Part shown: piece by piece, positions 1 through 64,000 of the stretch
How positions within the stretch are numbered: the stretch's first letter is position 1
Layout of the letters: each line of letters begins with the position of its first letter
Assembly (NCBI GenBank): GCA_013619125.1
Contig: JABXKS010000067.1
Coordinates: 1 to 64,000, forward strand
Length of the DNA: 64,000 nucleotides
Source: Clostridiales bacterium
GTDB lineage: Bacteria > Bacillota > Clostridia > Tissierellales > GPF-1
Direction: 5' to 3'
Position numbers and translations under genes: made by a program
Notes under the pieces: model-generated
Seen by the model: the letters and a program-made list of their open reading frames with translations, nothing else
Database searches by the model: none
What the model was told of the DNA's origin: nothing

Positions 1-33
1 AAATTTGTTTTTTTCAAAAGATTCCCAAAAAAT

Positions 34-64
34 TTGAAGGGAAGACTGGAAAAAATGGTATACT
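34..64 (+). promoter_or_regulatory. Possible promoter of the EF-G-like gene
   Basis: A TATACT -10 element lies at 59-64 and a TTGAAG -35-like element at 34-39. The 19-base spacer is longer than ideal, so this is tentative. The remaining leader up to 155 holds an AAGGAGG ribosome-binding site at 139-145 and no other clear element. Confidence 0.4.
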
Positions 65-155
65 GTAAGTAAGAACTTCGAGGAAACTACGTCTGATTGA
101 GGCAAACGTTTACTTGGTGTTTTTACCATATAAGACATAAGGAGGCTAAGTATTT

Positions 156-2225
156 ATGAAGAATTATTCACCCAGCAAAATCCGTAACGTAGCAGTTTTA
201 GGACACCAAGGATGTGGGAAAACATCATTGACAGAAGCATTGTTGTTTACTACGGGCGCGAGTAAGCGAGTCGGGCGTATAGAAGATGGCTCCACGGTCT
301 CGGATTATACGAAGGAAGAGAAAGAGCGGCAAGTTTCAATCAGCACAGCGCTACTTCCGATCGAGTGGCATGATCATAAATACAATTTCCTAGATGCACC
401 TGGATATTTCGACTTTGTTGGTGAAGTTAACAGTGCATTGCGTGTTGCAAGGGGTGCGGTGATCGTAATGGATGCATCCGGTGGTATCGAAGTTGGTACG
501 GAAAAGGCTTGGGAATATGTGCAGCGTCGCAACCTTCCGTCTATTATTTTTGTTAATAAAATGGATAAAGAAAATGTTAATTTTGACAAACTACTGGAAG
601 AAATTCGAGGGAAGTTTGGGAAACGAGCGGTTCCATTCTGCATTCCAATTGGAAAAGAGGAAGCCTTTGAAGGGTTTGTCAATGTCGTTGATATGAAAGC
701 CAGAATCTATGATGGCAAGTCATGCAACGATGCAGAAATTTGGCCGGAAAAAATGGACCGGGTCAATCAATTACACGATATGATCGTCGAATCTGTTGCT
801 GAAACCAGCGAAGAGTTGATGGAAAAATATTTTGATGGCGTAGAATTTACCCCAGATGAGATTCATAACGGTCTTCGAAAAGGGATTTTGGCGGGTGAAT
901 TGGTACCCGTTTTGGTGGGATCTGCCCTTAAAAATGTGGGAACCCATACACTCCTAGATATGATTTGGGATTACCTGCCGGCTCCCGTGGATATGAAGAA
1001 ACCATTTGGTATGAAACCGGGGACTGAGGAGCAAATCGAACGAGTAATCAGTGTCGATGAGCCGTTCTCCGCAATTATATTCAAAACGATTTACGACCCA
1101 TTTATTGGAAAAATAAACTTATTCAAGGTGCGTTCTGGATCGGTGAAAAGGGATCAGGAAGTCTTGATTGCCAATAAAGACAAGAAAGAAAAAATGGGTT
1201 ATGTCTTTATGCTTAGAGGCAAGGAACAATTGGAAGTAAAGGAAATTACAGCAGGTGATATTGGTGCGGTTGCAAAGATGCAATGTCCTGAAACGGGAGA
1301 TACCTTGTGCGATCCGAAAGCTCCGATCCAATATCGAGGAATTCCAAATCCTCAGCCTACTTTGTTCAAGGGTATTGAAACCATTCGAAAAGCCGATGAC
1401 GATAAAATTGCTGATTCCCTTCATAAAATTATGCTGGAAGATTTGACCTTTGTTGTGGAACGAAACCGAGAAACCAAACAGCAATTGCTTGGTGGACAAG
1501 GGATCACGCAATTAGAGGTTATCAAGAGCAAATTGCATAACACGTATGGGGTAGAGGTGAAATTCTACGAGCCGAAGGTCATTTATCGCGAAACCATTCG
1601 CGGCAATTCTGATGTGCAGGGAAAACACAAGAAGCAAACGGGTGGTTCAGGACAGTATGGCGATGTGCGAATTCGTTTTGAGCCTACGGAAGAACCATTT
1701 GAGTTTGTTGAAAAGGTCTTTGGCGGTTCCGTGCCAAGGAACTATATTCCAGCCGTTGAAAAGGGATTGAGAGATTGTCTGAAAAAAGGGATTTTGGCTG
1801 GCTACCCTGTCATCGGTATCAGGGCGACACTCTATGACGGTTCGTATCACAATGTGGATTCCTCGGAGATGGCATTTAGAATGGCAGCGACTTTGGCCTT
1901 CAAGAAGGGTGTTAAGGAAGCGAAACCGGTCTTGCTAGAACCGGTGATGAAGATCGATATTACAATTCCTGAGGACTATATGGGCGATGTTATGGGCGAT
2001 ATCAACAAGCGACGCGGTCGTGTGTTGGGTATGGCTTCAGCTGCCGGTGGCAAGCAAGTGGTTTCGGCGGAAGTGCCGCAAGCCGAATTGCTGACGTACA
2101 CCATCGACTTAAAATCAATGACACAGGCACGAGGCAATTTTACGATGGAATTTGTTCGCTATGAAGATGTTCCTTTAAACTTAGCCGAAAAAATTATCGA
2201 GCAAGCAAATGGGGAAGACGAATAA
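156..2225 (+). CDS. EF-G-like translational GTPase (FusA2 type)
   Basis: This 689-residue protein has the full EF-G layout: an N-terminal GTPase domain followed by domains II to V, ending in an EF-G C-terminal domain. The P-loop GHQGCGKTS is at residues 16-24 and NKMD at 134-137. The G3 motif reads DAPGY at 80-84 where standard EF-G has DTPGH, so the usual catalytic His position is Tyr. As far as I recall this Tyr is common in the EF-G-like branch found beside housekeeping EF-G in Clostridia. The gene does not sit in a ribosomal-protein str operon, which also argues for a paralogue. A cytosolic role at the ribosome is inferred; the exact role is unknown. Confidence 0.88.
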   Translation: MKNYSPSKIRNVAVLGHQGCGKTSLTEALLFTTGASKRVGRIEDGSTVSDYTKEEKERQVSISTALLPIEWHDHKYNFLDAPGYFDFVGEVNSALRVARGAVIVMDASGGIEVGTEKAWEYVQRRNLPSIIFVNKMDKENVNFDKLLEEIRGKFGKRAVPFCIPIGKEEAFEGFVNVVDMKARIYDGKSCNDAEIWPEKMDRVNQLHDMIVESVAETSEELMEKYFDGVEFTPDEIHNGLRKGILAGELVPVLVGSALKNVGTHTLLDMIWDYLPAPVDMKKPFGMKPGTEEQIERVISVDEPFSAIIFKTIYDPFIGKINLFKVRSGSVKRDQEVLIANKDKKEKMGYVFMLRGKEQLEVKEITAGDIGAVAKMQCPETGDTLCDPKAPIQYRGIPNPQPTLFKGIETIRKADDDKIADSLHKIMLEDLTFVVERNRETKQQLLGGQGITQLEVIKSKLHNTYGVEVKFYEPKVIYRETIRGNSDVQGKHKKQTGGSGQYGDVRIRFEPTEEPFEFVEKVFGGSVPRNYIPAVEKGLRDCLKKGILAGYPVIGIRATLYDGSYHNVDSSEMAFRMAATLAFKKGVKEAKPVLLEPVMKIDITIPEDYMGDVMGDINKRRGRVLGMASAAGGKQVVSAEVPQAELLTYTIDLKSMTQARGNFTMEFVRYEDVPLNLAEKIIEQANGEDE

Positions 2226-2233
2226 ACAAGCAG

Positions 2234-2257
2234 GCTCCGCGGAAGCGGAGCTTTTTT
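2234..2257 (+). terminator. Rho-independent terminator after the EF-G-like gene
   Basis: A perfect 7-bp stem GCTCCGC/GCGGAGC with a GGAA loop is followed by six T. Confidence 0.9.
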
Positions 2258-2272
2258 ATGGGGGTTGAAAAA

Positions 2273-3343
2273 ATGAGTACGAAGGCAACAAATGAATGGG
2301 AAGAAGAGAACTTTCATCAATTGGATGAATTGAATGGGAAAATGAGGGAATGGATTGCCGCTGGTGCTTTTCCCGGATGCGTCTATGGTGTGATTGATAA
2401 AAATCCACACTTATATGCCTTCGGGAAAGCCATGATTACACCGGAAGAAAGAGTCAATGATTTGGAAACAATTTATGATCTGGCATCCTTGACGAAGGTG
2501 GTTGGTACCGTGCCGGCGATTTTACATTTGATCGAGGCGGGGGAATTGACGATGGGAACAAAAATTTCATCCATCCTGCCGGAAGTCGGGTTAAGCCAAG
2601 TTACTGTTCGGCAATGTCTGACGCATACATCAGGCGCACCAGCGGATTTTCCTTATCAGGAACTAATGGGCAAAGTGGGCTTGATTGAAAGAGCCGCTTC
2701 TCTTTTACCATCTGAAGGAGTCAACTTGATTTGCTATTCGGATATCAATTATATTCTGTTGGGAGAAGTGATCGAACGTGTGAGTGGTATGGGATTGGAC
2801 CGAGCTTTTGATCAGTGGATCTTTCAACCCTTGGGCATGATGGAAACAGGATTTGATCCAGAGCACGATCGATGCGCACCCACGGAAGTCCGCAAGGACA
2901 GAGGGCTTGTATGGGGGGAAGCCCATGACGGGAAAGCCCATATGATGGGGGGCATCAGCGGCCATGCAGGACTGTTTGCAACGGGTTCGGATATTGGACG
3001 ATTTATAGCAGGCATTCTTGAATCGGCGAAGGGAGAAAATGATGCGTTCTTATCCAGCGCCTCCATTCAACTGATGGCGAAAGAACATGCAAGCTCTACT
3101 CACGATCGTCGGGGAATGGGATGGATGCTGCCCATCCCGGGAGGACCCATGGGGGATCTTTGCTCCGACAATAGTCTTTTTCATACGGGGTTCTCGGGAG
3201 GATCCATATTGATTGATCTGGAGAGGGAGATTGGCGTTGTTCTTTTGACCAATCGCATTCATCCAACGCGGGAGAATCGAATGATCCTCGATCTGCGTCC
3301 ACGGTTCCATAATATGGCAATTGTGGCTTCTGACAGAATGTAA
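2273..3343 (+). CDS. Serine hydrolase of the beta-lactamase/class C-like family
   Basis: The 356-residue protein matches the penicillin-binding/beta-lactamase-like esterase family (PF00144). The nucleophile motif SLTK is at residues 72-75, a YSD motif in place of YxN follows in the middle, and HTG replaces the KTG box near the C-terminus, as in esterase-like members. There is no signal peptide, so a cytoplasmic esterase or peptidase is more likely than a secreted beta-lactamase. The ATG at 2273 is chosen because GGGGGTT sits just upstream; an in-frame ATG at 2258 overlaps the preceding terminator. Substrate unknown. Confidence 0.85.
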   Translation: MSTKATNEWEEENFHQLDELNGKMREWIAAGAFPGCVYGVIDKNPHLYAFGKAMITPEERVNDLETIYDLASLTKVVGTVPAILHLIEAGELTMGTKISSILPEVGLSQVTVRQCLTHTSGAPADFPYQELMGKVGLIERAASLLPSEGVNLICYSDINYILLGEVIERVSGMGLDRAFDQWIFQPLGMMETGFDPEHDRCAPTEVRKDRGLVWGEAHDGKAHMMGGISGHAGLFATGSDIGRFIAGILESAKGENDAFLSSASIQLMAKEHASSTHDRRGMGWMLPIPGGPMGDLCSDNSLFHTGFSGGSILIDLEREIGVVLLTNRIHPTRENRMILDLRPRFHNMAIVASDRM

Positions 3344-3371
3344 AGATTCCATAAAATATTTCTAAACTCTG

Positions 3372-3399
3372 TTGTTTTCAAAGATTTTGGACGTATAAT
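3372..3399 (+). promoter_or_regulatory. Promoter of the zinc peptidase gene
   Basis: TTGTTT at 3372-3377 and TATAAT at 3394-3399 are separated by 16 bases. Confidence 0.6.
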
Positions 3400-3482
3400 A
3401 TCTGTAGCGAAAGTCTTGCACATTGAAATTTTGATTTGAAATGGGTTTATGCAGGGCTATTAACAGAGGAGGAGAGTATAAA

Positions 3483-4172
3483 ATGGGTTTGTTTTATATG
3501 TTTGGACCTGGTGGATATTTGATTATTATTGGAATCGTCATTAGCATGTGGGCACAGGCGAAGGTGACAGGCACCTTCAATAAATACTTGCGGGTTAAAA
3601 ATCGTAGAGGGATCACGGGATATGAAGTGGCGACGGAGATTTTACGGAAAAACGGTGTGACGGATGTGCAAGTGGTGCAAATTCAAGGAAAATTAAGCGA
3701 CCATTTCGATCCGAGAAGACGAGTGGTTCGTTTGTCATCGGATGTGTACCAAGGACGTTCCATCGCCTCCTTGGCGGTAGCGGCTCATGAAATCGGTCAT
3801 GTTCTACAACACGAAGAAGGCTATGCGCCGATTCGCGTTCGCGATACCTTGGTGCCGGTAGCATCGATTGGATCCAAGTTTTCTTGGATTTTGATCCTTG
3901 CAGGATTATTTTTAGGGATGACAGGTTTGGCAACGATTGGCGTATGGCTTTTTTCTGCCGTAGTATTGTTCCAGATTGTTACTTTGCCGGTAGAATTCAA
4001 TGCAAGCAGCCGCGCCTTGGCGACCTTGGAGGGAAGTTATTATCTTTCAGAGGATGAGATGCCGGCGGCGAAGAAGGTATTGAATGCTGCGGCTATGACG
4101 TATGTGGCGGCAACTCTCGTTGCAGTATTGCAACTGATTCGCCTATTGATGCTAACAGGCCGAAGAAACTAG
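3483..4172 (+). CDS. YugP-type membrane zinc metallopeptidase
   Basis: The 229-residue protein belongs to the neutral zinc metallopeptidase family that includes Bacillus YugP (PF04298). The zinc motif HEIGH lies in the middle, preceded by AA and followed by VLQHEEGY. A hydrophobic segment at the N-terminus and two to three near the C-terminus make it an integral membrane protein. The start at 3483 follows an AGAGGAGGAG ribosome-binding site; an in-frame ATG at 3441 has none. It has its own promoter and stands alone. The physiological substrate is not known for the family. Confidence 0.88.
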   Translation: MGLFYMFGPGGYLIIIGIVISMWAQAKVTGTFNKYLRVKNRRGITGYEVATEILRKNGVTDVQVVQIQGKLSDHFDPRRRVVRLSSDVYQGRSIASLAVAAHEIGHVLQHEEGYAPIRVRDTLVPVASIGSKFSWILILAGLFLGMTGLATIGVWLFSAVVLFQIVTLPVEFNASSRALATLEGSYYLSEDEMPAAKKVLNAAAMTYVAATLVAVLQLIRLLMLTGRRN

Positions 4173-4208
4173 GTACATTGGGTAAAAACAGGTACGTTGG
4201 CTAAAACG
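4171..4208 (+). repeat. Imperfect 19-bp tandem direct repeat
   Basis: AGGTACATTGGGTAAAAAC (4171-4189) is followed directly by AGGTACGTTGGCTAAAACG (4190-4208), with 15 of 19 positions identical. It fills the gap between the peptidase and the DJ-1 gene. It may be a small duplication or an operator. Confidence 0.7.
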
Positions 4209-4219
4209 AGGAGGACAAA

Positions 4220-4768
4220 ATGATTGTTGTTTGTTTTGCCGAAGGGACGGAAGAGGTGGAAGCCTTAACGGTTGTCGATCTTCTCAGGCGTGCGCAATTA
4301 GAGGTTGTGATTGCAGGGCTGTCGGGAGATGTGATTACAGGATCCAAAGGCATTCGAATTCTGCCGGATTGTCGAATTGATGAGATTGATTCATCTGATG
4401 TCGAGATGCTAGTTTTGCCCGGCGGAATGCCGGGAACCATAAACTTGTTGGCGGATGAACATGTCGACCGGCTTCTGCGAGAGGTATATTTGGCGGGTCG
4501 TCCTGTTGCTGCTATTTGCGCGGCGCCGCTGATTTTAGGGCAGAAAGAGTATTTGATCGATAAAAAAGCGATCTGCTATCCCGGATTTGAAGATCAATTG
4601 CTAGGAGCCGATATTCAGATCAGCGCCAAGGTGATTGTGGATGGCAATGTGATCACCTCGAAAGGACTGGGTACCGCCATTGATTTTTCTTTGGCTTTGA
4701 TTGAGAAACTCAAGGGAAAAGAGGAAGCAAATCGCATACAGAAACAGATTTGTTACGAGACCTATTAA
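4220..4768 (+). CDS. DJ-1/PfpI family protein
   Basis: The 182-residue protein has the DJ-1/ThiJ/PfpI fold signature: an N-terminal strand ending in FAEGTEEVEA, the LPGGMPG loop at about 66-72 and the nucleophile elbow AAICAAP with Cys100. The acidic partner residue is in the EGTEEVE segment. Members act as glyoxalase-like or deglycase-like enzymes, chaperones or redox sensors, so a stress or repair role is a family-based inference. A GAGGAGG-like ribosome-binding site precedes the ATG. A strong terminator follows at once. Confidence 0.88.
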   Translation: MIVVCFAEGTEEVEALTVVDLLRRAQLEVVIAGLSGDVITGSKGIRILPDCRIDEIDSSDVEMLVLPGGMPGTINLLADEHVDRLLREVYLAGRPVAAICAAPLILGQKEYLIDKKAICYPGFEDQLLGADIQISAKVIVDGNVITSKGLGTAIDFSLALIEKLKGKEEANRIQKQICYETY

Positions 4769-4783
4769 GGTCTCGTTTTTTTG
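4755..4783 (+). terminator. Terminator after the DJ-1 family gene
   Basis: ACGAGACCT and AGGTCTCGT form a stem around the stop codon, followed by a run of T. Confidence 0.85.
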
Positions 4784-4901
4784 CCATAATGACCAAAAAG
4801 ACCAAAAGGAAAGCAAAGTGAGAACCTTATGTCCAAAACATTGTTAAATTATTATTAATCTTGTATCCTGACAAGGAATAAAACAAATGGGAGGGTCCAT
4901 C
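4784..4901 (+). promoter_or_regulatory. Control region of the flavoprotein reductase
   Basis: Two direct copies of GACCAAAA lie at 4791-4798 and 4800-4807. A very AT-rich patch (TTAAATTATTATTAATC) follows near 4845-4861. CitB/DcuR-type regulators often bind AT-rich direct repeats, so this is a plausible target for the two-component system encoded downstream. This is inference only; no clear -35/-10 pair stands out. Confidence 0.35.
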
Positions 4902-6671
4902 ATGAAAAGAAGTTTACTAGCAGTTTTGTTAATGATCATGATGGTGGTTTCGTTGGCAGGATGTTCATCAACGGAAGCACCAGCAACAGAAGTACCTGAA
5001 GTAGAGGCGCTTTATACAGCAGGAACGTATGACGGCGAGGGCGAAGGCCACGGCGGTACGTTCAAGGTTTCAGTAACAGTTGATGAGTTGGCGATCACAG
5101 CAATTGATGTGGTTGAAAATCCAGAATCAGAATTTGCGCAAGACGCAGTCAACTCTTTGGTTGAAGCGGCAATTGCTCAAAACTCAGGAACGATTGATGC
5201 GGTTTCCGGTGCATCAGAAACTTCAGCAGGAGTGATCGGAGCGATTTCGAATGCATTGGCAAAAGCTTATGTAAACGGCGCGCCGGCAACTGAAGCAACA
5301 ACAGAAACTGAAACAGCAGCTCTAGAAGACGTAACAACAGATGTTGTAATCGTTGGTGCTGGTGGTGCTGGTCTTTCTGCAGCGATTTCAGCAGCAGATG
5401 CAGGCATGAATGTTTTGGTTCTTGAAAAAATGCCTATGGTTGGTGGAAACACAAACTATGCAACAGGCGGTTTGAACGCGGCAGTGACTGCACAACAAGC
5501 TGAAAAAGGCATTGAAGATTCAGTTGAGCTATTTGTTGCGGATACGATGAAGGGCGGAAAAGAATTAAACAACCCAGCATTGGTACAAGTGCTAGCGGAA
5601 AACAGTGCGGATACAGTTGCTTGGTTGACTGAAATGGGCGCTGACTTAACAGATATCGGCCGTTTGGGTGGCGCGAGTTTAAACCGTGCACATCGTCCGA
5701 CAGGTGGAGCACCAGTGGGAAACCATTTGGTACAAACATTAAAAGCAGCAGCGGAATCTCGTGAATCAGTTTCCATTGCGACAAACAACAAAGTCGTTGC
5801 AATCCTTACAGAAGACGGCGCGGTTACAGGCGTGACTGTTGAGACTGCAGAAGGCACATACAATGTATATGCAAAAGCAGTTATTCTTGCATCAGGTGGT
5901 TTCGGAAACAACCAAGAGATCATCGTACAATATCAGCCAAGCCTTGAAGGATTTGGAACAACAAATCAACCCGGCGCGACTGGTGATGCAGTTGTCCTAG
6001 TGGCTCCATTGAATGTTTCTATGATTGACATGGAATATATTCAAACACATCCAACAGTTGTACCAGAGAAAAACAAGATGATCACGGAAGCAGTTCGTGG
6101 AAACGGTGCAATCCTAGTGAACCGAAACGGTGAGCGATTCATCAACGAAATCACAACACGTGACGTCGTTTCAGCAGCGGAATTGGAGCAAGAAGGAAAA
6201 ACTTCATTCTTGGTATTCGATCAAGGCGTGCGCGAATCTTTATCAGCAATCGAAAAATACATCAACGCTGGTTTGGTAACAGAAGCAGCGACAGTAGAAG
6301 ATTTGGCAGCGGCATTGGGTGTTGATACAGCGACATTAGCAACAACAATCGAAACGTATAACGGATACGTTGCAGATGGTGTTGATCCTGACTTTGATCG
6401 TCCGGACATGCCTCGCGATTTGGCAACTGCACCTTACTACTATGTAGAAGTTGGTCCTGCGGTTCACCATACAATGGGTGGAATCGAGATCAACACAACG
6501 ACGGAAGTAATCAACCAAGATGGCAACGTAATTGCGGGTCTATTCGCAGCGGGCGAAGTAACTGGCGGCGTTCATGGTGCCAACCGTTTAGGCGGAAACG
6601 CATTGTCTGATATTACAACATTCGGACGAATTGCCGGTGAATCTGCGGCAGCCTTTGCAACTGCAAAGTAA
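4902..6671 (+). CDS. Secreted lipoprotein fumarate-reductase-like flavoprotein (FMN_bind plus FAD domains)
   Basis: The 589-residue protein starts with a lipoprotein signal peptide with lipobox LAGC (Cys21), so it should be anchored outside the membrane. An FMN-binding domain follows, with the ApbE flavinylation motif DAVSGASET predicting covalent FMN on Thr107. From about residue 148 comes a flavocytochrome-c-type FAD domain (GAGGAGLSA). Residues matching the Shewanella Fcc3 fumarate reductase active site are present: QTHPT, MITEAVR, EITTRD (the catalytic Arg), HHTMGG and NRLGGN. The His in QTHPT is what fumarate reductases carry, whereas urocanate reductase is reported to have Tyr there. 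Fumarate or a related enoate is the likely acceptor. The ATG at 4902 follows GGGAGG. Confidence 0.88.
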   Translation: MKRSLLAVLLMIMMVVSLAGCSSTEAPATEVPEVEALYTAGTYDGEGEGHGGTFKVSVTVDELAITAIDVVENPESEFAQDAVNSLVEAAIAQNSGTIDAVSGASETSAGVIGAISNALAKAYVNGAPATEATTETETAALEDVTTDVVIVGAGGAGLSAAISAADAGMNVLVLEKMPMVGGNTNYATGGLNAAVTAQQAEKGIEDSVELFVADTMKGGKELNNPALVQVLAENSADTVAWLTEMGADLTDIGRLGGASLNRAHRPTGGAPVGNHLVQTLKAAAESRESVSIATNNKVVAILTEDGAVTGVTVETAEGTYNVYAKAVILASGGFGNNQEIIVQYQPSLEGFGTTNQPGATGDAVVLVAPLNVSMIDMEYIQTHPTVVPEKNKMITEAVRGNGAILVNRNGERFINEITTRDVVSAAELEQEGKTSFLVFDQGVRESLSAIEKYINAGLVTEAATVEDLAAALGVDTATLATTIETYNGYVADGVDPDFDRPDMPRDLATAPYYYVEVGPAVHHTMGGIEINTTTEVINQDGNVIAGLFAAGEVTGGVHGANRLGGNALSDITTFGRIAGESAAAFATAK

Positions 6672-6689
6672 TCGTCATTCAAACTCTTT

Positions 6690-6717
6690 AGAAAAACGTC
6701 CTTCGGGGCGTTTTTCT
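6690..6717 (+). terminator. Terminator with UUCG tetraloop
   Basis: A 12-bp stem (AGAAAAACGTCC with GGGCGTTTTTCT, one G-U pair) is capped by TTCG. It separates the flavoprotein gene from the sensor kinase gene. Confidence 0.85.
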
Positions 6718-6786
6718 GCGTTTCAAGAAAAAAGACTTTTCTTTTTAGTAGATACTGGGTAGGATGAAAGAAAGCGAGGTGAGGCA

Positions 6787-8379
6787 ATGAAATTGAATCA
6801 ACGGATTATGATTATGGTAAGCGGGTTGATCTTGGTGGTCGTCTTGTTGGTTGGCGGGTTGATTATGAATGAGTGGTTAACCACGCTTCGCGCGCAGATG
6901 GCAAATGAGGCATTGGACATTGCTATCACCGTTGCGGCACATCCCGATATTCAAGCGCAGATCACAACGGAGAATGGATATATCCCGATTCAAAATATTG
7001 TGGAACGCATTCGATTGAAAACCCGGGTACAGTATATGTATGTGATTAATCAATCCGATCAATATTTTGCGCATCCGGATCCGATCCAATTGAATAAAAA
7101 AGTGGAAGAGAAAGCCATGCTAGAACGGCTCTCGGCTGGAGGAGCGCAAACGGTGCAAGCCTCCTGGCCATCGGTGGCTATTGAAGCCTATACACCCATC
7201 TATCAGGATGGAGAGCCAGTTGGTACGGTTGTCGTTGGGTTGCTGAACGGTCGTCTTTATCAGGAAATTCGGCGAAGTATCTACCGATTTGTTGCCTATT
7301 TATTGTTTGCGATCTTTTTAGGCATGATTTTTGCGCATCTGATGGCAAAACAAATTAAGGAAACCATTTTCGGATTGGAACCGAGCGAAATCGCATTTAT
7401 GTTGGGCCAGCAAAATCTTGTGTTGGAGAATCAGCGAGAAGGGATTGTCGCCTCGGATGAACACGGCAGAATCATTTTAGCCAACGCCTCTGCACGGAAT
7501 CTATTGAATCTTGGGTCCGAGGATATTGGGCAAAGCATCTATCGCTACCGCATTCGTGATGGGTTTACAGCGGTATTGAAGTCAAAAGAACCTTTGGAGG
7601 CGCAGGAAATCAAGATGGGGCAAGGCCGCGTCGTTTTGGCAAATTTCTATCCCATTCATGATCAAAAAGGGAGCTTTCTAGGTGTGCTGGCTGGATTTGA
7701 AGATTGGAGTGCCGCAAAACATCGAGCAGAAGAATTGACGGGGATTCGAGAGCTGAATTATGATCTTCGCGCTCAAAACCATGAATTTATGAATAAGCTT
7801 CACACCATTATGGGGCTTTTGCAATTGGATGAAGCCGATGCAGCCATTTCCTATATTTCGGAAATCTCGCAGACCAGGCAAGAGATGCTCGGGCGAATTT
7901 CCCAGCAGATCAAGGAGCCTTCAGTTGCAGGTTTGCTATTGGCGAAATACAATAAGGCTTTGGAGAAGAAAATCCGATTTACACTAGATGAATCCTCGTA
8001 TCTTCAGGAACTTCCTGAAGATATGCGGGTGGATGAATTGATATCAATTATTGGCAATCTAATCGAGAATGCCTTGGATGAATTGGCGGGACGCGAGGAT
8101 GGAGAGGTTTATCTAGGGATTTTCGGGTCTGATCTCGGGGTGCATATTGCAGTTGAGGACAATGGAAGAGGGATTTCGAGTGCCATGCAGGAAACCTTAT
8201 TTACCCGTGGTTCGAGTATGAAGGGAGCCAATCGTGGATTTGGTCTGTGGACGGTTCGGCGAATTGTTACAGCTTTTGGGGGAACGATTGAATACGAATG
8301 GGTGAATGGAGCGAGTTTCTCCATTTGGATTCCAATTCGGAAGGAGGATGGACATGAGAATCTTGATCGTAGAGGATGA
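6787..8379 (+). CDS. DcuS/CitA-like sensor histidine kinase
   Basis: The 530-residue protein has a transmembrane helix at about 7-29, an extracytoplasmic PAS-like sensor at about 34-165, a second helix at about 166-185, a cytoplasmic PAS domain (about 205-310), a SpoOB-type H-box QNHEFMNKLH with His332, and a HATPase domain with NGRGI and a GFGLW G2 box. This is the CitA/DcuS family, which senses citrate, fumarate or other carboxylates. It lies between two fumarate-reductase-like flavoproteins and overlaps its regulator gene, so it probably senses the substrate or product of those enzymes. The ligand is not proven by sequence. Confidence 0.9.
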   Translation: MKLNQRIMIMVSGLILVVVLLVGGLIMNEWLTTLRAQMANEALDIAITVAAHPDIQAQITTENGYIPIQNIVERIRLKTRVQYMYVINQSDQYFAHPDPIQLNKKVEEKAMLERLSAGGAQTVQASWPSVAIEAYTPIYQDGEPVGTVVVGLLNGRLYQEIRRSIYRFVAYLLFAIFLGMIFAHLMAKQIKETIFGLEPSEIAFMLGQQNLVLENQREGIVASDEHGRIILANASARNLLNLGSEDIGQSIYRYRIRDGFTAVLKSKEPLEAQEIKMGQGRVVLANFYPIHDQKGSFLGVLAGFEDWSAAKHRAEELTGIRELNYDLRAQNHEFMNKLHTIMGLLQLDEADAAISYISEISQTRQEMLGRISQQIKEPSVAGLLLAKYNKALEKKIRFTLDESSYLQELPEDMRVDELISIIGNLIENALDELAGREDGEVYLGIFGSDLGVHIAVEDNGRGISSAMQETLFTRGSSMKGANRGFGLWTVRRIVTAFGGTIEYEWVNGASFSIWIPIRKEDGHENLDRRG

Positions 8380-9031
8380 CCCGATGGTACGGGATATCAA
8401 TCAAAAATTTGCACAGCGAATTGAGGAAATTTCAGAGATTGATGCAGTTTCCAATGTGAAGGCGGCTAAAGAGCTTTTGCTGAAGAAAAAATTTCATCTG
8501 GTGCTTTTGGACGTTTACTTTCCGGAAGGCAAGGGAACCGATTTATTGAAGTGGATTCGAGATGAGAAAATCGAATGCGAGATCGTGTTTATTACAGCCG
8601 ACAAGAGTGTGGAAACCGTGGAGCATGCCTTTCGATATGGGACGGTTGATTATCTGATCAAGCCTTTTACCTACGAGCGGTTTGAAGAAGCGATTCGGGT
8701 CTCATTGCGTCGGATTCAAGCGATTCCAGAGGCGGGAACCATGGAACAAGCGCAATTGGATCAACTGTTTCGGAGGGAACATCAACCGGAACCGATAATG
8801 GCACCCATGGAAAAGGGGCTAAGTCGGAAAACCTATGAGTTGATTTGGCGGGAGATCGAGAAAATGGATCATCCTTTTACGCCGGAAGAAATTGGGACAA
8901 GTAGCGGATTGGCGCGAGTTACAGTGCGCCGTTATCTGGAGTATATGGTTCGGGAAGGGATGCTGAAGATGGACTTATCCTATGGAAAGGTAGGGCGCCC
9001 GCAGCATTTCTATCAGAGGGTGATTCGATGA
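8354..9031 (+). CDS. CitB/DcuR-like response regulator
   Basis: The 225-residue protein has an N-terminal receiver domain with acidic pocket Asp8-Asp9, phospho-acceptor Asp53, Thr81 and Lys103. A C-terminal helix-turn-helix (SGLARVTVRRYLEYM) follows. This layout is that of CitB/DcuR/MalR regulators, which pair with CitA/DcuS-type kinases. The start at 8354 is set by AAGGAGG at 8341-8347 and lies inside the end of the kinase gene (26-base overlap), so translation is probably coupled. Targets are likely the flanking flavoprotein genes. Confidence 0.9.
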   Translation: MRILIVEDDPMVRDINQKFAQRIEEISEIDAVSNVKAAKELLLKKKFHLVLLDVYFPEGKGTDLLKWIRDEKIECEIVFITADKSVETVEHAFRYGTVDYLIKPFTYERFEEAIRVSLRRIQAIPEAGTMEQAQLDQLFRREHQPEPIMAPMEKGLSRKTYELIWREIEKMDHPFTPEEIGTSSGLARVTVRRYLEYMVREGMLKMDLSYGKVGRPQHFYQRVIR

Positions 9032-10434
9032 GAAAGATCATAGTGGGGATGGCAATTATTTTTGCTATCTTCGGAGGAATTGTGATGTTTTTAGAGCGCC
9101 CGGAGCGTACCGATGTCATTGTGATCGGTGCGGGTGCGAGTGGAATCAGCGCTGCCATTGAAGCAAAACAGGCAGGGCTTTCTGTAGTGCTTTTGGAGAA
9201 AATGCCTCGTATTGGCGGCAATAGTCAGCGTGCGACAGGTGGAATGAACGCAGTGAACAGTGTCGTTCAAGAAAATGACGGACTGGTTGACAGCGAGAGT
9301 TTGTTTCTGGCGGATACCTTGGCGGCGGGTCATTACCAAAATGATCGCAAATTGGCGAATCTATTGGTTGAAAAAAGTGGAGAAGCCGTCAATTGGTTGA
9401 TCGGATTTGGAGCGGATTTAACGGATCTTGGACGTTTGGCGGGTCACCGGGTGGATCGCACTCATCGCCCGTCCGGAGGGGCTCCTGTTGGTTCTGAAGT
9501 GGTTCGTGTATTGGGCGAGCAGCTGGTTCGGCTTGGAATTAACTTGCGGGTAGAGAACAAGGTAATCCAGTTGATTGATGAGGACAACCGAGTTACTGGA
9601 GTCTTGGTCCGCAACGAGGAAGGCCGAGAATACGAGATTATGGCAGACGCTGTTGTGATTGCTTCCGGTGGTTTTGGTGGTAGTGCAGAAAGGTTCGTTT
9701 TCTATAACCCGGATCTGAAGGGATTTAAGACCACCAATCATGCGGGTGCAACGGGAGACTATATTGATTTGGTGGCAGATCTTCCCATTGATTTGATTGA
9801 TATGGAGAAGATTCAGGCGCATCCTACCGTTGAACCGCATTTCGGAATTCTGATCACCGAGGCGATCCGAGGAAATGGTGGAATATTGATTAATATGGAT
9901 GGGAATCGATTTACTGACGAAATGGCATTTCGTGATGTTCTGAGCGAGGAAATGCGTCAGCAGCCGATGGGTAAGAATTTCCTGATATTTGATGAATCCA
10001 TTCGCAATGGGCTGTCTGCGGCAGATGCCTATATCGATATGAATTTGGTAATGGAAGCTACGTCCATTAGTGAGCTGGCTCAAATTCTGGATGTTGATTT
10101 AGTAGATTTAACCCGGAGCATTGAACGATACAATGGGTTTGTAGCGGGAGGCTCCGATGAAGAGTTTCATCGAAGAGATTTGCCGATCCAATTAACAGCG
10201 CCATTCTTTGCCATTTTAGTACAGCCGGGTGTTCACTATTGCATGGGCGGATTGCCAATCAATGAGAGTGCGCAAGTGTTGGATCGCGACGGCGTTCCAA
10301 TCCAGGGATTGTTTGCCTGCGGAGAAGCCACAGGCGGGATTCATGGCAATAATCGTCTTGGGGGGAACTCGATGACGGATGCCATTGTTTTTGGAAGGAT
10401 TGCCGGTCAAACAGCGGGTGTCGTGAACAAATAA
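9028..10434 (+). CDS. Membrane-anchored fumarate-reductase-like flavoprotein without FMN domain
   Basis: The 468-residue protein begins with a single hydrophobic anchor (about residues 4-21) with no lipobox and goes straight into an FAD domain (GAGASGISAA at about 34). Active-site motifs of the flavocytochrome c family are kept: QAHPT, ITEAIR, FRD with the catalytic Arg, HYCMGG and NRLGGN. Unlike the related protein at 4902-6671 it lacks an FMN_bind domain, so electrons must come from another donor. It overlaps the regulator gene by four bases (ATGA) and is thus in the sensor-regulator operon. The anchor suggests an extracytoplasmic enzyme; substrate inferred as fumarate or a related unsaturated acid. 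Confidence 0.85.
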   Translation: MRKIIVGMAIIFAIFGGIVMFLERPERTDVIVIGAGASGISAAIEAKQAGLSVVLLEKMPRIGGNSQRATGGMNAVNSVVQENDGLVDSESLFLADTLAAGHYQNDRKLANLLVEKSGEAVNWLIGFGADLTDLGRLAGHRVDRTHRPSGGAPVGSEVVRVLGEQLVRLGINLRVENKVIQLIDEDNRVTGVLVRNEEGREYEIMADAVVIASGGFGGSAERFVFYNPDLKGFKTTNHAGATGDYIDLVADLPIDLIDMEKIQAHPTVEPHFGILITEAIRGNGGILINMDGNRFTDEMAFRDVLSEEMRQQPMGKNFLIFDESIRNGLSAADAYIDMNLVMEATSISELAQILDVDLVDLTRSIERYNGFVAGGSDEEFHRRDLPIQLTAPFFAILVQPGVHYCMGGLPINESAQVLDRDGVPIQGLFACGEATGGIHGNNRLGGNSMTDAIVFGRIAGQTAGVVNK

Positions 10435-10470
10435 AAAGAGGGTAAGAACTAGGTAGACGGAGGTGTACCT

Positions 10471-11202
10471 ATGAACAAAAGAAAGAAAAAATTGTCGTTG
10501 ATTCTGTACTTGGGCGTTTTAGCAGTCAATGCCCTCGCCAATATCTTGCCGATTAATGGGATTTCAACAGGAGAAGTATCCGATTCGATTCCTTCTCTTT
10601 TTACACCGGTTGGGTTTACCTTTGCCATTTGGGGCGTCATTTATTTGCTCTTGGGGTATTGGGTGTTGATCCCGGTGATGCGAGAGGACCGATTGTCGAA
10701 ATCGGGTCATTTCTTTTTTTCGGTGAGTTGCATCGCGAATATGACGTGGATTTTTCTATGGCATTATCAGATCTGGTGGGCAACGGAAGTTGCCATGTTG
10801 GTGATATTAATCAGCTTGATTGCGTTGTCTGTGGAAATGGGACGGTCTCGATTTGGTAAGGTGAAGTCAATGACGATTCCAATCAGTGTGTATCTGGGTT
10901 GGATATCCGTTGCGACTATTGCGAACACCTCAATTTTTTTGATTACAAGGGGATTTACGGGTGGCGATTTCGCTGTGTTTTGGACCATGGGCATGATGAT
11001 TGTCGCCTTGCTTTTGGGGGTGATCGCTCTTCGGGCAAAACGGGATTGGGCATTTGCTTTGGTCATTATCTGGGCGAATTTTGGAATCTTTTCGAGATGG
11101 CAGGGGGTTGATCTCTTGCTTTCGGGGACGGCTTTTGCTACGATGGTTTTATTGGCACTGGGCACACTTTTGGTTTTGGTGCGAAAAGAATCGTTGTTTT
11201 AG
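10471..11202 (+). CDS. TspO/MBR-related tryptophan-rich membrane protein
   Basis: The 243-residue protein is strongly hydrophobic with about six to seven membrane segments and the motif FTPVGFTFAIWGVIYLLLG typical of the long TspO/tryptophan-rich sensory protein variants of Bacillota. Function in these bacteria is not established; tetrapyrrole binding or stress sensing is known only for the shorter TspO family. A GGAGGTG ribosome-binding site precedes the ATG. The next gene starts 10 bases after the stop. Confidence 0.7.
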   Translation: MNKRKKKLSLILYLGVLAVNALANILPINGISTGEVSDSIPSLFTPVGFTFAIWGVIYLLLGYWVLIPVMREDRLSKSGHFFFSVSCIANMTWIFLWHYQIWWATEVAMLVILISLIALSVEMGRSRFGKVKSMTIPISVYLGWISVATIANTSIFLITRGFTGGDFAVFWTMGMMIVALLLGVIALRAKRDWAFALVIIWANFGIFSRWQGVDLLLSGTAFATMVLLALGTLLVLVRKESLF

Positions 11203-11211
11203 GAGGTCAGT

Positions 11212-12186
11212 ATGGGAGAGGCGAAGATTAGGCAATATTTACAGCTTTATGAATCGATGAAGACGACGTATAAGTGGAAGATTGGAGATCCTGCATTGCG
11301 CATGATTCCTTTGTTTTATTTGATGAAGGATCATCCCTTTGATCCTCAACGATATGAATCATTTTTGAGAGGGATTCGGAATGAAACGGGGATGTTTTCG
11401 AATTTTCGCGGAACCAATCAGTATTTGATCGCCGCGATGATGGATACGGAAGGATACACCGCTGCTTCGGTGTCGCAATTGATGGAACTGGAGAAGCGTC
11501 TGAAGCAACAAAAAATTCGGGGACCCTATATGCCCATGGTGGCTGTGTCCTTGCTGTCTGAGCCTACCTTAAGCCCACGATTGGTTAAGTCGCAGGAGAT
11601 CTATCAGCTGATGAAAAAAGAACATAAATTCTTGACTGGCAGCGATGATCACCCGATGGCGGTTCTTTTGGCTGGAGACGCACGGCAACCGGAGCAATTG
11701 ATCGAGCGTATGGAAATCTACTATGATCGATTATCCAAGAAGCGCTATCACAAGGGGAATATGTTGCAGATGATGACGCATATTCTCACGGTTTTGCAGC
11801 CGGAAATCCTACAAATTTCTCTCGTGGAGCGATGTGAGGGATTTCTTGATGAGATGAAACGGCAAAAGGTGAAGTGGAGCGATTACTTTTATCCGCAGAT
11901 TCCATTGCTTGTTTTAAATGAACAACCGATTGAAGAGGTGGTGCGCTACCTGAACGAATATACCAAGCAATTATCCGTGACCAAGGGTTTTAAATGGCAG
12001 GGGAGTATGAATACCATGCTTGCGGCCATGTTAGTGGTTAGTGATTTTATGAAGAGTGAAGAATATGATGCCTTGCTCAGAACCGGAGTTACCGCGGTGA
12101 TCCAGCAGATCATGCAGGCACAGCAAGCGGCTATGATTGCTGCCGTCGGTGCATCAACAGCGGCTGCGGCCAGCGCATCCAACTAG
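11212..12186 (+). CDS. DUF4003 family protein
   Basis: The 324-residue protein resembles the DUF4003 family of Bacillota: an all-helical cytoplasmic protein with FRGTNQYLIAA and repeated helical pairs, ending in an Ala-rich tail (QAQQAAMIAAVGAS). No catalytic motif is visible and no function is known. It is probably co-transcribed with the TspO-like gene upstream and the ArsC-like gene downstream (13-base gap). Confidence 0.6.
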   Translation: MGEAKIRQYLQLYESMKTTYKWKIGDPALRMIPLFYLMKDHPFDPQRYESFLRGIRNETGMFSNFRGTNQYLIAAMMDTEGYTAASVSQLMELEKRLKQQKIRGPYMPMVAVSLLSEPTLSPRLVKSQEIYQLMKKEHKFLTGSDDHPMAVLLAGDARQPEQLIERMEIYYDRLSKKRYHKGNMLQMMTHILTVLQPEILQISLVERCEGFLDEMKRQKVKWSDYFYPQIPLLVLNEQPIEEVVRYLNEYTKQLSVTKGFKWQGSMNTMLAAMLVVSDFMKSEEYDALLRTGVTAVIQQIMQAQQAAMIAAVGASTAAAASASN

Positions 12187-12199
12187 AGGGGGAAACGAC

Positions 12200-12556
12200 T
12201 TGAAAAAACCATTGGTTTTGATTTATCCAACCTGTAGCACCTGCAAGAAAGCAATGAAGTGGCTGGAAGAGGCGGGGATAGACGTAGAGGTTCGCCATAT
12301 TGTGGCGGACAATCCAACGGCGGAAGAGTTGAAAACTTGGTGGGAGAAAAGCGGGCTACCGTTGAAACGATTCTTCAACACGAGCGGAATGAAGTATCGG
12401 GAACTGCATTTGAAGGATCAATTGCCGACCATGGGGGATCAGGATCAATTGGATCTCTTGGCGACGGACGGGATGCTGGTGAAACGTCCCTTGGTTGTTG
12501 GAGAGAAGATACTGGTTGGATTTAAAGTGAAAGAATGGGAAGAAATTTTCCAATAG
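12200..12556 (+). CDS. ArsC/Spx/MgsR family thioredoxin-fold protein
   Basis: The 118-residue protein has the ArsC-like fold with YPTCSTCKKAMKWLEEAGI at the N-terminus, giving a CxxC redox pair, and the KRPL segment near the C-terminus. Such proteins are either glutathione/thioredoxin-linked reductases or Spx-like RNA-polymerase-binding regulators; the CxxC is the Spx/MgsR arrangement. Translation most likely starts at the TTG at 12200, preceded by GAGGGGG; no good ATG fits. Last gene of the rightward operon before a large palindrome. Confidence 0.8.
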   Translation: MKKPLVLIYPTCSTCKKAMKWLEEAGIDVEVRHIVADNPTAEELKTWWEKSGLPLKRFFNTSGMKYRELHLKDQLPTMGDQDQLDLLATDGMLVKRPLVVGEKILVGFKVKEWEEIFQ

Positions 12557-12568
12557 GCTTATATGATG

Positions 12569-12614
12569 AACAAGAAGAGGGCGTGTCGCCATGGCGACAC
12601 GCCCTCTTCTTGTT
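12569..12614. terminator. 46-bp perfect palindrome, bidirectional terminator
   Basis: Each 23-base half is the exact reverse complement of the other, centred on GCCATGGC at 12588-12595. It lies between two convergent genes and has A/T tracts on each side, so it can stop transcription from both sides. Confidence 0.9.
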
Positions 12615-14096
12615 TTATGATGCAAATTTAATTTGGCTGATGGTCCAAGCGGAGTCATCGAAGTCATATGTGATGAAGAAATCTCCCGCTAACGCGTCCG
12701 AGCTATCAGACGGGATGGACAAATGAACCTTCATTTCCATCTGAGTGGGAGAATGTACCGTTTCTTCCAAAAGTTCAAAGGTCTCGATCTGAGATGCGGA
12801 TGTGACTTTGAAATTTTCTGCCTCCAAGAAGGGGAGTAGTTCCTCGACCAAGGCGGATTTCATTCGATTTTCTGTTAGGGGAAGAATCTCCAGATAGAAA
12901 GAATTTTCAACCGGTGAAATTTCTTCACGACTGACATCTGACTCCAGTGTAATGAAATCGGTGTAGTAGCTGGCCTCGTCCATATTGTCATAATCGCGAA
13001 GTGCTTCTGTTCCGTCATCCAGATAAATGGTGCGTGATTCTTGAGTGGGAATCGCATAGACCATATGGAGCTGGATTGCCGTACATGGATCTAAAATCTT
13101 TTGATCCATCTTTAGGGTCATGACTACGGGTTCTCGAGGGACGTAGCGGCCCTCATCAAGTTGTCCGTCAACGCTGATAATTTCTGTAGGAATTACCTCT
13201 CCCGCATCCGTGACCACTTGGAATCGATAGTGTTCCTTTTCCAAGGCGAGCTGCGGAACAAAGCCGTTAGGCGTGATGGCAAGGGTGATGGTACCCCCGT
13301 TTTCTTCCCAGTGGATCGACGTGATTTTTGCGTCCGTCAGATGCTTGAAAGGAATCAAGTCCCACGATTGATTTTCAATATCTCCAATCATTGCAAAGAA
13401 ATCTTGAAATGCAAGTTCGGGTTCCTGCGCAGAAGCAAAGGTGAATTCCCTCGCATTGATGGCCGCGTCATTCACAAGAGCGATCTCGAATTCCTCATCC
13501 ATGGAACGAATGCGAAACTGCACCGCGGGGTTTCTGATTGCAGTGAATCGATGGGTGAAATAGACGTACGAATGTGGCGGTAAAATGGTCTGCGGATAGC
13601 CATAATCTATTGATAATGATTGTTGTCCGTCTGTGGTTTCAAGGATGCTGCTTAGATGCATAGACGCGTCCCGGTAGGAATAGAGCCATAATTCGGATGG
13701 GTTTGCGATTCGGTATTCAATCTCCAGAGTTTCGGTTTCCGGGCTGTACCGATAGCTGTAAATGGAAAGTTGCAGATTGACTCGATCTGCCTGCTGTTGA
13801 TACATGCTTCTGTTGAAAAGGATCTTGCGGATGTCAAAATTACCGCCGTTAATTGGTGTCAAGAATTGATCCACAATCACGCGACCTTCGCTTCGTCCGA
13901 AGGTTACAGTCGTCGCTTCCGGTTCTTCATTTGGCTCTTCTGGTTCTGTTGTCTCATTGACAGGTGTTTCCGGTTCAGTTGGGGTTTCATCCTGCGTAGG
14001 TTCTTCGGGTTCAACAGGAGTTGGTGTTGTGCAGCCAGTAACAAGTAAGAGTAGGATGATCAGTGCGACCATCATTTGTTTTTTCATTTTTTTCAT
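12615..14096 (-). CDS. Lipoprotein of unknown function
   Basis: The 493-residue protein has a lipoprotein signal peptide with lipobox VTGC (Cys22), then a Pro/Glu/Thr-rich linker to about residue 61, then a long beta-rich region with no motif I recognise. It should be tethered to the outer face of the membrane. AAGGAGCA stands before the ATG. It faces the ArsC-like gene and is downstream of the ABC exporter genes, but a 91-base gap separates them and co-function is uncertain. No function is proposed. Confidence 0.8.
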   Translation of the reverse strand: MKKMKKQMMVALIILLLLVTGCTTPTPVEPEEPTQDETPTEPETPVNETTEPEEPNEEPEATTVTFGRSEGRVIVDQFLTPINGGNFDIRKILFNRSMYQQQADRVNLQLSIYSYRYSPETETLEIEYRIANPSELWLYSYRDASMHLSSILETTDGQQSLSIDYGYPQTILPPHSYVYFTHRFTAIRNPAVQFRIRSMDEEFEIALVNDAAINAREFTFASAQEPELAFQDFFAMIGDIENQSWDLIPFKHLTDAKITSIHWEENGGTITLAITPNGFVPQLALEKEHYRFQVVTDAGEVIPTEIISVDGQLDEGRYVPREPVVMTLKMDQKILDPCTAIQLHMVYAIPTQESRTIYLDDGTEALRDYDNMDEASYYTDFITLESDVSREEISPVENSFYLEILPLTENRMKSALVEELLPFLEAENFKVTSASQIETFELLEETVHSPTQMEMKVHLSIPSDSSDALAGDFFITYDFDDSAWTISQIKFAS

Positions 14097-14187
14097 GGTG
14101 TGCTCCTTTTATCGTAATGTCCTTACTATTATATTTTATCAAACTTCTCAATACAAGCAAAAGAGAACCCGCACCTGCGGGTTCCCA

Positions 14188-15831
14188 TTAGGATTCTCGT
14201 TGTATTTTTTTGAGGAAGCGGTCCGTCTCCCAGGCATAAATGGCAAGGCCTATGCTGAAAGGCAACAATATCCAGGCTGCGTGGAGAAGATGAGCGATCA
14301 CGCCATGAAGAAGTCCAATGATAATGATCATGGCCATATTCAACATCATCATGCCCAGCAATTTCGATTTGTTTTCCTGTACGGCAGCAACATCTTCAGA
14401 GAATGGATATTCTGTGCCGAAGCCGCGATGACTCAGGCGGGCAAAGAGGCAGAGGAGAAAGAAAATGGATATGATCTCCGGAAAATATCGAAACCCGTAA
14501 AAGCCGAGCAGCATCAGGGTCGGTATCAGAAAGACCGGCAGTTGATATCGGATAAAGAAGCTCTTCATCAATCCGCGCTTCATCTTCTTTGGATCCTGAA
14601 CCGGCAGAGCGTTGAAGATCCAAGAAGCTTGAAAGTACTCGCTTTTCATCCCGTACAGTCCCATGGGAACGACCATAAAGCCTGACATATACAGAGAATA
14701 GTACATGGGTATTTCTCGGAGTTCCGCCACGGACATGCCGCGAAGGATCATAGGTGCAAGAAAAAGCACGGGAAAGATAATCCCTAGGGCCAGTTGTGGA
14801 ATGACGATCAGCTGAACCTTACGTTCCCGTTTCAACAGCCGATACCCGAATAGAAAGCCAGCCGATTCCTCCGTGGTTGAGGTGACTAGCTTGGCGATTG
14901 AGCGCTGTCGTTTCATGGTTTTGGTCAGTTTTTTCAAGTCAAGTTCTTCCTTGTTTTCATCAAATCGCGACAGCATGGAATCGAATCGAGGGGCTAGCAC
15001 CTTGAGATAAACTAGGATCAAAACGATCGGCATGATGAGCCCGGTCCCGCGCAATGCCCAAACCAAAGAGCTGTTTCCCGCAGTCATCCAGCTGGCGTAC
15101 CATTGGGATGGCAAAAGAAGGTGCCACCATTCTGGCGTGAGACGAGCCAAAGTGTCCTGCAATTCGATGCCGCGGCTGAATACCTGATAGCTGAGCACCA
15201 TGATGATGGTCATTCCAACCTGGAGGATCTGGATCATATCCCGCAGCTTTTCGCCGCTGAAAAGGCGCAGAAGACCAGCGTACAAAAATGCGGTGAAGAC
15301 GACGGTGACCAAGTCCATGCCGATATAGGCCAGCAGGCAGGTGAAAATTCCGGATAAACCATCTCGAAAACCTTCCACAATCAGGAGGGGGAGTCCAAGA
15401 ACTAGGGTCATAAACCCCATATAGGTAAAAATATGTAGGATCTTTGCGATATTCAAACTTATTTGATCAATGGGCTTCGTTTGCAGGATCAATTGTCCCT
15501 GCCTGTCCAGAATAATGGCGGAGTAGTCGGTGATCATAATCAATCCAGACATTAAAAAGATAAAGAAAAATCCTAAGGATACGCGAACATAGGAATCGCT
15601 GATGGGAAGAACGATCAATGCCGTAAAGGCGCCGGTAATCCCATACATCAAGGCCATCATTTGAAAGATGCCGTATTCGCGTTTTCCTTTCTTTTTGCTG
15701 GAGGTAGACTTTCTTCTGGCGTCCAGGATGAGCTGTAAATCCAGCACCGCTTTCGTCTTTTCCCAGTCGCAGCCCATCTTTTCGAGGGGAGCGGAAAGGA
15801 AATCAAGCCTGTCGGCAAATCGTTTTTTCAT
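14188..15831 (-). CDS. ABC transporter permease (ABC-2 type exporter)
   Basis: The 547-residue protein is an integral membrane protein with about twelve hydrophobic segments in two blocks separated by a charged region (about 290-320). It overlaps by four bases with the ABC ATPase gene upstream, and together they form a typical two-gene exporter of the ABC-2/bacitracin-type class. Substrate unknown. The ATG lies in the end of the ATPase gene, implying coupled translation. Confidence 0.8.
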   Translation of the reverse strand: MKKRFADRLDFLSAPLEKMGCDWEKTKAVLDLQLILDARRKSTSSKKKGKREYGIFQMMALMYGITGAFTALIVLPISDSYVRVSLGFFFIFLMSGLIMITDYSAIILDRQGQLILQTKPIDQISLNIAKILHIFTYMGFMTLVLGLPLLIVEGFRDGLSGIFTCLLAYIGMDLVTVVFTAFLYAGLLRLFSGEKLRDMIQILQVGMTIIMVLSYQVFSRGIELQDTLARLTPEWWHLLLPSQWYASWMTAGNSSLVWALRGTGLIMPIVLILVYLKVLAPRFDSMLSRFDENKEELDLKKLTKTMKRQRSIAKLVTSTTEESAGFLFGYRLLKRERKVQLIVIPQLALGIIFPVLFLAPMILRGMSVAELREIPMYYSLYMSGFMVVPMGLYGMKSEYFQASWIFNALPVQDPKKMKRGLMKSFFIRYQLPVFLIPTLMLLGFYGFRYFPEIISIFFLLCLFARLSHRGFGTEYPFSEDVAAVQENKSKLLGMMMLNMAMIIIIGLLHGVIAHLLHAAWILLPFSIGLAIYAWETDRFLKKIQRES

Positions 15832-16616
15832 GATTCTTCCTCCAGGATGCGGACAAAGTCTTCGGCCAATTGCTCGTGGTTGGTAAATCCGGTCAGATCA
15901 TTGAAAAGCCCTTCCAGCGAGGCCTCTTGATTTTGTGCGCTTAAGTCTTCGAAGCTGCCGTCGGCAACGACCTTTCCATCGACTAGCAGGATGATGCGGT
16001 CGGATATTTTTTCAACGACCTCCATAATATGAGAGGAGTAAAAGATGGTTTTACCCTTTTTCGCGAGGGTGGACAAAACTTCCTTGAAGACCATAACGCT
16101 GTTGGCATCCAGGCCGTTTAGGGGCTCGTCCAGAATGAGAATATCCGGATTGTGCAGCAGGCTGCTGACAATCAGGATTTTTTGTTTCATTCCTTTGGAG
16201 AAGGACGCAATGCGATTATGATAATTGCCATCGATGCCTAGGATCTTCATCAATGCCTTGGCTTTGCGTTCGGTGGTTTCCGGGGACAATCCGTATAGGA
16301 TGCCTAGAAAATCGAAGTATTCCGCTGGACTGAGGTTTTCATAGAGTTCTCCATTCTCTGGCACATAGCCGATTCTTTGCTTGAAATCGCCATGACTTGG
16401 ATCAATGGGTTCTCCAAAAATTGTGATCTCGCCTTCGTCAATGGGCAAAAGCCCCAGGATGATCTTGATGGTCGTGCTTTTTCCGGCGCCGTTTGCTCCG
16501 ATATAGCCGATGATTTCACCGGGGTAGACGGAAAAATCAATGCCTCTTAAGACAGGTTTTCCAGGGATATAAGACTTGCGTAAGTCCTTGATGACAAGGA
16601 CGGGATTTTTATTCAT
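15828..16616 (-). CDS. ABC transporter ATP-binding protein
   Basis: The 262-residue ATPase has Walker A GANGAGKST, signature SFSKGMKQK and Walker B ILILDEPLNG, with the H-loop in SSHIM. It pairs with the permease downstream in the same transcript. The start at 16616 is chosen because AAAGGAGG lies just upstream; an in-frame ATG at 16649 lacks a site. The family exports peptides, antibiotics or unknown compounds. Confidence 0.9.
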   Translation of the reverse strand: MNKNPVLVIKDLRKSYIPGKPVLRGIDFSVYPGEIIGYIGANGAGKSTTIKIILGLLPIDEGEITIFGEPIDPSHGDFKQRIGYVPENGELYENLSPAEYFDFLGILYGLSPETTERKAKALMKILGIDGNYHNRIASFSKGMKQKILIVSSLLHNPDILILDEPLNGLDANSVMVFKEVLSTLAKKGKTIFYSSHIMEVVEKISDRIILLVDGKVVADGSFEDLSAQNQEASLEGLFNDLTGFTNHEQLAEDFVRILEEES

Positions 16617-16689
16617 TGGAAGTCCTCCTTTTCCCGTTGAGTATACCATGAAAACAGTTGGAAATTGGATATTTTAGGAAAATGTAAGA

Positions 16690-16714
16690 ACCCCCATATC
16701 CAAGGATACGGGGG
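16690..16714 (-). terminator. Probable terminator after the aminopeptidase
   Basis: Arms CCCCCATATCC and GGATACGGGGG form a G-C rich stem just past the stop codon on the minus strand, followed on that strand by TTCTTACATTTT. Confidence 0.6.
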
Positions 16715-16720
16715 TGGGAA

Positions 16721-17941
16721 TCATGCCCAATTTCCATCGATAAAGAGCGGGATCTCTTCGCCGGATTTCGTCGTTCCCACGACAGATAAATCAGCCGATC
16801 CGATCATAAAGTCTGAATGAGACAAAGAGCGGTTCAAGCCGGCAGTGGCCAACTCTTCTTCATTCATCTGATCGCCGTCTTTCAAGCACATGCCGTAGGC
16901 GTTTCCGATGGCCAAATGACAGGATGCGTTCTCATCGTAGAGGGTGTTGTAGAAGACAATATTTGAGTTTGAAATCGGAGAGTCAAAAGGTACTAGGGCG
17001 ACTTCTCCAATAAAGCGAGAGCCTTCATCCGTTTCAATTAAGGATTTCAGCGCGTCCTCGCCAGTGCCTGCTTCATATTTCACAATTTTTCCCTCTTCAA
17101 ACCAGATCGAGAAATCGGTGATGAGATTGCCTTGATAGCTTAAGGGGCGTGTTGCTTTCACCCATCCATTGAGCCCGGTTTTTAGATTGCTTGTAAAGAC
17201 CTCTTCGGTCGGCAGGTTGGGCACAAAATCTCGTCCCTTTGCATTGGGAATGGATCCGCCAACCCAGATATGGTCGTCGGGTAAATCAATGGTGAAATCA
17301 CAGGTTTGTGATTGAAAGTGCAGGGACTTGAAATTCTTGCTGTTTAATAACGCCAGTCGATCCTTCAAGAAAGCGATATGCTCTTTCCATGCCTGGACGG
17401 GATCATCCTGGTCCACTCTGACAACAGAGAAGACCTGCGACCACAACTTATCCATGGCTGTTTCTGGTGCGTCATTGGGGAATACCTTTGATGCCCAGGC
17501 TTCCGAAGGGATGGTAAGAAGACTCCAGCTGCACAGACCGTTCATGGTATAGTGTCGATATCCCTTTAATGCCGTCATGGCTGTACGGTTCCAGGTCTGC
17601 ATTCTCGCTGGATTAATCCCTTTCATTAAATCAGGATTTGGTGTTAGGATGGTAAGGAACGCACCGCCATTTTTTGCAATGGTCTCCAAGCCTTCCGCTC
17701 GCCATGCCGGAAAGGTTTCAAAGGCCTCGTCGGGTGCCATCTCATAGCGGGTCTTAGTGGTGATCTCATCGTTCCAGAAGACATGGACGTCTTTTGCACC
17801 TGCCGCGTAGGCTTCTTCGACAACCATGCGGGCAAACGGAATCGCGTTGGTTGGAGCACTAAGGACCAATTCTTGGCCAGGTTCAACATTGATTCCGACT
17901 TGGATGGCGAGCTTTGCATAATTTCGTAATTTATTTTCCAT
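16721..17941 (-). CDS. M29 family aminopeptidase (AmpS/PepS-like)
   Basis: The 406-residue protein matches thermophilic-type metallo-aminopeptidases of family M29. Visible metal-ligand segments are GEVALVPFDSPI, ENASCHLAIG and LSHSDFMIG. The length is normal for the family. It is cytosolic, removes N-terminal residues from peptides, and probably helps peptide use. A GGAGGATCC ribosome-binding site precedes the ATG. A hairpin with CCCCCATATCC and GGATACGGGGG (16690-16714) follows its stop and probably ends the transcript. Confidence 0.88.
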   Translation of the reverse strand: MENKLRNYAKLAIQVGINVEPGQELVLSAPTNAIPFARMVVEEAYAAGAKDVHVFWNDEITTKTRYEMAPDEAFETFPAWRAEGLETIAKNGGAFLTILTPNPDLMKGINPARMQTWNRTAMTALKGYRHYTMNGLCSWSLLTIPSEAWASKVFPNDAPETAMDKLWSQVFSVVRVDQDDPVQAWKEHIAFLKDRLALLNSKNFKSLHFQSQTCDFTIDLPDDHIWVGGSIPNAKGRDFVPNLPTEEVFTSNLKTGLNGWVKATRPLSYQGNLITDFSIWFEEGKIVKYEAGTGEDALKSLIETDEGSRFIGEVALVPFDSPISNSNIVFYNTLYDENASCHLAIGNAYGMCLKDGDQMNEEELATAGLNRSLSHSDFMIGSADLSVVGTTKSGEEIPLFIDGNWA

Positions 17942-18032
17942 GTGGATCCTCCTTTTAACCTATAATCTATAAAATCAGTGTATCATATTTTTGAAAGGTG
18001 GTAAGAAGATTCAAAAAGAATTCAAAAAATTC

Positions 18033-18062
18033 TTGACAACCCAAAGACAAGTGTCATATAAT
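18033..18062 (+). promoter_or_regulatory. Promoter of the aspS-gatCAB operon
   Basis: A perfect TTGACA at 18033-18038 and a perfect TATAAT at 18057-18062 are separated by 18 bases, directly before the T-box leader. Confidence 0.85.
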
Positions 18063-18069
18063 CAAAAAC

Positions 18070-18346
18070 AATAAACGCAGAGACGGGAAGAGTAACATCG
18101 TGAACCATGGTAGCGAGTTGGGGAAAGTGGAAGCCTGATGATGGAACATGATTGTGAAGAACATCCCTGAGCGGCCAACCGAAATGCGAAAAGTAGGCTT
18201 GGACGGGACCAATCCGTTAACAAATTGGACGGTATCGAAAATGAAGATTTTCCGTACTGAGGTGAGTGGTCGTGTGTAAACGGCAACTAGGGTGGTATCG
18301 CGAAGTTAACTCTTCGTCCCTTATTTGGGGGACGGAGAGTTTTTTT
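18070..18346 (+). promoter_or_regulatory. T-box riboswitch, asparagine type
   Basis: The leader carries the conserved T-box AGGGTGGTATCGCG near 18289-18302, followed by a terminator with arms AACTCTTCGTCCC and GGGGACGGAGAGTT and a T run ending at about 18346. Stem I starts with AGAGACGGGAAGAGTA. On its 3' side AAC (18160-18162) is followed by A and by TCCC, which can pair with the GGGA of the 5' side; this makes AAC, an Asn codon, the best specifier candidate. Uncharged tRNA-Asn would allow read-through into a pathway that makes Asn-tRNA. Element identity is seen; the specifier is inferred. Confidence 0.92.
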
Positions 18347-18389
18347 TATACCCTCAAACGCTTCCTCGGATGGAACCAAGGAGGAAAAC

Positions 18390-19670
18390 ATGAAGAAAAT
18401 TTTTATCGAAGATCTACAGAAAATGGCCGGTAGGGTTACGGAAATTACAGGCTGGGTACATAAGATTCAGCGGTTGAAGACGGCAGGTTTTTTTCAATTG
18501 CGGGATGCCACTGGATTGGTTCAAGTGGTTTGCGAACCAGAAGTCGCGGAGTCGCTTCGTTTGGAAACCCCAGTCCGGGTGATCGGAGAAGTGATTGGAA
18601 CAGAGCGCCAGGACGCAGGCGTTGAGATTCATCTGCATGAGGTTGTTGCCTTATCGGAGGTTGCCTATGATTTATTGCCTTTCTCAATCAATGGACGCAA
18701 GGTGGATGCGGGCTTGGAAAAGCAATTGGATGTGCGGACTATGAGTCTCCGCCGACCCAGAACCCGCGATGTATTCCGCATCGAGCAAGAGATTGTCACC
18801 GCTTTTCGGGACTTTTTGATTGAGCTGCGATTTTCTGAAATTCATACGCCAAAGATTATTGACGCAGCCACGGAAGGTGGCTCTGAAGTCTTTACGGTTG
18901 ATTATTTCGGAAAGCGAGCCTTTCTTGCGCAGAGTCCGCAATTCTACAAGCAGATGATGGTTGGCGCAGGATTCGAACGGGTATTTGAAGTGGGACACGC
19001 CTATCGGGCAGAACTCCATGCTACCCAGCGTCACTTGAATGAGTATGTGAGTTTGGATGTGGAAATGGGATTTTTACAGGATGAAAAAGATTTGATGGAT
19101 TTGGAAGAATCCTTATTGTTTGCGATCTTCGATCGCTTGGAAAAAACGTGTCAGACCCAGTTGAAGCGGCTCGAAGCGGTTGTTCCTAAACGGTTGTCAT
19201 TCCCTCGAATCACCATGACGGAAGCAAAAGCGCGATTGGAAGCGGAGGGAATTCGAACCGGAGTGACCCTAAACGGTGCGCAAGAGAAACGATTGGGTGA
19301 AATATTGGAAGAAGAAACAGGATCCCCTTTCTATTTTCTAACGGAGTATCCTTTAGCGAAACGTCCGGTGTACACCTATCCGGGAGAAGTCGACGGGACA
19401 TCGAGATCCTTTGATTTGATCTTCCGGGGGATGGAAATCACGACGGGCGGTCAGCGGATCCATGAATATCAAGAACTATTTGATGGCATGGTAGCTGCGA
19501 AGATGGATCCTGAATCCTTTGAGTTTTATCTGGATGGTTTTCGGTATGGCATGCCGCCTCACGGTGGATTCGCTATTGGTTTGGAGCGTCTAGCCATGCA
19601 ACTATTACAATTGGACAACATTCGAGAGGCGACTCTTTTGCCGCGTGATTTGCACCGATTAACGCCATGA
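18390..19670 (+). CDS. aspS: Non-discriminating aspartyl-tRNA synthetase (archaeal type)
   Basis: The 426-residue protein has an N-terminal OB-fold anticodon-binding domain (EITGWVHKIQR) and a class II catalytic core with PKIIDAATEGGSEVF, the RAE-type motif 2 HAYRAELHAT and motif 3 near GFAIGLERL. At about 430 residues it is the short archaeal-type AspRS, not the roughly 590-residue bacterial type. Linkage to gatC, gatA and gatB and an Asn-type T-box indicate a non-discriminating enzyme that charges tRNA-Asn with Asp for amidation. A discriminating role cannot be excluded from sequence alone. Confidence 0.9.
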   Translation: MKKIFIEDLQKMAGRVTEITGWVHKIQRLKTAGFFQLRDATGLVQVVCEPEVAESLRLETPVRVIGEVIGTERQDAGVEIHLHEVVALSEVAYDLLPFSINGRKVDAGLEKQLDVRTMSLRRPRTRDVFRIEQEIVTAFRDFLIELRFSEIHTPKIIDAATEGGSEVFTVDYFGKRAFLAQSPQFYKQMMVGAGFERVFEVGHAYRAELHATQRHLNEYVSLDVEMGFLQDEKDLMDLEESLLFAIFDRLEKTCQTQLKRLEAVVPKRLSFPRITMTEAKARLEAEGIRTGVTLNGAQEKRLGEILEEETGSPFYFLTEYPLAKRPVYTYPGEVDGTSRSFDLIFRGMEITTGGQRIHEYQELFDGMVAAKMDPESFEFYLDGFRYGMPPHGGFAIGLERLAMQLLQLDNIREATLLPRDLHRLTP

Positions 19671-19684
19671 TGGGAGGAAATGAG

Positions 19685-19942
19685 ATGAGAGAACAATTGA
19701 CAAGAGCGGCTAAACTAGCGAGGATTGCCTTGCGGGAAGAAGAGATTCCGGCGATTGAACAGGCCTTTGAGGGATTGATTGGACATTTTGAGCGGATTGG
19801 TTCAGTCGAAGTCAGTGAAGAGCATCCGCGATCCATTCTCGCGCTTCGTGAAGATGAATTGCGGGAGCAGCCCTATCAACCGGAATGGGAAGAGCGAGAA
19901 ACCAAAAAGAAAGCTTTGGTGATCCCTCGAGTCATGGATTAG
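19685..19942 (+). CDS. gatC: Asp/Glu-tRNA amidotransferase subunit C
   Basis: The 85-residue protein fits GatC: helical N-terminus with AKLARIALREEEI and a C-terminal tail that wraps GatA and GatB. It stabilises the GatCAB complex. The ATG at 19685 follows GGGAGGAAATG; an in-frame ATG at 19667 overlaps the aspS stop and lacks a site. Confidence 0.9.
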   Translation: MREQLTRAAKLARIALREEEIPAIEQAFEGLIGHFERIGSVEVSEEHPRSILALREDELREQPYQPEWEERETKKKALVIPRVMD

Positions 19943-19951
19943 GAGGCGCAA

Positions 19952-21322
19952 ATGGAAGTAATAGAACGACTATTTTCGGAGATTATGAAAAAAGAGCGGA
20001 GTATAGGAGCCTTTCTATCTCTGGATATCGAAGGTGCTTTGAAACAAATAGAAGAAGCGGAACGCTGCGGGGGTGCCTTATCGGGGATTCCTTTGGGAAT
20101 TAAAGACAATATTGCTGTGAAGGGACAGCCACTCACTTGTGCATCGAAGATGTTGATGAGTCACAAGGCCAGCTATGATGCAACGGTGATTGAACGGTTG
20201 CGAAAATCCGGTGCTTGGTTTATCGGGAAAACCAATATGGATGAGTTTGCTATGGGTGGTTCTACGGAGAACTCCGCATTTCAGAATACACGAAACCCGG
20301 TGGATCTAGACTATGTGCCGGGCGGATCATCGGGCGGAAGCGCGGCGGCTGTGGCGGCGGGGATGGTACCGGGGGCCCTTGGGTCTGATACGGGCGGATC
20401 GATTCGTCAGCCGGCAGCTTATTGTGGAATTGTTGGATTGAAACCGACGTATGGTCGTGTTTCTCGATATGGGTTGGTTGCCTTTGCATCCTCTTTTGAT
20501 CAGATTGGTCCAATGACGCAAACCGTAGAGGAGTGTGAACAGATCTTTTCGGTCATTGCAGGAGCCGATGAAAAGGATCCGACTTGTGACGGGGCAGACT
20601 ATCAGATTCAGAAACAGAAAACGGATTTTTCCACTCTTCGAGTGGGCGTTGTGTCTGAGATCGAAAAGATGGGGATCGCGCCAAGTGTTCTTGCAGCCTA
20701 TCAAAAGCTGGTTGAAGAATTTAGGGAAGTCGGGGCGATTGTGGAAGAGGTCGATTTTTTACTGCCGTCTGAAGCGGTATCTGTTTATTATGTCTTGTCT
20801 TCTGCTGAGGCGAGTTCAAACCTGGGACGATTCGATGGAATTCGGTATGGCATAAAAGGGGAAGGCGCTTCTGTGGAAGAAGAGATGAGAGCGAGCCGAG
20901 CGGCTGGATTCGGATTAGAAGTGAAGCGTCGAGTCTTGTTTGGCACCCATGTGCTATCTGCGGGGTATCAGGATCAGGTTTACAAGAAGGCGCAGCGGTA
21001 TCGCGCGACTCTTAAGAATAGGATGAAAGAGTTATTCTCATCCCACGATTTGTTCCTAATGCCAACCACACCGACGCCAGCATTTCGATTGGGTGAGCAT
21101 AGTGATGATCCCATGGGGATGTATTTGGAGGATGCCTTCACTGTACCGGCTAGCTTGACTGGGATACCTGCCTTATCGATCCCTTATGGCAAGAGTGAAT
21201 TGGGACTGCCCATTGGGATGCAGATAATGGCGGCTCACGGACAGGAAGAGACAATCTTTCAAGCGGTTAAAGGCTTGGAATCGAAGAATGGCATTTTTGG
21301 AAGGAGGGACCAGGATGTATGA
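19952..21322 (+). CDS. gatA: Asp/Glu-tRNA amidotransferase subunit A
   Basis: The 456-residue protein is an amidase-signature enzyme with catalytic Lys in GIPLGIKDNIAV, the GGSSGGSAAAVAAG signature and the nucleophile Ser in GSDTGGSIRQPA. It releases ammonia from glutamine and feeds GatB, amidating Asp-tRNA-Asn (and possibly Glu-tRNA-Gln). AGGAGG lies before the start, 9 bases after gatC. Its end overlaps gatB by 8 bases. Confidence 0.95.
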   Translation: MEVIERLFSEIMKKERSIGAFLSLDIEGALKQIEEAERCGGALSGIPLGIKDNIAVKGQPLTCASKMLMSHKASYDATVIERLRKSGAWFIGKTNMDEFAMGGSTENSAFQNTRNPVDLDYVPGGSSGGSAAAVAAGMVPGALGSDTGGSIRQPAAYCGIVGLKPTYGRVSRYGLVAFASSFDQIGPMTQTVEECEQIFSVIAGADEKDPTCDGADYQIQKQKTDFSTLRVGVVSEIEKMGIAPSVLAAYQKLVEEFREVGAIVEEVDFLLPSEAVSVYYVLSSAEASSNLGRFDGIRYGIKGEGASVEEEMRASRAAGFGLEVKRRVLFGTHVLSAGYQDQVYKKAQRYRATLKNRMKELFSSHDLFLMPTTPTPAFRLGEHSDDPMGMYLEDAFTVPASLTGIPALSIPYGKSELGLPIGMQIMAAHGQEETIFQAVKGLESKNGIFGRRDQDV

Positions 21323-22745
21323 TATCGTAATTGGACTGGAAATTCATGTTGAGATGAAGACTAAAACTAAATTGTTCTGCGGATGTTCAACGGAATTTGG
21401 CGCGGCACCCAATACGCAGGTATGTCCGGTCTGTTTAGGACTCCCAGGCACATTGCCGCAAGTCAACAAAGAAGCTATTTCCCTTGCGATTCGCGCAGGT
21501 GGTGTATTTGGCTCGACGATTCAACCCATCAGTCAATTTTCTCGTAAGAATTATATGTATCCCGATCTACCAAAGGCGTATCAGATTACCCAGTACCAAG
21601 AACCGATCTGCACGGGCGGCGGAGTGGAAGTTATGCGAGAAGGCGAACGTGTGATGATTCAGTTGGAGCGAATCCATATCGAAGAGGATCCGGGGAAATT
21701 GATGCATCCGGAATATGAATTTTATTCTTTAGCGGATTATAACCGATCTGGTATTCCATTGATCGAGATTGTAACGAAGCCCGATCTGCGCTCGCCGGAA
21801 GAAGCGGTGGAATTTTTGAAGGCTCTGCGTACCCAATTGGATTTTGCAGGGATATCGGATTGCCGCATGGACCAAGGGTCCATGCGATGTGATGCCAATA
21901 TTTCTTTGAAAGAACCGGGAACCGAGGTCTTGGGCACCCGGGTCGAGATCAAAAATATCAACTCTTTTCGGGAAGTGCAAAAGGCGCTGGAAAAGGAAGT
22001 AAAACGACAATCGGATCTTTTGCGATTTGGGGAAGGCGATAAAATCGTTCAAGAGACTCGGAAATGGGATGCGGGAAAAGGAAGAACGATTCCTATGCGT
22101 TCTAAAGAGGATGCGGAAGACTATCGCTTTTTTGATGATCCTGACCTGCCAGTGATTCAGCTGACGCAGGACCAGATTGAAGCGGCGCAGGCGGACCTGC
22201 CAACGGAGACGGCGATTCAGCGGCGAGAGCGATTCCAATCGAGTTACGGCTTGAGTGAAGAGGAAGCGACGAAGCTGACTGAGGATGCTGTATTGGCTCG
22301 ACTGATGGATCAGGCAGGAGAAGGCCATGTAGATCCTAGAAAGGTTGCGACCTGGATTCTGACAGAGGGACTTCGATTGTACCGCTCCGGAGAAGGATTT
22401 CGGGTTGACGCGGTTACCTTGCTTGACTTGATGGAAACGGTTGAATCTGGAGAGCTGTCTCATTCAGCTGCCAAGCAGGTCTTCGAGTATGTGTGGGAAA
22501 AAGGCGGTTCGGTAGTGGATGCGATTCAATTCCTTGGCCTCAAGCAAAATAGCGATCAGGACGAGTTAACCATATTGATCGCGAAGATCATGGCGGAGAA
22601 CCCCCAAGCCGTTTTAGAGATCAAAGCTGGAAATGGCAAAGCCTTCGGATTTTTAATGGGTGCAGTCATGAAACAAACCCGAGGGACGGCAAATCCGAAA
22701 ATTGCCAAGTCATTAATTGAAGCAGAATTAGAAAAGACGAAATAA
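21315..22745 (+). CDS. gatB: Asp/Glu-tRNA amidotransferase subunit B
   Basis: The 476-residue protein has the GatB start GLEIHVEMKTKTKLFC with a zinc-type Cys set (CGC, CPVC), the kinase-like catalytic core and a C-terminal YqeY-like tRNA-binding domain (about 330-476). It activates the side-chain carboxylate of mischarged tRNA with ATP. The start at 21315 follows GGAAGGAGGG and overlaps gatA. Confidence 0.95.
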   Translation: MYDIVIGLEIHVEMKTKTKLFCGCSTEFGAAPNTQVCPVCLGLPGTLPQVNKEAISLAIRAGGVFGSTIQPISQFSRKNYMYPDLPKAYQITQYQEPICTGGGVEVMREGERVMIQLERIHIEEDPGKLMHPEYEFYSLADYNRSGIPLIEIVTKPDLRSPEEAVEFLKALRTQLDFAGISDCRMDQGSMRCDANISLKEPGTEVLGTRVEIKNINSFREVQKALEKEVKRQSDLLRFGEGDKIVQETRKWDAGKGRTIPMRSKEDAEDYRFFDDPDLPVIQLTQDQIEAAQADLPTETAIQRRERFQSSYGLSEEEATKLTEDAVLARLMDQAGEGHVDPRKVATWILTEGLRLYRSGEGFRVDAVTLLDLMETVESGELSHSAAKQVFEYVWEKGGSVVDAIQFLGLKQNSDQDELTILIAKIMAENPQAVLEIKAGNGKAFGFLMGAVMKQTRGTANPKIAKSLIEAELEKTK

Positions 22746-22748
22746 GAC

Positions 22749-22776
22749 GGGGGTCCCTTGCGGATCCCCTTTTTCT
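22749..22776 (+). terminator. Terminator after gatB
   Basis: GGGGGTCC and GGATCCCC form a stem around CTTGC, followed by five T. Confidence 0.85.
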
Positions 22777-22793
22777 ATGATATTCTGTATCCC

Positions 22794-22834
22794 AGACAGT
22801 TCGTAAGCCTCCTGTCTTTAAACAAAACTACGGC
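22794..22834 (+). promoter_or_regulatory. preQ1-I riboswitch aptamer
   Basis: A 6-bp stem AGACAG/CTGTCT encloses the loop TTTCGTAAGCCTC and is followed by the A-rich tail TTTAAACAAAACTACGG. This matches the layout of known class I preQ1 aptamers, where the tail runs along the stem minor groove and its 3' end pairs with loop C residues. It precedes a queuosine-precursor transporter gene, the expected target. A hairpin with a T run follows at 22871-22902. Confidence 0.85.
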
Positions 22835-22870
22835 ACACAGCAAAGAAAAAGACATCTTAGATGTCCTTGT

Positions 22871-22902
22871 TGTGCTGCTCAAATGGGTAGCGCATTTTTT
22901 TT
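22871..22902 (+). terminator. Putative expression platform of the preQ1 riboswitch
   Basis: The stem formed by TGCTGCTC and GGGTAGCGCA (one bulge) is followed by eight T, 39 bases before the transporter start. An upstream hairpin GACATCT/AGATGTC (22850-22864) sits between aptamer and terminator and could be part of the switch. Ligand binding probably favours termination. Confidence 0.65.
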
Positions 22903-22940
22903 CGTTAAAAATACCATAAGCATGGAAGGGGTGTGGTTTT

Positions 22941-23630
22941 ATGAATGAATTATTATGGCTAGTTATGCTGGTTGTGAATTTTAGTTTCATTTTGTTTGCC
23001 TACCGAAAGTTTGGAAAATTAGGATTATATGCTTGGGTGCCGATCTCTATCATTATTGCCAATGTGCAGGTAGTGAAGAGTGTTGATTTGTTTGGAGTAG
23101 CAGCGACGCTTGGAAATATTGTCTATGCGACAGGATTCCTTGTAACGGATATTTTGTCTGAGAATTACGGAAAACGTGACGCAAAACGCGCAGTTTATCT
23201 GGGATTCTTTGCACTGATTTCTCTGACAGTTCTGATGCAATTGGCTTTGTACTTTGAGCCGAACGCCTTTGACTTTGCGCAAGCGTCTTTGGAGACGATC
23301 TTCGGGATTATGCCGCGGATTCTATTGGGTAGTTTGGCGGCTTATGCGGCCTCTCAACTGCATGATGTTTGGGCGTATAATAAGTTGAAGCAGAAGTTTC
23401 CATCAAAGGGCCAATTGTGGATAAGAAACAATGGATCAACCATGATCAGCCAATTGATTGATTCTGTCTTGTTTACTTTCATAGCGTTTTATGGGGTTTT
23501 CCCCATGGAAGTGTTGTGGGAGATCTTGCTCTCAACCTACATTTTGAAGTTCGTTGTAGCAGCAGCGGATACGCCATTCTTGTATATCGCAAGAAAATGG
23601 CATGAAGAAGGCAAGATTCCAGAGGACTAA
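22941..23630 (+). CDS. yhhQ: Queuosine precursor transporter (YhhQ/VUT family)
   Basis: The 229-residue membrane protein has about six transmembrane segments and the family motif ATGFLVTDILSENYGKRDA. The C-terminal half carries NNGSTMISQLIDSVLFTFIAF and KFVVAAADTPFLYIAR, also typical. It imports preQ0, preQ1 or queuine for tRNA queuosine modification. A preQ1-I aptamer upstream supports this assignment. AAGGGGTG precedes the ATG. Confidence 0.92.
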   Translation: MNELLWLVMLVVNFSFILFAYRKFGKLGLYAWVPISIIIANVQVVKSVDLFGVAATLGNIVYATGFLVTDILSENYGKRDAKRAVYLGFFALISLTVLMQLALYFEPNAFDFAQASLETIFGIMPRILLGSLAAYAASQLHDVWAYNKLKQKFPSKGQLWIRNNGSTMISQLIDSVLFTFIAFYGVFPMEVLWEILLSTYILKFVVAAADTPFLYIARKWHEEGKIPED

Positions 23631-23634
23631 ACGA

Positions 23635-23672
23635 AAAAAGGATAACACCTAAGGTGTTATCCTTTTTTTTGT
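23635..23672. terminator. Bidirectional terminator
   Basis: AAGGATAACACCT and AGGTGTTATCCTT form a perfect 13-bp stem with A and T runs on either side. It serves the convergent yhhQ and GNAT genes; the last codons of the GNAT gene lie inside it. Confidence 0.9.
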
Positions 23673-24137
23673 TTCCAAATAGTTGGATGTAACGCCATCT
23701 TCCTCGAATGTTTCGACGAAAAGAAAACCAGATTTCTGAAGGGCTCTCAAGGAACGCTGATTGGATGCGTATGTGAAGGCGCCAATTGAATTGATCTGAT
23801 ATCGATGAAAGACGTCATCGAGAAATTGCGGAATGACGGTCGCGGCAATTCCTTGGCCCCATTTTGATTTGTCGAAGAGTACGATACTCAGCATGGCCAT
23901 TTTTTCATCGGTTTCATCGATCCCATAGCACCAGATATCACCAACATATGCGTCATTAACAAGAATGACTTTTCCGTAGCTGGTCGCATTGTTTTGAAGA
24001 GAGTTTTCAAAAAGAGCCAAAGCCTCTTCAAGGGAAGAAATACTGGTTGGAAACATGCTTTGAATTTCGTTGTCTTGTGTTTTTTTCCAGAATGTTTTTA
24101 CGTGATCCCGGGTTCGGGTTTGCAAGGATATGTTCAT
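23649..24137 (-). CDS. GNAT family N-acetyltransferase (RimJ/RimL-like)
   Basis: The 162-residue protein has the GNAT fold: the acetyl-CoA loop region SKWGQGIAATVIPQFLDDVF and the late motif NQRSLRALQKSGFLFVE. It resembles enzymes that acetylate protein N-termini or small molecules; substrate unknown. TAGGAGGTGA precedes the ATG. It is divergent from the helicase gene, with a TATAAT near 24155 between them. Confidence 0.8.
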   Translation of the reverse strand: MNISLQTRTRDHVKTFWKKTQDNEIQSMFPTSISSLEEALALFENSLQNNATSYGKVILVNDAYVGDIWCYGIDETDEKMAMLSIVLFDKSKWGQGIAATVIPQFLDDVFHRYQINSIGAFTYASNQRSLRALQKSGFLFVETFEEDGVTSNYLETKKRITP

Positions 24138-24235
24138 AATGCGTCACCTCCTAATGGTATAATACTATATAAGAAAGACGATGTGCAAAATCGGACTATT
24201 TTATTGAAAGAGTAAAATGTGAGGAGTTATCAAAG

Positions 24236-26083
24236 ATGAGACCAGAGGGTAAAATTTACATACAGAAACAATTGAAGATGATTGAAGCGGAGCGCGAAGA
24301 AGAGATTCGGCGACACTTCGACGAAATGAAACAGCTTTCGGGCTATGAACGAGAAAAGCGAGGGCGAGCCCTTTGCAAGATGAAATGCCGAAGAGCGGGA
24401 AGAAATGCTACGGGTGCTTCTTTGATGCGATTTATGAAAATAGAGGCCAATACGAGTATTGTCGATACGGAGATCAAGGTGGGTGACCGCGTCATCATCA
24501 GTCAGGGCAATGTATTAGACAAAAGAAATGCATCTGCTATTGTGGATCAGGTGCGGCGATTTGATCTGACCCTTGCATTTGAAGGAAGACCGAAGCGCTT
24601 TTCCAATCACTTGCCGCTGCGGTTGGACCTGTCAGCCAACGAAGTGACCTATCAACGAATGAAGGATGCAGTTGAATCTTTAAGAAAACCACAGAATGAA
24701 GGGATTTTAAAAATAGTGACGGGCACGCGAGCGATGGAACAAATGGGGGAGCCCGTGGACATTCATCAGCCCAATCTAAACAAGAGTCAACAAGATGCCG
24801 TGAAAAGGGCCATGCAATCCGAGCGATTCTTTTTGATTCAAGGTCCTCCAGGAACTGGAAAATCCAGAACGGCTGTCGCGTGCATGGAGGAGGCAATCAA
24901 ACAAGGCGAACGAATCTTGATGACGGCTGATTCCAATGCGGCTGTGGATCATCTTTTGGATATGGCATTGAAACATGGGGTGCCTGGCATTCGCGTAGGA
25001 AATCCGATCCGCGTGCATCCGCATCTGATCAAGGAAACCTTGGATTACAAATTAATGCACCATCCTTGGAGAGAAGAGATAGAACCATTGATGAAGCAAA
25101 TGGTGGTGTTACAGGAAGAACAAGCAGCCTTACAACGCCCCAATCCCCGTTGGACCCGTGGGATGTCCAATGAGGAAATCAAGGCCATGGCGAAAACGAA
25201 TCGAGGCGGCCGTGGCGTGTCGGCGGAGCAGATGAAGTCTATGGCAGAGTGGCTGGACGTGCAGGAAAAAATCGAACCGGTCTTTCAATTGGTAAAAACG
25301 ATTGAAGCGAATATATTGCGGGAGGTATTGGGAAAAGCGCCAGTGATTTTCACCACCAACAGCACAGCTGGCGCGGCTATTCTATCCAAAGAAGAATTTG
25401 ATCTCTGGATTCAGGACGAAGCCACACAATCGGCAAAACTGGGGATGGGTGAATCCCTTTTTGATAGATTGATCGGAAGACTTGAGAAAAACAAGGCGCT
25501 TCTGGATATTCAGTATCGAATGAATGAGGAATTGATGGCGCTTTGTAATGGGCGCTATTATGAGGGCAGTTTGAAAGCGGGAGAAAAAAATCGCGATTGG
25601 AAGGTTGATGACTTGCCAGAGGTGAAGAATTGGCCGCAAGGCTGGACCGCTATGTTTTTTCCTGTGAAGGGAAAAGAAGTGAGTCGAAAGGGCGGAACCT
25701 CCATTCAGAATCAATCCGAAGCAGAGGCGGTGGAGGTCCTTGTTAAACGAGTCCTGGCGACGGGAATCAAGCCGGAAGAGATTGGCGTGATCGCGCCCTA
25801 TCTGGATCAGGTGAAGCTGTTAAAGCGCATGATCAAGGAACCAAAGGTGGAGATCCATTCAGTGGATGCCTTCCAAGGCAGGGAAAAAGAGGTTATGATC
25901 GTTTCGACCGTCAGGAGCAACGACCAGGGGAATCTGGGGTTTTTGACGGACGAACGGCGATTGAATGTGACGATAACCCGGGCGAAGCGCGCATTTTTGA
26001 TGATCGGGGATGCCAATACGCTTAGAACGCATCCGGCTTATGCGGCATTGCTGAGAAAGTTGAAATTCGGATTACTGGAATAG
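24236..26083 (+). CDS. Upf1/IGHMBP2-like superfamily 1 helicase lacking motif III
   Basis: The 615-residue protein has an N-terminal OB-like region (about 75-130), Walker A GPPGTGKS at 203-210, motif Ia TADSNAAVDHLL, the DEAT Walker B at 394-397, motif IV QYRMNE, motif V SVDAFQGREKEVMIVSTVRS and motif VI VTITRAKRA. In relatives the Walker B is followed by about 35-40 residues holding motif III (GDxxQLPP). Here DEATQSA runs directly into KLGMGESLFDRL, so motif III is absent with the frame kept. Motif III couples ATP hydrolysis to unwinding, so activity may be impaired. All other motifs look intact. The RNA or DNA target is unknown. Confidence 0.85.
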   Translation: MRPEGKIYIQKQLKMIEAEREEEIRRHFDEMKQLSGYEREKRGRALCKMKCRRAGRNATGASLMRFMKIEANTSIVDTEIKVGDRVIISQGNVLDKRNASAIVDQVRRFDLTLAFEGRPKRFSNHLPLRLDLSANEVTYQRMKDAVESLRKPQNEGILKIVTGTRAMEQMGEPVDIHQPNLNKSQQDAVKRAMQSERFFLIQGPPGTGKSRTAVACMEEAIKQGERILMTADSNAAVDHLLDMALKHGVPGIRVGNPIRVHPHLIKETLDYKLMHHPWREEIEPLMKQMVVLQEEQAALQRPNPRWTRGMSNEEIKAMAKTNRGGRGVSAEQMKSMAEWLDVQEKIEPVFQLVKTIEANILREVLGKAPVIFTTNSTAGAAILSKEEFDLWIQDEATQSAKLGMGESLFDRLIGRLEKNKALLDIQYRMNEELMALCNGRYYEGSLKAGEKNRDWKVDDLPEVKNWPQGWTAMFFPVKGKEVSRKGGTSIQNQSEAEAVEVLVKRVLATGIKPEEIGVIAPYLDQVKLLKRMIKEPKVEIHSVDAFQGREKEVMIVSTVRSNDQGNLGFLTDERRLNVTITRAKRAFLMIGDANTLRTHPAYAALLRKLKFGLLE

Positions 26084-26120
26084 CGAGTTTTACGATGAAA
26101 GAAATAAGGAGGAATGGTTG

Positions 26121-27344
26121 ATGATCCCAAAGAAGCTTATGCAGAGTGATCGAGCGCCCTATACGGTCGACGAAAAGCACTATCAGCGGTTTCCTGTGAA
26201 TCGCCAGGCTTTCGTAACGGTGAGTGTTCAGGATACGGGAGAAAAAACGAGGGTAGGATTTATCCGAAAAATGATGGAGACCTTGGATGAAAAGATCGAG
26301 AATCAAGAGCCAGGATATTCTCAAATCGACAACGCACTAGATCTGGGTGCAGGGGTCTTTGATCGAATGGTGGGAAAGAATGGCGACCCCAATACGGAGC
26401 TTCTCCAGTGGAACACTCAATCAGAGCCTGAAGGGCGCTCCAGCCTGAAGATCGACTTGCCGCCAGAAGAGCTAACACAAAGAGTAAAGGAAGCCACAGC
26501 GCTGTATGGTGCCGATTTATCAGGCATTGCAAAACTAGATGAACGCTGGGTTTATAGCGAGGATCTGGTGAAGCCATTTGTCTTTACGGATAAAAGCGTC
26601 CCAGAAGAGACAGAGGAAGCCTTTCTGATTCCGAAAACCATGAATCGGGCGATTGTCATGGCCTTTGTGATGGATGAGGATCTCTTAGAGGATTCGCCGG
26701 GCGTCGCCGGCAATGCTGCGACCTCACTCGGGTATTCGCGAATGGCGATTGCAGCAGCATCTCTGGCACAATACATTCGTGCGTTGGGGTATCAAGCCAT
26801 TCCGTGCATGAACGATACCGTCCTCAGCATTCCTCTGGCCATTGACGCGGGATTGGGGCAACTGGGACGGCACGGGCTTTTAATTACACCCGAATACGGT
26901 TCGAATATCCGCTTGGGCAAGGTGATTACCGATTTGCCGCTGAACCCGGATCATCCCATCGACTTTGGGGTGACAGAGTTTTGCGATAATTGCCTGCTTT
27001 GTGCGAAAAGCTGCCCCTCAGGTTCCATCAGCGTAGGAGAGCGCAGCTTTAATTGTGAAGGGGAAACGGGGAATCCGGGTGTCTTGAAGTGGCATATTCA
27101 AGGGGAGAACTGTTTGCGATTCTGGCAGGAGAATGGAACGAGCTGTTCGAATTGCATCATCGCCTGTCCCTTTACCCACGGATTTGAATGGCTGAATTGT
27201 TCGGAATGCGAAACCTGCGAAATCTACAACGGTTCATGCTCTTTGCAGACCAATGCGGATATGAGAAAAAAATATGGTTATCTGGAGGATACCTCTTGGG
27301 GAAGCCCGCCAAAGCGAATTCGACCAAAGAGGAGTGGACTATAA
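26121..27344 (+). CDS. Reductive-dehalogenase-like iron-sulfur protein without Tat signal
   Basis: The 407-residue protein matches the corrinoid/Fe-S core of reductive dehalogenases (RdhA): LGYSRMAIAAASLAQYIRAL (whose Tyr205 aligns with the catalytic Tyr), LGYQAIPCMND, GRHGLLITPEYG, TDLPL, PIDFGVTEFC. The first cluster motif is CDNCLLCAKSCP (Cys 288-298), the second Cys331 plus CSNCIIACP (342-349). A further Cys-rich tail (CSECETCEIYNGSC) is present. The twin-arginine signal of respiratory RdhA is missing and no RdhB anchor gene is nearby, so it is likely cytoplasmic. The related epoxyqueuosine reductase QueG is an alternative, but the ITPEYG/TDLPL/PIDFG motifs favour RdhA. AAGGAGG lies 8 bases before the ATG. 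Confidence 0.82.
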   Translation: MIPKKLMQSDRAPYTVDEKHYQRFPVNRQAFVTVSVQDTGEKTRVGFIRKMMETLDEKIENQEPGYSQIDNALDLGAGVFDRMVGKNGDPNTELLQWNTQSEPEGRSSLKIDLPPEELTQRVKEATALYGADLSGIAKLDERWVYSEDLVKPFVFTDKSVPEETEEAFLIPKTMNRAIVMAFVMDEDLLEDSPGVAGNAATSLGYSRMAIAAASLAQYIRALGYQAIPCMNDTVLSIPLAIDAGLGQLGRHGLLITPEYGSNIRLGKVITDLPLNPDHPIDFGVTEFCDNCLLCAKSCPSGSISVGERSFNCEGETGNPGVLKWHIQGENCLRFWQENGTSCSNCIIACPFTHGFEWLNCSECETCEIYNGSCSLQTNADMRKKYGYLEDTSWGSPPKRIRPKRSGL

Positions 27345-27393
27345 GTTATTCTTCGTTTTTGTTTGGGTGTTAATTTTATTGAGGAGGCACTTT

Positions 27394-28281
27394 GTGGAAA
27401 AAAGAATAGTGAAAAAAGAGTTCATTGATTCCGAAGAATTTAGTCAACTAAAAGCATTAGAAAATATATGCTGTGAAGCAGACAAAATTGTTTTGAAATT
27501 GGAACTGGAATACAAACTGTCCGTTGCAAATAATGATACAAAATCCAGAGAAGAGAGTAATGATTACTTGTATTATATAGATGGTCAACTGGTTGCTTAT
27601 ATTGGTCTCTGTTCTTTTGGCGGTCAAGAGGTGGAAATCAGCGGAATGGTTCATCCTGACTTTAGAAAACAAGGGCTATTTACAGAACTTTTTGATTTAT
27701 TAAAAGAAGAAATTATTAGAAGAAAACCGGTTGATGTTTTACTGCTAAGTGATAGGCAATCAACATCCGGAACAGGGTTTATCCTTAAGAATAAAGGTGT
27801 TTATAAATTTTCTGAGTATGAAATGACTCTTGACCAAAGTGAATACTTAGAGAAAAACATGCACAGAGGGTTGTTGAAGTTGAGAAAAGCAAGTAATAAG
27901 GATGCTGATGAGATTAGAAGGCAAAATGCTATCTACTTTGGAACGGATATAGAATCTGTTGATATGGTATTGCCGGAAGAGGAAGCTAAGAATAATTTCT
28001 ATATTTATATGGCAGAGGTAGATGGAAAAATTATCGGTAAAACCAATATTAATTATTCGGATGGCGTTGCAGGCATTTATGGACTGGGTATAATTCCTGA
28101 CTATCGAGGTAAAGGATTTGGCAGGGATCTACTAAATATGTCCGTTGAAAAGTCATTGGAAATGAAGGCGACAGAAGTTATGCTTCAAGTGGAAGTAGAA
28201 AATAAGAATGCTTTGAATTTATATAATTCAGTAGGGTTTAAAACAACATCAACCATGGACTATTATAGTTTTATGGCGTAA
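27394..28281 (+). CDS. Two-domain GNAT acetyltransferase, AT-rich
   Basis: The 295-residue protein carries two GNAT domains in tandem: the first with VHPDFRKQGLFTELFDLL, the second with IIPDYRGKGFGRDLLNMSV and NALNLYNSVGFKTT. Substrate unknown. Translation probably starts at the GTG at 27394, placed after GAGGAGG at 27381-27387; upstream in-frame codons overlap the previous gene. Base composition is clearly richer in A and T than the neighbours, suggesting separate acquisition. Confidence 0.8.
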   Translation: MEKRIVKKEFIDSEEFSQLKALENICCEADKIVLKLELEYKLSVANNDTKSREESNDYLYYIDGQLVAYIGLCSFGGQEVEISGMVHPDFRKQGLFTELFDLLKEEIIRRKPVDVLLLSDRQSTSGTGFILKNKGVYKFSEYEMTLDQSEYLEKNMHRGLLKLRKASNKDADEIRRQNAIYFGTDIESVDMVLPEEEAKNNFYIYMAEVDGKIIGKTNINYSDGVAGIYGLGIIPDYRGKGFGRDLLNMSVEKSLEMKATEVMLQVEVENKNALNLYNSVGFKTTSTMDYYSFMA

Positions 28282-28671
28282 AAATATGATGAATTCGATA
28301 TATTTTTATACAACATAGAATAAATTGCAAGGTTAAAAATCGTGCGAACATATAGCGAACAATTTTAGGCGGCTGTAAGGCTGCCTTTATCATGGGAAAT
28401 TTAAGATTAGAATGTCGATGGCGTTACAACTTTGTCATAAAAAGCCGTATGCATGCTGATAAATAGCGTTTCTACTTTGAACGCCCGTACAATAGGATCC
28501 AAGAATCATTACCTGTCTGGAACTACAGAGCCCTTTAACAAAAAAGGAATGAAGACTGTTTATAAAAACATATCAAAGCAACAAAAACGCATGTGAAGAT
28601 ACACATGCGTTTTGATTTTGTTTTCAAGTTTGATTATATATTTTATCTTATATTACTGTAAGGCCATTCCC
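28282..28671. other. 390-base AT-rich gap without a supported gene
   Basis: No ORF with a ribosome-binding site is visible. It holds a hairpin AGGCGGC/GCTGCCT near 28369-28388 followed by TTTAT, which may end the GNAT gene, and a hairpin ACGCATGTG/CACATGCGT at about 28588-28611 with T-rich flank. The rest has no recognisable feature and may be decayed DNA. Confidence 0.5.
28588..28618. terminator. Bidirectional terminator
   Basis: ACGCATGTG and CACATGCGT form a 9-bp stem with A-rich and T-rich flanks between the GNAT gene and the convergent TIGR03915 gene. Confidence 0.75.
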
Positions 28672-29415
28672 TTAACGAAAGTGCGGTGAATTGACTTCTA
28701 TTAGATCTTTCCAATAACGTTTCGGCATATACTGAGTCTGAAGCCGTGGATTCTTTCTTTCAGGGATGGAAATGTGGGTGAAATACCCTCGCCATAATTG
28801 TTGGATGGCAAGTTCTTCCCGGGGCAGTGTGAGGGCGAAATCTCTTTTGAAAGGCACCATGCGCCATTTTACGCCATTACAGAGAATCGCAAGATTACGC
28901 TTGGTGTCATGGATAATCCAGGGTTCTCCATGGAGTCGATCAAGAAAATGATCCGACAGGAGACCGAGAATGGCGTTGTCTGGCGAAAAAGAGGCGTAGA
29001 GGATTCCCTTGATCTCTTGGAATCGGATGAGCCCCAGAAAGCGAGCCGCTTCCCACTCGACCGCGGCTGCGATGGTTTGAACGGGTTCCACGTCGGGGTG
29101 AGTAAAAATCGCATCGAAACCACGACCTTTTCTGAATCCAAAGTTTAAATATGTGAGCAAAAGATTTTCCTTATTGGGATGATCCGACAGAAAGGCTCGC
29201 CCGCATTTGTGGGCGACGTCTGGGGAGAAGCATTCCTCTAGTTCGTGATAGAAAGTAGCCGCGCGGATGGGATCCGTTTCAATGGAGCGGGTTTCTTCTC
29301 CCAAGCGATATTGATAGTGGGTTTCTGGAAAAATTCCAGAAGCCCTTTTTTCTTGAAAATGAATGGCGGTAGCAGTTAAAAAACCGTCAAATGAGTGATC
29401 ATATAGATAATCCAT
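28672..29415 (-). CDS. TIGR03915 family protein, partner of radical SAM protein
   Basis: The 247-residue protein belongs to the TIGR03915/DUF4130 family (starts MDYLYDHSFDGFLTA; contains PDNAILGLLSDHFLDRL and a C-terminal YMPKRYWKDLIE). In many genomes it lies beside the radical SAM protein of TIGR03916, and both are described as putative DNA modification or repair proteins; the reaction is unknown. The ATG at 29415 is eight bases after AAAGGAGGAC. The gene overlaps the radical SAM gene by 17 bases, so the two are translationally coupled. Confidence 0.85.
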   Translation of the reverse strand: MDYLYDHSFDGFLTATAIHFQEKRASGIFPETHYQYRLGEETRSIETDPIRAATFYHELEECFSPDVAHKCGRAFLSDHPNKENLLLTYLNFGFRKGRGFDAIFTHPDVEPVQTIAAAVEWEAARFLGLIRFQEIKGILYASFSPDNAILGLLSDHFLDRLHGEPWIIHDTKRNLAILCNGVKWRMVPFKRDFALTLPREELAIQQLWRGYFTHISIPERKNPRLQTQYMPKRYWKDLIEVNSPHFR

Positions 29416-30673
29416 GAGCATGTCCTCCTTTGGTGCCGGGGAAAAGTCGTAATTGATGGCTCCATTCTGGCTGCAAGGCTGTTTTGATTCCTTCCGGGGA
29501 GAGGGAACGACCACCGTAGTATTTTCCTCGCACGGTGAGAAAGAAGCGCGCCCGTTTCCAGACGAGGCGTGTTTTTTTCACTTCTTCGACGGAGAGAGAC
29601 GCAAGTTGGCGTTGATTGCAGATGCGGGATGCCGTTTTGTGACCAATGCCCGGCACGCGAATCAGGGTTTCAAAGGGCGCGCGATTGATCTCAATAGGAA
29701 ATTGTTCCAGGTGTCGAATGGCCCAAATCATTTTGGGATCGAAGTCCGCATCGAAATGCGGTTTAATTTCATCGAGCAATTCCTCGGCTCGAAACCCATA
29801 GAAGCGTAAAAGCCAGTCTGCTTGATACAAGCGGTGTTCCCTCATCAAAGGTGCGATTCTGGGGATTGGCGCCAGTACTTTCTTGGGATTTCCTACAGGG
29901 ATATAGGCGGAGTAGAAAACTCGTTTCAATTGAAAACGATCGTAAAGCTTTTGCGATGCGTTGATCAATTGAAAGTCGGATTCTGGTGTCGCGCCGATAA
30001 TCATTTGGGTGGACTGCCCGGCGGGCACAAAGGATTTTGCGTTTCGGTATTGTTTTAGGGCGTAGCGATTTTCTGAAATCCCTTGCTGGATTTGATTCAT
30101 GGGCTGCAAGATGGTTTTCAATTGTTTTTGAGGTGCCAAGAGCCGCAAGGATTCACTGCTGGGAAGCTCAATATTTGCACTCATACGATCCGCGAGAAAA
30201 CCGGCTTGCTGAATCAGTCTTGGATCCGCGCCAGGGATGGCTTTCACATGAATGTATCCCTGGAACTGCCATTGGTGACGTAATAGTTCCAAGGTTTTTA
30301 CGATTCGTTCCATGGTTCGATTCGGTGAAACATCTACGGCACTGGATAAAAACAGTCCTTCAATATAGTTGCGCCGATAAAAGGCCATGGTGGTCTCGGC
30401 GATCTCTTCTGGTGTCAGGCTTGCCCGGGGCACGTCGTTGGATGCGCGATTGATACAATAGGCGCAGTCATAGACGCAGTGGTTCGTCATTAGAATTTTC
30501 AACAGTGAAATGCAGCGGCCGTCAGCCGCCCACGCGTGGCAGATCCCAAAGGAACGCGCGTTGCCGATTCCTCCTGATCGATTGTTCTTTCGCTCGTTTC
30601 CACTGGAGGAGCAACTGACATCGTATTTTGCGGAGTCGGCTAGAATTTGAAGTCGATCATAGATATCGTACAT
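29399..30673 (-). CDS. Putative DNA modification/repair radical SAM protein (TIGR03916)
   Basis: The 424-residue protein has the radical SAM cluster motif CVYDCAYC, a TIM-barrel core, and a C-terminal helix-hairpin-helix (VPGIGHKTASRI) that suggests nucleic-acid binding. The N-terminus MYDIYDRLQILADSAKYDVSCSSSG is typical. AGGAGGTGAACGT precedes the ATG at 30673. Together with TIGR03915 it forms a conserved two-gene unit of unknown chemistry, probably acting on DNA in the cytosol. Confidence 0.9.
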   Translation of the reverse strand: MYDIYDRLQILADSAKYDVSCSSSGNERKNNRSGGIGNARSFGICHAWAADGRCISLLKILMTNHCVYDCAYCINRASNDVPRASLTPEEIAETTMAFYRRNYIEGLFLSSAVDVSPNRTMERIVKTLELLRHQWQFQGYIHVKAIPGADPRLIQQAGFLADRMSANIELPSSESLRLLAPQKQLKTILQPMNQIQQGISENRYALKQYRNAKSFVPAGQSTQMIIGATPESDFQLINASQKLYDRFQLKRVFYSAYIPVGNPKKVLAPIPRIAPLMREHRLYQADWLLRFYGFRAEELLDEIKPHFDADFDPKMIWAIRHLEQFPIEINRAPFETLIRVPGIGHKTASRICNQRQLASLSVEEVKKTRLVWKRARFFLTVRGKYYGGRSLSPEGIKTALQPEWSHQLRLFPGTKGGHAHGLSI

Positions 30674-30747
30674 ACGTTCACCTCCTGGGTGTAGTATAAC
30701 AAATTCAACGGAAGAAATCAAACGTATGTTCGGCTTATTGAATAAAA

Positions 30748-30782
30748 AAATCCACGAACCAAAAATGATCCGTGGATGTTAG
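30748..30782 (-). terminator. Terminator after asnA
   Basis: ATCCACG and CGTGGAT arms with a 20-base inner region are followed on the minus strand by a T run. Confidence 0.75.
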
Positions 30783-30784
30783 AT

Positions 30785-31798
30785 TTATAGTAAAAAAACG
30801 CCTGCTTTTTCACAATCTCTGACCATTTCAGCTGGCCATAGGGAGGCTTGCACCTCGCCGATATGCGCTTTTTGCAAGAAGAACATGCACATTCTGGATT
30901 GTCCAATACCGCCGCCCATGGTTTGAGGAAGATCTCCTGCTAACAAGGCTTTGTGGAATGGCATTTCAGAACGGTCTTCGCAACCGCGCAAAGCCAATTG
31001 CAATTTCAAGGTTTCTTGATCAACACGAATCCCCATAGACGAAAGCTCAAAGGTTTGCTCTAGTACGGGATGCCAGAAGAGGATGTCGCCGTTTAGCGAC
31101 CAATCATCGTAATCGGGAGCGCGACCATCATGTGGCTCGCCTGAGGCAAGAACTCCGCCAATCTGCATCAAAAAGACGGCTTTTTTTTCTTTTGTGATGG
31201 CGTCTTCTCGTTGTTCCGGTGTCAGATCTGGATATTGTGTTTCCAACTCCTGCGATGTAATAAAGAAGATCTCCGCGGGAAGTGTGGGTTTAATGACTGG
31301 ATACAAGGAATCTACATAATTCTCCGTCATCTTAAAGACGGTATATATTTTTTCTACAGTAGATCGCAAAGTTTCCATGGTTCGATCCGCCGGGGCAATA
31401 ATCTTTTCCCAATCCCACTGATCCACATATAGGGAGTGCAGATTATCCAATTCCTCGTCTCGTCGGATTGCATTCATATCCGTATATAAGCCTTCGTTGG
31501 GGGCAAAGCCATAGCGATTCAGGGTCATGCGTTTCCACTTTGCCAGAGAATGAACCACCTCGATCCCGTCGTGGGAGAGATCCGGTACATCAAAAGCGAC
31601 AGGGCGCTCCACGCCGTTCAAATCATCATTTAATCCACTTTCTGGAAAAACGAAAAGCGGGGCCGAAACTCGCTCCAAATTCAAGGCGTTAGCCAATTCT
31701 CGTTGAAAATAATCTTTGACCTGCTTGATCGCTTTTTCGGTTTCACGCAGGGTGAGTTTTGATTCATAGCTTTCTGGTAGGACGAGTCCTCGAAACAT
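30785..31798 (-). CDS. asnA: Aspartate-ammonia ligase
   Basis: The 337-residue protein is AsnA, the class II synthetase-like asparagine synthetase that uses ammonia: family motifs [30 protein letters not shown] and [18 protein letters not shown] are clear and the length is normal. It makes free Asn from Asp, ATP and ammonia, in parallel with the tRNA-dependent route encoded at 18-23 kb. The start at 31798 follows GAGAGGAAG. Confidence 0.95.
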
Positions 31799-31912
31799 CT
31801 TTATACTTCCTCTCAAACTTTTTTCGATATTGTAACATTTTATCGAAGGAATGCCTTTTCGTCAAGGTCAATTGTTTCCATATACATAGAAAAGGAATCG
31901 ATTGCTCGATTC

Positions 31913-32395
31913 CTAGTACAAGTATTTTCTGTGATTCATCCAGCTTGCTCGCACCGTTAGATAGGTGTTTTCCAAGTCTTGCTGGAATTGCCGCTCTTCA
32001 TCCAAAAGCACTTCATAAATTTGTTTAGCCTGCGGGTGATGGGTGTAGCGTACCGCATCCAAAAAGCCTCGAACCGATCGACCCTCAATCTCTCGGCAAA
32101 GATCCAAGAGCGAAATGGATTCGTTGAGACCCGCTTTTTTAAGATCTCGCCAATGCAGGGGTTGCTGAGCCAGGGATTGGATGCTGAGATTTGGCAAAAC
32201 ATTCAATTCTTGTGTTTCCAACTGCTCATAAAGCGTGTGTAAGATTTTCGCGTGGACCTGCTTATGTTCAGCCAATTCTTCTAACGCTCGTTTCACATGT
32301 TCATTACTTTGCGCTTTTGAAGTCATTTGGTACAATTGGTGTCCTTCCACTTCGCTTAGAATACTTTCTCGTAAGCGGTGAAGTTCGCTAATCAT
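31913..32395 (-). CDS. Ferritin-like (rubrerythrin-related) protein
   Basis: The 160-residue four-helix protein resembles rubrerythrin-domain proteins: SEVEGHQLYQM supplies the first ligand Glu, then EHKQVHA, EIEGRSVRGF and DEERQFQQ. In canonical members the last motif is Exx(x)H; here the His position is Phe, so the second metal site may be changed. There is no rubredoxin domain. AAAGGAGAAA precedes the ATG. A diiron oxidase, peroxide-scavenging or iron-binding role is possible but not proven. Confidence 0.7.
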   Translation of the reverse strand: MISELHRLRESILSEVEGHQLYQMTSKAQSNEHVKRALEELAEHKQVHAKILHTLYEQLETQELNVLPNLSIQSLAQQPLHWRDLKKAGLNESISLLDLCREIEGRSVRGFLDAVRYTHHPQAKQIYEVLLDEERQFQQDLENTYLTVRASWMNHRKYLY

Positions 32396-32451
32396 GATTT
32401 TTCTCCTTTCGAAAGACTTCTTCGCTACTATTTTACCCGATGCATCTGGTT

Positions 32452-33258
32452 TTATTCGAAAAGACCGAGAGATTCAATAATGGAAGCCACACCATCCGCC
32501 TGATTGTTTGGGGCAAGGTGTTTAGCGCTTTTCTGAACAGCTGATGGTGCATGGGCCATGGCATAGCTATTGGGAGAGCCCTGCAGCATTTCGATGTCGT
32601 TGTAACTGTCGCCAAAAACAAGAGTTTCTTCGGGTTCGATTTGAAAGTGTTCCTTTAATATGCCAAAGACATTGGCTTTGGTTACACCTTTTCTCTGAAT
32701 ATCAAACCATTGGTCGCCCGTCTGAAACCGTTCGTGGGTTTGTCCGATGCCTTGAAGCGCTTTAACTTGTTCTGAGCGGAGACCTTCTCGACAAAAGAAG
32801 GAAAGTTTAGAAATATTTCTTCGATAAGCAGCAAGGACGGGCAGACAGGTTGTTCTGGTATGGGCGCGTAATAATGCGGCGACAAGATCTCCGTTTATCC
32901 GTTCCACATAAGCACGGTCCGAATCGCATGAAAAACAGGCAAGATCTGGATAACGATTCAGAACCTGATCGGCTTCGAGAAACAACGTATGCATTTCTTC
33001 ATCTGTGAAAATGGATTTCTGGAAAATCTTACTGCGGTCTCCGGCTTCTATCCAGGTTCCATTGTTACAGCAATAGACGGCATTTTGAATATACGGGCCG
33101 ATCACGCGATGAATCCCCGGATAAAATCGGCCGCTTGCGGCAACGAAGAGAAGCCCCTTTTCTTCAATTTTTTTTAGTACGGATTTTGTACGGGGTGATA
33201 GGGTGCCGCGATTGTTCAAAAGGGTTCCGTCAAAATCAGTAATGATTGCTTTTATCAT
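32452..33258 (-). CDS. Cof-type HAD family sugar phosphatase
   Basis: The 268-residue protein has HAD motif I DFDGTLLNN, motif III Lys in the cap-to-core return and motif IV GDSYNDIEML, with the C2 cap of the Cof/YbiV subfamily. It probably dephosphorylates sugar phosphates or related metabolites. The start at 33258 follows GAAGGAGTGA. Confidence 0.88.
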   Translation of the reverse strand: MIKAIITDFDGTLLNNRGTLSPRTKSVLKKIEEKGLLFVAASGRFYPGIHRVIGPYIQNAVYCCNNGTWIEAGDRSKIFQKSIFTDEEMHTLFLEADQVLNRYPDLACFSCDSDRAYVERINGDLVAALLRAHTRTTCLPVLAAYRRNISKLSFFCREGLRSEQVKALQGIGQTHERFQTGDQWFDIQRKGVTKANVFGILKEHFQIEPEETLVFGDSYNDIEMLQGSPNSYAMAHAPSAVQKSAKHLAPNNQADGVASIIESLGLFE

Positions 33259-33327
33259 TTGTATCACTCCTTCTCTGCTATTATACGAAAGTTTCATTAA
33301 AAAATCGTTGGTTTCTCCACTCGTTTC

Positions 33328-33547
33328 TTTCCGCCTCGAATCGGAAATTTTGCATGATTGTCCCTAAATCCACGCGTTCTGCGGGTTCTGGCTAATGATG
33401 CATTATTTCCGTTTGAAAGTGGAAGGGAAAATGTATAGAATGTAGTGGCTAAGCGGGTTAAAATAATCTTGAAAGCGTTACCAAGGGAAGTTTAGAAGAT
33501 ACAATCAATTATTTTTTCCGTTGGACGATTTCTGTAAGGAGTGAAAA
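33328..33547 (+). promoter_or_regulatory. Control region of the ascorbate-family PTS operon, with cre site
   Basis: TGAAAGCGTTACCA at 33470-33483 matches the CcpA cre consensus at every defined position. A possible -10 TACAAT lies at 33500-33505, so CcpA bound here would cover the -35 region and repress. A small stem TTTCCG/CGGAAA is at 33328-33347. Catabolite repression of this sugar operon is inferred. Confidence 0.75.
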
Positions 33548-35671
33548 ATGGAATTAAATGAACGTAGTTTGGAGATCCTGATCGAGTTGAGCCAGAACGA
33601 TGGATTTTTAACAACGAACGAGCTTGCTGAACGATTCAAGGTAAGCGATCGAACGATTCGGAATGATGTCAAGGAGATCGAGAGCCATTTAAAGGCGAAG
33701 GGATTCGGGGTGTTGTGGATGAAGAATCGGGCAAAAGGGATGTGCCTGGAACAGTCGGATGACTTGGAGCGGCATCTTCGAGAACTGACGGCACATAAAG
33801 ATCTTCAGAATTATTACTATTCAAAGCGGGAACGGGTTTTGTTGATGGCGCTAAAACTCCTTGAACAAAGCGGACCCATTACCTTGGGATGGTTTTCAGA
33901 TTTCTTTGGGGTTTCCCGGAATACCTTGCTGAAAGAACTCGATGAGCTGGAAGAGGAATTTCAGAAAAGCAGCCTTCGCTTGATCCGCAAACCCAAGGTT
34001 GGGTTATATGTGGAAGGCGAGGAGCTGAAGAAACGAAATATGCTGCTATCCCTAATAGGAAACACTCTGACATCTAGTGAATTGTTTGACTATGTCCATG
34101 AAAAGGTGTCAACAAACAAAAGTCATTCCTATCAATACGATGTTTTATTTAGTGATCTCGATTTGGATTTTCTCAATGGAGTCATTCGGGAAGCGGAGCT
34201 CCAACTGGATCGACAGTTTACGGATATCGCGTATGGCAATCTACTAACCCATATCGCATTGATGATTAAAAGGCTGCAATTAAAGAAAGAAATTCATCTG
34301 CCTCCACTTGAGATGAGAGGCATTCATTTGACTCAAGAGTATTTGGTTGCGGAACGATTGACGGCTGTATTGGAAGAAAAATTTGGAATTGAGATTCCAG
34401 ATGATGAACGCCGATACATTACCTTTCATCTGCTCAGTTCTCATGTGATGACAAGCGAGGTGGAAGATGACGATTTACTTCATGTTGTCGAGGAGATGTT
34501 AGACGCTTTAGAAGCAAGCTATCGGGTCGATTTTGGACCGGAACGTAGCGTGATTGCCCAGAACTTGATGGTGCATCTGCGACCAAGCGTGTATCGCATT
34601 CGATTTGGACTTCGGCTTGTCAATCCATTATATGAGAGTATTGTAAAGAATTATCCCGATCTCTTCGAGCAAACTCGTATCATTGCCACCCGCTATGCGG
34701 ATTATGTGGGGATGCAGATTGATGATCATGAGATTTCCTATATTACTTTGCATTTTGGCGCGGCATTGGAGCGTGCGAAAACGAAACAACGGAAACCAAC
34801 GCGTGTTGTGGTGGTTTGTGGTACGGGAATTGGTACGGCGAGCATGTTGGCTTCGCAATTGACACAGTATTTTCAATTGGAGATCACGCAGATGATTTCG
34901 GCGAGGCAAGTGGACAAGCTGCGGCCGGATACCTACGACTATGTGGTTTCAACAGTGGAAATCCCAAATTGGCAGGAAAATGATTATCTGCGCGTACGAG
35001 CGATTTTATTGCCTGCTGAAATCGAACGCCTTTCGAAATTTTTCACATCCAAGGGAGTGAAAAAGAAAGCACAAGAAATAAAGCAGGTGCAGCGAATTCT
35101 CGAAACGGTTGAAAAATTCGCGACAATCCATGACCGTCAAAAATTGGAAGTGGAATTGTTATATACCTTAAAGAGAAAGAAACAGAAATATGATCGAGCA
35201 GCAAAGGAGAAAGAGATTATGTTAAAGGATTTATTGGACCGCAAGACCGTCCAAATTAATGTGGAATGTCAAAACTGGAAGGACGCTGTTCAACAAGGCG
35301 CCAGTGTGCTGGAGGAAAAGGGTAGCATCACGGCCGAATATGTGGAAGCGATCTTTGAAAATTTCAAGAAGATGGGTCCCTACATGGTGGTAGCACCGGG
35401 AATTGTTTTGTCACACGCACGTCCAGAGGATGGTGTCAACGCGCTTTGCATGAGTTTGATCACCCTAAAAGATCCAGTAGAATTTGGAAGTGAATTGAAC
35501 GACCCGGTGAAACTAGTGGTCACCTTTGCGGCTGTGGATAACAAAATGCATTTGACGGCGTTGTCGCAATTGATGAATTTGTTTATGGATACAGAAGATC
35601 TGGAACGAATCATGGCATCTTCGAATAAAGAAGAAGTACTGGCGATTATTGAAAAGCATTCAGAAAAATAG
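33548..35671 (+). CDS. BglG/MtlR-family transcriptional regulator with EIIB and EIIA domains
   Basis: The 707-residue protein has an N-terminal helix-turn-helix (ELAERFKVSDRTIRNDVKEI, about 20-45), a second Mga-like HTH (GWFSDFFGVSRNTLLKELDEL), two PRD domains (about 190-295 and 310-410), an EIIB-like domain with Cys424 in VVVVCGTGIGTAS, and a C-terminal fructose/mannitol-type EIIA domain with His623 in IVLSHARPEDG. Such regulators activate adjacent PTS operons in response to phosphorylation. No separate EIIA gene is present in the operon, so this EIIA domain could also supply phosphate to the transporter. GTAAGGAGTG precedes the ATG. Confidence 0.9.
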   Translation: MELNERSLEILIELSQNDGFLTTNELAERFKVSDRTIRNDVKEIESHLKAKGFGVLWMKNRAKGMCLEQSDDLERHLRELTAHKDLQNYYYSKRERVLLMALKLLEQSGPITLGWFSDFFGVSRNTLLKELDELEEEFQKSSLRLIRKPKVGLYVEGEELKKRNMLLSLIGNTLTSSELFDYVHEKVSTNKSHSYQYDVLFSDLDLDFLNGVIREAELQLDRQFTDIAYGNLLTHIALMIKRLQLKKEIHLPPLEMRGIHLTQEYLVAERLTAVLEEKFGIEIPDDERRYITFHLLSSHVMTSEVEDDDLLHVVEEMLDALEASYRVDFGPERSVIAQNLMVHLRPSVYRIRFGLRLVNPLYESIVKNYPDLFEQTRIIATRYADYVGMQIDDHEISYITLHFGAALERAKTKQRKPTRVVVVCGTGIGTASMLASQLTQYFQLEITQMISARQVDKLRPDTYDYVVSTVEIPNWQENDYLRVRAILLPAEIERLSKFFTSKGVKKKAQEIKQVQRILETVEKFATIHDRQKLEVELLYTLKRKKQKYDRAAKEKEIMLKDLLDRKTVQINVECQNWKDAVQQGASVLEEKGSITAEYVEAIFENFKKMGPYMVVAPGIVLSHARPEDGVNALCMSLITLKDPVEFGSELNDPVKLVVTFAAVDNKMHLTALSQLMNLFMDTEDLERIMASSNKEEVLAIIEKHSEK

Positions 35672-35682
35672 GAGGAAATAAT

Positions 35683-35964
35683 ATGAAAATTTTAGTGTGT
35701 TGCGGTTCAGGCTTGGGAAGCAGTTTCATGATGGAGATTAATATTAAGAATGTTTTGAAAGAATTGGGTATGACGGGTATCGAGGTATCTCATTCTGATC
35801 TTTCAAGCGCAACAAGAGGCAGCGCTGATGTTTTTGTAGCCACTCGCGATATCGCACCGGAAGTTGCGAAATTGGGAGAAACGATTTCCTTGAACAATAT
35901 GATCGACAAAAAGGAATTGACGGAAAAGTTGACAGCAATGCTTCAAGAAAAAGGGTTGTTATAA
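35683..35964 (+). CDS. PTS EIIB, ascorbate (Ula/SgaB) family
   Basis: The 93-residue protein has the phosphocysteine loop CCGSGLGSSFMME, with Cys7 as likely phosphate carrier, matching UlaB-type EIIB. It passes phosphate to the sugar bound by the EIIC encoded next. AGGAGGAAATAAT precedes the ATG, 11 bases after the regulator. The true substrate need not be ascorbate. Confidence 0.88.
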   Translation: MKILVCCGSGLGSSFMMEINIKNVLKELGMTGIEVSHSDLSSATRGSADVFVATRDIAPEVAKLGETISLNNMIDKKELTEKLTAMLQEKGLL

Positions 35965-35977
35965 GCGGTAACGCTTA
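35962..35977 (+). other. Small hairpin with GUAA tetraloop
   Basis: TAAGCG and CGCTTA form a 6-bp stem capped by GTAA (a GNRA loop), overlapping the EIIB stop codon. It lies in the gap between EIIB and EIIC and may affect mRNA stability or relative expression. Confidence 0.55.
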
Positions 35978-36003
35978 AATATATTACATAATAGGAGGAT
36001 ACA

Positions 36004-37269
36004 ATGGCATTTTTAGACTTTTTAGTAGACATCTTAAGTGTTCCGGCATTACTGGTTGGCGCAATTGCGCTATTTGGTTTGCTAGCACAAAAGAAACCAA
36101 CAACGGACATTATCAAAGGAACCATTAAAACGATTCTTGGTTTTGTTGTATTGGGCGGCGGCGCTGGCATATTGGTTGGTGCGTTAAGCAGCTTTGGTGT
36201 GATGTTTGAAATGGGATTTGGTGTACAGGGCGTTGTGCCGAACAACGAGGCGATTGTTGCAATGGCCTTGGGCGAGTACGGAACAGCAACAGCCTTGATC
36301 ATGGCCTTTGGTATGGTTGCGAACATTCTGATCGCTCGCTTCACACCATTGAAGTATATTTTCTTGACGGGTCACCATACCTTGTATATGGCTTGTATGA
36401 TTGCCATTATTTTAATGGTTGGCGGATTGGAAGGTTTTGCTCTAATCGCTGTTGGTTCCCTCGTTTTGGGATTTGTTATGGCGTTATTCCCGGCGATTGC
36501 CCAACCGACCATGAGAAAGATTACCGGTACTGATGACGTGGCATTCGGTCACTTCGGCACATTGGGTTATGTTTTGTCAGCTTGGGTTGGTAAAGTAGTC
36601 GGCAAAGGATCTGGTTCGACTGAAGAGATCAACTTCCCGAAAGGATTGGGATTCTTACGAGACAACTCGGTTGCGATTTCGTTGACCATGGGTATTTTCT
36701 ACATCATCGTTGCAATTGCCAGCGGCGGGGATTTTGTGGAAGCAAACTTGTCCGGTGGACAAAATTATATCTTGTTTTCCATCATGCAAGGCATCACATT
36801 TGCAGGTGGTGTTTACATCATCCTGCAAGGCGTTCGTTTGATTTTGGCGGAAATTGTTCCAGCATTTAAAGGAATCGCAGACACCTTTGTTCCAAATGCA
36901 AAACCGGCATTGGATTGTCCAGTTGTATACCCATATGCACCAAATGCGGTATTGATTGGCTTCTTATCATCATTCCTTGGCGGTATTGTGGGGATGTTCA
37001 TCTTGATGGGCATGGACGCAGTGGTTATTCTTCCAGGTGTTGTTCCTCATTTCTTCTGTGGCGCGACTGCCGGTGTATTCGGTAATGCAACGGGTGGTAA
37101 ACGTGGTGCATTCTGGGGCGCATTTGCAAATGGTTTGTTGATTACATTCTTGCCGGTATTATTGATGCCGTTGATGGGTGACCTTGGTTTTGCCAATACG
37201 ACATTCTCAGATGCAGACTTCTGTGGTGTTGGTATTTTCTTGGGTAGTATCGTAAAGCTTTTTGTATAG
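36004..37269 (+). CDS. PTS EIIC, ascorbate (UlaA/SgaT) family
   Basis: The 421-residue integral membrane protein has about ten to eleven segments and family motifs such as GHHTLYMACMIAIILMVGG and VVILPGVVPHFFCGATAGVFGNATGG. It is the sugar-translocating unit. The usual UlaA partner genes for ascorbate breakdown (UlaD, UlaE, UlaF, UlaG) are absent, and transketolase and DeoC lie downstream instead, so the substrate is probably another sugar or polyol. Confidence 0.9.
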   Translation: MAFLDFLVDILSVPALLVGAIALFGLLAQKKPTTDIIKGTIKTILGFVVLGGGAGILVGALSSFGVMFEMGFGVQGVVPNNEAIVAMALGEYGTATALIMAFGMVANILIARFTPLKYIFLTGHHTLYMACMIAIILMVGGLEGFALIAVGSLVLGFVMALFPAIAQPTMRKITGTDDVAFGHFGTLGYVLSAWVGKVVGKGSGSTEEINFPKGLGFLRDNSVAISLTMGIFYIIVAIASGGDFVEANLSGGQNYILFSIMQGITFAGGVYIILQGVRLILAEIVPAFKGIADTFVPNAKPALDCPVVYPYAPNAVLIGFLSSFLGGIVGMFILMGMDAVVILPGVVPHFFCGATAGVFGNATGGKRGAFWGAFANGLLITFLPVLLMPLMGDLGFANTTFSDADFCGVGIFLGSIVKLFV

Positions 37270-37277
37270 AATTGTTG

Positions 37278-37297
37278 AGCGGGCGAAATTGCCCGCT
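37278..37297 (+). other. Intercistronic hairpin
   Basis: AGCGGGC and GCCCGCT form a perfect 7-bp G-C rich stem with loop GAAATT. There is no T run, so it more likely tunes mRNA stability or partial read-through than acts as a full terminator. Confidence 0.65.
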
Positions 37298-37324
37298 TGT
37301 ATTATGAGTGATGGGGGAAAAGTT

Positions 37325-38155
37325 ATGACAGAAAACAAGAATCAAAATTTGAAAGAGCTTGCCAATGACCTACGTGTTCTTTCGGTGGAAACACAAAACC
37401 TGATTGGGTCAGGTCATTTGGGTGGTTCATATTCAGCAGCGGAACTATTTGTCTATCTTTATCATGAGGAGATGAACATTTCACAGGAGAACGTCAAGGA
37501 TCCGAATCGAGATTATTTTATTCTAAGCAAGGGACATGCTTCCTTGGGGTACTATTCGGTATTGGCGCAAAAAGGATTCTTTCCTCGCGAAGAAATGAAA
37601 ACCTATCGACAATTGAATTCACGTCTTCAAGGACATACGGAGATTGACACGGTTCCTGGAATCGAATCATCGACAGGATCTTTGGGACAAGGGTTTTCAT
37701 ATGCCATTGGATTAGCGATGGGATTGAAGAAACAAAATCTTTCAGGAACCGTTTATGTGATGCTGGGCGACGGGGAATGTCAAGAAGGGCAAATTTGGGA
37801 AGCGATTATGTTGCAAAGCCATCTGAAGCTCGACAACCTTGTGCCGATTCTGGACAACAACCGCATTCAATTGGACAACTTTACGGAAGCGGTTATGGGC
37901 GATGTGAAATGGAACTCGATTTTATCTTCTTTTGGATATGATGTGCGGGAATTTGACGGCCATGATTTCGAGGCCATTGAAGGGGCGTTTGCAAACAGAC
38001 CGGCGGACCAACCAGTTTTCTTGCTAGCGAATACTGTAAAAGGAAAAGGTGTCAGCTTTATGGAAGACGTTGTGGCGTGGCATTCAAAAAAATGTGACGC
38101 AACAGAGTTTGTTCAAGCGATGGAAGAATTGAAAGGGGGCGTTCAACATGCGTAA
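37325..38155 (+). CDS. Transketolase, N-terminal subunit
   Basis: The 276-residue protein is the thiamine-diphosphate-binding half of a split transketolase: SGHLGGSYSAAEL, KGHASLGYYSVLAQKG and the ThDP motif GDGECQEGQIWEA to NRIQLDN. It forms an enzyme with the subunit encoded next (8-base overlap). The start at 37325 follows GATGGGGGAAAAG. It moves two-carbon units between sugar phosphates. Confidence 0.93.
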   Translation: MTENKNQNLKELANDLRVLSVETQNLIGSGHLGGSYSAAELFVYLYHEEMNISQENVKDPNRDYFILSKGHASLGYYSVLAQKGFFPREEMKTYRQLNSRLQGHTEIDTVPGIESSTGSLGQGFSYAIGLAMGLKKQNLSGTVYVMLGDGECQEGQIWEAIMLQSHLKLDNLVPILDNNRIQLDNFTEAVMGDVKWNSILSSFGYDVREFDGHDFEAIEGAFANRPADQPVFLLANTVKGKGVSFMEDVVAWHSKKCDATEFVQAMEELKGGVQHA

Positions 38156-39077
38156 GGCAACGATGGCACCACGTGATATGTATGGGAAAACAATTGTTGA
38201 ACTCGGCAAGAAAAACGAGAAGATTTTTGCGATGAGCGCCGATTTGGCGGCGGCAACAAAACTGACTGAATTCTCAGAGACGCTTCCGGGTCAGTATTTG
38301 AATCCGGGAATCGCTGAGCAGAACATGGTCGGGATTGCCGCGGGACTAGCGCGCACGGGCATGATCCCATTTATCAGTACTTTTTGTTGCTTTGCCCCAG
38401 GCAGAACCTATGACCAGATCCGACAATCGATTTGCTACAACCATTTGAATGTGAAGATCGTTTCGACGCATCCGGGATTGGCGATTGGCATGGATGGCGC
38501 GGTTCATCAAGCCCTTGAAGATATTGCCTTGATTCGAACCATTCCCGAGATTGTTGTGGTTGCGCCTTCCGACGAAGTTGCAACGAAAAAAGCGATCGAA
38601 TGGGCTGCTGACTACGACGGTGCGGTTTATGTCCGTGTGGGACGCAAGGAGTGTGACATCCACTTCCAGGAAGACTGGGAATGGGAGCTAGGTAAATCAT
38701 ATACATTAAAGGACGGAAATGACGTTACCTTGATCGCGCACGGTTCCATGGTGCCATACATGATGAAGGCGGCCGAGGAATTGGAGCAAGAAGGTATTTC
38801 TGCTCGCGTGATTGACATGCCGTTTATCAAGCCAATGGACACTGAAGCTCTTGTCAAGGCGGCAAAGGAAACTAAGGGAATTGTAGTTGCAGAGGATCAT
38901 TCGATCTATGGCGGGCTTTACAGCGCGGTCTCGGAGCAATTGTCAATGCTGGCGCCATGCAAGATCTTGCCTGTTGCGGTACAGGATACCTTTGGAGAGT
39001 CGGCTAAGCCTGATGAATTGTATGAAAAGTATGGATTGAGTGTAGCCAATATCCTGAAACAAGTGAAATCTCTGTAA
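38148..39077 (+). CDS. Transketolase, C-terminal subunit
   Basis: The 309-residue protein holds the pyrimidine-binding domain (GIAEQNMVGIAAGLARTG, with the Glu that activates ThDP) and the C-terminal domain (AEDHSIYGGLYSAVSE). Overlap with the N-terminal subunit gene shows coupled translation. Split transketolases are common in Clostridia. Confidence 0.93.
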   Translation: MRKATMAPRDMYGKTIVELGKKNEKIFAMSADLAAATKLTEFSETLPGQYLNPGIAEQNMVGIAAGLARTGMIPFISTFCCFAPGRTYDQIRQSICYNHLNVKIVSTHPGLAIGMDGAVHQALEDIALIRTIPEIVVVAPSDEVATKKAIEWAADYDGAVYVRVGRKECDIHFQEDWEWELGKSYTLKDGNDVTLIAHGSMVPYMMKAAEELEQEGISARVIDMPFIKPMDTEALVKAAKETKGIVVAEDHSIYGGLYSAVSEQLSMLAPCKILPVAVQDTFGESAKPDELYEKYGLSVANILKQVKSL

Positions 39078-39100
39078 TCCGATAAAGACAGAACTGAATT

Positions 39101-39137
39101 TGAGCCTGATGCTGAGTGTGGATTGGCAGCAGGCTCA
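39101..39137 (+). other. Hairpin upstream of deoC
   Basis: TGAGCCT (39101-39107) pairs with AGGCTCA (39131-39137), and GCTG with CAGC inside, leaving a GAT bulge and a 12-base loop. There is no T run. The 137-base gap before deoC contains no other feature I can name; the hairpin may be a processing or attenuation site. Confidence 0.5.
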
Positions 39138-39214
39138 AAAAGAATAACAGGTGCCCCAAAGGCATGGAGAAAAAGCCGACGGGTGTGGATGAGGAAAGAT
39201 TGTGGGGAATAATT

Positions 39215-39877
39215 ATGAAGAAAAGCAAGTACATTGATCATACGTATTTAAAGGCTTTTGCGACGGATCGTGATATTGAAAAGTTATGTGAAGAGGCGAT
39301 CGAAAATGATTTTCAATCGGTATGCGTGAATCCTTCAAGGATTGTGCTAGCAAAAAAAAGACTCGTTGACAGCAATGTGAAAGTCTGTACGGTGATTGGT
39401 TTTCCGCTTGGCGCGAGCCAAGCAAAAGTGAAAGCGTATGAAGCAGAAGTGGCAATAAAATCAGGTGCTGATGAAATTGATATGGTGATGAATATTGGGG
39501 CTGCAAAAAGCGGCGGTTGGGATATCGTTTTGCAGGATATTCAGGCAGTGGTGAATGCGGCGAATGGGACATTGGTGAAAGTAATCATTGAAAACTGTTA
39601 TTTGTCAGAAGAAGAAATGAGAAAGGCGTGTGAGGTTGTAGCGGTCTCTGGAGCAGATTTTGTGAAAACTTCAACTGGATTTGGAGAGTACGGCGCTCGA
39701 TTTGAGGATGTAGAAATCATGAAAAGTGTAGTTGGTGATCGCGTTCTGATTAAAGCTGCAGGTGGTGTTCGAACACCTGCCGATTTGGACCGAATGATTG
39801 AACTGGGCGTCATGAGAATTGGAACAAGCAGTGGAATGGCATTGATCAAAGGAAATATTTCGGATACAGAATACTAG
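39215..39877 (+). CDS. deoC: Deoxyribose-phosphate aldolase
   Basis: The 220-residue TIM-barrel protein has the DeoC motifs CTVIGFPLG, DEIDMVMNIG and the Schiff-base Lys in VLIKAAGGVRTP. It splits deoxyribose 5-phosphate into glyceraldehyde 3-phosphate and acetaldehyde. The ATG at 39215 has a weak GTGGGGA site upstream. No nucleoside phosphorylase or phosphopentomutase gene is nearby, so it probably serves the PTS-linked sugar pathway rather than nucleoside salvage. Confidence 0.93.
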   Translation: MKKSKYIDHTYLKAFATDRDIEKLCEEAIENDFQSVCVNPSRIVLAKKRLVDSNVKVCTVIGFPLGASQAKVKAYEAEVAIKSGADEIDMVMNIGAAKSGGWDIVLQDIQAVVNAANGTLVKVIIENCYLSEEEMRKACEVVAVSGADFVKTSTGFGEYGARFEDVEIMKSVVGDRVLIKAAGGVRTPADLDRMIELGVMRIGTSSGMALIKGNISDTEY

Positions 39878-39900
39878 GGTCAACATTCATCTGGAGACGA

Positions 39901-39942
39901 AGAAAGCAGGAATCGAAATTATCGATTCCTGCTTTCTTTTTA
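39901..39942. terminator. Bidirectional terminator
   Basis: AGAAAGCAGGAATCGA and its complement TCGATTCCTGCTTTCT form a long stem followed by T residues, between convergent deoC and the ferritin-like gene. Confidence 0.9.
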
Positions 39943-39944
39943 AT

Positions 39945-40436
39945 TTAAAATGGCGCAAAACTTTGCTCGTTCCACCACTCTTCCCGATGTTTGTTGTACT
40001 CGGTTTGAAATTGTTCCAGGTGGGTTTTCTCCCATGCAATCAAGATCTCATAGAGTTTTCGTGCTTCTGGAAGTTCGCTTTCCTCGAAGGCATTTTCATA
40101 AAATTTGATGGATGCCTTCTCCATTTCCATTCCGATGCTGAAGATGGTGACTGCAAGACTTAAGTGCGCGTTTTCTTTGATTTCACTGAATCGATAAATT
40201 CCCGGTGAGGGTATATCACTGAGAAAAGCCAATGCAAACTCATCGCCTTGTTTCTTGATTTGATTGAAGAGTTCTTTTAGATAAGTCGAATGTTTAAACT
40301 CTTCATCTGCCAAGGCTAGAAGCGCATTTTTGCTTTCTGGTGATTTTGTTTGATTTGCAGCCATCTTATAAAATTCGTACCCTTCGATTTCATTGAGGAT
40401 GGCCTGTTTGATTAGTGTTAATTCCCGTTCTTTCAT
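39945..40436 (-). CDS. Ferritin-like (rubrerythrin-related) diiron protein
   Basis: The 163-residue protein has a complete rubrerythrin-type ligand set: NEIEGYEFYKM, DEEFKHS, EMEKASIKFYE and WEKTHLEQF (two Glu and one ExxH per half). There is no rubredoxin domain. It is distantly related to the protein at 31913-32395 but keeps all ligands. Peroxide reduction or oxygen tolerance is a likely role in an anaerobe. No classic AGGAGG is visible before the ATG; GGTGAAAAA is the closest. Confidence 0.8.
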   Translation of the reverse strand: MKERELTLIKQAILNEIEGYEFYKMAANQTKSPESKNALLALADEEFKHSTYLKELFNQIKKQGDEFALAFLSDIPSPGIYRFSEIKENAHLSLAVTIFSIGMEMEKASIKFYENAFEESELPEARKLYEILIAWEKTHLEQFQTEYNKHREEWWNEQSFAPF

Positions 40437-40490
40437 TTTTTCACCCCAATCTGTAAGATTCTACCTTACAGATACCCGAGGTGAATTTTC

Positions 40491-41975
40491 TTATTCATGA
40501 AGTTTATCAATTTCCAGAAATTCCACATCCAAATTGATTGCATTCTTCTGATCCATTGAGCTGACAATGAAGATCGCGAGGGCTGCGAGTATAAAAGCGG
40601 GCAACAATTCATACAGGTCGAACCAGCCGCCCGATAGGTTTCTCCAAATCAAAACTGTAGCGCCGCCGACGATCATGCCAGCTAAGGCTCCATTGCCAGT
40701 CATCTTTTTCCAGTACAGAGAGATTAATACGACGGGACCGAAGCTTGCGCCGAAACCAGCCCATGCATAGGCAACCAGATCCAATACGGAGTTTTCTGGA
40801 TTCCATGCCAAGAGATAGGCGAAAAACGCGACCGCGATTACGGTGCCGCGGCTGAACCATACATAGGTCTTCTCTGAGAATTCTTTTTTCGAAAAAACCT
40901 TCAAGAGGTCTTCAATCAAAGCGGAACTCGTTACGAGCAATTGGCTGTCCGCAGTGGACATGATTGCCGCCAAAATTGCTGCCAGAAGGATGCCGGCAAT
41001 GATTGTTGGGAAGGTTCGTTCCACCATTTGAATAAAGATCGTTTCACTTGATCCTTCTAATGTGCCACCCAGATAAACCAGTCCGATCATGCCGATTAGT
41101 ACAGCGGCAATTAGCGAGAAGACAACCCACGTCATGGCAACGCGGCGTGCATTCTTTAATTCACCGATTTTTTCAATAGCCATAAATCGGGTCAGGATAT
41201 GGGGTTGACCAAAGTAGCCAAGTCCCCAGGCCAAAAGGCTTGCAATCGCCAGCCCACCCATCGCTGTTCCATCCATATAGGTAAAAGCGTTTAGTAGTTC
41301 TGTATTGATGGCTTTCAATTCGGTGATTGTTACGCCAATGCCGCCGATTTTTCCAACACAAACGATGGGAACGATAATCAGGGCTAAAAACATCAAAATT
41401 CCCTGGAAGAAGTCGGTCCAGCAAACAGCCATAAAACCGCCCAGGAAGGTGTAGCCGATAATGACCAGGGTGCCGATGGTCAATGAAACCGTATAAGACA
41501 GGCCAAATACCGAGCTGAAAAGCTTTCCACCGGCAACCAGCCCGGAAGCTGTGTAAATCAGAAAGAAGATCAAAATGACCACGGCGGATATAATTCGAAG
41601 CCGCGCAGAGGTCTCCTTGAATCGATTCTGAAAATAGGAAGAAAGGGTAATGGCGTTGCCCATATTTTCCGTCAGAATTCGCAAGCGTTTGGCGACGAAT
41701 CTCCAGTTCGCCCAGGTGCCTACGAGAAGCCCTAGGGCGATCCAAATGGCTTCCATGCCTGCTGTATAAGCATAGCCGGGAAGACCCATCAAGAGCCATC
41801 CACTCATGTCTGAGGCTTGAGAACTGAGGGCGGTCACCCAGTAGTTGAGTTTTCGGTCGCCGATGATGTAGTCGGATAGGTTTTTGGTTTTTCTGTAGTA
41901 GAGCCAACCAATGCCCAGCATCATTAAAATGTAAAAGAAAAAGATGGTTAAAATTCCTACTTGCCTTGTTGTCAT
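40491..41975 (-). CDS. putP: Sodium/proline symporter
   Basis: The 494-residue membrane protein of the sodium:solute symporter family has about thirteen segments and PutP motifs such as SSQASDMSGWLLMGLPGYAY and GQPHILTRFMAIE. It imports proline with sodium. The start at 41975 follows AGAGGAGAAATACT. A Pro-type T-box leader precedes it, matching the transport assignment. Confidence 0.92.
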   Translation of the reverse strand: MTTRQVGILTIFFFYILMMLGIGWLYYRKTKNLSDYIIGDRKLNYWVTALSSQASDMSGWLLMGLPGYAYTAGMEAIWIALGLLVGTWANWRFVAKRLRILTENMGNAITLSSYFQNRFKETSARLRIISAVVILIFFLIYTASGLVAGGKLFSSVFGLSYTVSLTIGTLVIIGYTFLGGFMAVCWTDFFQGILMFLALIIVPIVCVGKIGGIGVTITELKAINTELLNAFTYMDGTAMGGLAIASLLAWGLGYFGQPHILTRFMAIEKIGELKNARRVAMTWVVFSLIAAVLIGMIGLVYLGGTLEGSSETIFIQMVERTFPTIIAGILLAAILAAIMSTADSQLLVTSSALIEDLLKVFSKKEFSEKTYVWFSRGTVIAVAFFAYLLAWNPENSVLDLVAYAWAGFGASFGPVVLISLYWKKMTGNGALAGMIVGGATVLIWRNLSGGWFDLYELLPAFILAALAIFIVSSMDQKNAINLDVEFLEIDKLHE

Positions 41976-41996
41976 AGTATTTCTCCTCTCAATTAA

Positions 41997-42268
41997 AAAA
42001 ACCTCCATCCCAAACATAGGGACGAAGGTTACTCCGCGGTACCACCCAAATTGAAAGAAGTTCTCTTTCCTCTTGATCAATCAGTACGGAGGCTAGCTCG
42101 ATACTGCCCGGTTTGATAACGGTCCGGTTCCGATTTTCCTTTCGGAAACATACTCGGGGTTAGGTTCCACAGGGTTCTCACGAAAAACTTTCAGCTAGTG
42201 TTTCTCTCTCTAAAGTGAAAAGCGATCTGTGTACTGGCACCCTTCATCGTTTGGTTGGGATGAATTTT
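41997..42268 (-). promoter_or_regulatory. T-box riboswitch, proline type
   Basis: On the minus strand the leader carries the T-box TGGGTGGTACCGCG (complement of 42035-42048) and a terminator with arms ACCTTCGTCCC and GGGATGGAGGT followed by T. On the 3' side of stem I, CCT (complement of 42162-42164) is followed by A and ACCC, which can pair with the GGGT on the 5' side. This copies the arrangement of the Asn T-box at 18 kb and points to a Pro specifier. Uncharged tRNA-Pro would induce proline import. Confidence 0.92.
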
Positions 42269-42273
42269 CATTC

Positions 42274-42302
42274 ATTGTAATAGATGGAAACACATTCGTC
42301 AA
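42274..42302 (-). promoter_or_regulatory. Promoter of the T-box/putP transcript
   Basis: On the minus strand TTGACG (42297-42302) and TACAAT (42274-42279) are separated by 17 bases. Confidence 0.8.
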
Positions 42303-42328
42303 GGGGTGAAAAACCAATTGTTTCGAAA

Positions 42329-43009
42329 TTACTCGAAAAAGATCGTTTCCAATTGCTCGAGATCTAAGATCTTAAAGCTGTTTTTTTCGTAGTCGATTAA
42401 TCCTTCGTCTTTCATTTTCGCCAACTCGCGGGATAGCGAGGGGCGAGGTGTTCCCAGACGTTCAGCCATTTGTTTGCGTGATACGGGGAGCTGAAACATC
42501 AGGGTGCTTTGTATCTTGTAGATCTCCAAAATATAATCAACGATTCGTTGCCGCAAAGTGTGATAGGATAAACTTTTCACCCGTTGATTCAGATTTAAAA
42601 TCTTTTGAGAAAGTATCTGCACGAAGTTCTCCATCAGCAACGGAAACTCTTGATTGAGCTGCATAATCTCTTCTTTTTTCAAGAAGTACACCTCTGACTC
42701 GGTTTGAGCGATTAGCGTGGCGGGAAAGGTTTTTCGGTCCGAAAATACGATAACTTCGCCAAACAGTTCTCCTTCACGAAGATGATTGATGGTGATGAAT
42801 TTTCCGGATGGGTATGTTTTCTGTACGTCGATCACACCGGAAACGACGATGCCGATATGGGTGCAGGGGGTTTCTTCATTTGCAACAATCTGCCCTTTTT
42901 GATATTGTTCACGGTTGGCGCTGGCCTTCGATAGAAAGCGCTCAAGTTCGCTTTCAGTGAATCCTCGAAAAAGTTTGGATTGGAGAATGGTTGATTGCCA
43001 TTTTTCCAA
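42329..43009 (-). CDS. Crp/Fnr family transcriptional regulator
   Basis: The 226-residue protein has an N-terminal cyclic-nucleotide-binding-type beta barrel (GELFGEVIVFSDRKTFPATL), a dimer helix and a C-terminal winged HTH with SRKQMAERLGTPRPSLSREL. No Fnr-type Cys cluster is visible. It is divergent from a ferredoxin-like gene, and an inverted repeat GTAAC-N4-GTTAC lies between them. It may respond to redox or nitrosative stress like other clostridial Crp/Fnr regulators next to ferredoxins; the signal is not known. Confidence 0.85.
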   Translation of the reverse strand: MEKWQSTILQSKLFRGFTESELERFLSKASANREQYQKGQIVANEETPCTHIGIVVSGVIDVQKTYPSGKFITINHLREGELFGEVIVFSDRKTFPATLIAQTESEVYFLKKEEIMQLNQEFPLLMENFVQILSQKILNLNQRVKSLSYHTLRQRIVDYILEIYKIQSTLMFQLPVSRKQMAERLGTPRPSLSRELAKMKDEGLIDYEKNSFKILDLEQLETIFFE

Positions 43010-43021
43010 GGTTGCCTCCTT

Positions 43022-43039
43022 TGGTAACGTAGGTTACGG
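43022..43039. promoter_or_regulatory. Candidate Crp/Fnr-type operator
   Basis: GTAAC (43024-43028) and GTTAC (43033-43037) form an inverted repeat with a 4-base spacer, 13 bases from the regulator start and in the divergent promoter region. Spacing is that of Crp/Fnr family sites. Confidence 0.6.
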
Positions 43040-43106
43040 ATCTTTTACCCGAAATTGAGTATGATAAGCATATCACAATGATGATGATTGAAAAGGAGAC
43101 GAATAG

Positions 43107-43880
43107 ATGGAACGAATGAAGAGAAAGATTATTACGATTCATGAAGATAAATGCAATGGATGTGGACTTTGCGTGACAGCATGTCACGAGGGTGCCATTC
43201 AAATGATAGATGGGAAAGCAAAAATGATGTCGGATCAATACTGCGATGGATTGGGTGATTGCCTGCCCTCTTGCCCAACTGGTGCCATTGAGATGATTGA
43301 ACGGGAAGCAGAAGCCTACAACGAAGAATTGGTGATGGCAAGAATGGCAGAGAAAAAAGCGGCAGAGCCTGCAACCTGCGAAGGGTTTGCAGACGCGATG
43401 CCAAGTATTCCATGTGGCTGTCCGGGTTCAGCGGCAAAGTCGATTCAACGGGAAGAACCAAAGATGCAAGCAGCTCCACAAAAGCAAGCGGTTGATTTTC
43501 AAACCGTGCCATCTCAGTTGCGACAATGGCCGGTGGAGTTGGAATTGATTAACCCCAATGCGGATTATTTGCAGGGAGCCGATCTATTAATCGCTGCTGA
43601 CTGTACAGCGTACGCCTATGGAAACTTCCATGCTGAGTTCATTAAGGGGCGTGTAACGGTTATTGGATGTCCGAAGTTGGATAATCTGGCGGCACATACC
43701 CAGAAGCTGACAGAGATTATCATGGCGAATTCCTTGAAGAGCATTACCGTTGTCAGGATGTCGGTGCCGTGCTGTGGCGGCATTGTGATGGCTGCACAGC
43801 AAGCAATGCTGAATGCCCAAAAGATTGTCCCTTATCGTGAAGTGGTGATTGGACCAGATGGAACGATTGTTTCGGAATAA
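43107..43880 (+). CDS. 4Fe-4S ferredoxin-type protein
   Basis: The 257-residue protein has an N-terminal ferredoxin domain with CNGCGLCVTACHEGAI and a second Cys group CDGLGDCLPSCPTGAI, then a Cys-rich segment CGCPGS and a C-terminal domain with DCTAYAYGNFHAEF and VPCCGGI. This family is often found with hybrid-cluster protein regulons. It likely carries electrons in the cytosol. GGAGACGAATAG precedes the ATG. The divergent Crp/Fnr regulator is its probable controller. Confidence 0.82.
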   Translation: MERMKRKIITIHEDKCNGCGLCVTACHEGAIQMIDGKAKMMSDQYCDGLGDCLPSCPTGAIEMIEREAEAYNEELVMARMAEKKAAEPATCEGFADAMPSIPCGCPGSAAKSIQREEPKMQAAPQKQAVDFQTVPSQLRQWPVELELINPNADYLQGADLLIAADCTAYAYGNFHAEFIKGRVTVIGCPKLDNLAAHTQKLTEIIMANSLKSITVVRMSVPCCGGIVMAAQQAMLNAQKIVPYREVVIGPDGTIVSE

Positions 43881-43883
43881 ACG

Positions 43884-43911
43884 AAAGGACCTCTATGAGG
43901 TCCTTTTTTTT
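43884..43911. terminator. Bidirectional terminator
   Basis: AAAGGACCTC and GAGGTCCTTT form a 10-bp stem with loop TAT and a T run. It covers the end of the convergent L7/L12-like gene. Confidence 0.9.
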
Positions 43912-44180
43912 ATGAGTTGATCGATGGCGTCCGAGGATTCTTTCAAACCGTCCCCTGTGGCAATTCGATATGTTTTAATAGCCTTGATGCGTTTGTCCTC
44001 GTCGAGTAGATTCTCGATTTCAGCTTGGAGCTCTGGGGTGATGGCGTTTTCGAGGCCAAGATGTTCAGCGATCGCATCGACTTTTTTCTCCATATTTTTT
44101 ACCTGGTCTTTCAATTGTGCAAGCGCGATCATAAAGGTGACTGTGATGATCGCAAGCATGCAGAGTAAGACAATTTCCAT
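43893..44180 (-). CDS. Small membrane protein with L7/L12-like C-terminus
   Basis: The 95-residue protein has an N-terminal transmembrane helix (about 3-22), a coiled-coil stretch (DQVKNMEKKVDAIAEHL) and a C-terminal segment RIKAIKTYRIATGDGLKESSDAID that resembles the ribosomal L7/L12 C-terminal fold. A membrane-anchored L7/L12-like protein may bind translation factors, but that is speculation. GGAGTGCC precedes the ATG. It follows a 46-residue membrane peptide gene by 31 bases. Confidence 0.72.
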   Translation of the reverse strand: MEIVLLCMLAIITVTFMIALAQLKDQVKNMEKKVDAIAEHLGLENAITPELQAEIENLLDEDKRIKAIKTYRIATGDGLKESSDAIDQLIKKRTS

Positions 44181-44211
44181 GATGGCACTCCTTTATTTAA
44201 TTAGGCAGCGA

Positions 44212-44352
44212 CTAAAGTCGTCGGTCCCGTTCATCAATTCGACTTTTCAAATTTATGATGTGATTATTTTTCTTTTTGAATCTTGTGATCAGGTATCCGA
44301 TGACCCCAATAAACCCGATCAGCAAAATAAAAAGAAGTATCCATAGTTCCAT
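44212..44352 (-). CDS. 46-residue single-pass membrane protein
   Basis: This small gene reads MELWILLFILLIGFIGVIGY and then TRFKKKNNHIINLKSRIDERDRRL. It has one strong transmembrane helix and a basic, charged C-terminal tail. AAAGGAGGCAACA stands before the ATG at 44352, a very good site. It is the first gene of a two-gene unit with the L7/L12-like membrane protein. Function unknown. Confidence 0.75.
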   Translation of the reverse strand: MELWILLFILLIGFIGVIGYLITRFKKKNNHIINLKSRIDERDRRL

Positions 44353-44404
44353 TGTTGCCTCCTTTTATAGCTGTTGCTAATTATGCCCTTTTTTGCCGGA
44401 TCTG

Positions 44405-45373
44405 TCAAAGGGAGGGAGTCCAAAATTTGTCGATGGAACGATGTTTGAGGGCGAGCTGGATGCGAATTTCCTCGATTTCAACAGTTTGATGAATCAGTGC
44501 GACCAAAGGGGGATGAGGGATGGAAAGCTCTTGAATTAGGTTGTTTGCGCTTAATGAGAGCGTCTTTCTCAGGTCTTGTTCGGAGAGGAAACCCAACATG
44601 TTTTGGATTGTTTCTAAATCCTGAAAAGTAAGCGTCAGTTTTTTTGGATTCTGATGGGTAAGAGTGCGACCGATCGCATTTCGCCAGACGTATTGAAAGA
44701 TATTCTCCAAGAGAACTTCATAATTTGTGTCAAAAGATTTCATCAAGCGGTAGAGGTCTTTTGGAGCAAACAAGCGGCAGAATTCATTTTCAATCGCGAT
44801 CTCATCCAGGTAGGCTGCAATCATGGAAATCCCCGTTACGTTCTTAGTTTCGACCGCCAGTTGATAATCGATAGATCCCGGCGTATCATGGGCGGCGTAC
44901 TCGACATCATAGGATTCAAAGAAGAGAGGAAGACCTTTCATCAGGGTGTCATGGTATGCTTGATGAGGAATTTTGACGCGAGATTTTTGGATAAGCGTTA
45001 ATCTTTCTCTGGTTTTAGCTGTGTATGTTTTAACCAGATCGCGCCCTTCTTTTTGCAAGTCGAGAAGAGGTTTGTTTTTTAACGACTCAAGCGCACGGGT
45101 TGCGTTTTGACGTGCGCGCAGGGCAAAGGAAAGCTGGTAGATCGCGCTGGCGGCAAGGGACTGGATAGTTTCAATCGGTAGGGAAGTACTCATGCCACCA
45201 ACATACCGAGTCGCATGAAGTTCGACGAATTGCAGCAATTTCTGCTGAATGCGAACAGACTCAGTTTCACTAAGGAGACCAGCGAGATAAGCACCTTGTA
45301 AAAGCGATTCTACATAGTGGTTTTCATCGGGATTGAACTGCATAAAAGAATCAAGCATATGAGATCTAGTCAT
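44405..45373 (-). CDS. DUF6179 family protein
   Basis: The 322-residue protein resembles DUF6179: helical, with LHATRYVGGMSTSLPIETIQSLAASAIY near residue 60. No catalytic motif is seen and no function is known. The start at 45373 lies six bases after GGGAGG and overlaps the DUF6323 gene by eight bases, so the pair is translated together. It is probably cytosolic. Confidence 0.65.
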   Translation of the reverse strand: MTRSHMLDSFMQFNPDENHYVESLLQGAYLAGLLSETESVRIQQKLLQFVELHATRYVGGMSTSLPIETIQSLAASAIYQLSFALRARQNATRALESLKNKPLLDLQKEGRDLVKTYTAKTRERLTLIQKSRVKIPHQAYHDTLMKGLPLFFESYDVEYAAHDTPGSIDYQLAVETKNVTGISMIAAYLDEIAIENEFCRLFAPKDLYRLMKSFDTNYEVLLENIFQYVWRNAIGRTLTHQNPKKLTLTFQDLETIQNMLGFLSEQDLRKTLSLSANNLIQELSIPHPPLVALIHQTVEIEEIRIQLALKHRSIDKFWTPSL

Positions 45374-45863
45374 TCCATTCCTCCCATTCATACCAATGAT
45401 GCGCATTGCGAACGGTTTTGAAATCAGATTTTTCTTTGCGTAAATTTTGCGCCATGGTTTCCAAATCCTTCATTTTTAACAGTTCCAAACTACCTTCACA
45501 GACTTCATCAAAATATGTCTTCATCAATTCAATCAATGTATCATCGTCAATAGCGTCTAAGGTATCATTTTTGAAGTGGTAAAAAATTTCGATCAAATCG
45601 TGAATGGTTTCTGCGTAATTTTCCTGGGTAAGGTAAGGTGAGTCACAAAAAGCAAAAACGATTTTCATGATGATTCCAGTGCCGAATTCATATCTTCCAT
45701 TTTGGGTAAGGGCATTTTCCTGGGTGACAATCAAGGCTTTTACATCCGCGTTGGTTAGGCAAAGGTCATAAACGTCAGTCTTTTGATTGAAGGCGAGAAG
45801 CTGAGATATTGTGTGGGAACGGATCTTGGATTTTGAAATTTGGAAGCAAGAAAGTTCTTTCAT
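45366..45863 (-). CDS. DUF6323 family protein
   Basis: The 165-residue protein resembles DUF6323, with YEFGTGIIMKIVFAFCDSPYLTQENYAETIHDLIEIFYHFKN as its core. In Clostridia it is found next to DUF6179, as here. Function unknown. GAAAGGAGCTCACG precedes the ATG. A promoter at 45963-45991 serves it. Confidence 0.68.
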   Translation of the reverse strand: MKELSCFQISKSKIRSHTISQLLAFNQKTDVYDLCLTNADVKALIVTQENALTQNGRYEFGTGIIMKIVFAFCDSPYLTQENYAETIHDLIEIFYHFKNDTLDAIDDDTLIELMKTYFDEVCEGSLELLKMKDLETMAQNLRKEKSDFKTVRNAHHWYEWEEWND

Positions 45864-45885
45864 CGTGAGCTCCTTTCAGTCGACA

Positions 45886-45914
45886 TTGACAAACATAAGT
45901 ATTTGTGATATGGT
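45886..45914 (+). promoter_or_regulatory. Possible rightward promoter
   Basis: A perfect TTGACA (45886-45891) is followed after 17 bases by TATGGT (45909-45914). It points toward the CGGC gene at 46086 and lies inside the leader of the leftward DUF6323 transcript. Confidence 0.45.
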
Positions 45915-45959
45915 ATAAATGAAATATATGTAAGCTTTTTATGATTTTTTATCACAAAT
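45901..45959. repeat. 10-bp perfect inverted repeat in the DUF6323 leader
   Basis: ATTTGTGATA (45901-45910) and TATCACAAAT (45950-45959) are exact reverse complements separated by 39 AT-rich bases. They may bind a dimeric regulator or form a long leader hairpin. Confidence 0.7.
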
Positions 45960-45962
45960 TTC

Positions 45963-45991
45963 ATTGTAACACGAGCAAACAATTTCGTCAA
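45963..45991 (-). promoter_or_regulatory. Promoter of the DUF6323-DUF6179 operon
   Basis: On the minus strand TTGACG (45986-45991) and TACAAT (45963-45968) are spaced by 17 bases. Confidence 0.75.
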
Positions 45992-46085
45992 TTGGCATTA
46001 TGCTGATTGGCATTTTTTTATGTATGATTTAGCGGAGTATGTTAGAATAGCCGGGAAAAGGAAATTTAAAACGGGAGATCAAACG

Positions 46086-46418
46086 ATGAAAAAAGTAGGG
46101 ATTATTCGGTGCCAGCAAACCGAAGATTATTGTCCGGGAACGACAGATTTTAAAATGGCGCAGCATGGTGCGGGTGCATTTGAAGAGATGGGACCTGTTG
46201 AAGTTGTGGGATTTGTTTCCTGTGGGGGATGCCCGGGGAAAAGAACCATTGGTCGCGTGAAAGTAATGGTGGAGCGGGGCGCGGATGCAATTGCCTTTGC
46301 ATCTTGCATCAAAAATGGAAATCCCATTGGAATTCCATGTCCGCATTATCAACTGATGAAAGACGCCATTGAAAAACGATTTGGCGATCAGATCCAGATC
46401 ATTGAATGGACACATTAA
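46086..46418 (+). CDS. CGGC domain protein
   Basis: The 110-residue protein has the family motif SCGGCPGKRT and further Cys in RCQQTEDYCPGT and FASCIKNG; this is the CGGC domain (PF08821), thought to bind metal. It probably acts in the cytosol; the role is unknown. The start at 46086 follows ACGGGAGATC; an upstream in-frame ATG at 46020 has no site. Confidence 0.82.
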   Translation: MKKVGIIRCQQTEDYCPGTTDFKMAQHGAGAFEEMGPVEVVGFVSCGGCPGKRTIGRVKVMVERGADAIAFASCIKNGNPIGIPCPHYQLMKDAIEKRFGDQIQIIEWTH

Positions 46419-46516
46419 GAGGTAAGGAACGACAGCTCTTGCGATTTTGCTAGAGCTGTTTTAAATTGCGAAAAAATAGGTATGGATTCATAGAGAAGAG
46501 AAATTGGGAGGCTATG

Positions 46517-47098
46517 ATGTTCTGGATACTTATTTTTGCGTTGGTTGCTTTGGTTTTTGTTGTTAGGGTTTCTGCTCGCAAGCGAGAGCGTTTGGAAGAG
46601 GCTATTTTACCGGAAGAAAACTTGGCGGTGGAGAGTCCTGCATTTGAACGAGATGGAGCGATCCCAAAGCGGTATACGGGCTACGGAGAGGATGTATCGC
46701 CCGCTTTGCGCTTGTCCGAGGTGGATGCATCGGCCGAATCCATTGCCATTATCATGGATGATCTGGATCATCCCATGGGGATTTTCAACCATTGGGTGAT
46801 TTGGAATATTCCGTCGAAATTTACTGAAATTCCGGAGGGAATCGAACGAGGTGCTGAAGTAGAGGGCATCACAGGTGCCATTCAGGGAAAGAGCGCCTAT
46901 GGTGGAAAGCATTATTATCGGGGGCCCAAACCGCCCATGGGTAGTCATCGTTACCGGTTTCAGGTCTTTGTATTGGATGAAAAACTGGCGATTCCAATGG
47001 ATTCCATGAAAATTGATGTGATGAACGCGATGCAGGATCATATAGTGAAATATGGGGAATTAATTGGTTTCTTTGAGGCATCAAGCAGATCGAAATAA
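46517..47098 (+). CDS. YbhB/YbcL (Raf kinase inhibitor-like) family protein
   Basis: The 193-residue protein has an N-terminal membrane anchor (FWILIFALVALVFVV) and a PEBP/YbhB domain: MDDLDHPMGIFNHWVIWNIP and GPKPPMGSHRYRFQVFVLD. The ligand pocket residues DDLDxP, HW and GPxPPxGxHRY are conserved. The domain is likely outside the membrane. The ATG at 46517 is five bases after GGGAGG; ATG at 46514 is also possible. Confidence 0.85.
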   Translation: MFWILIFALVALVFVVRVSARKRERLEEAILPEENLAVESPAFERDGAIPKRYTGYGEDVSPALRLSEVDASAESIAIIMDDLDHPMGIFNHWVIWNIPSKFTEIPEGIERGAEVEGITGAIQGKSAYGGKHYYRGPKPPMGSHRYRFQVFVLDEKLAIPMDSMKIDVMNAMQDHIVKYGELIGFFEASSRSK

Positions 47099-47116
47099 AA
47101 AAATAGTATGAAGAAA

Positions 47117-47152
47117 GCCAAAGGCCTGTTCAATCAAGTCTTTGGTTTTTTT
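47117..47152 (+). terminator. Terminator after the YbhB-like gene
   Basis: CCAAAG and CTTTGG arms flank a 16-base loop and are followed by eight T. Confidence 0.75.
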
Positions 47153-47287
47153 TGTCGGTCACACCCACTGGAGGTGAAATTTGCAGTGAGATCGGGGAGG
47201 CAATCATTTCCTATTTCGTTTATAATGAAAGCTATAGAGGAATCGATAAAATCGGTTTAAAAACAAGAGTGTGTCTAGGGGGAAAAT

Positions 47288-48322
47288 ATGAGAATTGAAG
47301 ATCTGAAAAAAGTGAGTTTGGGTCATTATCCAACGCCATTGGAAAAGATGGAGAACCTTTCGAAGGAGCTTGGAAAAGGCGAATTGACTATCAAACGAGA
47401 CGATACAACGGGTCCTGCATTCGGAGGAAACAAAACCCGAAAGCTCGAGTATCTTCTTCAAGAGGCGATTGATACGGGATGTACGGCAGTTCTGACTTTC
47501 GGAGGAACACAAACGAATCATGGACGAACAACGGTTGGCGCCGCGATCAAACTGGGATTAAAACCGATTCTGATTCTCAAGGGAGAAGACCCGGGATATT
47601 TGTCAGGGAATCTGACCCTGGATGCCTTGATGGGAGCGGATATCTACTTTGTACCGGAAGAAAAAGATCAAGAGCAGGCAGCAAATGAAGTGATCAAAAA
47701 ATACGAGACTGCTGGAGACCAGGTATACGTTGTGCCCATGGGTGGATCCAATTATCTGGGAGCTGTAGGGTATATCATGTCGGTCAAAGAAATAATGGAG
47801 CAGATGAAGGCGCAGGCATTGGACATTGACCATGTGGTTTGCACCGTGGGGTCCATGGGCACCTATGCCGGCATGCTAATTGGAGCGAAATACTTCAACG
47901 CGCCCTTTGATATTATAGCGGTACCGGTGATGCCAGAAGAAAAAGACGAAGAGGTATTGGCGTATGCCAATGAAATTTGCGAACATTTTGATCTTGATAT
48001 TACCATTGCGAAGGAAGAGTTAAAAATCGCATATGGACCTGCAAACGCACCTTATGCAGGAGAGGAATACAATAAGCCGGATCCAATAACGAGAGAAGCC
48101 ATCATGATGTTGGCGAAAAGCGAAGCAATCATGTTGGATCCTACCTATACGGGGAAGACGTTTCGTGGATTTGTCGAATTGATTCAAGCAGGCGACTGGA
48201 TCAAACCCCATGAAAATGCAATGTTTCTTCATACCGGTGGCGCCATGGCGCTTTGGACAAAAGAGCATCTGGACGATATGCAAGAACAACTGAGGACGAA
48301 TTGCAAAACGACGCAGGCATAA
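47288..48322 (+). CDS. D-cysteine desulfhydrase / ACC deaminase family PLP enzyme
   Basis: The 344-residue protein matches the fold-type II PLP enzymes of the DcyD/ACC deaminase family: RDDTTGPAFGGNKTRKLE with the PLP Lys, FGGTQTNHGR, and LHTGGAMAL near the end. D-cysteine desulfhydrase is the commoner annotation in Clostridia; both release ammonia. A TATAAT near 47221 and GGGGGAAAAT before the ATG mark a stand-alone gene. Confidence 0.85.
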   Translation: MRIEDLKKVSLGHYPTPLEKMENLSKELGKGELTIKRDDTTGPAFGGNKTRKLEYLLQEAIDTGCTAVLTFGGTQTNHGRTTVGAAIKLGLKPILILKGEDPGYLSGNLTLDALMGADIYFVPEEKDQEQAANEVIKKYETAGDQVYVVPMGGSNYLGAVGYIMSVKEIMEQMKAQALDIDHVVCTVGSMGTYAGMLIGAKYFNAPFDIIAVPVMPEEKDEEVLAYANEICEHFDLDITIAKEELKIAYGPANAPYAGEEYNKPDPITREAIMMLAKSEAIMLDPTYTGKTFRGFVELIQAGDWIKPHENAMFLHTGGAMALWTKEHLDDMQEQLRTNCKTTQA

Positions 48323-48420
48323 GTTTTCAAACAGGAAATGATGAAATTGTAAATATTGTAAGTCTTGTGGAAATCAGGGCTTTTTATAGGGTACAATAAA
48401 AGAAAAAGGAGACATATTTT

Positions 48421-49215
48421 ATGAGAGCACATGAAGTGGATTATAAGTTATATGGTGATGATATGCAGTTTGTTGAAATTGAGTTGGACCCGGGCGAAAG
48501 CGTAATTGCCGAGGCGGGCGCCATGATGTATATGGAAGACGGCATTGAAATGGAAACTATTTTTGGAGACGGAAGCCAGCAATCTAAAGGTGGCGGACTG
48601 ATGGGAAAATTTTTGTCAGCGGGCAAACGGGTTGTAACTGGTGAAAGCCTGTTTATGACGTTGTTTGGAAATGATGCAAGCGGCAAAAAACACGTTGCTT
48701 TTGCGGCACCGTATCCGGGTAGCATTATTCCGGTCGATTTGATGAATGTGAATCAGGAATTGATATGCCAAAAGGATGCGTTTCTTTGCGCGGCAAAAGG
48801 TGTTTCAATGGATATTGCGTTTCAAAAGAAACTGGGTACTGGATTTTTCGGTGGTGAAGGATTTATCATGCAGCGATTGCGTGGAGACGGCATGGCATTT
48901 TTACATGCTGGCGGAACCATCGTGAAGAGGGAATTAAGAGCCGGTGAATCATTACGGGTGGATACGGGCTGTTTAGTCGCTTTGACGGCGGGTGTGAATT
49001 ATGATATTGAATTCGTTGGCAATGTGAAGAGTGCTTTATTCGGGGGCGAAGGATTGTTCTTTGTATCGCTTCGCGGTCCCGGCACGGTATGGTTGCAGTC
49101 TTTGCCGTTCAGCCGCATGGCGGATCGCATTATTGCGCACGCACCGAAATCGGGTGGATCAAGCAAGGGCGAAGGTAGTTTGTTGGGCGCTTTGGGAAAT
49201 ATGATTGATGGCTAA
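48421..49215 (+). CDS. AIM24/TIGR00266 family protein
   Basis: The 264-residue protein has the TIGR00266 pattern: [42 protein letters not shown] and [12 protein letters not shown]. It is a double-psi or beta-helix protein related to AIM24; the function in bacteria is unknown. AAAAAGGAGAC precedes the ATG. The YjbR-like gene overlaps its end by eight bases. Confidence 0.88.
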
Positions 49216-49585
49216 GAATATCATGACCCATGCACGAGCAAAGGAACTTTGTCTTCGTTTGCCGGGGACAAGTTGCGATTATCCTTTTGATGAAGTGACG
49301 TTGGTATTCCGTGTTTCAGATAAGATGTTTGCTTTGATCAATGAAGAAAGAGAGCCTTTAAGCATCAATCTAAAATGCGACCCGGACGAAGCATTAAAGC
49401 TTCGATCCATGTATGAACAAGTCACCGCAGGGTATCATATGAATAAGAAGCATTGGAATACCGTTCAGTTGGAAGGCGTCTTATCGGACGAGCAGATTGA
49501 ATCGATGATTCAGCATTCTTATGATTTGGTTTTTCGGGGATTAAAAAAGGCGGAACGAGAACGGATTTCTACGCTTTCTGAATAG
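49208..49585 (+). CDS. MmcQ/YjbR family protein
   Basis: The 125-residue protein fits the MmcQ/YjbR family: [38 protein letters not shown] and [13 protein letters not shown]. The family has a CyaY-like fold and is described as DNA-binding-like, but no clear role is known. The ATG at 49208 is preferred over TTG at 49205. Confidence 0.88.
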
Positions 49586-49600
49586 AAAGGAGAATGACAC

Positions 49601-50182
49601 ATGGCACAACTCTGCACCCATCTACATGTAGCGAAACGAGTATTGGAACGAGAGGGCGATCTATTGGCAAGGGAATATTTCCTATTGGGCGCCGCAGCTC
49701 CAGAATTGTACGATCGCTCTGATGAAGAGAGTTATCGGGAGGTGCATTTTTACACTGAGGACCGAATTGACTTGGAGAAATTCCGAGTGAATACGGACTA
49801 TATGAAGCGGGAAAAGAAGTGGTTTTCTTTCTTCTTCGGGTATTATATGCATCTATGGTTGGATGCGTATATCACGGAGCACGGAAGCGTGATTGTCCCG
49901 TCTGGTAAAAAGGGTTTGAGCGATGAAGAATTCAAGGAAGCCTTTACGGAAAATATCGAAATTTATGATATGAGACAGATTTGCGATTATTTGAAGTCTG
50001 TTGATTTTGGCGGTGTTCATGATGAAAACGTACCGACTCTGGAATTTATCAGTCTGAAGAATTCCTTTGAATTGATCAAGGCATGCCGGTACAGCGAAGA
50101 TGAGTTTCCGCATATTACGGTGATTGAAGAGGACATATATCTCGAATTTATCGATAAAACAGTTGAAAAGTTTTTCAAATAA
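49601..50182 (+). CDS. Zinc-dependent phospholipase C-like protein, small
   Basis: The 193-residue protein resembles the short proteins annotated in the zinc-dependent phospholipase C family: THLHVAKRVL near the N-terminus, FLLGAAAPELYDR, FFGYYMHLWLDAY. Several His and Asp that could bind zinc are present, but no signal peptide. A hydrolase role is a guess. AAAGGAGAATGACAC precedes the ATG. Confidence 0.55.
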   Translation: MAQLCTHLHVAKRVLEREGDLLAREYFLLGAAAPELYDRSDEESYREVHFYTEDRIDLEKFRVNTDYMKREKKWFSFFFGYYMHLWLDAYITEHGSVIVPSGKKGLSDEEFKEAFTENIEIYDMRQICDYLKSVDFGGVHDENVPTLEFISLKNSFELIKACRYSEDEFPHITVIEEDIYLEFIDKTVEKFFK

Positions 50183-50206
50183 AGGATTCCATTTGGAATC
50201 CTTTTT
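50181..50206 (+). terminator. Terminator
   Basis: AAAGGATTCC and GGAATCCTTT form a 10-bp stem with loop ATTT and following T residues. Confidence 0.9.
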
Positions 50207-50223
50207 CTCAAAGGAGGAGTTGT

Positions 50224-51213
50224 GTGAAGATCGATGCAAAGTACATGGGGTTGACACTAAAGAGTCCAGTGGTCGTTGGCGCTTGCGATATGTCCTTGAA
50301 TCCACAGGCATTGAAGCGGATTGAGGAGTATGGGGCGGGGGCGATTGTCTTTAAGTCTATTTTCGAAGAAAGCATTCAGCTTGAAAGCATGCAATTAAAG
50401 AAACTTTTGGAGTCGGAACAAGAACGGGCGGGGAAAATTGCGAAGTGGTACTCCAAGATTATGACATCAGGGAATGATCAGATTTTGAAGGATCTGCGCT
50501 GTGCCCGCGAGGCCGTTTCCATTCCCTTGATTGCGAGCTTGAATGCCTACTCCGAAGCGAGCTGGATCCATTACGTAAGGGTGTTGGAGGAATATGGGAT
50601 CGATGGATTTGAGATCAATTTCTACCATACACCAGAGGATATTGATATTTCGGGGCAGGAAATGGAAGATAGGGAAATCGGAATTATCAAGCAGATCGTT
50701 GCGTTGACAGAGTTGCCGGTCAGCGTGAAGATGACTCGTTGCTACACCAATCCTCTCTATACGGTGAAGCGATTTATGGAGGCGGGAGCGAAAGGGGTTA
50801 TTCTCTTTAATCAATTTATTGATTCGGACATCGATATTGAAACGGAGGCAAACCTAGAAACCTTTGAATTGACGCAAGACGGGGCGTACCGCGAATCACT
50901 GCGGTTTACAGCTTTGCTGCACGGGCAGGTCGAAGGATCCATTATCGCCAATACGGGCATATATGAAGCTGAGGATGCGATTAAGCTTTTGTTGGCGGGA
51001 GCCGATGCAGTTCAAGTTGTTAGCACCCTTTACTTAAATCAAACAGCTCAGATACAGCGAATTTTAAAGGGAATTGAAGAGTGGATGGAACGGAAGGGCT
51101 ATGAAACTTTAGATGACTTTCGGGGGAAATGCGCGAAGAAAAATGCGATGGATCCCTATGCTTTTGAAAGAGCGCAGTATGTGAAAATTATGTTGGAAGA
51201 AAAAAATCTATAA
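50224..51213 (+). CDS. Dihydroorotate dehydrogenase-like protein
   Basis: The 329-residue protein is a flavin-binding TIM barrel of the DHOD-like group: SPVVVGACDMSLN, GFEINFYHTPEDID, LPVSVKMTRC, GADAVQVVSTLY. The NxSCPN loop that carries the catalytic base in true PyrD is replaced by EINFYHTPEDI, so it is a paralogue of unknown substrate. Translation starts at a GTG after AAAGGAGGAG. No pyrimidine genes are nearby. Confidence 0.82.
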   Translation: MKIDAKYMGLTLKSPVVVGACDMSLNPQALKRIEEYGAGAIVFKSIFEESIQLESMQLKKLLESEQERAGKIAKWYSKIMTSGNDQILKDLRCAREAVSIPLIASLNAYSEASWIHYVRVLEEYGIDGFEINFYHTPEDIDISGQEMEDREIGIIKQIVALTELPVSVKMTRCYTNPLYTVKRFMEAGAKGVILFNQFIDSDIDIETEANLETFELTQDGAYRESLRFTALLHGQVEGSIIANTGIYEAEDAIKLLLAGADAVQVVSTLYLNQTAQIQRILKGIEEWMERKGYETLDDFRGKCAKKNAMDPYAFERAQYVKIMLEEKNL

Positions 51214-51221
51214 GGGCGGGG

Positions 51222-51251
51222 AAAAACGAAACTGAGAAGTTTCGTTTTTTT
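51222..51251 (+). terminator. Terminator
   Basis: AAAAACGAAACT and AGTTTCGTTTTT form a 12-bp stem around GAGA, with a T run. Confidence 0.9.
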
Positions 51252-51295
51252 ATGGAGAAAACGAAACATATCTAGACCAATAATTAAAATTCCGT

Positions 51296-51313
51296 AATTG
51301 GTATAGACAGATT
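51296..51313. promoter_or_regulatory. NagR-like operator 1
   Basis: AATTGGTATAGACAGATT resembles the palindromic box AATTGGTCTAGACCAATT of GntR/HutC-family amino-sugar repressors. It overlaps the -35 element. A weaker half-site (CTAGACCAAT) lies at 51272-51281. Confidence 0.7.
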
Positions 51314-51332
51314 ATCTTTCCCGTGTTATGAT
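51304..51332 (+). promoter_or_regulatory. Promoter of the murQ operon
   Basis: TAGACA (51304-51309) and TATGAT (51327-51332) are spaced by exactly 17 bases. Confidence 0.75.
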
Positions 51333-51342
51333 GCTTTTAGCA

Positions 51343-51360
51343 AATTGGTATAGACCGATT
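51343..51360. promoter_or_regulatory. NagR-like operator 2
   Basis: AATTGGTATAGACCGATT is a near-palindrome that shares 16 of 18 bases with operator 1, 47 bases downstream of it. It covers the expected transcription start. Confidence 0.75.
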
Positions 51361-51377
51361 GGAGTAGGAGTGATGAA

Positions 51378-52286
51378 ATGTTAGAGGGGTTAGGAACTGA
51401 AACACGCAATGCGTGTACAGAAAATTTAGACGAAATGTCTGTTGAAAAGTTTCTGGAAACAATGAATAAAGAAGATCAACAAGTTGCGATAGCGGTCGGG
51501 AAAACGATAAACCAGATTGAAAAAGTCGTGAATATGGCAACCAACTCTTTCGAACAAGGTGGAAGATTGATATACATAGGTGCAGGAACCAGCGGACGTT
51601 TGGGTGTGCTGGATGCGGTGGAATGCCCGCCGACATTTTCAACCTCGCCGGACCAGGTAGTGGGGCTAATTGCAGGCGGAGAGAAAGCGTTTGTCAAGGC
51701 AGTAGAAGGCGCTGAAGACAGTTTTGACTTAGCGGCAGAGGATCTGAAAAAACTCGAGTTGCATGCGCATGATACAGTTGTTGGCATCGCGGCAAGCGGA
51801 CGAACCCCGTATGTGATTGGTGGATTGCGATATGCAAATGAGATTGGCGCGCAAACTGCGGCGGTCGCATGCAACCGAAATTCATTGATTGGCGCGGAAG
51901 CGCAGGTTGCAATCGAGGTGGAAACTGGTCCCGAAGTGTTAACAGGCTCGACACGTTTGAAAGCGGGCACGGCACAAAAAATGGTTCTAAATATGATATC
52001 AACGGCCGCCATGATTTTTATGGGCAAAGCATATAATAATCTGATGGTCGATGTAAATTTGTCAAATGAGAAGCTGGTTGACCGCGCAAAGCGGATTATC
52101 ATGCAAGCAACAGGCGTGACCTATTCGGTTGCGGAGTTGAAATTGCAAGAGGCCAATCGCCGCCCCAAGGTCGCGATTGTCATGATTGAAACGCATTCAG
52201 ATCGACAGCAAGCGGAAGCGTTGCTTGAGAAGACATCTGGATTTGTTAAAAAAGCAATAGAGTTGGGAAAGGGGGAGAAGAAATAA
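51378..52286 (+). CDS. murQ: N-acetylmuramic acid 6-phosphate etherase
   Basis: The 302-residue SIS-domain protein has GAGTSGRLGVLDAVECPPTF, GIAASGRTPYV and the C-terminal TGVTYSVAELKLQEANRRPK, all MurQ motifs. It removes lactate from MurNAc 6-phosphate to give GlcNAc 6-phosphate in the cytosol. It is first in a nine-gene operon for uptake and breakdown of muropeptide sugars. AGGAGTGATGAA precedes the ATG. Confidence 0.95.
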   Translation: MLEGLGTETRNACTENLDEMSVEKFLETMNKEDQQVAIAVGKTINQIEKVVNMATNSFEQGGRLIYIGAGTSGRLGVLDAVECPPTFSTSPDQVVGLIAGGEKAFVKAVEGAEDSFDLAAEDLKKLELHAHDTVVGIAASGRTPYVIGGLRYANEIGAQTAAVACNRNSLIGAEAQVAIEVETGPEVLTGSTRLKAGTAQKMVLNMISTAAMIFMGKAYNNLMVDVNLSNEKLVDRAKRIIMQATGVTYSVAELKLQEANRRPKVAIVMIETHSDRQQAEALLEKTSGFVKKAIELGKGEKK

Positions 52287-52606
52287 TGAAAGTGATGTTT
52301 GTATGTGCAGGCGGTATGTCTACAGCATTGACTGCAAAGAAATTGGTTGAAGTAGCCGAAAAGAATCAAGTAGAGATGGATGTTATAGCGCGAGGAACAA
52401 CGGATTTTATGAATGAATTGCAAGACCATTCGTATGACATTGTCTTGGTGGCACCGCAGATTCGTCATCGATTCAAGGAAGTGCAAGCTGAAGTGGCGAA
52501 ACATGAAAATGTGGTTTGTGTAAAAATTCCACCAAACATGTATGCACCAATGGAGCAAAGTGTTAAGAAATTATTCGAATTTATTATGGATGCTTTAAAA
52601 AAATAA
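52286..52606 (+). CDS. PTS EIIB, lactose/cellobiose family
   Basis: The 106-residue protein has the phosphocysteine loop VCAGGMSTALTAKK (Cys7) and VAPQIRHRFKEV, typical of cellobiose-type EIIB. Its ATG overlaps the murQ stop (TAATG), so translation is coupled. In this context it probably serves a MurNAc-containing disaccharide rather than cellobiose. Confidence 0.9.
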   Translation: MKVMFVCAGGMSTALTAKKLVEVAEKNQVEMDVIARGTTDFMNELQDHSYDIVLVAPQIRHRFKEVQAEVAKHENVVCVKIPPNMYAPMEQSVKKLFEFIMDALKK

Positions 52607-52632
52607 TTTTATAACCGAAAGGGGACATCAGT

Positions 52633-53895
52633 ATGGATAAGTTTTTTCTTTTCCTAGAGGAAAAGGTTTCTGAACCGATGGCGCGATTGGCGGAGCAACG
52701 TCATTTGCGTGCGGTTCGAGACGGTATTGTTGCAACACTTCCGATTATCATTGTAGGTTCTTTTATTCTCATTCTTGCCTTTCCTCCATTGCCTCCAGAG
52801 TGGGCGATTTCACAATGGGCGAAAGCCAACATTGGAACGATTCTGCTTCCTTATCGCATGACCATGTATATCATGTCGTTGTATGCGGCGTGGGGCATTG
52901 GATATAGCTTGTCGAAGTCTTATAAGCTGGATGGCGTTTCCGGAGGAAACTTAAGTGTCATGGCATTTTTAATGACACTTATGCCTAAGATCGCGATTGA
53001 AGGATTTGGTCTTGCAATTCCAATGGGATTCCTTGGTGGAGGCGGCATGTTTGTGGCCATTATTACATCAATTTTTGCCGTTGAAATTATGCGTCTCGTA
53101 TTGAAATCAGGGTTTAAAATAACGATGCCTGAACAGGTGCCATCGAGTGTAGCGCGAAGCTTTGAGGCGTTGACTCCAACAGCGGCTGTGGTCATTATTA
53201 TGACATTGATTACAATTGTATTCGGTTTTGATTGGCATGGCGTAGTTGCCGCAGGATTGGCACCGTTTGTAAAAACATCTGATACCTGGATTGGTGTTAT
53301 GATTCCGGTATCCTTGATTACCTTGTTCTGGTCAGCTGGTATTCACGGTGTTTCAGTTGTTGGTTCAGTTGCTCGTCCGATCTGGACGATTTTACTGGAT
53401 GGCAATACAGCGGCTCATGCGGCTGGAGAAGCGATGCCATATATTGCCCCAGAACCTTTTTACCAATGGTTTATCTGGATTGGTGGCGCGGGTGCGACTA
53501 TCGGTTTGGTTTTGCTTTTGGCTTTCGCGGCAAAATCGAAATATGCGAAGTCATTGGGACGCACAGCGTTGGCACCGGGATTGTTCAACATTAATGAGCC
53601 ATTGATCTTCGGCGCACCGATTGTTTTGAATCCAATTTTACTAATTCCATTTATTATTGCACCGGTTGTTATGGGAACCATTGCATACATCGCAACAAGT
53701 CTTGGCATGGTTGGGAAAGTTTTCATCCTAGCACCATGGACGTTGCCTGGACCAATAGGCGCGTATATCGCGACTGGCGGCGACTGGCGAGCAGCAGTAT
53801 TGAATGTCATTTTGATTGGGGTTTCCGTTGTAATTTACTACCCATTCTTCAAAATGTATGACAAACAACAATTAGAACTGGAAACGCAAGAGTAG
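52633..53895 (+). CDS. PTS EIIC, lactose/cellobiose family
   Basis: The 420-residue integral membrane protein has about ten segments and Lac-family motifs HGVSVVGSVARPIWT, FNINEPLIFGAPIVLNPILLIPF. It transports and supports phosphorylation of a beta-linked disaccharide. Placement between murQ and mupG suggests MurNAc-GlcNAc as cargo. AAAGGGGACATC precedes the ATG. Confidence 0.9.
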   Translation: MDKFFLFLEEKVSEPMARLAEQRHLRAVRDGIVATLPIIIVGSFILILAFPPLPPEWAISQWAKANIGTILLPYRMTMYIMSLYAAWGIGYSLSKSYKLDGVSGGNLSVMAFLMTLMPKIAIEGFGLAIPMGFLGGGGMFVAIITSIFAVEIMRLVLKSGFKITMPEQVPSSVARSFEALTPTAAVVIIMTLITIVFGFDWHGVVAAGLAPFVKTSDTWIGVMIPVSLITLFWSAGIHGVSVVGSVARPIWTILLDGNTAAHAAGEAMPYIAPEPFYQWFIWIGGAGATIGLVLLLAFAAKSKYAKSLGRTALAPGLFNINEPLIFGAPIVLNPILLIPFIIAPVVMGTIAYIATSLGMVGKVFILAPWTLPGPIGAYIATGGDWRAAVLNVILIGVSVVIYYPFFKMYDKQQLELETQE

Positions 53896-53903
53896 AGAAC
53901 GGC

Positions 53904-53929
53904 GCTTAGGTGAAAGCTTTCACCTAAGC
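53904..53929 (+). terminator. 26-bp perfect palindrome between EIIC and EIIA
   Basis: GCTTAGGTGAAAG and its exact complement CTTTCACCTAAGC are adjacent, followed by CCCTTTT. It may be a partial terminator that lowers expression of downstream genes or a stability element. Confidence 0.65.
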
Positions 53930-53952
53930 CCTTTTGATTAGGAGTGAAAAAT

Positions 53953-54270
53953 ATGGAAGAATTAATTTTTGGCATTATTTCCCATGGTGGTACGGCAAGA
54001 GGATTGGCGTATGAAGCATTTGAAGCAGCGCTGGAAGGCGATTTTGCTCAAGCGGACGAATTGATGAAAGAAGCGGAGATGGAGATTGGCGAGGCGCACA
54101 AGCTTCAAACTTCAACCCTGCAAAGGGAAGCGTCGGGTGAAAAATTTGATGTGGGTGTGATTTTTGTTCATGCACAGGACCATTTGATGACGGCGATGGC
54201 AGAAAAGTCTTTACTGAAACAAATGATTGAAATGCAGAAGCGAATTGTCAAGCTGGAGGGAAAGGTATGA
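53953..54270 (+). CDS. PTS EIIA, lactose/cellobiose family
   Basis: The 105-residue helical protein has the EIIA-Lac motif FVHAQDHLMTA, with His73 as the likely phosphate carrier, and IISHGGTARGLAYEA at the start. It passes phosphate from HPr to the EIIB encoded upstream. ATTAGGAGTG precedes the ATG at 53953. It overlaps mupG by four bases. Confidence 0.92.
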   Translation: MEELIFGIISHGGTARGLAYEAFEAALEGDFAQADELMKEAEMEIGEAHKLQTSTLQREASGEKFDVGVIFVHAQDHLMTAMAEKSLLKQMIEMQKRIVKLEGKV

Positions 54271-55364
54271 AAAGACTAGGGGTTTCCATTTATCCAGAAA
54301 AGGCGTCGGTACAAGAGAACAAGGCCTATTTGGCTACAGCAGCAAAGCATGGATTTGATCGGGTGTTTTCTTGTCTGCTAAGCGTGGATGCCAGCCAAAA
54401 AGAGAAAATTGTTCAGGAATTTTTAGATATCAATACTTATGCAAAGTCGCTTGGAATGGAAGTGACCGTAGACGTAAATCCTCGTGTGTTTGCGGAGTTG
54501 GGAATCGGTTATAATGACCTATCGTTTTTTAAGGAAATTGGTGCAGACGGAATTCGTCTGGACATGGGTTTTACCGGACGTGAAGAGGCAATGATGACGT
54601 TCAATCCGGAAGGACTCCTCGTGGAAATCAATATGAGTATCGACACGCGTATGATAGACAATATCTTTGACTATATGCCGAATCCCAATAAGTTGATTGG
54701 CAGCCATAATTTCTATCCGCATCGTTTCACTGGATTGTCACCGGAGTTTGTAGAAAAGACAACAAGACAATACAAGTCTTACGGTATGCGGACAGCGGCT
54801 TTTATTTCCTCGCAGCAGGCAAGTTTTGGACCGTGGCCTGTAACCGATGGATTAGTGACCATGGAAATGCACCGCGATCTTCCGGTTGATGTGCAATTGA
54901 AGCATTACATTGCAATGAATGGGTTGATGGATGATGTGATGATATCCAATTGTTTTGCGAGTGAAGAGGAGTTGGAACGCCTTGGTTCCTTAAATCGAGA
55001 TCTTTTAACACTGGATGTGACGCCGGTCAACGAGATCCCGAAAGTCGAGGCTTCCATTCTATTTGAAGAGCTTCATTTCAATCGCGGAGATATCAACGAG
55101 TATGTCGTTCGTTCGACCATGTCCCGAGTGAAGCATAAGGGGCATCAATTTAATGTGTTCAATACACCAGATATCAAACGGGGCGACGTTGTCGTTGAAA
55201 GCAGCGAGTACGGTCATTATGCTGGCGAGATGCAAATTGCACTGAAAGATATGCCTAATAGCGGGAAAAGCAATGTAGTGGGGCACATTCGAAAGGAAGA
55301 GCATTTTCTTTTAGATTTGATTCAACCGTGGCAGAAGTTCCGACTTCGACCCACAAAAGGGTAG
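54267..55364 (+). CDS. mupG: 6-phospho-N-acetylmuramidase (DUF871)
   Basis: The 365-residue protein matches the DUF871 family that includes Staphylococcus MupG: LGVSIYPEKASVQENKAYL, DVNPRVFAELGI, GADGIRLDMGFTG, LIGSHNFYPHRFTGLS and the C-terminal RGDVVVESSEYGHYAGE. MupG splits MurNAc6P-GlcNAc into MurNAc 6-phosphate and GlcNAc in the cytosol. With murQ and the kinase this gives a full route. It overlaps the EIIA gene by four bases (ATGA). Confidence 0.9.
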   Translation: MKRLGVSIYPEKASVQENKAYLATAAKHGFDRVFSCLLSVDASQKEKIVQEFLDINTYAKSLGMEVTVDVNPRVFAELGIGYNDLSFFKEIGADGIRLDMGFTGREEAMMTFNPEGLLVEINMSIDTRMIDNIFDYMPNPNKLIGSHNFYPHRFTGLSPEFVEKTTRQYKSYGMRTAAFISSQQASFGPWPVTDGLVTMEMHRDLPVDVQLKHYIAMNGLMDDVMISNCFASEEELERLGSLNRDLLTLDVTPVNEIPKVEASILFEELHFNRGDINEYVVRSTMSRVKHKGHQFNVFNTPDIKRGDVVVESSEYGHYAGEMQIALKDMPNSGKSNVVGHIRKEEHFLLDLIQPWQKFRLRPTKG

Positions 55365-55369
55365 TAGTT

Positions 55370-56242
55370 ATGACAATGATTTTGTCGATTGATGGCGGAG
55401 GAACAAAAACCTTAGGCGTTGTATACGATGAATGCGGGAGAGAAGTGGAACGTTGGACCGCAGGACCGGCGGCGCTTCATGTTGATTTCGAAGCGGCCTG
55501 GGAAGCAATTGAATGGATTGTTGACCAAGCAACAAAATACCAACCAACCGTGGTTCTCGGTATCAGCGGCGCAGAAACCTCAGCGAAGGCTGCTGAGATT
55601 CCCACAAGGATTTACATGAAATTCGGTCTTGAATCGGAGATCATGAGTGATATAAAATTAAGTTACTTTGCGCATCATGGAAAGAAATCTGGTATGGATA
55701 TCATTGCGGGAACCGGGAGTGTCGTGATGGCATTTACGGGCGAACAATTTGTAATTCGTGGTGGATGGGGTCCGCGTTTGGGCGATGAGGGCAGTGCTTT
55801 TGGGCTTGTTCGTTCAATTGTACAATCCCTTTTGGCATTTCTGGAAGAGGAAGAACGAGTGGACGAAGTTGAGGAAGTGCTCAACATGATCGGCGTTCGA
55901 GACAAAGCGGAATTGATCCAATGGACGTACAAGCAGGATCGAATGTCTTTTGCTGGAGCGGCAAAAAAATTGGCACAGTCAAACCATGTACTAATCCAGG
56001 AAGCAGTTCGTAAGGAAGCGGAAGCCTTGGCTAAGCAGGCGGGGCAGCTAGTATTGAAATTACAAGAGCCGTTTGAAATTGGACTGACGGGATCGGTTTT
56101 TGAAAAGAATGAAGATTTTGCTCGCCATTTTCAAAGCGTTTTGAACGGATATGCAGGCAAAAGCCTTTCCTATCATCCGATGCATGAGGAAAATGTCTTC
56201 GGTGGGTATCGGTATCTCATGGGGAAATGGCAATCAAATTAA
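55370..56242 (+). CDS. N-acetylglucosamine/MurNAc kinase (BadF/BcrA-type ATPase)
   Basis: The 290-residue protein is an ASKHA kinase: phosphate loop SIDGGGTKTLGVVYDE, IAGTGSVVMAF, GGWGPRLGDEGSAFGL, GLTGSVFEKN. Close families are GlcNAc kinase and clostridial MurK, which acts on both MurNAc and GlcNAc. Here it probably phosphorylates the GlcNAc freed by MupG, or MurNAc. The start at 55370 follows AAAGGGTAG, six bases after the mupG stop. Confidence 0.85.
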   Translation: MTMILSIDGGGTKTLGVVYDECGREVERWTAGPAALHVDFEAAWEAIEWIVDQATKYQPTVVLGISGAETSAKAAEIPTRIYMKFGLESEIMSDIKLSYFAHHGKKSGMDIIAGTGSVVMAFTGEQFVIRGGWGPRLGDEGSAFGLVRSIVQSLLAFLEEEERVDEVEEVLNMIGVRDKAELIQWTYKQDRMSFAGAAKKLAQSNHVLIQEAVRKEAEALAKQAGQLVLKLQEPFEIGLTGSVFEKNEDFARHFQSVLNGYAGKSLSYHPMHEENVFGGYRYLMGKWQSN

Positions 56243-56269
56243 AAATTGTGAAATTCTAACATCAGAATT

Positions 56270-56278
56270 TGGTATAAT
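56270..56278 (+). promoter_or_regulatory. Internal extended -10 promoter
   Basis: TGGTATAAT is an extended -10 element placed 15 bases before the small membrane protein gene. A 7-bp hairpin AAATTCT/AGAATTT lies just upstream, and TTGGTATA also resembles half of a NagR-like box. It could give separate expression of the regulator. Confidence 0.55.
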
Positions 56279-56293
56279 AGAAGGAGTGGTCAA

Positions 56294-56578
56294 ATGAGTA
56301 CATCAATTCAAAGTTTTTCATTTAAAGGCGCGATTTTGATAGCGTGTAGTGTTTTGTTATTGAATATTGGCGTTATTCCTCTACTGGTCATGCTGGGGAT
56401 TTCTCAGAGTATGGCGGCTGTTTTTGTAAATGGCCTTCTTTCCAGTGGTAGTATTGCTTATATCAGTGTTTTTATTGACGGGAATCAGGAAAGAAAAACA
56501 TTTTTGAAGCGATATGGACTGTTTGGCTTATTATTTGGGATTACTGCGTACTTATGGTCAATAAATATTTTTATTTAA
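56294..56578 (+). CDS. Small membrane protein in the mur operon
   Basis: The 94-residue protein has three hydrophobic helices (about 11-33, 37-60 and 74-93) with charged loops, and no family I recognise. AGAAGGAGTGGTCAA precedes the ATG. It lies between the kinase and the repressor gene, with its own promoter. A role in transport or envelope sensing is possible but unproven. Confidence 0.65.
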   Translation: MSTSIQSFSFKGAILIACSVLLLNIGVIPLLVMLGISQSMAAVFVNGLLSSGSIAYISVFIDGNQERKTFLKRYGLFGLLFGITAYLWSINIFI

Positions 56579-56590
56579 GGAAGAATTCTT

Positions 56591-57295
56591 ATGCGTATAC
56601 CGATACATCTTACCATTTATGAAGACATCAAAAAGGATATTTTGAACGGAAAATTCGCGCCGAATGAAGCAATTCCTTCAGAGCGCAACATTAGCGTGCA
56701 CTATAATGTCAGTAGAATGACCGTTCGCCAGGCGATTAATCAATTGGTATTTGATGGATATCTGTATCGTAAAAAGGGAAGCGGAACCTTTGTTTCAGAA
56801 AAGGTAAGAGGCAACTTCGCCAAAGGCGTGATTGGTTTTGAAGCCGAGATGGAGCGACGCGGTTACAGCACATCAAATCAAGAATTGCTTTTTCAAAAGG
56901 AACTGCCGTCTGACGAGGTGGTAAAAGCCTTGGAGATCGAATCTTTCGAAGGCGTTTTTCATATCGAACGAGTCCGCTTTGCGGATGGCCTGCCTATGGC
57001 AGTGGAGCAGTCCTATCGAGCCCTTCGTGTTTCACCGAATTTGAAGGAGCGTGATTTGAGCGATTCACTAATGAAGGAATTGGAAGTCTTGGGATATGAA
57101 ATTGGCTACGCAGATCAATCCATTCATGCGGTGTTGGCAACGGAGAGTCAAGCTGCTGCATTGGGGATCGAACCAAAGAGTCCACTGCTCTTGGTGCGTT
57201 TGATTATTCATAGCTCGGATGGTGATGTGTTGCAATATAGCCTGATTTATTATCGCGCCGACCGTTATTCTGTCAAACAGATTTTGAGTCCGTGA
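56591..57295 (+). CDS. GntR/HutC-family repressor (NagR-like)
   Basis: The 234-residue protein has a GntR winged HTH (AIPSERNISVHYNVSRMTVRQAINQL, about 23-48) and a UTRA ligand-binding domain (about 80-230). This is the HutC subfamily that includes NagR/YvoA, which bind amino-sugar phosphates. The two AATTGGTATAGAC boxes before murQ are its likely targets, so it probably represses the operon until GlcNAc 6-phosphate or MurNAc 6-phosphate appears. Confidence 0.88.
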   Translation: MRIPIHLTIYEDIKKDILNGKFAPNEAIPSERNISVHYNVSRMTVRQAINQLVFDGYLYRKKGSGTFVSEKVRGNFAKGVIGFEAEMERRGYSTSNQELLFQKELPSDEVVKALEIESFEGVFHIERVRFADGLPMAVEQSYRALRVSPNLKERDLSDSLMKELEVLGYEIGYADQSIHAVLATESQAAALGIEPKSPLLLVRLIIHSSDGDVLQYSLIYYRADRYSVKQILSP

Positions 57296-57314
57296 CAAAG
57301 GAATAGGAGAGGAC

Positions 57315-58442
57315 ATGTTAGGCATTGGAGTGATGACAGGAACCAGCCTGGACGGGGTGGATCTTTGTCTGATTGAGATAAATGATGAGTTTCGGAAGAC
57401 GAAATTGATAGAGTTTGATTCCTATCCGTATTCCGAAAAAATGATTAATAAAATACGATCAACCTTGAGAGAGCCGGTTCTTACGCTTGAAGCAATTACA
57501 AAATTGGATTTCGAAATTGGAGAAGAATTGGCATATGCGATGAATCGATTTATCGATGAAAAGCAGATTGTGAGAAGAAAAATCGATTTTGCTGCGATTC
57601 ACGGGCAAACCATGTGGCATAATTCAAAGGCGAACGGGATGGTTCCATCCACGTTGCAAATTGGAAACCCAAGCATTGTGGCGCAACGAACGGGTTTAAC
57701 CATCGTTTCGAATTTTCGAGAAAAGGATATTGCATGCGGTGGGGAAGGTGCACCGCTTGTGCCGGCAACGGAATATCTTCTGTATCAGGATCCGAAAAAG
57801 AACCAAGTTTTTGTCAATATTGGAGGGATCTGCAACCTGACATACTTGCCGAAGAACAATAAAAAAGAGCAGGTGCGTGCATTTGACACTGGTCCAGGCA
57901 ATATGATGATGAATTATGTGACAAGCCGTTATTATCAGTTACCGTATGATTCCGGAGGGAAAATCGCAGCGACTGGAACCGTGGTGCAAGAATTGTTTCA
58001 GGAACTGATTTTGCATCCATATTTGTCACAACCCATTCCCAAGAGCACAGGTCGTGAACAGTTCGGAGACGCCTATACAGAGTCGATGATTCAGAAGTAC
58101 GCATCGGAAAAATCAGAAGACTTGCTTTGTACATTCACGCATTTTTCTGCGTATGCATTGGTAGAAGGGTTGAAACAGTTGGATGTCATCGACGCAATCT
58201 TTATTGCAGGAGGCGGTGTGCACAATGGATATTTACGTACATGCATCAAGCGTTACCTACAAAAAGCTGAGATCGATGCGTCGATTGATTCTTTTGAAAA
58301 GGTAAGCAATCCAGATGCGAAAGAGGCAGTTGCTTTTGCGGTCTTGGGTTATTTACGCTTGCGTGAAATGCCGGGGAACTTGCCAAGTGCAACCGGAGCG
58401 AAACGGGAGACAATATTGGGTAGCGTCATTTTGCCAAATTAA
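57315..58442 (+). CDS. anmK: Anhydro-N-acetylmuramic acid kinase
   Basis: The 375-residue protein has AnmK motifs: GVMTGTSLDGVDLCL, AIHGQTMWHN, GIGN-type FVNIGGICNLTYL, FDTGPGNMMMNY and IFIAGGGVHNGYL. It cleaves the 1,6-anhydro ring and phosphorylates to MurNAc 6-phosphate, the MurQ substrate. This implies uptake of anhydro sugars produced by lytic transglycosylases, which is best known in Gram-negative bacteria. GAATAGGAGAGGAC precedes the ATG. Confidence 0.93.
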   Translation: MLGIGVMTGTSLDGVDLCLIEINDEFRKTKLIEFDSYPYSEKMINKIRSTLREPVLTLEAITKLDFEIGEELAYAMNRFIDEKQIVRRKIDFAAIHGQTMWHNSKANGMVPSTLQIGNPSIVAQRTGLTIVSNFREKDIACGGEGAPLVPATEYLLYQDPKKNQVFVNIGGICNLTYLPKNNKKEQVRAFDTGPGNMMMNYVTSRYYQLPYDSGGKIAATGTVVQELFQELILHPYLSQPIPKSTGREQFGDAYTESMIQKYASEKSEDLLCTFTHFSAYALVEGLKQLDVIDAIFIAGGGVHNGYLRTCIKRYLQKAEIDASIDSFEKVSNPDAKEAVAFAVLGYLRLREMPGNLPSATGAKRETILGSVILPN

Positions 58443-58456
58443 GAAAGCGACAAGAA

Positions 58457-58535
58457 GCCGAATATCTAATTTGGCAGAATTGATATTTTTTTGTTTTCTG
58501 TAATCCGCTGAGTATCTAGCTTGGCGGATTTTTTA
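58457..58535 (+). terminator. Tandem terminators after anmK
   Basis: The first stem GCCGAAT/ATTTGGC (58457-58475) and the second AATCCGC/GCGGATT (58502-58530) share the inner sequence TATCTA and TTGGC and are both followed by T runs, suggesting one arose by duplication of the other. Confidence 0.75.
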
Positions 58536-58565
58536 TGAAAATATTATCAAAAAGCAACTGACAGA

Positions 58566-58606
58566 AAAGAGTCGATATCTCCTATTGAGATATCGACTCT
58601 TTATTT
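58566..58606. terminator. Bidirectional terminator
   Basis: AAAGAGTCGATATCTC and GAGATATCGACTCTTT form a perfect 16-bp stem with loop CTATT between convergent genes. Confidence 0.9.
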
Positions 58607-58608
58607 AC

Positions 58609-59109
58609 CTAGTTAGCGCCGCAGCACTTTTTGTATTTCTTTCCTGATCCGCAAGGACAAGGTTCATTTCTGCCGATTTTCTTTGGCTTGATGACTTGCT
58701 TGGACTTGTTGAAGTCTTTGTGGATTTGCTTGCGTTTTTCTTCGTCAAGAATTCCATCCCATTCTTCCAAGTCGTATAGCCAATCTGCTTTCGCATTGTG
58801 CATGTTCCATAATAATTTTTCCCAGTTGATTGTTGCTTTGATTTCTGTCTCTGCTTCCAAAGAATCCAAATCAATTTCTTCTTCCAGGCTTTCGTTGATG
58901 CCGTCAAGGAATCCGACAAAAGTCAAGGCTTCCATATCAAAGGAAGCGGCAAGGGCTTCAATGGTTCCCTCCATCACTTGTTGCTTTTCCCCGATCAGTT
59001 TTTGATAGACTGTGGTTTCTTGAGGCAGATAGTCACCCCAGAATTTGTCATAGTCTGCTTGGGTATCCAAGACTTCTAGTTGTTTGCTCCACTCTTCATA
59101 TAATTTCAT
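58609..59109 (-). CDS. SEC-C metal-binding domain protein
   Basis: The 166-residue protein ends in a SEC-C zinc-binding motif, [19 protein letters not shown], as in the SecA tail. The rest is helical and acidic with no other known domain. It may bind ribosomes or partner proteins through the motif; the role is unknown. AAAGGATGAATCG precedes the ATG. Confidence 0.85.
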
Positions 59110-59178
59110 CGATTCATCCTTTCGGTTTTTTCCATCCTCATTATATGGTCAGTTTTCAGATTTGTCTAGTATAATCCC

Positions 59179-59207
59179 TTGTGAGAAGACAGAAAAAAAA
59201 CTATAAT
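59179..59207 (+). promoter_or_regulatory. Promoter of the malic enzyme operon
   Basis: TTGTGA (59179-59184) and TATAAT (59202-59207) are spaced by 17 bases. Confidence 0.8.
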
Positions 59208-59237
59208 AGTAGTGTTACGAGGAAAGGCGGGGATAAA

Positions 59238-60419
59238 ATGGGAAATCGAGAAGAAGCATTAGCGCTTCATAAGCAGTGGCGAGGAAAGATTGAAGTTTGC
59301 TCTAAGGTGGAAGTAAAAGATCGCAAAGCGTTGAGCTTGGCGTACACACCAGGAGTAGCTGCACCTTGCGAAGAGATCTATAAGAATCCAGAATTGGTAT
59401 ATGAATATACTGGCAAGGGAAACCTTGTGGCGGTTGTAAGCGATGGTTCTGCCGTATTGGGACTTGGAAACATTGGTCCTGAAGCAGCCCTTCCCGTTAT
59501 GGAAGGAAAGGCGTTGTTGTTTAAAGAATTTGCGAATGTGGATGCGATTCCACTTTGCGTGGCTACCCAGGACGTCGATGAGATTGTTCAATTGGTGACT
59601 TGGCTGGAGCCAACCTTGGGCGGCGTAAACTTGGAAGATATATCAGCACCCCGATGTGTCGAGATTGAAACGAAACTAAAGGAACGCTTATCGATTCCTG
59701 TATTCCACGATGATCAGCATGGTACGGCAATTGTTGTTACCGCAGCATTGATGAACGCGCTTCGCGTAGTCGAGAAAAAGATCGACGAGATTGCGGTCGT
59801 AATTAATGGAGACGGTTCTGCTGGATCCGCCATCGCGAAGATGTTGGTGACTGCCGGTGTTGCTAAGCTAAAGATTTGCGATAGCCGGGGCATTTTGGTT
59901 CCGGGACATGAACGCAACCATTGGTTGAAAGAAGAATTGGCAAACCTCTCTAATCCGGAAGGGATAGAAGGGAAGTTGGTCGATGCAATGAAAGGCGCGG
60001 ATGTGTTTATCGGCGTATCGAAGGGGAATCTGGTTTCTGCGGAAATGGTAGGTTCAATGAATGACAGCGCGATTGTTTTTGCTATGGCGAATCCAACGCC
60101 CGAAATTCATCCAGATGAAGCCAAAAAAGGCGGAGCCAGGGTTATCGGCACTGGTCGCAGCGATTTTCCAAACCAAATCAATAATGTGCTCGCGTTCCCG
60201 GGAATCTTTAGAGGCGCTTTGGATGTTCAAGCGTCAGAAATCAACGAGGCAATGAAGCTGGCGTCGGCCATTGCAATTGCGGGATTGGTTGAAGAAGAGG
60301 AACTGAATGAGGAATGGATTTTACCGGAAGCCTTTGACACAAGACTAGCAGGCGCTGTTAGCCGAGCGGTGGCGAAAGCGGCCATTGAAACAGGCGTAGC
60401 GAAGAGAGGGGAAGTATAA
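59238..60419 (+). CDS. Malic enzyme (NAD(P)-dependent)
   Basis: The 393-residue protein is a short bacterial-type malic enzyme: [14 protein letters not shown], the catalytic region around [35 protein letters not shown], and a Rossmann motif [12 protein letters not shown]. It converts malate to pyruvate and carbon dioxide. The start at 59238 is placed at ATGGGAAATC after AAGGCGGGG. Cofactor choice cannot be settled here. The next gene overlaps (TAATG). Confidence 0.93.
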
Positions 60420-60964
60420 TGACTGGTTATGATTATTATATCCTAGAGATGGTATCGTGGGCGTTATTGTTGATAACAGCGATATTTGTCTTTCGAATTA
60501 CACGCTTTCAAAAGAAAATGGCGCCGCAATGGCATACACTTAGAACAACGGCAGTGAAGAACCCGCTGGGTAACCAAGCAGGCCGTAGCAAGGCGTATAT
60601 GATCTTTACGATTATTCTTTTGATTACTTATATGGTGCTTCGAACAATAGGCATTTACCAATACGCCGTTTTGGCTTTGATTTTGGGTTATTTCACTTAC
60701 TCAAGCATTTTTATGATGATGCGACAAACCGCAGTCATTCGTATTAATCGCGAAGGTATTTATCTGGCGGACCGTATGGTGGTATGGGAAAAAATCGAGC
60801 ATTATGAGTGGAAGAAAGACAAGAAACGCCCAAGTGGTGTTTTACGATTGAAATTAAAAGGTAAGTTCACCAAGGTTGGATTCTTGATGGATACGCAAAG
60901 CCGCAAAAACGTGGCGAAAGCGTTTGAGAAGCAGAATATCCCTGCAAAGGGCGAGAGCCTGTAG
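60419..60964 (+). CDS. DUF5673-like membrane protein
   Basis: The 181-residue protein has an N-terminal helix and a hairpin of two helices in the middle (about 62-100), then a basic C-terminal domain with INREGIYLADRMVVWEKIEHYEW that resembles DUF5673-type proteins. Function unknown. Its start overlaps the malic enzyme stop, so the two are co-translated. Confidence 0.6.
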   Translation: MTGYDYYILEMVSWALLLITAIFVFRITRFQKKMAPQWHTLRTTAVKNPLGNQAGRSKAYMIFTIILLITYMVLRTIGIYQYAVLALILGYFTYSSIFMMMRQTAVIRINREGIYLADRMVVWEKIEHYEWKKDKKRPSGVLRLKLKGKFTKVGFLMDTQSRKNVAKAFEKQNIPAKGESL

Positions 60965-60970
60965 TGGAAA

Positions 60971-60998
60971 AAGCCGGACGTTTTGTCCGGTTTTTTGT
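60971..60998 (+). terminator. Terminator after the malic enzyme operon
   Basis: AGCCGGAC and GTCCGGTT arms around TTTT are followed by T residues. Confidence 0.85.
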
Positions 60999-61063
60999 AT
61001 CCAAATAGTTGGGTAAAAGAACTAACTGTGGGTAAAAAAAGAAAAAGACAAGGAGGGGATATC

Positions 61064-61798
61064 ATGAGTCGAGTGGGCGCTTTTTTTGATATCGATGGAA
61101 CCATTTATCGGAACTCCCTAATGACGGAGCACTTTAAGAAACTAATTAAATACGAGGTGATCGATCCGCTCCATTGGCATCAGACAATAAAGGGGTTGTA
61201 TCAGGAATGGACCACCCGGTATGGCGATTACGAGGAGTATTTGGAATTGTTGGCGGAGGAGTACCGAAAAGTCATCAAGGGATTGAATCGCGATGAGTTG
61301 GCCTTTGTAGCGGACCAAGCTATAGCGTTGAATGCAGAGCGCGTGTATAAATTTACGCGGGATCGAATTATGGAGCACCATGAGCGGGGAGATGCGATTT
61401 TCTTTATTTCTGGAAGTCCGGATTTCTTGGTGGAGCGCATGGCGGCGCATTATCAAGTGACAGAGTGGCGAGGCAGTCGCTATCACTTGGATGAAGAGGG
61501 GTGCTTCACAGGTGAGATTACTCGCATGTGGGACGCGGTCAACAAGGCAAAGACCTTGCGTGAGCTGGTTGATAAATATGAAATTGATTTATCGAAAAGC
61601 TTTGCGTATGGTGACACCAATGGGGATCTTTCTATGTTGACCATGGTTGGTAAACCCTACGCGGTCAACCCGAACGGGAAGCTATTGGACTCGATTCGGA
61701 GGGATCCAGATCTGTTGAAGAGAGCCAAGGTCGTTGTAGAGAGAAAAGATATAATCTATCTGATGGATGCAAATGTATCCACCATGACAAAATTTTAG
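61064..61798 (+). CDS. HAD-IB family phosphatase (SerB-like)
   Basis: The 244-residue protein has HAD motif I FFDIDGTIYRNS, motif II ISGSPDFLVE and motif IV YGDTNGDLSML, the layout of HAD-IB hydrolases related to phosphoserine phosphatase. Substrate unknown. AAGGAGGGGATATC precedes the ATG at 61064. Confidence 0.88.
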   Translation: MSRVGAFFDIDGTIYRNSLMTEHFKKLIKYEVIDPLHWHQTIKGLYQEWTTRYGDYEEYLELLAEEYRKVIKGLNRDELAFVADQAIALNAERVYKFTRDRIMEHHERGDAIFFISGSPDFLVERMAAHYQVTEWRGSRYHLDEEGCFTGEITRMWDAVNKAKTLRELVDKYEIDLSKSFAYGDTNGDLSMLTMVGKPYAVNPNGKLLDSIRRDPDLLKRAKVVVERKDIIYLMDANVSTMTKF

Positions 61799-61829
61799 CC
61801 ATCCGACAAAAGTCGGATGGCTATTTTTC
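61796..61829. terminator. Bidirectional terminator
   Basis: TAGCCATCCGAC and GTCGGATGGCTA form a 12-bp stem with loop AAAA and a T run. The stop of the HAD gene lies in it. Confidence 0.9.
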
Positions 61830-61831
61830 TG

Positions 61832-62827
61832 TTATAGGGTTTCAAAGACACAACGGGCGAATTCCATGGTTTGATCTTCCTGCCAGGGAAGACCAGTGTC
61901 ATAGGCAACATCACCGATGACAGAGAGAAGGTCCACTCGTGTTTTGCTGCCATCGATATATCCAAGGGCAACATTCAAGAAGGCTTCCGATTTGTCAACA
62001 CATTGTTCATAGCGATCCATAAAGGAATCATTAGAAATCACTTCGTGGTTGGCAGGATGAAACCATGGTTGATGATTAAGGTTGAAAAATCCGGGTGCCT
62101 CTGGCAGTTTGTGTATATATATAGCTTGGGTAAAAGCACGTTTTCGGCGCAGCAGTAATTCCAATGCAACCAAACCGTGTCGCTTGATCCGGTAGGGATC
62201 GTAAAGAATGTCCAGTACTCTAGGGAGGGATTCTAAGGCTTCTTGATAGTCTTCGTACTCCCATTTGATTCCATGGACGGAATTAACGCAGGCATCTAGC
62301 ATTTTGGGGATGGCGCGGGGGAAGTTTCCCCGAAGATCAACCCACTGGCTCGCGCGGAATCGTCCGGCACTCAGTTTTTTCTTTTCCTGCAAGAGGTAGG
62401 TATCGCATGCGATCTCGTACATCTTGTGGTAGTAATGATAGATCTGTGAATCGGGCTGCCCATCTTTGGGAACCCCGGAATGTGCATAAATAAAAGGATG
62501 CATAGTTTGATCAAAAGCATAGTGTGTGATAAACCCCAAGCTATAGCTTAAAAGGATGGGAAAGTCTTTTGATTTTCTCTTAATCTTCGCATAATCCAAT
62601 AGGGCGAGCAGAAAATCAAAGGGGTGATCGCGATGAAGGATGCCCCCATACTGATGAGCATGATTCGGATCTTGACCAGGCATTACCCGGTAATAGAAAA
62701 AGAAATCAGGCCCTTGTGCGCCCAACCGATATGTATTTGGATTTTTTTTAATCGATTTTGTTAGCGGATGATCGATTCGATTGATCGCTTCCATTGCTCC
62801 CAGCGCGTGGGTGATTACATCAGGCAT
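61832..62827 (-). CDS. Zinc-dependent phospholipase C family protein
   Basis: The 331-residue protein matches the zinc-dependent phospholipase C-like family (PF00882): PDVITHALGAMEAI at the start, RLGAQGPDFFFYY and SYSLGFITHYAFDQTMHPFIYAHSG with likely zinc-binding His and Asp. There is no signal peptide, so a secreted toxin-type enzyme is unlikely. The start at 62827 follows AAAGGAGCATGC. Confidence 0.8.
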   Translation of the reverse strand: MPDVITHALGAMEAINRIDHPLTKSIKKNPNTYRLGAQGPDFFFYYRVMPGQDPNHAHQYGGILHRDHPFDFLLALLDYAKIKRKSKDFPILLSYSLGFITHYAFDQTMHPFIYAHSGVPKDGQPDSQIYHYYHKMYEIACDTYLLQEKKKLSAGRFRASQWVDLRGNFPRAIPKMLDACVNSVHGIKWEYEDYQEALESLPRVLDILYDPYRIKRHGLVALELLLRRKRAFTQAIYIHKLPEAPGFFNLNHQPWFHPANHEVISNDSFMDRYEQCVDKSEAFLNVALGYIDGSKTRVDLLSVIGDVAYDTGLPWQEDQTMEFARCVFETL

Positions 62828-62955
62828 GCTGCATGCTCCTTTCACTGTCTGTTCTCATTATACGAGAGTTCCAGAAGTTTTACAAAAAATTCCTAACTCC
62901 TTTTTCAATCCGGCTTTTCTGCTATAATGGAGGAAATAGGAAATAGGAGGGAAAC

Positions 62956-64000
62956 ATGTCAGATCAGAAGATCACCAGAACCGAACGGAGTTGGATTCTC
63001 TATGATTGGGCCAATTCTGCTTACTCCATTGCAATTACCACTGCACTCTTACCTTTATTTTTTAAAACAATGACCGATACGGCGGGGATGGCTGCCAGCA
63101 ATTCAACGGCAATCTGGGGGTATACCAACTCCATTGCGACCTTATTACTTTCCATATCAGCACCGATTCTCGGCAGCATTGCCGATTACAAGGGCTTTAA
63201 GAAGCGATTCTGGGCATTCTTCGCAATGTTGGGAGTTGGCTTCACTGCGATGCTTGCAACGGTTCCCATGGGAAGCTGGGTGGTTCTATTAAGCTTTTAT
63301 ATCATAACGGTGATTGGATTTGCCGGAGCAAATATTTTCTACGACTCATTTTTAGTTGATACCACAACCCATGAAAAAATGGACAAGGTTTCGACTTATG
63401 GATTTGCCTTCGGATATATCGGAAGCACCATTCCCTTTATTATCAGCATCGCCATTGTTGCTTTGGGGCAAGGATGGGGATTATCTGAACCGACAACCTA
63501 TCGGATGGGCTTTTTAATCACGGCGTTATGGTGGGGGCTGTTCAGCATTCCGATGTTAAAAAATGTGCGGCAAAATCACTATATCGAGCCGGAAAAACAA
63601 CCGATTAAAAAGAGTCTGATTCGTTTGGGTCATACCCTGAAAAATATCAAAGGCAATAAAAAAGTTTTTCTGTTTTTATTGGCGTATTTCTTTTATATCG
63701 ATGGTGTGGACACCATTATCCGCATGGCGGCTGTATTCGGTTCCGATGTTGGGATCGGTTCGACGGATCTTTTATTGATTCTTCTGGCGACTCAGTTTGT
63801 TGCTTTTCCCTTTGCTCTTCTCTACGGGAAGCTTTCTGAAAAGTATTCCGGAAAACGCATGATTCAAGTGGCGATCGTTATTTATTTCTTTATTTGTCTC
63901 TATGCATTTCAGTTGGACAGCATCACGGAATTCTGGATTCTTGGCATGTTGGTAGCTTCTAGCCAGGGGGGTATTCAGGCTCTTTCTCGTTCCTATTTCG
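62956..64000 (+). CDS. UMF1-type MFS transporter, truncated by the window edge
   Basis: About 348 residues are visible; the gene runs off the right end. The start MSDQKITRTERSWILYDWANSAYS and the AIWGYTNSIATLLLSISAPILGSIADY segment are typical of the UMF1/Atg22-like MFS family. About ten membrane segments are seen. Substrate unknown; some relatives move sugars or amino acids. A TATAAT at 62923-62928 and AATAGGAGGGAAAC precede the ATG. Confidence 0.85.
   Translation, partial: MSDQKITRTERSWILYDWANSAYSIAITTALLPLFFKTMTDTAGMAASNSTAIWGYTNSIATLLLSISAPILGSIADYKGFKKRFWAFFAMLGVGFTAMLATVPMGSWVVLLSFYIITVIGFAGANIFYDSFLVDTTTHEKMDKVSTYGFAFGYIGSTIPFIISIAIVALGQGWGLSEPTTYRMGFLITALWWGLFSIPMLKNVRQNHYIEPEKQPIKKSLIRLGHTLKNIKGNKKVFLFLLAYFFYIDGVDTIIRMAAVFGSDVGIGSTDLLLILLATQFVAFPFALLYGKLSEKYSGKRMIQVAIVIYFFICLYAFQLDSITEFWILGMLVASSQGGIQALSRSYF

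Follow-up and report, generated by a model that had tools for sequence, protein, structure and literature searches.

A nine-gene operon with a Lac-type phosphotransferase system proposed for the salvage of GlcNAc-terminated peptidoglycan disaccharides in a Clostridiales bacterium

The nine genes at positions 51378-58442 of the window (the whole 64,000-nucleotide stretch of Clostridiales bacterium DNA that we analyzed) lie on the + strand in the order murQ, IIB, IIC, IIA, GH170, BadF kinase, a 94-aa membrane protein, gntR and anmK, with overlaps or only short gaps from one gene to the next, so that the block is almost gapless. We propose, as a reading that we hold to be somewhat favored, that this operon regulates itself and serves to salvage peptidoglycan disaccharides ending in GlcNAc. 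Its Lac-type PTS (IIA-IIB-IIC) would take in GlcNAc-1,6-anhydroMurNAc, a lytic transglycosylase product, and probably also GlcNAc-MurNAc, a muramidase product, and would phosphorylate O6 of the terminal GlcNAc during import. The GH170 enzyme would then split GlcNAc6P-(anhydro)MurNAc into GlcNAc-6P and either anhydroMurNAc or MurNAc. AnmK would convert anhydroMurNAc, and the BadF-type kinase MurNAc, to MurNAc-6P. MurQ would then strip off D-lactate, and the resulting GlcNAc-6P would feed the nag pathway. Additionally, a NagR-like GntR protein would repress the operon via candidate boxes upstream of murQ, and the 94-aa membrane protein would probably help the IIC.

The gene families were assigned by profile matches and by comparison with solved structures. 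The murQ product (51378-52286), a MurNAc-6-phosphate etherase, scored 392 bits against the TIGR00274 cut-off of 302, and its closest solved structure was a MurQ (4s12). The IIB (52286-52606) exceeded the PF02302 cut-off and carries its cysteine in the motif MFVCAGGMST, the IIC (52633-53895) reached 382 bits with TIGR00410 (cut-off, 236) and was closest to 3qnq, and the IIA (53944-54270) exceeded the PF02255 cut-off and contains the motif HAQDHLM. None of these Lac-type PTS proteins reached the equivalog cut-offs of the cellobiose, lactose and chitobiose PTS subfamilies. A perfect 11-bp hairpin occupies the gap between IIC and IIA (53904-53929), with hairpin-type sites being no commoner in the region than in shuffled sequences. 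The GH170 6-phosphoglycosidase (54267-55364) matched PF19200 with 301 bits and PF05913 with 134 bits and had 1x7f as its solved relative. AnmK (57315-58442) scored 403 bits with NF007148 (cut-off, 387) and 332 bits with PF03702; it matched the AnmK structures 3cqy and 3qbw and aligned with 3cqy over its full length. An earlier note had listed murQ, a Lac-type PTS, mupG, a kinase and AnmK in this interval, and genes of all these families were present. Inside the operon lie two further genes that the note does not name: at 56294-56578 that of the 94-aa membrane protein, and at 56591-57295 that of a GntR/UTRA regulator.

The GntR protein is a putative HutC-type regulator; its closest solved relatives were YvoA (NagR) and DasR, with YvoA as the best match (2wv0; E value, 9e-35). 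A candidate operator region on the + strand (51265-51360) contains two near-identical boxes upstream of murQ, TTGGTATAGACAGATT (51298-51313) and TTGGTATAGACCGATT (51345-51360); a third box, weaker and inverted, lies at 51265-51280 on the - strand. We take these boxes to resemble the dre sites of NagR/DasR-type regulators. A scan of the 3.4-Mb genome with the pattern common to the two main boxes gave no exact match other than the boxes themselves. One box lies over the -35 element and the other after the -10 element of a promoter-like site (51304-51332; TAGACA-17-TATGAT), sites of this kind being no more frequent in the upstream region than chance expects.

The genome assembly (3.42 Mb in 130 contigs; estimated completeness, 98.4%) encodes three EIICs of family PF02378, namely the operon's IIC, a second Lac-type protein adjoining a GH1-like 6-phosphoglycosidase, and a fructose-type protein, and none of the three is MurP-like. 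A MurP elsewhere, which the earlier note had named as refuting its view, thus did not turn up in this assembly, and the suggestion of peptidoglycan-sugar salvage with a Lac-family PTS in the place of MurP was supported. The only GH170 and the only AnmK of the genome are those of the operon. Three SLT-family proteins are possible sources of anhydro sugars, and one GH73 glucosaminidase is encoded as well.

We next consider how the genes keep company elsewhere, since the substrate and its orientation are what we infer from that company. We aligned seven IICs and searched 84,980 named species with the alignment; the 80 best loci from this search, together with loci from whole genomes, gave 85 distinct loci after six duplicates had been removed. 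When these 85 proteins were placed in one tree along with 43 other Lac IICs, they formed a single clade (support, 98), with hosts that include Clostridium, C. difficile, Vagococcus, Enterococcus, Peribacillus, Erysipelothrix, Sporomusa, Olsenella and Streptococcus. MurQ was encoded at 46 of the 85 loci, AnmK at 40, a BadF kinase at 60 and GH170 at 53, counts that are not population frequencies, as the loci were chosen by similarity. The set of Lac PTS, GH170, MurQ and AnmK thus recurs in other genomes. Among the 46 loci with MurQ, 45 also had the BadF kinase and 31 had AnmK; AnmK was missing in the other 15, so perhaps not every member uses the anhydro substrate. In the 12 genomes checked that lack murQ at the IIC locus, a full-score MurQ was always encoded elsewhere. 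In contrast, 38 other GH170-linked Lac loci contained no MurQ, no AnmK and a single BadF kinase, and 59 MurP operons, drawn from the order and from the whole phylum, contained neither AnmK nor a BadF kinase. The type of PTS switched about 14 times on the MurQ tree. Independent pairs on this tree, from which a hybrid locus (L146/L196) was excluded, were 8 with and 0 against for the BadF kinase (median P, 0.008) and about 6 with and 0 against for AnmK (P, 0.03).

AnmK is rare in the order, being found in 14 of 249 genomes, and in 7 of these 14 it lies in a Lac-clade operon. Of these seven operons, three are of the GH170 type (that of the window, L054 and L055), and four have a nine-gene arrangement of BadF, RpiR, MurQ, IIB, IIC, IIA, GH4, ChbG and AnmK. 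The remaining AnmK genomes belonged mostly to one family (f14), in which AnmK stands beside putative peptide-type ABC transporter genes, judged by size only; MurQ accompanied AnmK in two of the AnmK genomes of the order outside the Lac clade. In enterococci, anmK and the IIC gene are directly adjacent as a pair of their own, with no local MurQ. Thus, the AnmK-IIC pairs and the 7 of 14 genomes show that AnmK tracks the transporter and not MurQ alone.

The BadF/BcrA-type kinase (55370-56242) scored 52 bits with PF01869, over the cut-off of 31.5, but with 60 bits it missed the NagK_SO3507 equivalog cut-off of 370. The mechanical gene call opens at a GTG (55328) that overlaps the GH170 gene, and the ATG at 55370 is the likelier start. 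Its matches among solved structures were the hexokinase 2e2n (83 bits) and, as a distant relative, 8zo3 (36 bits), which bears the name MurNAc/GlcNAc kinase. The protein is predicted to be a kinase for MurNAc, GlcNAc or both. Import of GlcNAc-MurNAc would leave MurNAc and so require a kinase, a reaction that MurK-type kinases perform. The family of the 94-aa membrane protein occurred at 44 of the 85 IIC-clade loci, usually at a distance of one or two genes from the IIC, and at 0 of 97 comparison loci, while searches of Pfam and NCBIfam returned no consistent family for it. An AlphaFold2 model of the protein had three helices (pLDDT, 85.5; pTM, 0.65). The simplest guess is that it acts as a PTS partner assisting the IIC; elsewhere in the clade, one branch has tm96, also a small membrane protein, in its place.

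The chemistry of the PTS bears on the identity of the cargo. A PTS needs a free 6-OH, and that of anhydroMurNAc is taken up in the anhydro bridge, so the cargo should be GlcNAc-anhydroMurNAc phosphorylated on its GlcNAc. For the same reason, the earlier idea that AnmK adds an entry of free anhydroMurNAc fails for a PTS, and the presence of AnmK fits the import of GlcNAc-anhydroMurNAc. GH4 enzymes act by oxidation at C3. In one sub-branch of the IIC clade, a sister lineage, GH4 and ChbG stand in for GH170, which was essentially one evolutionary switch (3 changes on the tree), and since the C3 chemistry of GH4 is blocked by the lactyl ether of MurNAc, this branch fits a GlcNAc-6P and not a MurNAc-6P end. 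The specificity of the IIC may have changed together with this switch. The E. coli GH4 enzyme ChbF acts on GlcN6P-glycosides following ChbG, as cited in a passage of PMC12791066; the position of the deacetylation is given differently in PMC9402603.

We read the mupG-murQ-murP-rpiR operon in S. borealis, S. nepalensis and S. ureilyticus, and the window GH170 was only 24% identical to the GH170 of the S. borealis operon. In a tree of 164 GH170s, which did not include the L. paracasei chb sequence, all 62 MurP-linked enzymes formed one clan on a long branch (support, 100) with no Lac-linked member, and the window enzyme lies outside this staphylococcal MupG clan. Few residues separate the clans cleanly, such as a GPW insertion, W190, in the Lac-linked enzymes. 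A relative also stands beside the Lac-type PTS genes of Borreliella cp26. Additionally, some genomes hold both systems: G158 combines MurQ-MurP-MupG (L256) with a Lac/GH170 set that stands apart (L059), Tissierella simiarum has the two back to back (L146/L196), and G021 likewise carries both MurP and Lac-type systems. This coexistence argues for different substrates.

These results bear most directly on the view of the earlier note, in which the block is the MurNAc-GlcNAc route known from Staphylococcus with its transporter exchanged. The same gene set could indeed work in this way: the Lac PTS would import MurNAc-GlcNAc and phosphorylate MurNAc, the GH170 would be MupG, the BadF kinase would act on GlcNAc and MurQ on MurNAc-6P, and AnmK would serve separate anhydroMurNAc. 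The GH170 family contains the characterized MupG (PMC6262408), the operon includes MurQ, the GH73 glucosaminidase could produce MurNAc-GlcNAc, and no MurP was found in the genome. However, the glycosidase belongs to another clan, the two systems coexist in single genomes, and the GH4-ChbG variants are hard to square with a MurNAc-6P end. Nor did the kinase turn out to be part of the staphylococcal route, as the note had it, and all 59 MurP operons lack both kinase and AnmK although GlcNAc is released there too. We therefore regard this reading as doubtful and consider MurNAc-GlcNAc a less likely substrate than GlcNAc-(anhydro)MurNAc. A broader system, in which the PTS and GH170 take both MurNAc-GlcNAc and GlcNAc-(anhydro)MurNAc and the two kinases use whichever sugar is left over, would account for all of the genes at once, and S. 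aureus MurP itself accepts MurNAc as well as MurNAc-GlcNAc (PMC6262408). Nevertheless, a GH170 with dual specificity is not known and the two GH170 clans follow their transporters strictly, which makes such breadth quite improbable.

The genes flanking the operon are conserved in two congeners. In one of them (G014) the flanking genes are 137 bp apart and the operon is absent, and in the other (G013) a ribose (rbs) operon occupies its site; thus, the entire block, anmK and gntR included, is gained or lost as a single unit. A foreign base composition of the block was considered and rejected, as its GC content of 41 to 47% is that of the flanks, and chance co-location of the genes was rejected because the gene order recurs in other genomes. 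That the operon is an ordinary chitobiose or cellobiose PTS with peptidoglycan genes as mere neighbors is highly improbable: the IIC is of the Lac family with a Lac/cellobiose-type protein as its closest solved structure, and the L. paracasei chb operon combines GH170 with a Lac PTS (PMC12791066), but MurQ marks the IIC clade and is missing from the other Lac/GH170 loci, it is present in every checked genome without a local murQ, AnmK-IIC pairs exist, and the block moves as a whole.

Returning to the preferred reading, import of GlcNAc-(anhydro)MurNAc, we extended it to the whole clade as a widespread Gram-positive route in which the Lac-PTS clade would import the lytic transglycosylase product GlcNAc-anhydroMurNAc and phosphorylate its GlcNAc. 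A GH170 6-phospho-N-acetylglucosaminidase (or, in the sister lineage, GH4 and ChbG) would cleave it, AnmK or the BadF kinase and MurQ would complete the route, and a small membrane protein would be a partner of the PTS; on this extension we are evenly divided. When the literature was searched for PTSs that take GlcNAc-anhMurNAc and for MurNAc PTSs of the Lac type, only the MupG, chb and CELO2 papers came up, and C. difficile anmK and murQ figure merely as transcriptome entries (PMC11633334). The salvage system looks like a second route, parallel to MurP/MupG, that is widespread across Bacillota and undescribed in the literature searched. If the proposal is true, it explains how anhydro-muropeptide sugars enter those Gram-positives in which AnmK is present and a recognized importer of its substrate has been missing. 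It then also makes of GH170 two enzymes, each kept with its own transporter, and offers a function that can be tested for the PTS genes of C. difficile, enterococci and clostridia whose present annotation is cellobiose transport. A further gain is a family of small membrane proteins that accompanies a single PTS clade.

Compared with known systems, the proposed route shares with MupG-MurQ-MurP-MurR of S. aureus the import of a disaccharide by a PTS, cleavage by GH170 and the MurQ etherase (PMC6262408). However, MurP is a Glc-family EIIBC, the S. aureus GH170 is of the other clan and the regulator is of the RpiR type, whereas the window has a Lac-family PTS and a GntR protein. The S. aureus system also lacks three components that the window has, namely a kinase, AnmK and the small membrane protein, and the fate of the GlcNAc released by MupG was called unclear (PMC6262408). 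The L. paracasei chb operon for N,N'-diacetylchitobiose, in which genetics showed GH170 and the Lac-type PTS to be required for GlcNAc-GlcNAc, the one substrate with genetic support for a Lac-linked GH170, has in common with the window the Lac-type IIA, IIB and IIC and a GH170 with predicted cleavage after GlcNAc-6P, but it has a DUF3284 protein and no MurQ, AnmK or kinase, while the nine genes of the window include these three and no DUF3284 (PMC12791066). The E. coli chb system (ChbBCA, the GH4 enzyme ChbF, and ChbG) likewise has a Lac-type PTS, and the sister operons of the clade use GH4 and ChbG; it serves GlcNAc oligomers, whereas the window has GH170 with MurQ, AnmK and the kinase. In the Gram-negative AmpG-NagZ-AnmK-MurQ pathway, GlcNAc-anhydroMurNAc is taken up unphosphorylated by the permease AmpG and is cleaved in that form by NagZ. 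Entry of GlcNAc-anhydroMurNAc and the action of AnmK and then MurQ would be shared with this pathway, and a PTS and a 6-phosphoglycosidase would take the place of AmpG and NagZ.

In the window, the operon is flanked by a dihydroorotate-dehydrogenase-like gene on one side and a SEC-C-motif gene on the other (51214-58600). An rbs ribose operon occupies the corresponding interval at one congener locus (L267:6034-12822), and at another the two flanking genes are separated by 137 bp alone (L268:9111-9248). This interval is a swap site for sugar operons.

Besides the 94-aa protein, another unnamed family of small membrane proteins, tm96 (L127:8354-8647 and relatives), accompanied the same clade of Lac-type IIC proteins; it was found at 12 loci of this clade, where the 94-aa family was absent. 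The operon form of the sister lineage, with GH4 and ChbG replacing GH170, was followed downstream by the exo-muramidase NamZ in Sporomusa and in soil Bacillota (L142, L153, L136, and L147).

In the wall-less mollicute Mycoplasmopsis columboralis (L269:3-2202), an intact anmK immediately follows a GH170 gene whose reading frame is broken in the record. In one family of the window organism's order, AnmK is adjoined by putative peptide-type ABC transporter genes, a type assigned from gene size and order only (L292 in genome G162 and L293 in G161; also L291 and L294-L296), and MurQ is present at two of these loci. Such loci possibly represent a third entry route for anhydro-muropeptides.

GH170 relatives were observed in other settings as well. 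A Borreliella garinii cp26 gene annotated as an alpha3-beta1 integrin-binding protein (L271:2470-5773) is a GH170, 43% to that of the window, and lies beside PTS genes of the Lac (chitobiose) type; with such neighbours, a role as a cytoplasmic phosphoglycosidase would be a better match than the annotated one. On a C. difficile plasmid (L273:1745-10153), GH170 and a Lac PTS adjoin an amidohydrolase, a DgaE-type ammonia lyase, a KDGP aldolase, and a sugar kinase, a GH170 system with a different fate of the sugar. Finally, a single gene run in Tissierella simiarum (L146/L196) holds both systems, with BadF and the Lac-clade IIB-IIC-IIA genes directly after the MurQ-MurP-MupG-RpiR set.
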